In this document: positions 1 to 10,489 of the stretch, one piece after another
Numbering within the stretch: the stretch's first letter is position 1
How the letters are laid out: every line of letters begins with the position of its first letter
DNA from: a bacterium
Lineage (GTDB): Bacteria > JACRDZ01 > JAJRWM01
Direction: 5' to 3'
Length of the DNA: 10,489 nucleotides
NCBI GenBank assembly: GCA_024276815.1
Contig: JAJRWM010000046.1
Location: 1 to 10,489, forward strand
Position numbers and translations under genes: made by a program
The notes under the pieces: generated by a model
Databases searched by the model: none
What the model was told of the DNA's origin: nothing
Seen by the model: the letters and a program-made list of their open reading frames with translations, nothing else

Positions 1-958
1 CCGCGTCGGAAATTCCGTATAATAAAGTGATTTTCTGTTCGATGACGGCGTTGGCTGTAACTTCAATTTTCTGGCGGTGGTTGTCATAGTTGTTACGGCT
101 GATCTCAAGGTTATATCCGCCAGCCGGGATTTCCAGTCGCAGAGGGGTTTCCCCCATCAATTCACCATTGAGAAAAACCTTCCCCCCGGACGGTTCGGTC
201 TCAAGGTTAATCACGCCAAGCTCTTCAATCAGTTCGCCTATGATAATCTTTTTTTCTCCGCCGGCCAAATGAAAAGCCTTGTGCCATTCCTCGAAACCGG
301 CCAGGGATAGCTTTACATTATGCTCGCCGGCTTTGACTTTAGCCAGCTTAAGAGGCGTTTTGCCGACCATTTCATCATCGAGGAAAACAACGGCGGCTCG
401 CGGACGGGAATCAATCTCCAGGTCGCCTTCCGTTAAGATTATTTTGGGTTCAGGTTTAAAAGGCGTGATTAACAATTCATCAATCCGATCATATAAAAAT
501 TCCAGGAACTCGTCTTCCTGGCCGGCCGTTTCTCCGTTATACTCAATTTTCTTCCCGTTGGAATCGACGCTGACGATCTTTAGCTGGTATAACGGCACAA
601 CCCCTTCAACCTCCACGATAGTCAGTTCGCCGCTGATTATCCGATCCAGTCGCAGAAGTTTGATCATTTTTTCCAAACATGCCACCTCGTGGCAACCGAG
701 ATCAATGTTTGCCTGTTCCCCGAGGTTTCTCAGCAGGGCTTCACCCTTTACCAGTTCATACAACCCTGATTCGGTCAGGCTTTCGCCGATGAGCGAGGCC
801 AGGGTTACCCCGCCGCCGACTTTAAGGGACTGGTTCATAGCCAGAGGCAGCACGGCGGCTCTGCTCTTCACCGGGGGCGGCTCGTCCTGAGCTGAGCTTG
901 GGCTGATAACAAAACAATTGATTAAGCAAAGAAGCAGGAAACAACGAAGGATTGGCAT
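1..958 (-). CDS. Exported CsgG/LpoB-like protein with two PEGA repeats (3' end outside window)
   Basis: Reading down from an ATG at 958 the frame is open for 319 codons to the window edge, so the C-terminus is missing. Residues 1-24 form a signal peptide (MPILRC start, hydrophobic core, likely cleavage near SSA/QD). Residues about 32-165 resemble the CsgG/LpoB/TolB-N fold seen in outer-membrane-associated proteins: a first strand RAAVLPLA, a helix ending GLYELVKGEALL, a Cys pair in GCHEVACLEKM (C89, C94), then a strand with IISGEL. Two PEGA repeats follow (about 178-245 and 248-313), each with a strand, a V-F-L-[DN] strand, G-[KE]-TPL and a G-x-[HY]-N-[VL] strand. PEGA domains are small surface-associated beta domains. 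An in-frame GTG at 976 would add six residues (with Arg-Lys-Lys) to the signal peptide; neither start has a good Shine-Dalgarno. The exact role is unknown; periplasmic or outer-membrane location is inferred. Confidence 0.8.
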   Translation of the reverse strand, partial: MPILRCFLLLCLINCFVISPSSAQDEPPPVKSRAAVLPLAMNQSLKVGGGVTLASLIGESLTESGLYELVKGEALLRNLGEQANIDLGCHEVACLEKMIKLLRLDRIISGELTIVEVEGVVPLYQLKIVSVDSNGKKIEYNGETAGQEDEFLEFLYDRIDELLITPFKPEPKIILTEGDLEIDSRPRAAVVFLDDEMVGKTPLKLAKVKAGEHNVKLSLAGFEEWHKAFHLAGGEKKIIIGELIEELGVINLETEPSGGKVFLNGELMGETPLRLEIPAGGYNLEISRNNYDNHRQKIEVTANAVIEQKITLLYGISDA

Positions 959-995
959 TTTTTTTCTAATTGGCACTGTGTATTCTCAAAAGAAG

Positions 996-1026
996 ATTAT
1001 AGTATCTATTAATCAGAACTTGTCCA
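996..1026 (-). promoter_or_regulatory. Sigma-70-type promoter for the CsgG-like/PEGA gene
   Basis: On the minus strand a perfect TATAAT lies at 1001-996 and a TGGACA box (five of six to TTGACA) at 1026-1021, with a 19-bp spacer that is slightly long. Transcription would begin near 989, leaving about 30 nt before the ATG at 958, but only about 13 nt before the alternative GTG at 976, which favours the ATG. Assigned by eye. Confidence 0.45.
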
Positions 1027-1028
1027 TA

Positions 1029-1102
1029 GCGGGGAAAGCCGCAGAACCGCCACGGCAACCTCTTTTGGCGACAAAGACAACAGGTCGCGCCTTGGTTAAG
1101 GC
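1029..1102. other. Hairpin-rich intergenic stretch
   Basis: Three short perfect stems follow one another: GCGG/CCGC around 1029-1042, GCGAC/GTCGC at 1068-1072 and 1084-1088, and GCCTT-ggtt-AAGGC closing at 1102. The stretch lies upstream of the minus-strand promoter at 996-1026, so it is not in the leader of that gene. It matches no RNA family I can name. It could be a small structured RNA, the end of a decayed mobile element, or chance. Confidence 0.3.
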
Positions 1103-1180
1103 CCGCTGGCAACGATATGTTCGATTATTTAATAAATCTTAGACAGTTAACCGGGCTTTGTCAATAAAAATCTCAGGAAG

Positions 1181-1215
1181 CGCGTAAGGGGGATGGGAGG
1201 TAGCCCCTATTAACG
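1181..1215. repeat. Putative left-end hairpin of the IS200/IS605 remnant
   Basis: AGGGG at 1187-1191 pairs with CCCCT at 1204-1208 around a 12-nt loop, with partly complementary TA-rich and CG flanks. It lies about 40 bp upstream of the truncated tnpA, where IS200/IS605 elements carry a subterminal hairpin recognised by TnpA as single-stranded DNA. The outer boundary of the element is not visible to me. Confidence 0.4.
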
Positions 1216-1254
1216 GATCTGTTCTGCCTGTCATATTAATAGTATAATTGCGGC

Positions 1255-1431
1255 ATGAATATAAAACGCCTGAGTCACGCTGTTTACGATACGAAATACC
1301 ACCTTGTCTGGGCGCCGCAATATCACAAGTGGATATTGAAGGACAAGGTGCGCGAAGCAGCCGGAGAATTTTTCTGTGAGATCTTGACTGTCCGAGACTG
1401 CGAAGTTGAAGAGCTGAAAGATCATATCTAG
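1255..1431 (+). pseudogene. tnpA: Truncated IS200/IS605-family transposase TnpA
   Basis: A 58-codon frame begins MNIKRLSHAVYDTKYHLVW and continues with APQYHKWIL, the typical N-terminus of Y1 TnpA single-strand transposases (family pattern H-x-V-Y-x-x-K-Y-H-L-V-W-x-P-K-Y-R). It stops at a TAG at 1429-1431 directly after D-H-I, where intact proteins (about 130-150 residues) continue into the HUH metal-binding motif. The HUH motif and the later catalytic tyrosine are therefore both missing. The bases after 1431 do not give a recognisable continuation in the other two frames over the stretch I read, so a deletion or extensive decay is more likely than one point mutation. It cannot be active on its own. 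A TATAAT at 1243-1248 just before the ATG may be the remains of its promoter. Confidence 0.8.
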
Positions 1432-1607
1432 GCACTATTTCCCGGACTGAGCATTAGAGCGTTTTTCTATCACCTGTAACGGTTTTTGTGCCGTAGCGAC
1501 AAAAGAAAGATTGCATCTCGCTCGCAAGCAGCTTTATCTGTTCAGTCTTCAAGATATGTAAATATGAAAAAGTTGCAAGATGAGGCGAAATAAAGAATAA
1601 TAAGACC
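1432..1607. other. Intergenic, no gene recognised
   Basis: This stretch between the tnpA remnant and the next gene contains no coding frame I can support. It may hold the decayed right half of the IS and the promoter of the DUF2723 gene. A short ACGG/CCGT stem lies near 1479-1495. No convincing -35/-10 pair was found. Confidence 0.3.
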
Positions 1608-3482
1608 ATGATTGTCTTTTTTCTTCTGACCTTCGCCGTTTATCTGAAATTTCTGTTCCCGACCTTCGCCCTAGGCGACGGCGGGCTGTTCAGTACGGCG
1701 GCGGTTAACTTGGGAATTGTTCACCCGCCAGGATATCCCCTGTACGCTCTGCTTGGTAAAATCGCCAATATCCTTATCCCCCTTGCCAGCCCGGCCTGGC
1801 GCCTAAATCTTTTAACCGCTCTTTTTATGGCGATAGCGGTAACTTTACTGGTGTTATGTTTGCAAAAAATGGCTATGGGGAACTCGCTCAGCTATATTGT
1901 TGGGACGTGGCTGGCCCTGACGCCGGCGATAATCGGTAATGCCGCTTTTGGTGAAGTATACAGCCTGAACTTACTTTTCCTGAGCCTGGTGTTTTACCTT
2001 TTCCTCTGGCGGAGGTGGTCTTTGGCCGCTCTGGTTTACGGTTTGAGCGTTGCCAATCACTACCTGATGTTTATGTACTTCCCGGCCTTTATCCTGCTGG
2101 GCATTATCAAGGATCGACGTTTGCTGAAAAAAACACCTGCTTTCCTGATGTTTTTCCTGCTGGGCTGGGCGCTCTATCTCTATCTGCCGTTACGGGCGGT
2201 TAAATCTCCGGCCCTGAATTGGGGCAAGCCCTATAATCTGTTTTATTTCACCCAGCATCTTAAACGGAGCCACTTCCAGTTGCTTGAGTTTGGCGACAAA
2301 ATCCCGGGAATGGAAAAGTTACGCTTCAGTGAACATTTTCTGCTTCAAAGTATTGGCGTTTTCCCCTTCGGCTTTGGTCTCCTGGCTGTTATTGGTCTTT
2401 TGCTGGGCCTGTTTTATCTGAAGAAGGCTGAGTTCTTTTTGCCGGCCTATGTTTTCCTGGTAACCGGCCCCGGCTTAATCTGGGGACTTAATTTCGGCTT
2501 CACCTATGTTAACCGTTACCGCTTCGAGCCATACCTTCTGCCCTGCTGGTGGAGCCTGGCCATTGGACTGGCTGTTTTCCTCTCCCTGATCAGACATTAT
2601 AAAAACCAGTTGCCGAAGAAAACAATGTTATATCTTTTCTCACTAATCTTACTGGCGCTTCCCCCGGGTGCTCTCGCCTTAGCCGACTCTTTGGTTGCCG
2701 ACAGTTACTACGCCTATGATCTGGGAACCAATATTATGCGCTCTCTGCCCGAAAATTCCATCCTGTTTACCAAGGGCAGCAGTTCCGCCTTTTCACTGTA
2801 TCATTTAAAAGAAGTCGAGAGCAGACGTCCTGACCTGAATATCTATGACCGGGGGGGCGTGGTCTTCAGCGGGTTTCTGACCGCCCCGCTGTTTCAGATC
2901 TCGGCTCAGGACTGGCGGAGACAGCGCGATCTGAAAGAGCTGTCGGTAATACGAAGCGGAGAACGGTCGGTATACTACATTGAGAATCCTCAGTTTAAGA
3001 CCTCCGGCGGCCGGAACCTGATCTCCCGGGGTCTGGTTTATCAGGCCGGCCCGGCCCAAGAATCCCGGCCGTTACCCCGATTCGTTTTACGGGATCAGCA
3101 TATCACGACCAAGGACTTCTGGCTTGATTATGAGAGGGCGCGTTTCAATTTCAGGCTGGCCGAATATGCCGGTCAGACCAGAGGGAATAAAAAAGCGGCG
3201 CGGGAATATCTGGTGAGAGCGCAAAGCGTGGGAGAGGATATCGATTCCATCCAGGACCTGGTGGGCCGCTCGGCGCTCAAATTAAAAGATTATCCCTTGG
3301 CGGTTAAAGCCTGCCGGGAACTGGTCAGGATAAATCCCTCGTCCGTCTCCGCCCATTCAAAGCTGGCCTACACCCTGGAACTAAACGGACAACGGGCGGA
3401 GGCGTTAAGGGAAGCTGAAATCGTTCAGGAACTTGATCCGGGGAATAAAGCGGTTCAGAAAATCAGACGGAAATCCCGCTAA
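1608..3482 (+). CDS. DUF2723 (TMEM260-like) GT-C-type membrane glycosyltransferase with C-terminal TPRs
   Basis: A 624-residue polytopic membrane protein. The N-terminus carries the DUF2723 signature: a first membrane helix, then GDGG (23-26) and HPPGYPLY (39-46) in the first extracytoplasmic loop. In GT-C enzymes an acidic residue in this loop is catalytic, here probably D24. About ten hydrophobic helices run to roughly residue 370. A soluble region follows and the last 106 residues (519-624) contain two TPR-like helical pairs, including YPLAVKACRELVRINP. The family is related to eukaryotic TMEM260 O-mannosyltransferases and probably moves a sugar from a polyprenyl-phosphate donor to a protein or glycan outside the membrane; donor and acceptor here are unknown. 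An in-frame TGA at 1581 limits the N-terminus, so the ATG at 1608 is the natural start, although its Shine-Dalgarno is weak. The gene stands alone and no glycan-pathway genes adjoin it. Confidence 0.85.
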   Translation: MIVFFLLTFAVYLKFLFPTFALGDGGLFSTAAVNLGIVHPPGYPLYALLGKIANILIPLASPAWRLNLLTALFMAIAVTLLVLCLQKMAMGNSLSYIVGTWLALTPAIIGNAAFGEVYSLNLLFLSLVFYLFLWRRWSLAALVYGLSVANHYLMFMYFPAFILLGIIKDRRLLKKTPAFLMFFLLGWALYLYLPLRAVKSPALNWGKPYNLFYFTQHLKRSHFQLLEFGDKIPGMEKLRFSEHFLLQSIGVFPFGFGLLAVIGLLLGLFYLKKAEFFLPAYVFLVTGPGLIWGLNFGFTYVNRYRFEPYLLPCWWSLAIGLAVFLSLIRHYKNQLPKKTMLYLFSLILLALPPGALALADSLVADSYYAYDLGTNIMRSLPENSILFTKGSSSAFSLYHLKEVESRRPDLNIYDRGGVVFSGFLTAPLFQISAQDWRRQRDLKELSVIRSGERSVYYIENPQFKTSGGRNLISRGLVYQAGPAQESRPLPRFVLRDQHITTKDFWLDYERARFNFRLAEYAGQTRGNKKAAREYLVRAQSVGEDIDSIQDLVGRSALKLKDYPLAVKACRELVRINPSSVSAHSKLAYTLELNGQRAEALREAEIVQELDPGNKAVQKIRRKSR

Positions 3483-3514
3483 AGCAAACTTACAGTTTGT
3501 GTGATTTCGTCAGT

Positions 3515-3530
3515 GGGGCTGTTGCGGAAC
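3515..3530 (+). repeat. GGGGCTGTTGC inverted-repeat arm upstream of the cassette
   Basis: GGGGCTGTTGCGGAAC matches the reverse complement of 8251-8266 at 14 of 16 positions, in inverted orientation about 4.7 kb apart. A related arm lies at 8195-8210. Sequences of this kind look like insertion-sequence terminal repeats; no transposase is present nearby and the element family is not identified. Confidence 0.5.
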
Positions 3531-3572
3531 AGGGGGGTTTGGGGGGAATTTACGGTCAGAGGTGGGTTCGGG
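3515..3572 (+). other. G-run cluster with quadruplex potential
   Basis: Five G runs lie within 58 nt: G4 at 3515-3518, G6 at 3532-3537, G6 at 3541-3546, G3 at 3564-3566 and G3 at 3570-3572. Two G6 runs separated by TTT are unusual for this window. The G-rich strand is the coding strand, about 190 nt before the radical SAM start codon, so it could fold in mRNA or DNA. The rest of the gap to 3759 holds no gene I can support. Confidence 0.35.
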
Positions 3573-3759
3573 TTGGCAAAACAGCTCGTCGATAGATAGA
3601 TTCTGGGACTACGCGAATGATAGATATGGGGAAGATGCCGGAAAGAAGCGTGCCGCTTCACCCAATTCGCCTTCGGCGTAAAAGTCGGGCTTTCCAGGCT
3701 TTTGATTTTTGCCTTACACCTGAACGTTAAACGCTTTAGTAGAAAGAAGTTATCAAACA

Positions 3760-4872
3760 ATGCTACTGAAAATCAAGCGGGACCTGTCAGGTTACTTGAA
3801 TTCCAGAATCAAGCGGCGGCCTTTTTTCGCGGTCTTTCGAATCACTCGCCGTTGTGATCTGCGCTGCCGGATGTGCCGGGTCTGGAAGACCGGCTCCGCC
3901 AGGGAAGAAATGAGCCTGGAACAGGTCGCGCGGGTCGCTGAAATCCTTAAACGATTGCGTATCCCCTATGTCATCATTACCGGCGGGGAACCCTTTTTAC
4001 ATCCTCACCTTTTTGAAATACTTGACATCTTCTACCGTTCAGGCTTCGCGATTCGCCTGGAGACCAACGCCGGCAAGCTGGTGACGCCAAACAAACTTGA
4101 CCAGGCTGTGCAGAGCGGCGCGACTGATTTCAGCGTCTCGCTGGACGCGGTTACGCCGGCAATCCAGTCTTTTATTTGTAATAGTGAGGGAATCTGGGAA
4201 ACCATTACCGGCAATTTGGAATACGCCATCAAGATTTTTCCCGGCGATCTGCCCCTGGTCAATACGGTGGTAACCAGGTTGAATTTTCGGGAATTACCCC
4301 AACTGGTAAAATATGTTCATCAGAAGAACGCGTATATCATGATCGTGCCGGTAGTGTTAAGTTCTAATACTCAGGATAACAAATTATTTCGGGGAGCTTG
4401 TGAGGAGTTCGAGTTTACAGAGGCTGATTACCCTGAGCTGACAGAGGTTTACCGGGAATTGATAAACATGCGGAAATCAGGGTTCAATATTCTTAACTCA
4501 ACCAGATTCCTTAAGGATAGCTTAAAAGCTATAATTAGCAAACGGGCAAAGTGGGAATGCGACGCCGGCGAATTCTATATCGAGATCTTGCCTGACGGCC
4601 AGTTGGGGATCTGCAACGATATTCCCGGTCAGCTAAACGTTCTGGACAAGGATTTTTTTGAGACTTTTCATTCCCGGGCCTTTCGAAGGAAAGTGAAAGA
4701 ACTAAGAAAATCGTGCTCAGGCTGTACCTACGGAATTTATCGGGAGGTTTCTTACCATATGAATGATTATGTCGTACTGGGTGAAAGAATGAGCGATTTA
4801 ACCAAAGAAATAGCCAAACGTATGATTGGCGGCGGGATTCGTCCCAACAAGGCCCGGCGGAGGAATCATTGA
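3760..4872 (+). CDS. Radical SAM protein with twitch/SPASM-like C-terminal cysteines
   Basis: A 370-residue radical SAM enzyme. The cluster motif C-x3-C-x2-C is at C32, C36 and C39 (CDLRCRMC) and binds the [4Fe-4S] that cleaves S-adenosylmethionine. The SAM-contacting TGGEP motif is at 74-78 and later barrel strands include LETNAG (100-105) and FSVSLDA (124-130). C-terminal cysteines C267 (CDAGEF), C285 (after LPDGQLGI) and C319/C322 (CSGC) have the spacing of a twitch or reduced SPASM domain that holds an auxiliary Fe-S cluster. SPASM/twitch enzymes often modify peptides or proteins, but other substrates occur. There is no B12-binding domain. The TGA overlaps the ATG of the activase by one base, so the two are translationally coupled. 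A weak AAGAAG at 3744-3749 precedes the start by 10 nt. The substrate is unknown; context suggests a role with the dehydratase-like proteins. Confidence 0.85.
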   Translation: MLLKIKRDLSGYLNSRIKRRPFFAVFRITRRCDLRCRMCRVWKTGSAREEMSLEQVARVAEILKRLRIPYVIITGGEPFLHPHLFEILDIFYRSGFAIRLETNAGKLVTPNKLDQAVQSGATDFSVSLDAVTPAIQSFICNSEGIWETITGNLEYAIKIFPGDLPLVNTVVTRLNFRELPQLVKYVHQKNAYIMIVPVVLSSNTQDNKLFRGACEEFEFTEADYPELTEVYRELINMRKSGFNILNSTRFLKDSLKAIISKRAKWECDAGEFYIEILPDGQLGICNDIPGQLNVLDKDFFETFHSRAFRRKVKELRKSCSGCTYGIYREVSYHMNDYVVLGERMSDLTKEIAKRMIGGGIRPNKARRRNH

Positions 4873-5645
4873 TGTTAACCGCCGGCGTGGATATTGGTTC
4901 AAGATGCTCGAAAGCGGTCATTCTTCGCGAGCAACAAATAATAGGAACAACAATCATCGACACCGAAGTGCGAACCAGCCAATCCGGTCATGAGGAGTTA
5001 GCCGCGGCGCTTGAGGACGCCCGTCGTTCCCGGGCGGAACTGGATAAAATCGTCGCTACCGGTTATGGACGGATCTCGGCTCCTTTCGCCGATAAAGTGA
5101 TCACGGAAATCACCTGCCACGCCCGGGGGGCTTACCATCTCAATCCCAAGGCGAAAACGATCATCGATATCGGCGGTCAGGACAGCAAGGTGATCAGGGT
5201 CGGGGAGATGGGTATGGTTGACGACTTCGCCATGAATGACCGCTGCGCCGCTGGCACCGGCCGTTTTATCGAAGTTATGGCTCGTATTTTAAAAGTGGAC
5301 CTGACGACCTTCGGCAAATTTTATTTCAAGTCAAAAAAACCCTGTCAGATCAGCAGCGTCTGTACTGTTTTCGCTGAAAGCGAGGTTATTTCCCTGATGG
5401 CCGAGGGGCAAAAAGCCCGGGATATCGCCAAGGGTCTGATGAACTCGATCGCTGGCCGGGTTGGCGGCATGGTGAAGCGGGTTGGTATCGCCGAAGAAGT
5501 GGTTTTCAGCGGCGGAGTGGCTAAAAATGAAGGGATTATGCGAGCGCTCAGCGATGAGTTGGAAGTAAAAATTGTCCCCTTCAAGAAATTTGATCCTCAG
5601 TTAATCGGCGCTTTGGGAGCCGCCTTGCTAGCCCAAAATTCTTGA
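4872..5645 (+). CDS. HgdC/BcrA/BadF-type ATPase activase of 2-hydroxyacyl-CoA dehydratase family
   Basis: A 257-residue ASKHA-fold ATPase, the usual length for archerase-type activases (HgdC, FldI, YjiL). Visible motifs are the phosphate-1 loop GVDIGSRCSK (5-14), the second phosphate loop DIGGQDSK (99-106), CAAGTGRF (125-132) and SGGVAKNEG (213-221). C125 and C164 (SSVCTVFAES) are the conserved cysteines that bridge one [4Fe-4S] cluster between the two monomers; a further C158 lies nearby. Known members bind ATP, change shape, and shoot one low-potential electron into the partner dehydratase or double-cubane protein. The start is set at ATG 4872, inside TGATG of the radical SAM stop, with GGAGGA at 4859-4864 seven bases ahead; a TTG one codon earlier is less likely. 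It is the only activase in the cassette and so probably serves both following genes. Confidence 0.92.
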   Translation: MLTAGVDIGSRCSKAVILREQQIIGTTIIDTEVRTSQSGHEELAAALEDARRSRAELDKIVATGYGRISAPFADKVITEITCHARGAYHLNPKAKTIIDIGGQDSKVIRVGEMGMVDDFAMNDRCAAGTGRFIEVMARILKVDLTTFGKFYFKSKKPCQISSVCTVFAESEVISLMAEGQKARDIAKGLMNSIAGRVGGMVKRVGIAEEVVFSGGVAKNEGIMRALSDELEVKIVPFKKFDPQLIGALGAALLAQNS

Positions 5646-5657
5646 AAAAGGTTCTTG

Positions 5658-6806
5658 ATGGGATTTAATCTGGAAGCGGGACTACAACAAGCTCTGGCTG
5701 AAAGACCACAGGCGATTAGTCGGCTAAAAGAGGCTGGCCGGAAAGTTATCGGTTATTTTTGCTGTTATGTTCCCGGTGAGATAATTTCCGCTTTTGACGT
5801 GATTCCCGTGCGTTTGTTCAGGGGCGGCTCCGAAAAAGCCACCGCCGCCGGGTATAATTACACGACGCCGCACGCCTGTCCTTTTACGGCGGGCTGTATT
5901 GGCTTTCGGGAATCCGGCGAAGCCCCCTACTACCAGTTGGTTGATTATTTAGCGGACGCGCCTGTTTGTTTGCAGGTTAAGAGGATGCTGGAAGTTTGGC
6001 ATAAATACTTTGGCACGCGGTTAATCCAGATAGAGTTTCCCCTCAAATACTATGGTGAAAAGGCCCTGGATCGTTATCTTTTAGGTTTACGCAGCCTGGT
6101 GGAAGAACTGGAAAAAATTACCGGCAGACCGTTGAACATGGAAAAACTGGGCTTTGAAATTGACATATCGAACCAGGTACGGCGTCATTTTATTTATTTT
6201 TACGAACTGTTGAAAGAAGACAAGCCGGTGATCCAGTGGCGGGATCTGAACCGGGCGGTCAAGGCTTCATTTCTTCTGGATAAGCAAGAGACTCTGTCCA
6301 TATTAAAGGAATGGAAAAGTTCCCTGGATGGAGCGGTGGGCTTGGGGACTGAATATCGCGGCCGAATTCTTCTTACCGGCGGCATGTACGCTTACCGGGA
6401 TGAAAAGCTAAACAAGATTATGGCTGAGCTTGGCGGAGATTTTATTGTGGATGAAATATGCGTTGGCTCACGAGGCGTTTGGGGTGAAATCGGATCGCCG
6501 GATTTGCCGGGCATAGCGGAGAAGTATTTAAACAATGTTCCCTGCGGTTCTTTGCCACACCCTGATTTACAGACTGACCCTAGGATTAAACATTTAAGAA
6601 AACTTTTTGAAGAATACAGGGTTAACGGAGTTATCTACTACACATTACGTTTTTGTGACAGCTATTCTTTCAAAGTGAAAGAGCTGAGGAAAATCTTGTC
6701 AGAGTACAGGATTCCCCTGCTGCATATCCATTCCGATTACAGCGTTTCCGATCAGGGACAGATGCGAACCAGGGTGGAAGCTTTTCTGGAGTCGATCGGC
6801 TCGTGA
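5658..6806 (+). CDS. 2-hydroxyacyl-CoA dehydratase (HgdB/double-cubane) family protein 1
   Basis: A 382-residue member of the HgdB/FldC/BcrB superfamily, close to the usual 370-430. The N-terminal half shows GYFCCYVPGEII (32-43; classical members have one Cys here), HACPFTAGC (C74, C80) and DAPVC (C104), matching the three cluster-ligand positions plus extra cysteines. The second half has GGMY and ends with the shared signature GQMRTRVEAFLE (367-378); RFCDS (C333) resembles the conserved C-terminal C-D. Such proteins bind [4Fe-4S] or [8Fe-9S] double-cubane clusters and accept electrons from an activase. Classical dehydratases remove water from 2-hydroxyacyl-CoA; homologues include benzoyl-CoA reductase and double-cubane proteins that reduce small molecules. 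The substrate here is unknown. The start is ATG 5658, six bases after AAAAAGG (5645-5651) and 12 after the activase stop; a TTG one codon earlier lies too close to the ribosome site. It overlaps the next gene. Confidence 0.88.
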   Translation: MGFNLEAGLQQALAERPQAISRLKEAGRKVIGYFCCYVPGEIISAFDVIPVRLFRGGSEKATAAGYNYTTPHACPFTAGCIGFRESGEAPYYQLVDYLADAPVCLQVKRMLEVWHKYFGTRLIQIEFPLKYYGEKALDRYLLGLRSLVEELEKITGRPLNMEKLGFEIDISNQVRRHFIYFYELLKEDKPVIQWRDLNRAVKASFLLDKQETLSILKEWKSSLDGAVGLGTEYRGRILLTGGMYAYRDEKLNKIMAELGGDFIVDEICVGSRGVWGEIGSPDLPGIAEKYLNNVPCGSLPHPDLQTDPRIKHLRKLFEEYRVNGVIYYTLRFCDSYSFKVKELRKILSEYRIPLLHIHSDYSVSDQGQMRTRVEAFLESIGS

Positions 6807-8218
6807 GGCTGTTTGACAGGCTGTTAAAAACAATCAGAGGGCCGAGTCGTCTTTCTTTCGCGATATCGCTCGCCAAAAGTCCCTTGACCATGTTCAAAAT
6901 CAAGTCGTTACCTTCAATCACGGGGCGTAAAATTCCCGCTTTGCGGATCTTTTACTTTCTGACGCTGGCTTTGAAAAAATCTCCCGGCCTTTTCCAATTC
7001 CGGCTTGATCCAACCATCGGCGGTTTCTCGGAATTAACCTTTTTATTGTTGAGCCTTGATCTGCGTCTGGACAAGATGAGAAAAAAAGGTTTTCGCGTTG
7101 TCGGCAAGTGGCCGGCTAATCCCACCGATATTTATTTCGCCGCCGGCTGTATCGCGCTCGATCCTTTTTTATTCGCCTACTGCCGCATGATTGCCACGGG
7201 TGAAAACATGTTGGCGACCCGGGGCCGGGGTGAATTAGCGGTAGACGCTTGTCCCGCCCAGGCCGCCGGCTACACGGCTGTCACGCAGGGCATTATCACG
7301 CTGGACACCTTTTATCCCTTTATCGGCCCCTGGTGTTATGACTCGCAGTATTGCTTTGAGGCCATGCGTTATCTGGTCGAAGGCCATTTCGGCGAGCAGC
7401 CGATTGATTTTAGCGGGAAAAACAGCGAAGAGGCTTTCAGCTATATGTTGACGGAAGTAAAGAAGTGTGTGGAAACTCTGGGCCGGCTAAGCGGGCGTCA
7501 GGTTACGGCGGAGCATTTAAAGGCGGAGTTCGCCCTGGAAAACAAGCTGAGAGGTTATCTGCGTGAGCTAATGGATTTGATGCAGCGGAAAACAGTTCCT
7601 CTGGGAAGTCTGGAGTTCATCATGGCGATTTTTATCGCCAGTGACTGGCTGGCCGATCCGCCGGCCATGGAAAAGACCCTGTCCATCCTGGTTGATTCGG
7701 CCAGGAAACGGGTATCGCGGGGTGTTCAGGGCAAGGGAGTCAGCGAAAATCCGATTCGTTTATTAATAACCGGAATTGCCTGGGGCGACCTGGGTCTTTA
7801 TAATATTATTGATGATCTGGGGGCTGTTATTGTTGGTTCAGAGTGTGTCCAGAATTTGTTTTATGAGGATATTTCCCTGGCCGGCGATCCCTTTGAGGTT
7901 TTGGCCCGCCGTTTTCTGGAGGTCCCCTACACTTTGACGGCGGAAGCCCGCGGGAGGTGGACGGTGGAAAATATTCGAAAAATGAAATATATCGACGGAG
8001 TTTTGTTTAACTGTAATTTTGGCTGTAACTATCAGACCACGGAGGCCCGGATCGTTACTGACATCATCAAAAAAGAGACCGGTTTGCCCTGTTTGGTTAC
8101 TAACACGGACTTGCCTAATGAGGGACGGGGGCAAATGCGGACCCGGCTGGAAGCTTTCATAGAAATGATCCGCTCTAAAGCAAAGTGCAATCAAGGGACT
8201 GTTGCGAAATGCAAATAA
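6803..8218 (+). CDS. 2-hydroxyacyl-CoA dehydratase family protein 2, long and cysteine-rich
   Basis: A 471-residue paralogue-like partner of the preceding protein. A basic/hydrophobic N-terminal extension of about 100 residues precedes the dehydratase-like part. Corresponding motifs are YFAAGC (C116), VDACPAQAAGY (C150), GPWCYDSQYC (C178, C184), GSEC (C348) and FNCNFGCNY (C404, C408), and the closing GQMRTRLEAFIEM signature (444-456) matches that of protein 1, so the two probably form a complex. The extra C404/C408 pair is not typical of HgdA/HgdB as I know them. The GTG at 6803 overlaps the preceding TGA (GTGA) with GGAG 11 nt upstream; an internal ATG at codon 30 (6890) has no ribosome site. 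The last residues (about GTVAKCK) are encoded by the left arm of the 72-bp inverted-repeat element, so the natural C-terminus may have been altered. It may act with the activase on an unknown low-potential reduction. Confidence 0.82.
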   Translation: MRLFDRLLKTIRGPSRLSFAISLAKSPLTMFKIKSLPSITGRKIPALRIFYFLTLALKKSPGLFQFRLDPTIGGFSELTFLLLSLDLRLDKMRKKGFRVVGKWPANPTDIYFAAGCIALDPFLFAYCRMIATGENMLATRGRGELAVDACPAQAAGYTAVTQGIITLDTFYPFIGPWCYDSQYCFEAMRYLVEGHFGEQPIDFSGKNSEEAFSYMLTEVKKCVETLGRLSGRQVTAEHLKAEFALENKLRGYLRELMDLMQRKTVPLGSLEFIMAIFIASDWLADPPAMEKTLSILVDSARKRVSRGVQGKGVSENPIRLLITGIAWGDLGLYNIIDDLGAVIVGSECVQNLFYEDISLAGDPFEVLARRFLEVPYTLTAEARGRWTVENIRKMKYIDGVLFNCNFGCNYQTTEARIVTDIIKKETGLPCLVTNTDLPNEGRGQMRTRLEAFIEMIRSKAKCNQGTVAKCK

Positions 8219-8266
8219 AGTATTCAATATATCGGGGGCCGGTCACTCCCGTTTTGCAACAGCCCC
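8195..8266. mobile_element. 72-bp MITE-like element with terminal inverted repeats
   Basis: GGGACTGTTGCGAAAT (8195-8210) and the reverse complement of 8251-8266 (GGGGCTGTTGCAAAAC) agree at 13 of 16 positions, enclosing 40 bp. This is the structure of a very small non-autonomous element or an internally deleted insertion sequence. It overlaps the 3' end of the second dehydratase-like gene, supplying its stop codon, and lies between two convergent genes. I see no convincing target-site duplication. The paired arms could also act as a stem that limits read-through. Confidence 0.5.
8251..8266 (-). repeat. GGGGCTGTTGC inverted-repeat arm downstream of the cassette
   Basis: Read on the minus strand this is GGGGCTGTTGCAAAAC, matching the arm at 3515-3530 at 14 of 16 positions. 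Together they bracket the radical SAM-dehydratase cassette in inverted orientation. Confidence 0.55.
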
Positions 8267-8334
8267 AATGTTGACAGACACCCCAAAACCACCTTTTTCA
8301 GGCACGACTACCTATAAAAAAAGCTTATGAACAA

Positions 8335-9351
8335 TTATTGGAGAGGAAAGGATTCGAAGACGGTGACCCGGTTCTCCAAGACCTCAGCAACGTAAAGGCG
8401 GCCACCACGATAATCCAGGGACATACAGGTGCCTATCGGTAAAACGCCGCCAGTATCACTCTTTAATTGATATAAATAATTGCCACCCGCGTCAAAAACA
8501 TTTATCCAGCCAAAGAAATCACCACCATACACTCGACCCGCTTCATCAATACAAATCGCCATTGGACGAAAAAAAGTGCCGGGACCCGTACCATATCCAG
8601 CAAACACCTTGACCGGACTGTCAGTAGCGTCAAACTTGACAATAAGACAATCCAGCGCATCAATGACATATAGCTCATCCTGATCGTTAAAGGCAATATC
8701 TTTGACCTGGCGGAAACTTACCCTGCTGCCAGTGTCAGGATGATCGAAATAATGCATCTGTTTCTTGAAATTACCGCCACGATCAAAAATTAATATATCG
8801 TTATAGGTGGAAACATAAATATCACCGTTACTCTTAACCGCTATCCCGTCGCCATAGAAAGGATGGTAATCTTTATTGGGAACCGGAACCTGATACTTTT
8901 CCTCAGAATAATTCTGCTGGTAAAACCATTGGCCACTATTCAGAAAGCCTCGATAATAGACACTGGGAAGCGTTATCTGCATTAAGGGCTGGCCGGACAT
9001 GCTGTACTTTTTAATATAACCACCGTCAAGAACGCCAAAATAAAGGTTGCCCTCCTGATCAAGATCAATAGCGTCAGGATGAGCCGTGTCATATATCGAC
9101 TCAACCTTATCATAATTCCCCAAGCCATAATAATTCATATGCTGTAAATTTTTGTCATACAAATGAACCTTGGAGCCAGTGCCCTCAGAAACAACAAAAT
9201 TGCCCAAGGCGTCAGCTCTGACTCCACGTGGGCCATTCATCCCGGGAACCTCACCAACATATAACATCTCTCCTTCAGAGAAGGTAAAACTGGCAAGCAG
9301 CAGTAAGATAACCAGAAAAGCTGGTAAACGTAACTTTTTTAATGGAAGCAT
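8335..9351 (-). CDS. Exported six-bladed NHL-repeat beta-propeller protein
   Basis: A 338-residue protein. Residues 1-25 are a signal peptide (MLPLKKLRLP, then a long Leu/Ile/Val core). The rest shows six NHL-like blades at about 40-68, 91-117, 168-190, 215-241, 262-288 and 305-333, each with a P-x-[AG]-[IV] strand, a D-x-x-G-[NRD]-x-[YV] turn and a strand ending in a hydrophobic-F/Y-D pattern, as in GDGIAVKSNGDIYVS and AICIDEAGRVYGGD. NHL propellers bind proteins or ligands; no catalytic residue is evident. The frame is open up to 9405, but the ATG at 9351 is chosen because the signal peptide starts there and AAGGGA lies about seven bases ahead. That site falls inside the last codons of the upstream gene, whose TAA ends one base before the ATG, so translation is coupled. 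Extracytoplasmic location is inferred. Confidence 0.82.
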   Translation of the reverse strand: MLPLKKLRLPAFLVILLLLASFTFSEGEMLYVGEVPGMNGPRGVRADALGNFVVSEGTGSKVHLYDKNLQHMNYYGLGNYDKVESIYDTAHPDAIDLDQEGNLYFGVLDGGYIKKYSMSGQPLMQITLPSVYYRGFLNSGQWFYQQNYSEEKYQVPVPNKDYHPFYGDGIAVKSNGDIYVSTYNDILIFDRGGNFKKQMHYFDHPDTGSRVSFRQVKDIAFNDQDELYVIDALDCLIVKFDATDSPVKVFAGYGTGPGTFFRPMAICIDEAGRVYGGDFFGWINVFDAGGNYLYQLKSDTGGVLPIGTCMSLDYRGGRLYVAEVLENRVTVFESFPLQ

Positions 9352-9352
9352 A

Positions 9353-10489
9353 TTATTTCCCTTGATCCTGATTTTGAGCCGCGCCGCTGACATAGTACCT
9401 GACACCGCCGTATTTGGTGATAACCTTGAGGCCGTTTATTTCCGTGCGGGCAACGTCCAGAATATCAATGCTGACAATATCCTCTTTAATCAATGAGGGA
9501 TCATCGATGATAACTGGCAGGGAAGCCCCGAAGCTGAGTTGACCATTAACAATTTCAGCCAGATATACTTTTAGTTCGCCATTGCCGTTTAAGGTCAAAA
9601 GATCGGGTAAGTCATCATCGTTAGCCTCCACGACAAAGGGCTTGACGTAACCACCTGGGTCATAGATACTGAAACCGGCAATGTCTTTGAGGTGCCGCCC
9701 CTTGTTTAAGACCGGCTGGCGGTCACTTCCCTGGTTCAGATAAAGGTTGATATAGCCATCCCTGTTACCCACCAGGAGGTCCTTCTTGCCGTCGCCATTC
9801 CAGTCCCAGACCAGCGGATTAGCTTCCCCGCCAACGTTAAGCTTCAATCTCCGGCCGGCATCGGCTACTGAACCTTTCCCCATCACTTTGCGGGGATTAT
9901 GGACACTCACATTGCCAAAGGAATCACCAGCAACCAAATCAAGCTGGCCGTTATCATCCCAGTCAACCCAGTTATAGCCGCCGACTTTATTTAATTTGCC
10001 AAATTTCTGCCTGTCTGCCTGCTTAGGCCTACGGCGGTGATCCGCAATATATTTCACGCTCCTTGAATCCGGGCCGGCGTTAAGCGGCACGTAGCGAGTA
10101 GCGATTCGAGGCGGCAGGAAGGCGGTGATCTCGGTATCGGTAGTAATATCAACGGTAGCTTTATAAACACCGCAGGTCGGCATCATAACTTCAATCTTGT
10201 GCTGACCAAGCGGCACCCCTTCATAGACCAAGGGAGTTTCCCCCACCTTGCTAACTTGCCAGCGGGGATCGATCTCGCCACCATCAAAGTATACTTTGAC
10301 CAGGTTGGTGTTGGTGTTAATGGTCAGTTTGCCGGGATCAGGCTCTTTCACAGGTACGTTCTTCCCTGAGCCGCCACCAGCCGCGTTAGCCATCTGCTTT
10401 CCTTGAGCTAACGGTTGTGAGCCATAGACAGTAACTTTGTTATCCCAGTAGTGAGAAACGATTAATTTTGTACCGTCCGGAGTAAAGGC
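9353..10489 (-). CDS. Propeller-PEGA-VCBS surface protein (5' end outside window)
   Basis: The frame is open from the window edge (10489) for 378 codons to a TAA at 9353-9355, so the N-terminus is missing; an internal ATG at 10393 is not the true start because the preceding 32 codons clearly belong to the protein. The first visible residues, FTPDGTKLIVSHYWDNKVTV, are a YVTN/WD40-like propeller blade. After a Gly/Ser linker comes a PEGA-like domain (about 53-126: VKVYFDGGE, GETPLVYEGVPLGQHKIEV). Then come at least three FG-GAP/VCBS-type repeats with calcium-loop patterns: DWDDNGQLDL near 176, DWNGDGKKDL near 229 and a weaker EANDDDLPDL near 288. These modules are typical of large secreted or outer-surface adhesion proteins. 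The mix of propeller, PEGA and VCBS in one chain is unusual. It forms an operon with the NHL protein downstream. Function is not known; surface binding is inferred. Confidence 0.8.
   Translation of the reverse strand, partial: AFTPDGTKLIVSHYWDNKVTVYGSQPLAQGKQMANAAGGGSGKNVPVKEPDPGKLTINTNTNLVKVYFDGGEIDPRWQVSKVGETPLVYEGVPLGQHKIEVMMPTCGVYKATVDITTDTEITAFLPPRIATRYVPLNAGPDSRSVKYIADHRRRPKQADRQKFGKLNKVGGYNWVDWDDNGQLDLVAGDSFGNVSVHNPRKVMGKGSVADAGRRLKLNVGGEANPLVWDWNGDGKKDLLVGNRDGYINLYLNQGSDRQPVLNKGRHLKDIAGFSIYDPGGYVKPFVVEANDDDLPDLLTLNGNGELKVYLAEIVNGQLSFGASLPVIIDDPSLIKEDIVSIDILDVARTEINGLKVITKYGGVRYYVSGAAQNQDQGK

Follow-up and report, generated by a model that had tools for sequence, protein, structure and literature searches.

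Class I benzoyl-CoA reductase, the 2-hydroxyacyl-CoA dehydratases and the double-cubane proteins (DCCPs) are the closest described systems to the locus reported here. The Bzd form of benzoyl-CoA reductase (BzdNO with BzdPQ; PDB 8s02) is activase-driven and pairs a six-ligand subunit with a three-ligand [4Fe-4S] subunit. In BzdN, the [8Fe-9S] double-cubane cluster is held by Cys36, Cys73, Cys100, Cys263, Cys293 and Cys327, and in BzdO the catalytic [4Fe-4S]-OH2 cluster is held by Cys95, Cys128 and Cys380, with Glu65, His131 and Trp46 nearby (PMC11971306). The [8Fe-9S] cluster has been described only in BzdN and in DCCP, a homodimer of unknown biological function that carries a double cubane in each subunit, and it has been proposed that catalytic function in the family arises once a subunit loses one sub-cluster (PMC11971306). 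DCCP and YjiM proteins (PDB 6eno, 7yyl; E. coli YjiM-YjiL) have six ligands and a single activase. The HadBC, HgdAB and FldBC dehydratases also combine an activase with two HGD-D subunits, one of which has a three-cysteine cluster. PlsA and the glycerol ester reductase Ger, which reduce esters in anaerobes, are large single proteins with built-in PF01869 activation domains (PMC13274423). Our literature search found nothing on the gene set described below, in which an activase and two HGD-D proteins, here called H1 and H2, follow a radical SAM gene.

Gene layout and family membership

The window, that is, the whole stretch of DNA analysed, is contig C210 in its entirety (10,489 bases). The genome it comes from, 2.39 Mb in 246 contigs, is 91% complete and belongs to a phylum sampled by four genomes. 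An earlier note on this DNA described four co-oriented genes at 3760-8218 with short overlaps or a short gap between them, and the open reading frame coordinates bear this out (Table 1). The radical SAM and activase genes overlap by 1 to 4 bases (1 base from the ATG of the activase), 12 bases separate the activase from the ATG of H1, and H1 and H2 overlap by 4 bases. A promoter and terminator scan gave nothing better than shuffled sequence. Elsewhere in the window, a TMEM260-like membrane gene lies upstream of the operon, and two minus-strand genes at 8335-10489, which encode an NHL/beta-propeller protein and an FG-GAP/PEGA repeat protein, converge on it.

Table 1. Features of the operon and its flanks, in window coordinates
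Feature	Position	Strand	Details
Insertion-sequence-like end, left of operon	3515-3581	+	84% to the C90 contig end over 68 bases
Radical SAM protein	3760-4872	+	370 aa; PF04055; Cys conserved; clade with L023 and L065 orthologs
Activase	4869-5645	+	TTG start, 258 aa; 257 aa from ATG 4872; TIGR00241 above cut-off
H1, HGD-D protein	5655-6806	+	TTG start, 383 aa; ATG at 5658; PF06050
H2, HGD-D protein	6803-8218	+	GTG start, 471 aa, N-terminal part longer; PF06050
Insertion-sequence-like end(s), right of operon	8195-8266	-	98% over 42 bases to C130; 22/22 bases to C90

In gene order, the Pfam assignments are Radical_SAM (E 2e-21), BcrAD_BadFG (PF01869, E 5e-60), HGD-D (E 2e-76) and HGD-D (E 9e-48). 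The activase scores 271 bits against the TIGR00241 cut-off of 125, and its cluster cysteines, Cys126 and Cys165, are conserved in six relatives. The locus thus belongs to the BCR/HAD/DCCP superfamily by its PF06050 and PF01869 scores, its two activase cluster cysteines and its predicted fold. In the 91% of the genome that is present, PF06050 matches nothing but H1 and H2, and PF01869 nothing but the activase, so the three proteins probably serve one another, barring partners in the missing part. The suggestion that this is a dedicated system therefore holds for the genome as assembled. No protein with two activase domains was found in the same 91%. Proteins of that kind, similar to Ger and PlsA and mostly of about 1165 to 1454 aa, occur in the related genomes G001-G003, G386-G388 and G495.

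Models for the named members of the family score H1 and H2 well below their cut-offs. The bzdN model (TIGR03190) gives H1 76 against 454, and the bzdO model (TIGR03191) does not match H2. With the HadC model (NF052456), H1 and H2 score 92 and 40 against 700, and with the BcrC model 70 and 35 against 421; HadB (NF052455) and BcrB give no match. The double-cubane anaerobic reductase model (NF040772) gives 225 bits for H1 and 116 for H2 against a cut-off of 350; true members in other loci reach 450 to 542 bits.

Conservation of the activase-H1-H2 unit

The order activase-H1-H2 is kept in five close loci of scattered lineages, namely the window, L023 (a metagenome-assembled genome labelled Deltaproteobacteria), L024 (SZUA-191), L025 (labelled Schekmanbacteria) and L026 (from the window's phylum); the genome collection assigns L024 and L025 to a single phylum. 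Fusion of activase with H1 gives one protein of about 650 aa in both L025 and L026. This conservation, together with the family scores, excludes chance as the source of the arrangement. Two more distant loci also contain H2. The contig of L028 ends soon after H1 and is too short to show an activase, and L066 has no activase adjacent to H1-H2. In the still more distant L070, activase, H1-like and H2-like genes stand in a row. The conserved unit is activase-H1-H2, not four genes.

H2 is rare, being found in 4 of 386 broadly drawn genomes at E 1e-40, and in 2/297 genomes of L023's phylum (one of them distant) and in 2/9 of L024's. A scan of species genomes with short exact peptides, which divergent members may escape, returned three loci (L023, L024 and L025). 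In plasmid records, the HGD-D proteins were all of the DCCP/YjiM type or otherwise distant. An Azoarcus sp. KH32C plasmid (L120, 2151-6342) encodes a different arrangement of activase, fused activase-HGD-D and HGD-D proteins, divergent from all tree groups. Other observations concern the surroundings of these loci. In L026, two genes immediately precede the one for the fused activase-H1 protein. The first (2364-4979) encodes an 871-aa protein that by eye looks like a reverse transcriptase-Cas1 fusion beginning with a Cas6-like part, and the second (5005-5289) is, by eye, Cas2-like. The small phylum of genomes G089 (the source of L005 and L028) and G229 is unusually rich in candidate HGD-D relatives, with up to about 80 at first look in G089.

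The absence of CoA transferase, racemase and acyl-CoA dehydrogenase genes, on which the earlier note had remarked, holds for the window, a contig of only 10.5 kb, and likewise for the surroundings of H1-H2 in the related loci, where neighbouring reading frames were read, most of them without a family scan. This speaks against clustering of a large catabolic pathway at these loci, and no pathway gene among the neighbours points to a substrate.

Cluster ligands and predicted structure

Ligands were compared across 38 aligned proteins of the family, with the BzdN and BzdO positions as reference. All six BzdN double-cubane ligand positions are cysteine in 7/7 H1 proteins (Cys36, Cys75, Cys105, Cys269, Cys297 and Cys334), and likewise in the H1-like protein of L070. 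Cysteine occupies only the three proximal positions (150, 178 and 408) in all seven H2 proteins; the distal positions are taken by Trp/Tyr/Phe-Pro-type residues and by Tyr or Phe (Trp103 and Tyr376 in the window). From these patterns, H1 is predicted to be a double-cubane [8Fe-9S] subunit and H2 an open-site [4Fe-4S] subunit. Cys348 and Cys404 of H2 are also invariant, and given that they are retained, the H2 cluster may differ from the BzdO type. The position of BzdO His131 is Ser181 in H2 (Thr in L066). H2 has a DPF motif whose Asp120 lies 30 residues before Cys150, just as Glu65 of the BzdO EPY motif lies 30 before Cys95. We suggest that Asp120 may correspond to Glu65, with the automatic alignment two residues off at this point.

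AlphaFold models of H1 and H2 have mean pLDDT values of 82.7 and 79.5. The best structural match of the H1 model is DCCP (TM 0.88, Z 40), and the H2 model retrieves family members at Z 26-32. For both models, this family stands far above any other fold match.

Phylogeny

The H1 proteins form one clade and the H2 proteins another (support 100/98 and 100/99), and both lie outside the named groups that the tree covered, which were DCCP/YjiM, BzdN, BzdO, HadB, HadC and MbdN. Nesting of either protein inside a characterised clade, which would have counted against the earlier note, is thus not seen among the clades tested. The two trees largely mirror each other, with the same pairs (L028-L066, L023-L024 and L025-L026) in both, as expected of partners, while the position of the window's H2 within its clade is weakly supported and differs between two trees.

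A tree uniting H2 and BzdO in a single clade is rejected (p-AU 5.8e-5), for which reason, within the groups covered, the distal ligands of H2 seem to have been lost independently of BzdO, although the branches are long. The design of a double-cubane subunit with an open-site subunit probably arose separately here. For H1, the best tree shows a separate clade, but a joint clade shared with DCCP is not rejected (p-AU 0.40). Judged by model scores and trees, H1 and H2 do not look like ordinary DCCP, Bzd or Had proteins, subject for H1 to that unrejected joint clade. If the sub-cluster was lost more than once, a separate pair of full-ligand and ligand-depleted subunits would make the sub-cluster-loss proposal testable.

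Proposed mechanism

We consider it probable that activase, H1 and H2 together make up a reductase that is driven by ATP, works at very low potential and belongs to the family of the benzoyl-CoA reductases, 2-hydroxyacyl-CoA dehydratases and double-cubane proteins. An activase with a double-cubane subunit and an open-site [4Fe-4S] subunit has the layout of BzdNO, and on that likeness we infer that H1 would store electrons and that H2 would contain the active site. The activase dimer would hydrolyse ATP and push single electrons onto H1, which would collect them on its [8Fe-9S] cluster and, paired with H2, hand them to the three-cysteine [4Fe-4S] cluster and its open iron site. The substrate would be reduced there, with Asp120 as candidate proton donor. 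The earlier reading of an activase and two HGD-D subunits as an ATP-driven electron-injection set is supported, and the set nests in none of the characterised clades tested.

The predicted fold and the six- and three-ligand subunits are those of the Bzd reductase, but that enzyme has two activase genes where this locus has one, H1 and H2 lie outside the BzdN and BzdO clades, and H2 lacks an equivalent of His131. DCCP is nearest to H1 in sequence and fold and shares the six ligands and the single activase; unlike DCCP, the system described here has a second subunit without three of the ligands. PlsA and Ger share the PF01869 activase domain, whereas the proteins here are small, separate and of the PF06050 family.

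The alternative that H1-H2 is a radical acyl-CoA dehydratase of the HgdAB, HadBC or FldBC type, acting on an unrecognised hydroxyacyl-CoA with an activase that fires once per many turnovers, appears unlikely to us. Its Pfam families and single activase gene are those of the dehydratases, and the three-cysteine arrangement of H2 is that of HadB. H1, however, has all of the distal double-cubane ligands, which are partly lost in HadC, neither protein nests with HadB or HadC, the dehydratases that the sequence comparison covered, and no CoA transferase or other CoA-ester pathway genes lie near H1-H2. Because the dehydratase subunit HadC is without distal ligands that H1 has, we favour reduction over dehydration. 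The rule is not strict, since MbdN is a reductase subunit without distal ligands, and a full ligand set is therefore no proof of a reductase.

A bolder form of the reductase reading is possible, and we offer it tentatively. The enzyme could be a separately evolved heterodimeric double-cubane reductase in whose catalytic subunit the distal sub-cluster was lost independently of BzdO and HadB, whose substrate lies outside known CoA-ester chemistry and which is sometimes accompanied by a radical SAM enzyme. The three genes, which come from uncultured bacteria, also make up a compact system that could be expressed to seek very-low-potential reductions.

The radical SAM gene

The radical SAM protein has its CxxxCxxC motif at Cys32, Cys36 and Cys39 (3853-3876). 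The earlier note had spoken of auxiliary-cluster cysteines; four C-terminal cysteines (267, 285, 319 and 322; 4558-4725) are conserved in full-length relatives and make one auxiliary cluster probable. No named NCBIfam radical SAM family scores above its cut-off, the best being TIGR04053 with 82.5 against 395.

We reject a conserved four-gene cassette because this gene varies across loci. It is adjacent to H1-H2 in 2/7 loci, before the activase in the window and after H2 in L023 (44% identity). The L024 genome has a 49% ortholog at the end of another contig, adjoined by respiratory-complex genes on the opposite strand, and no ortholog was detected in the genomes of L025, L026, L028 and L066. 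The radical SAM gene is thus largely missing from the related loci, an outcome that the earlier note had named as refuting its reading. In L025 and L026, the next gene instead encodes a tandem nitroreductase-like protein. Because the radical SAM gene is missing from these two of the five close genomes, it is most likely an accessory in some lineages, dispensable for the core enzyme, and there it would most likely act on the substrate or product of the same pathway.

The three H-associated radical SAM proteins (window, L023 and L065) form one clade (support 100/99). Eight sampled genomes that lack H2 also contain members of the wider family. Its neighbours are PMT_2 glycosyltransferase and methyltransferase genes in L082 and L083, and B12-binding radical SAM and lipid A acyltransferase-like genes in L084 and L085. 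The cluster conserved in these last two genomes (L084, 4258-9197; L085, 4346-9272) is made up of genes for a B12-binding radical SAM protein, a radical SAM protein, a second protein related to the first, a lipid A acyltransferase-like protein and a glycosyltransferase-like protein. Such neighbours hint weakly that the radical SAM role is perhaps in envelope lipid or glycan chemistry.

It is quite improbable, in our estimate, that the whole operon belongs to an envelope-lipid or glycan pathway, in which H1-H2 would reduce a lipid-linked substrate much as PlsA and Ger act on glycerolipid esters, with the same lipid being modified by the radical SAM enzyme. The neighbours of the radical SAM subfamily, the TMEM260-like gene upstream in the window and the PF01869 domains of PlsA-like and Ger proteins are consistent with such a pathway. 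Yet those neighbours bear only on the optional radical SAM gene, other H1-H2 loci are without them, and several H1-H2 genomes also have a separate two-activase protein of the Ger/PlsA type (1165-1423 aa). A single four-gene machine in which the radical SAM protein would serve as dedicated maturase for H1 or H2 is very improbable, despite the tight overlap of its gene with the activase gene in the window, the adjacency in L023 and the single clade of H-associated proteins, since the gene is patchy among H1-H2 loci, the H1 and H2 ligands are the same in the four genomes in which no ortholog was detected, and the wider family occurs without H2; maturation, one of two roles that the earlier note had offered, is thus unlikely as a general role.

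Insertion-sequence-like ends

Degenerate insertion-sequence-like ends bracket the operon in inverted orientation. Copies recur on two other contigs of this genome, C90 and C130, in one case at the very end of the contig. The left end contains an exact 11-base core with an inverted copy at 8256-8266, and the right repeat overlaps the final codons of H2. Given these bracketing repeats and the scattered distribution of the loci, horizontal transfer of the operon would fit.
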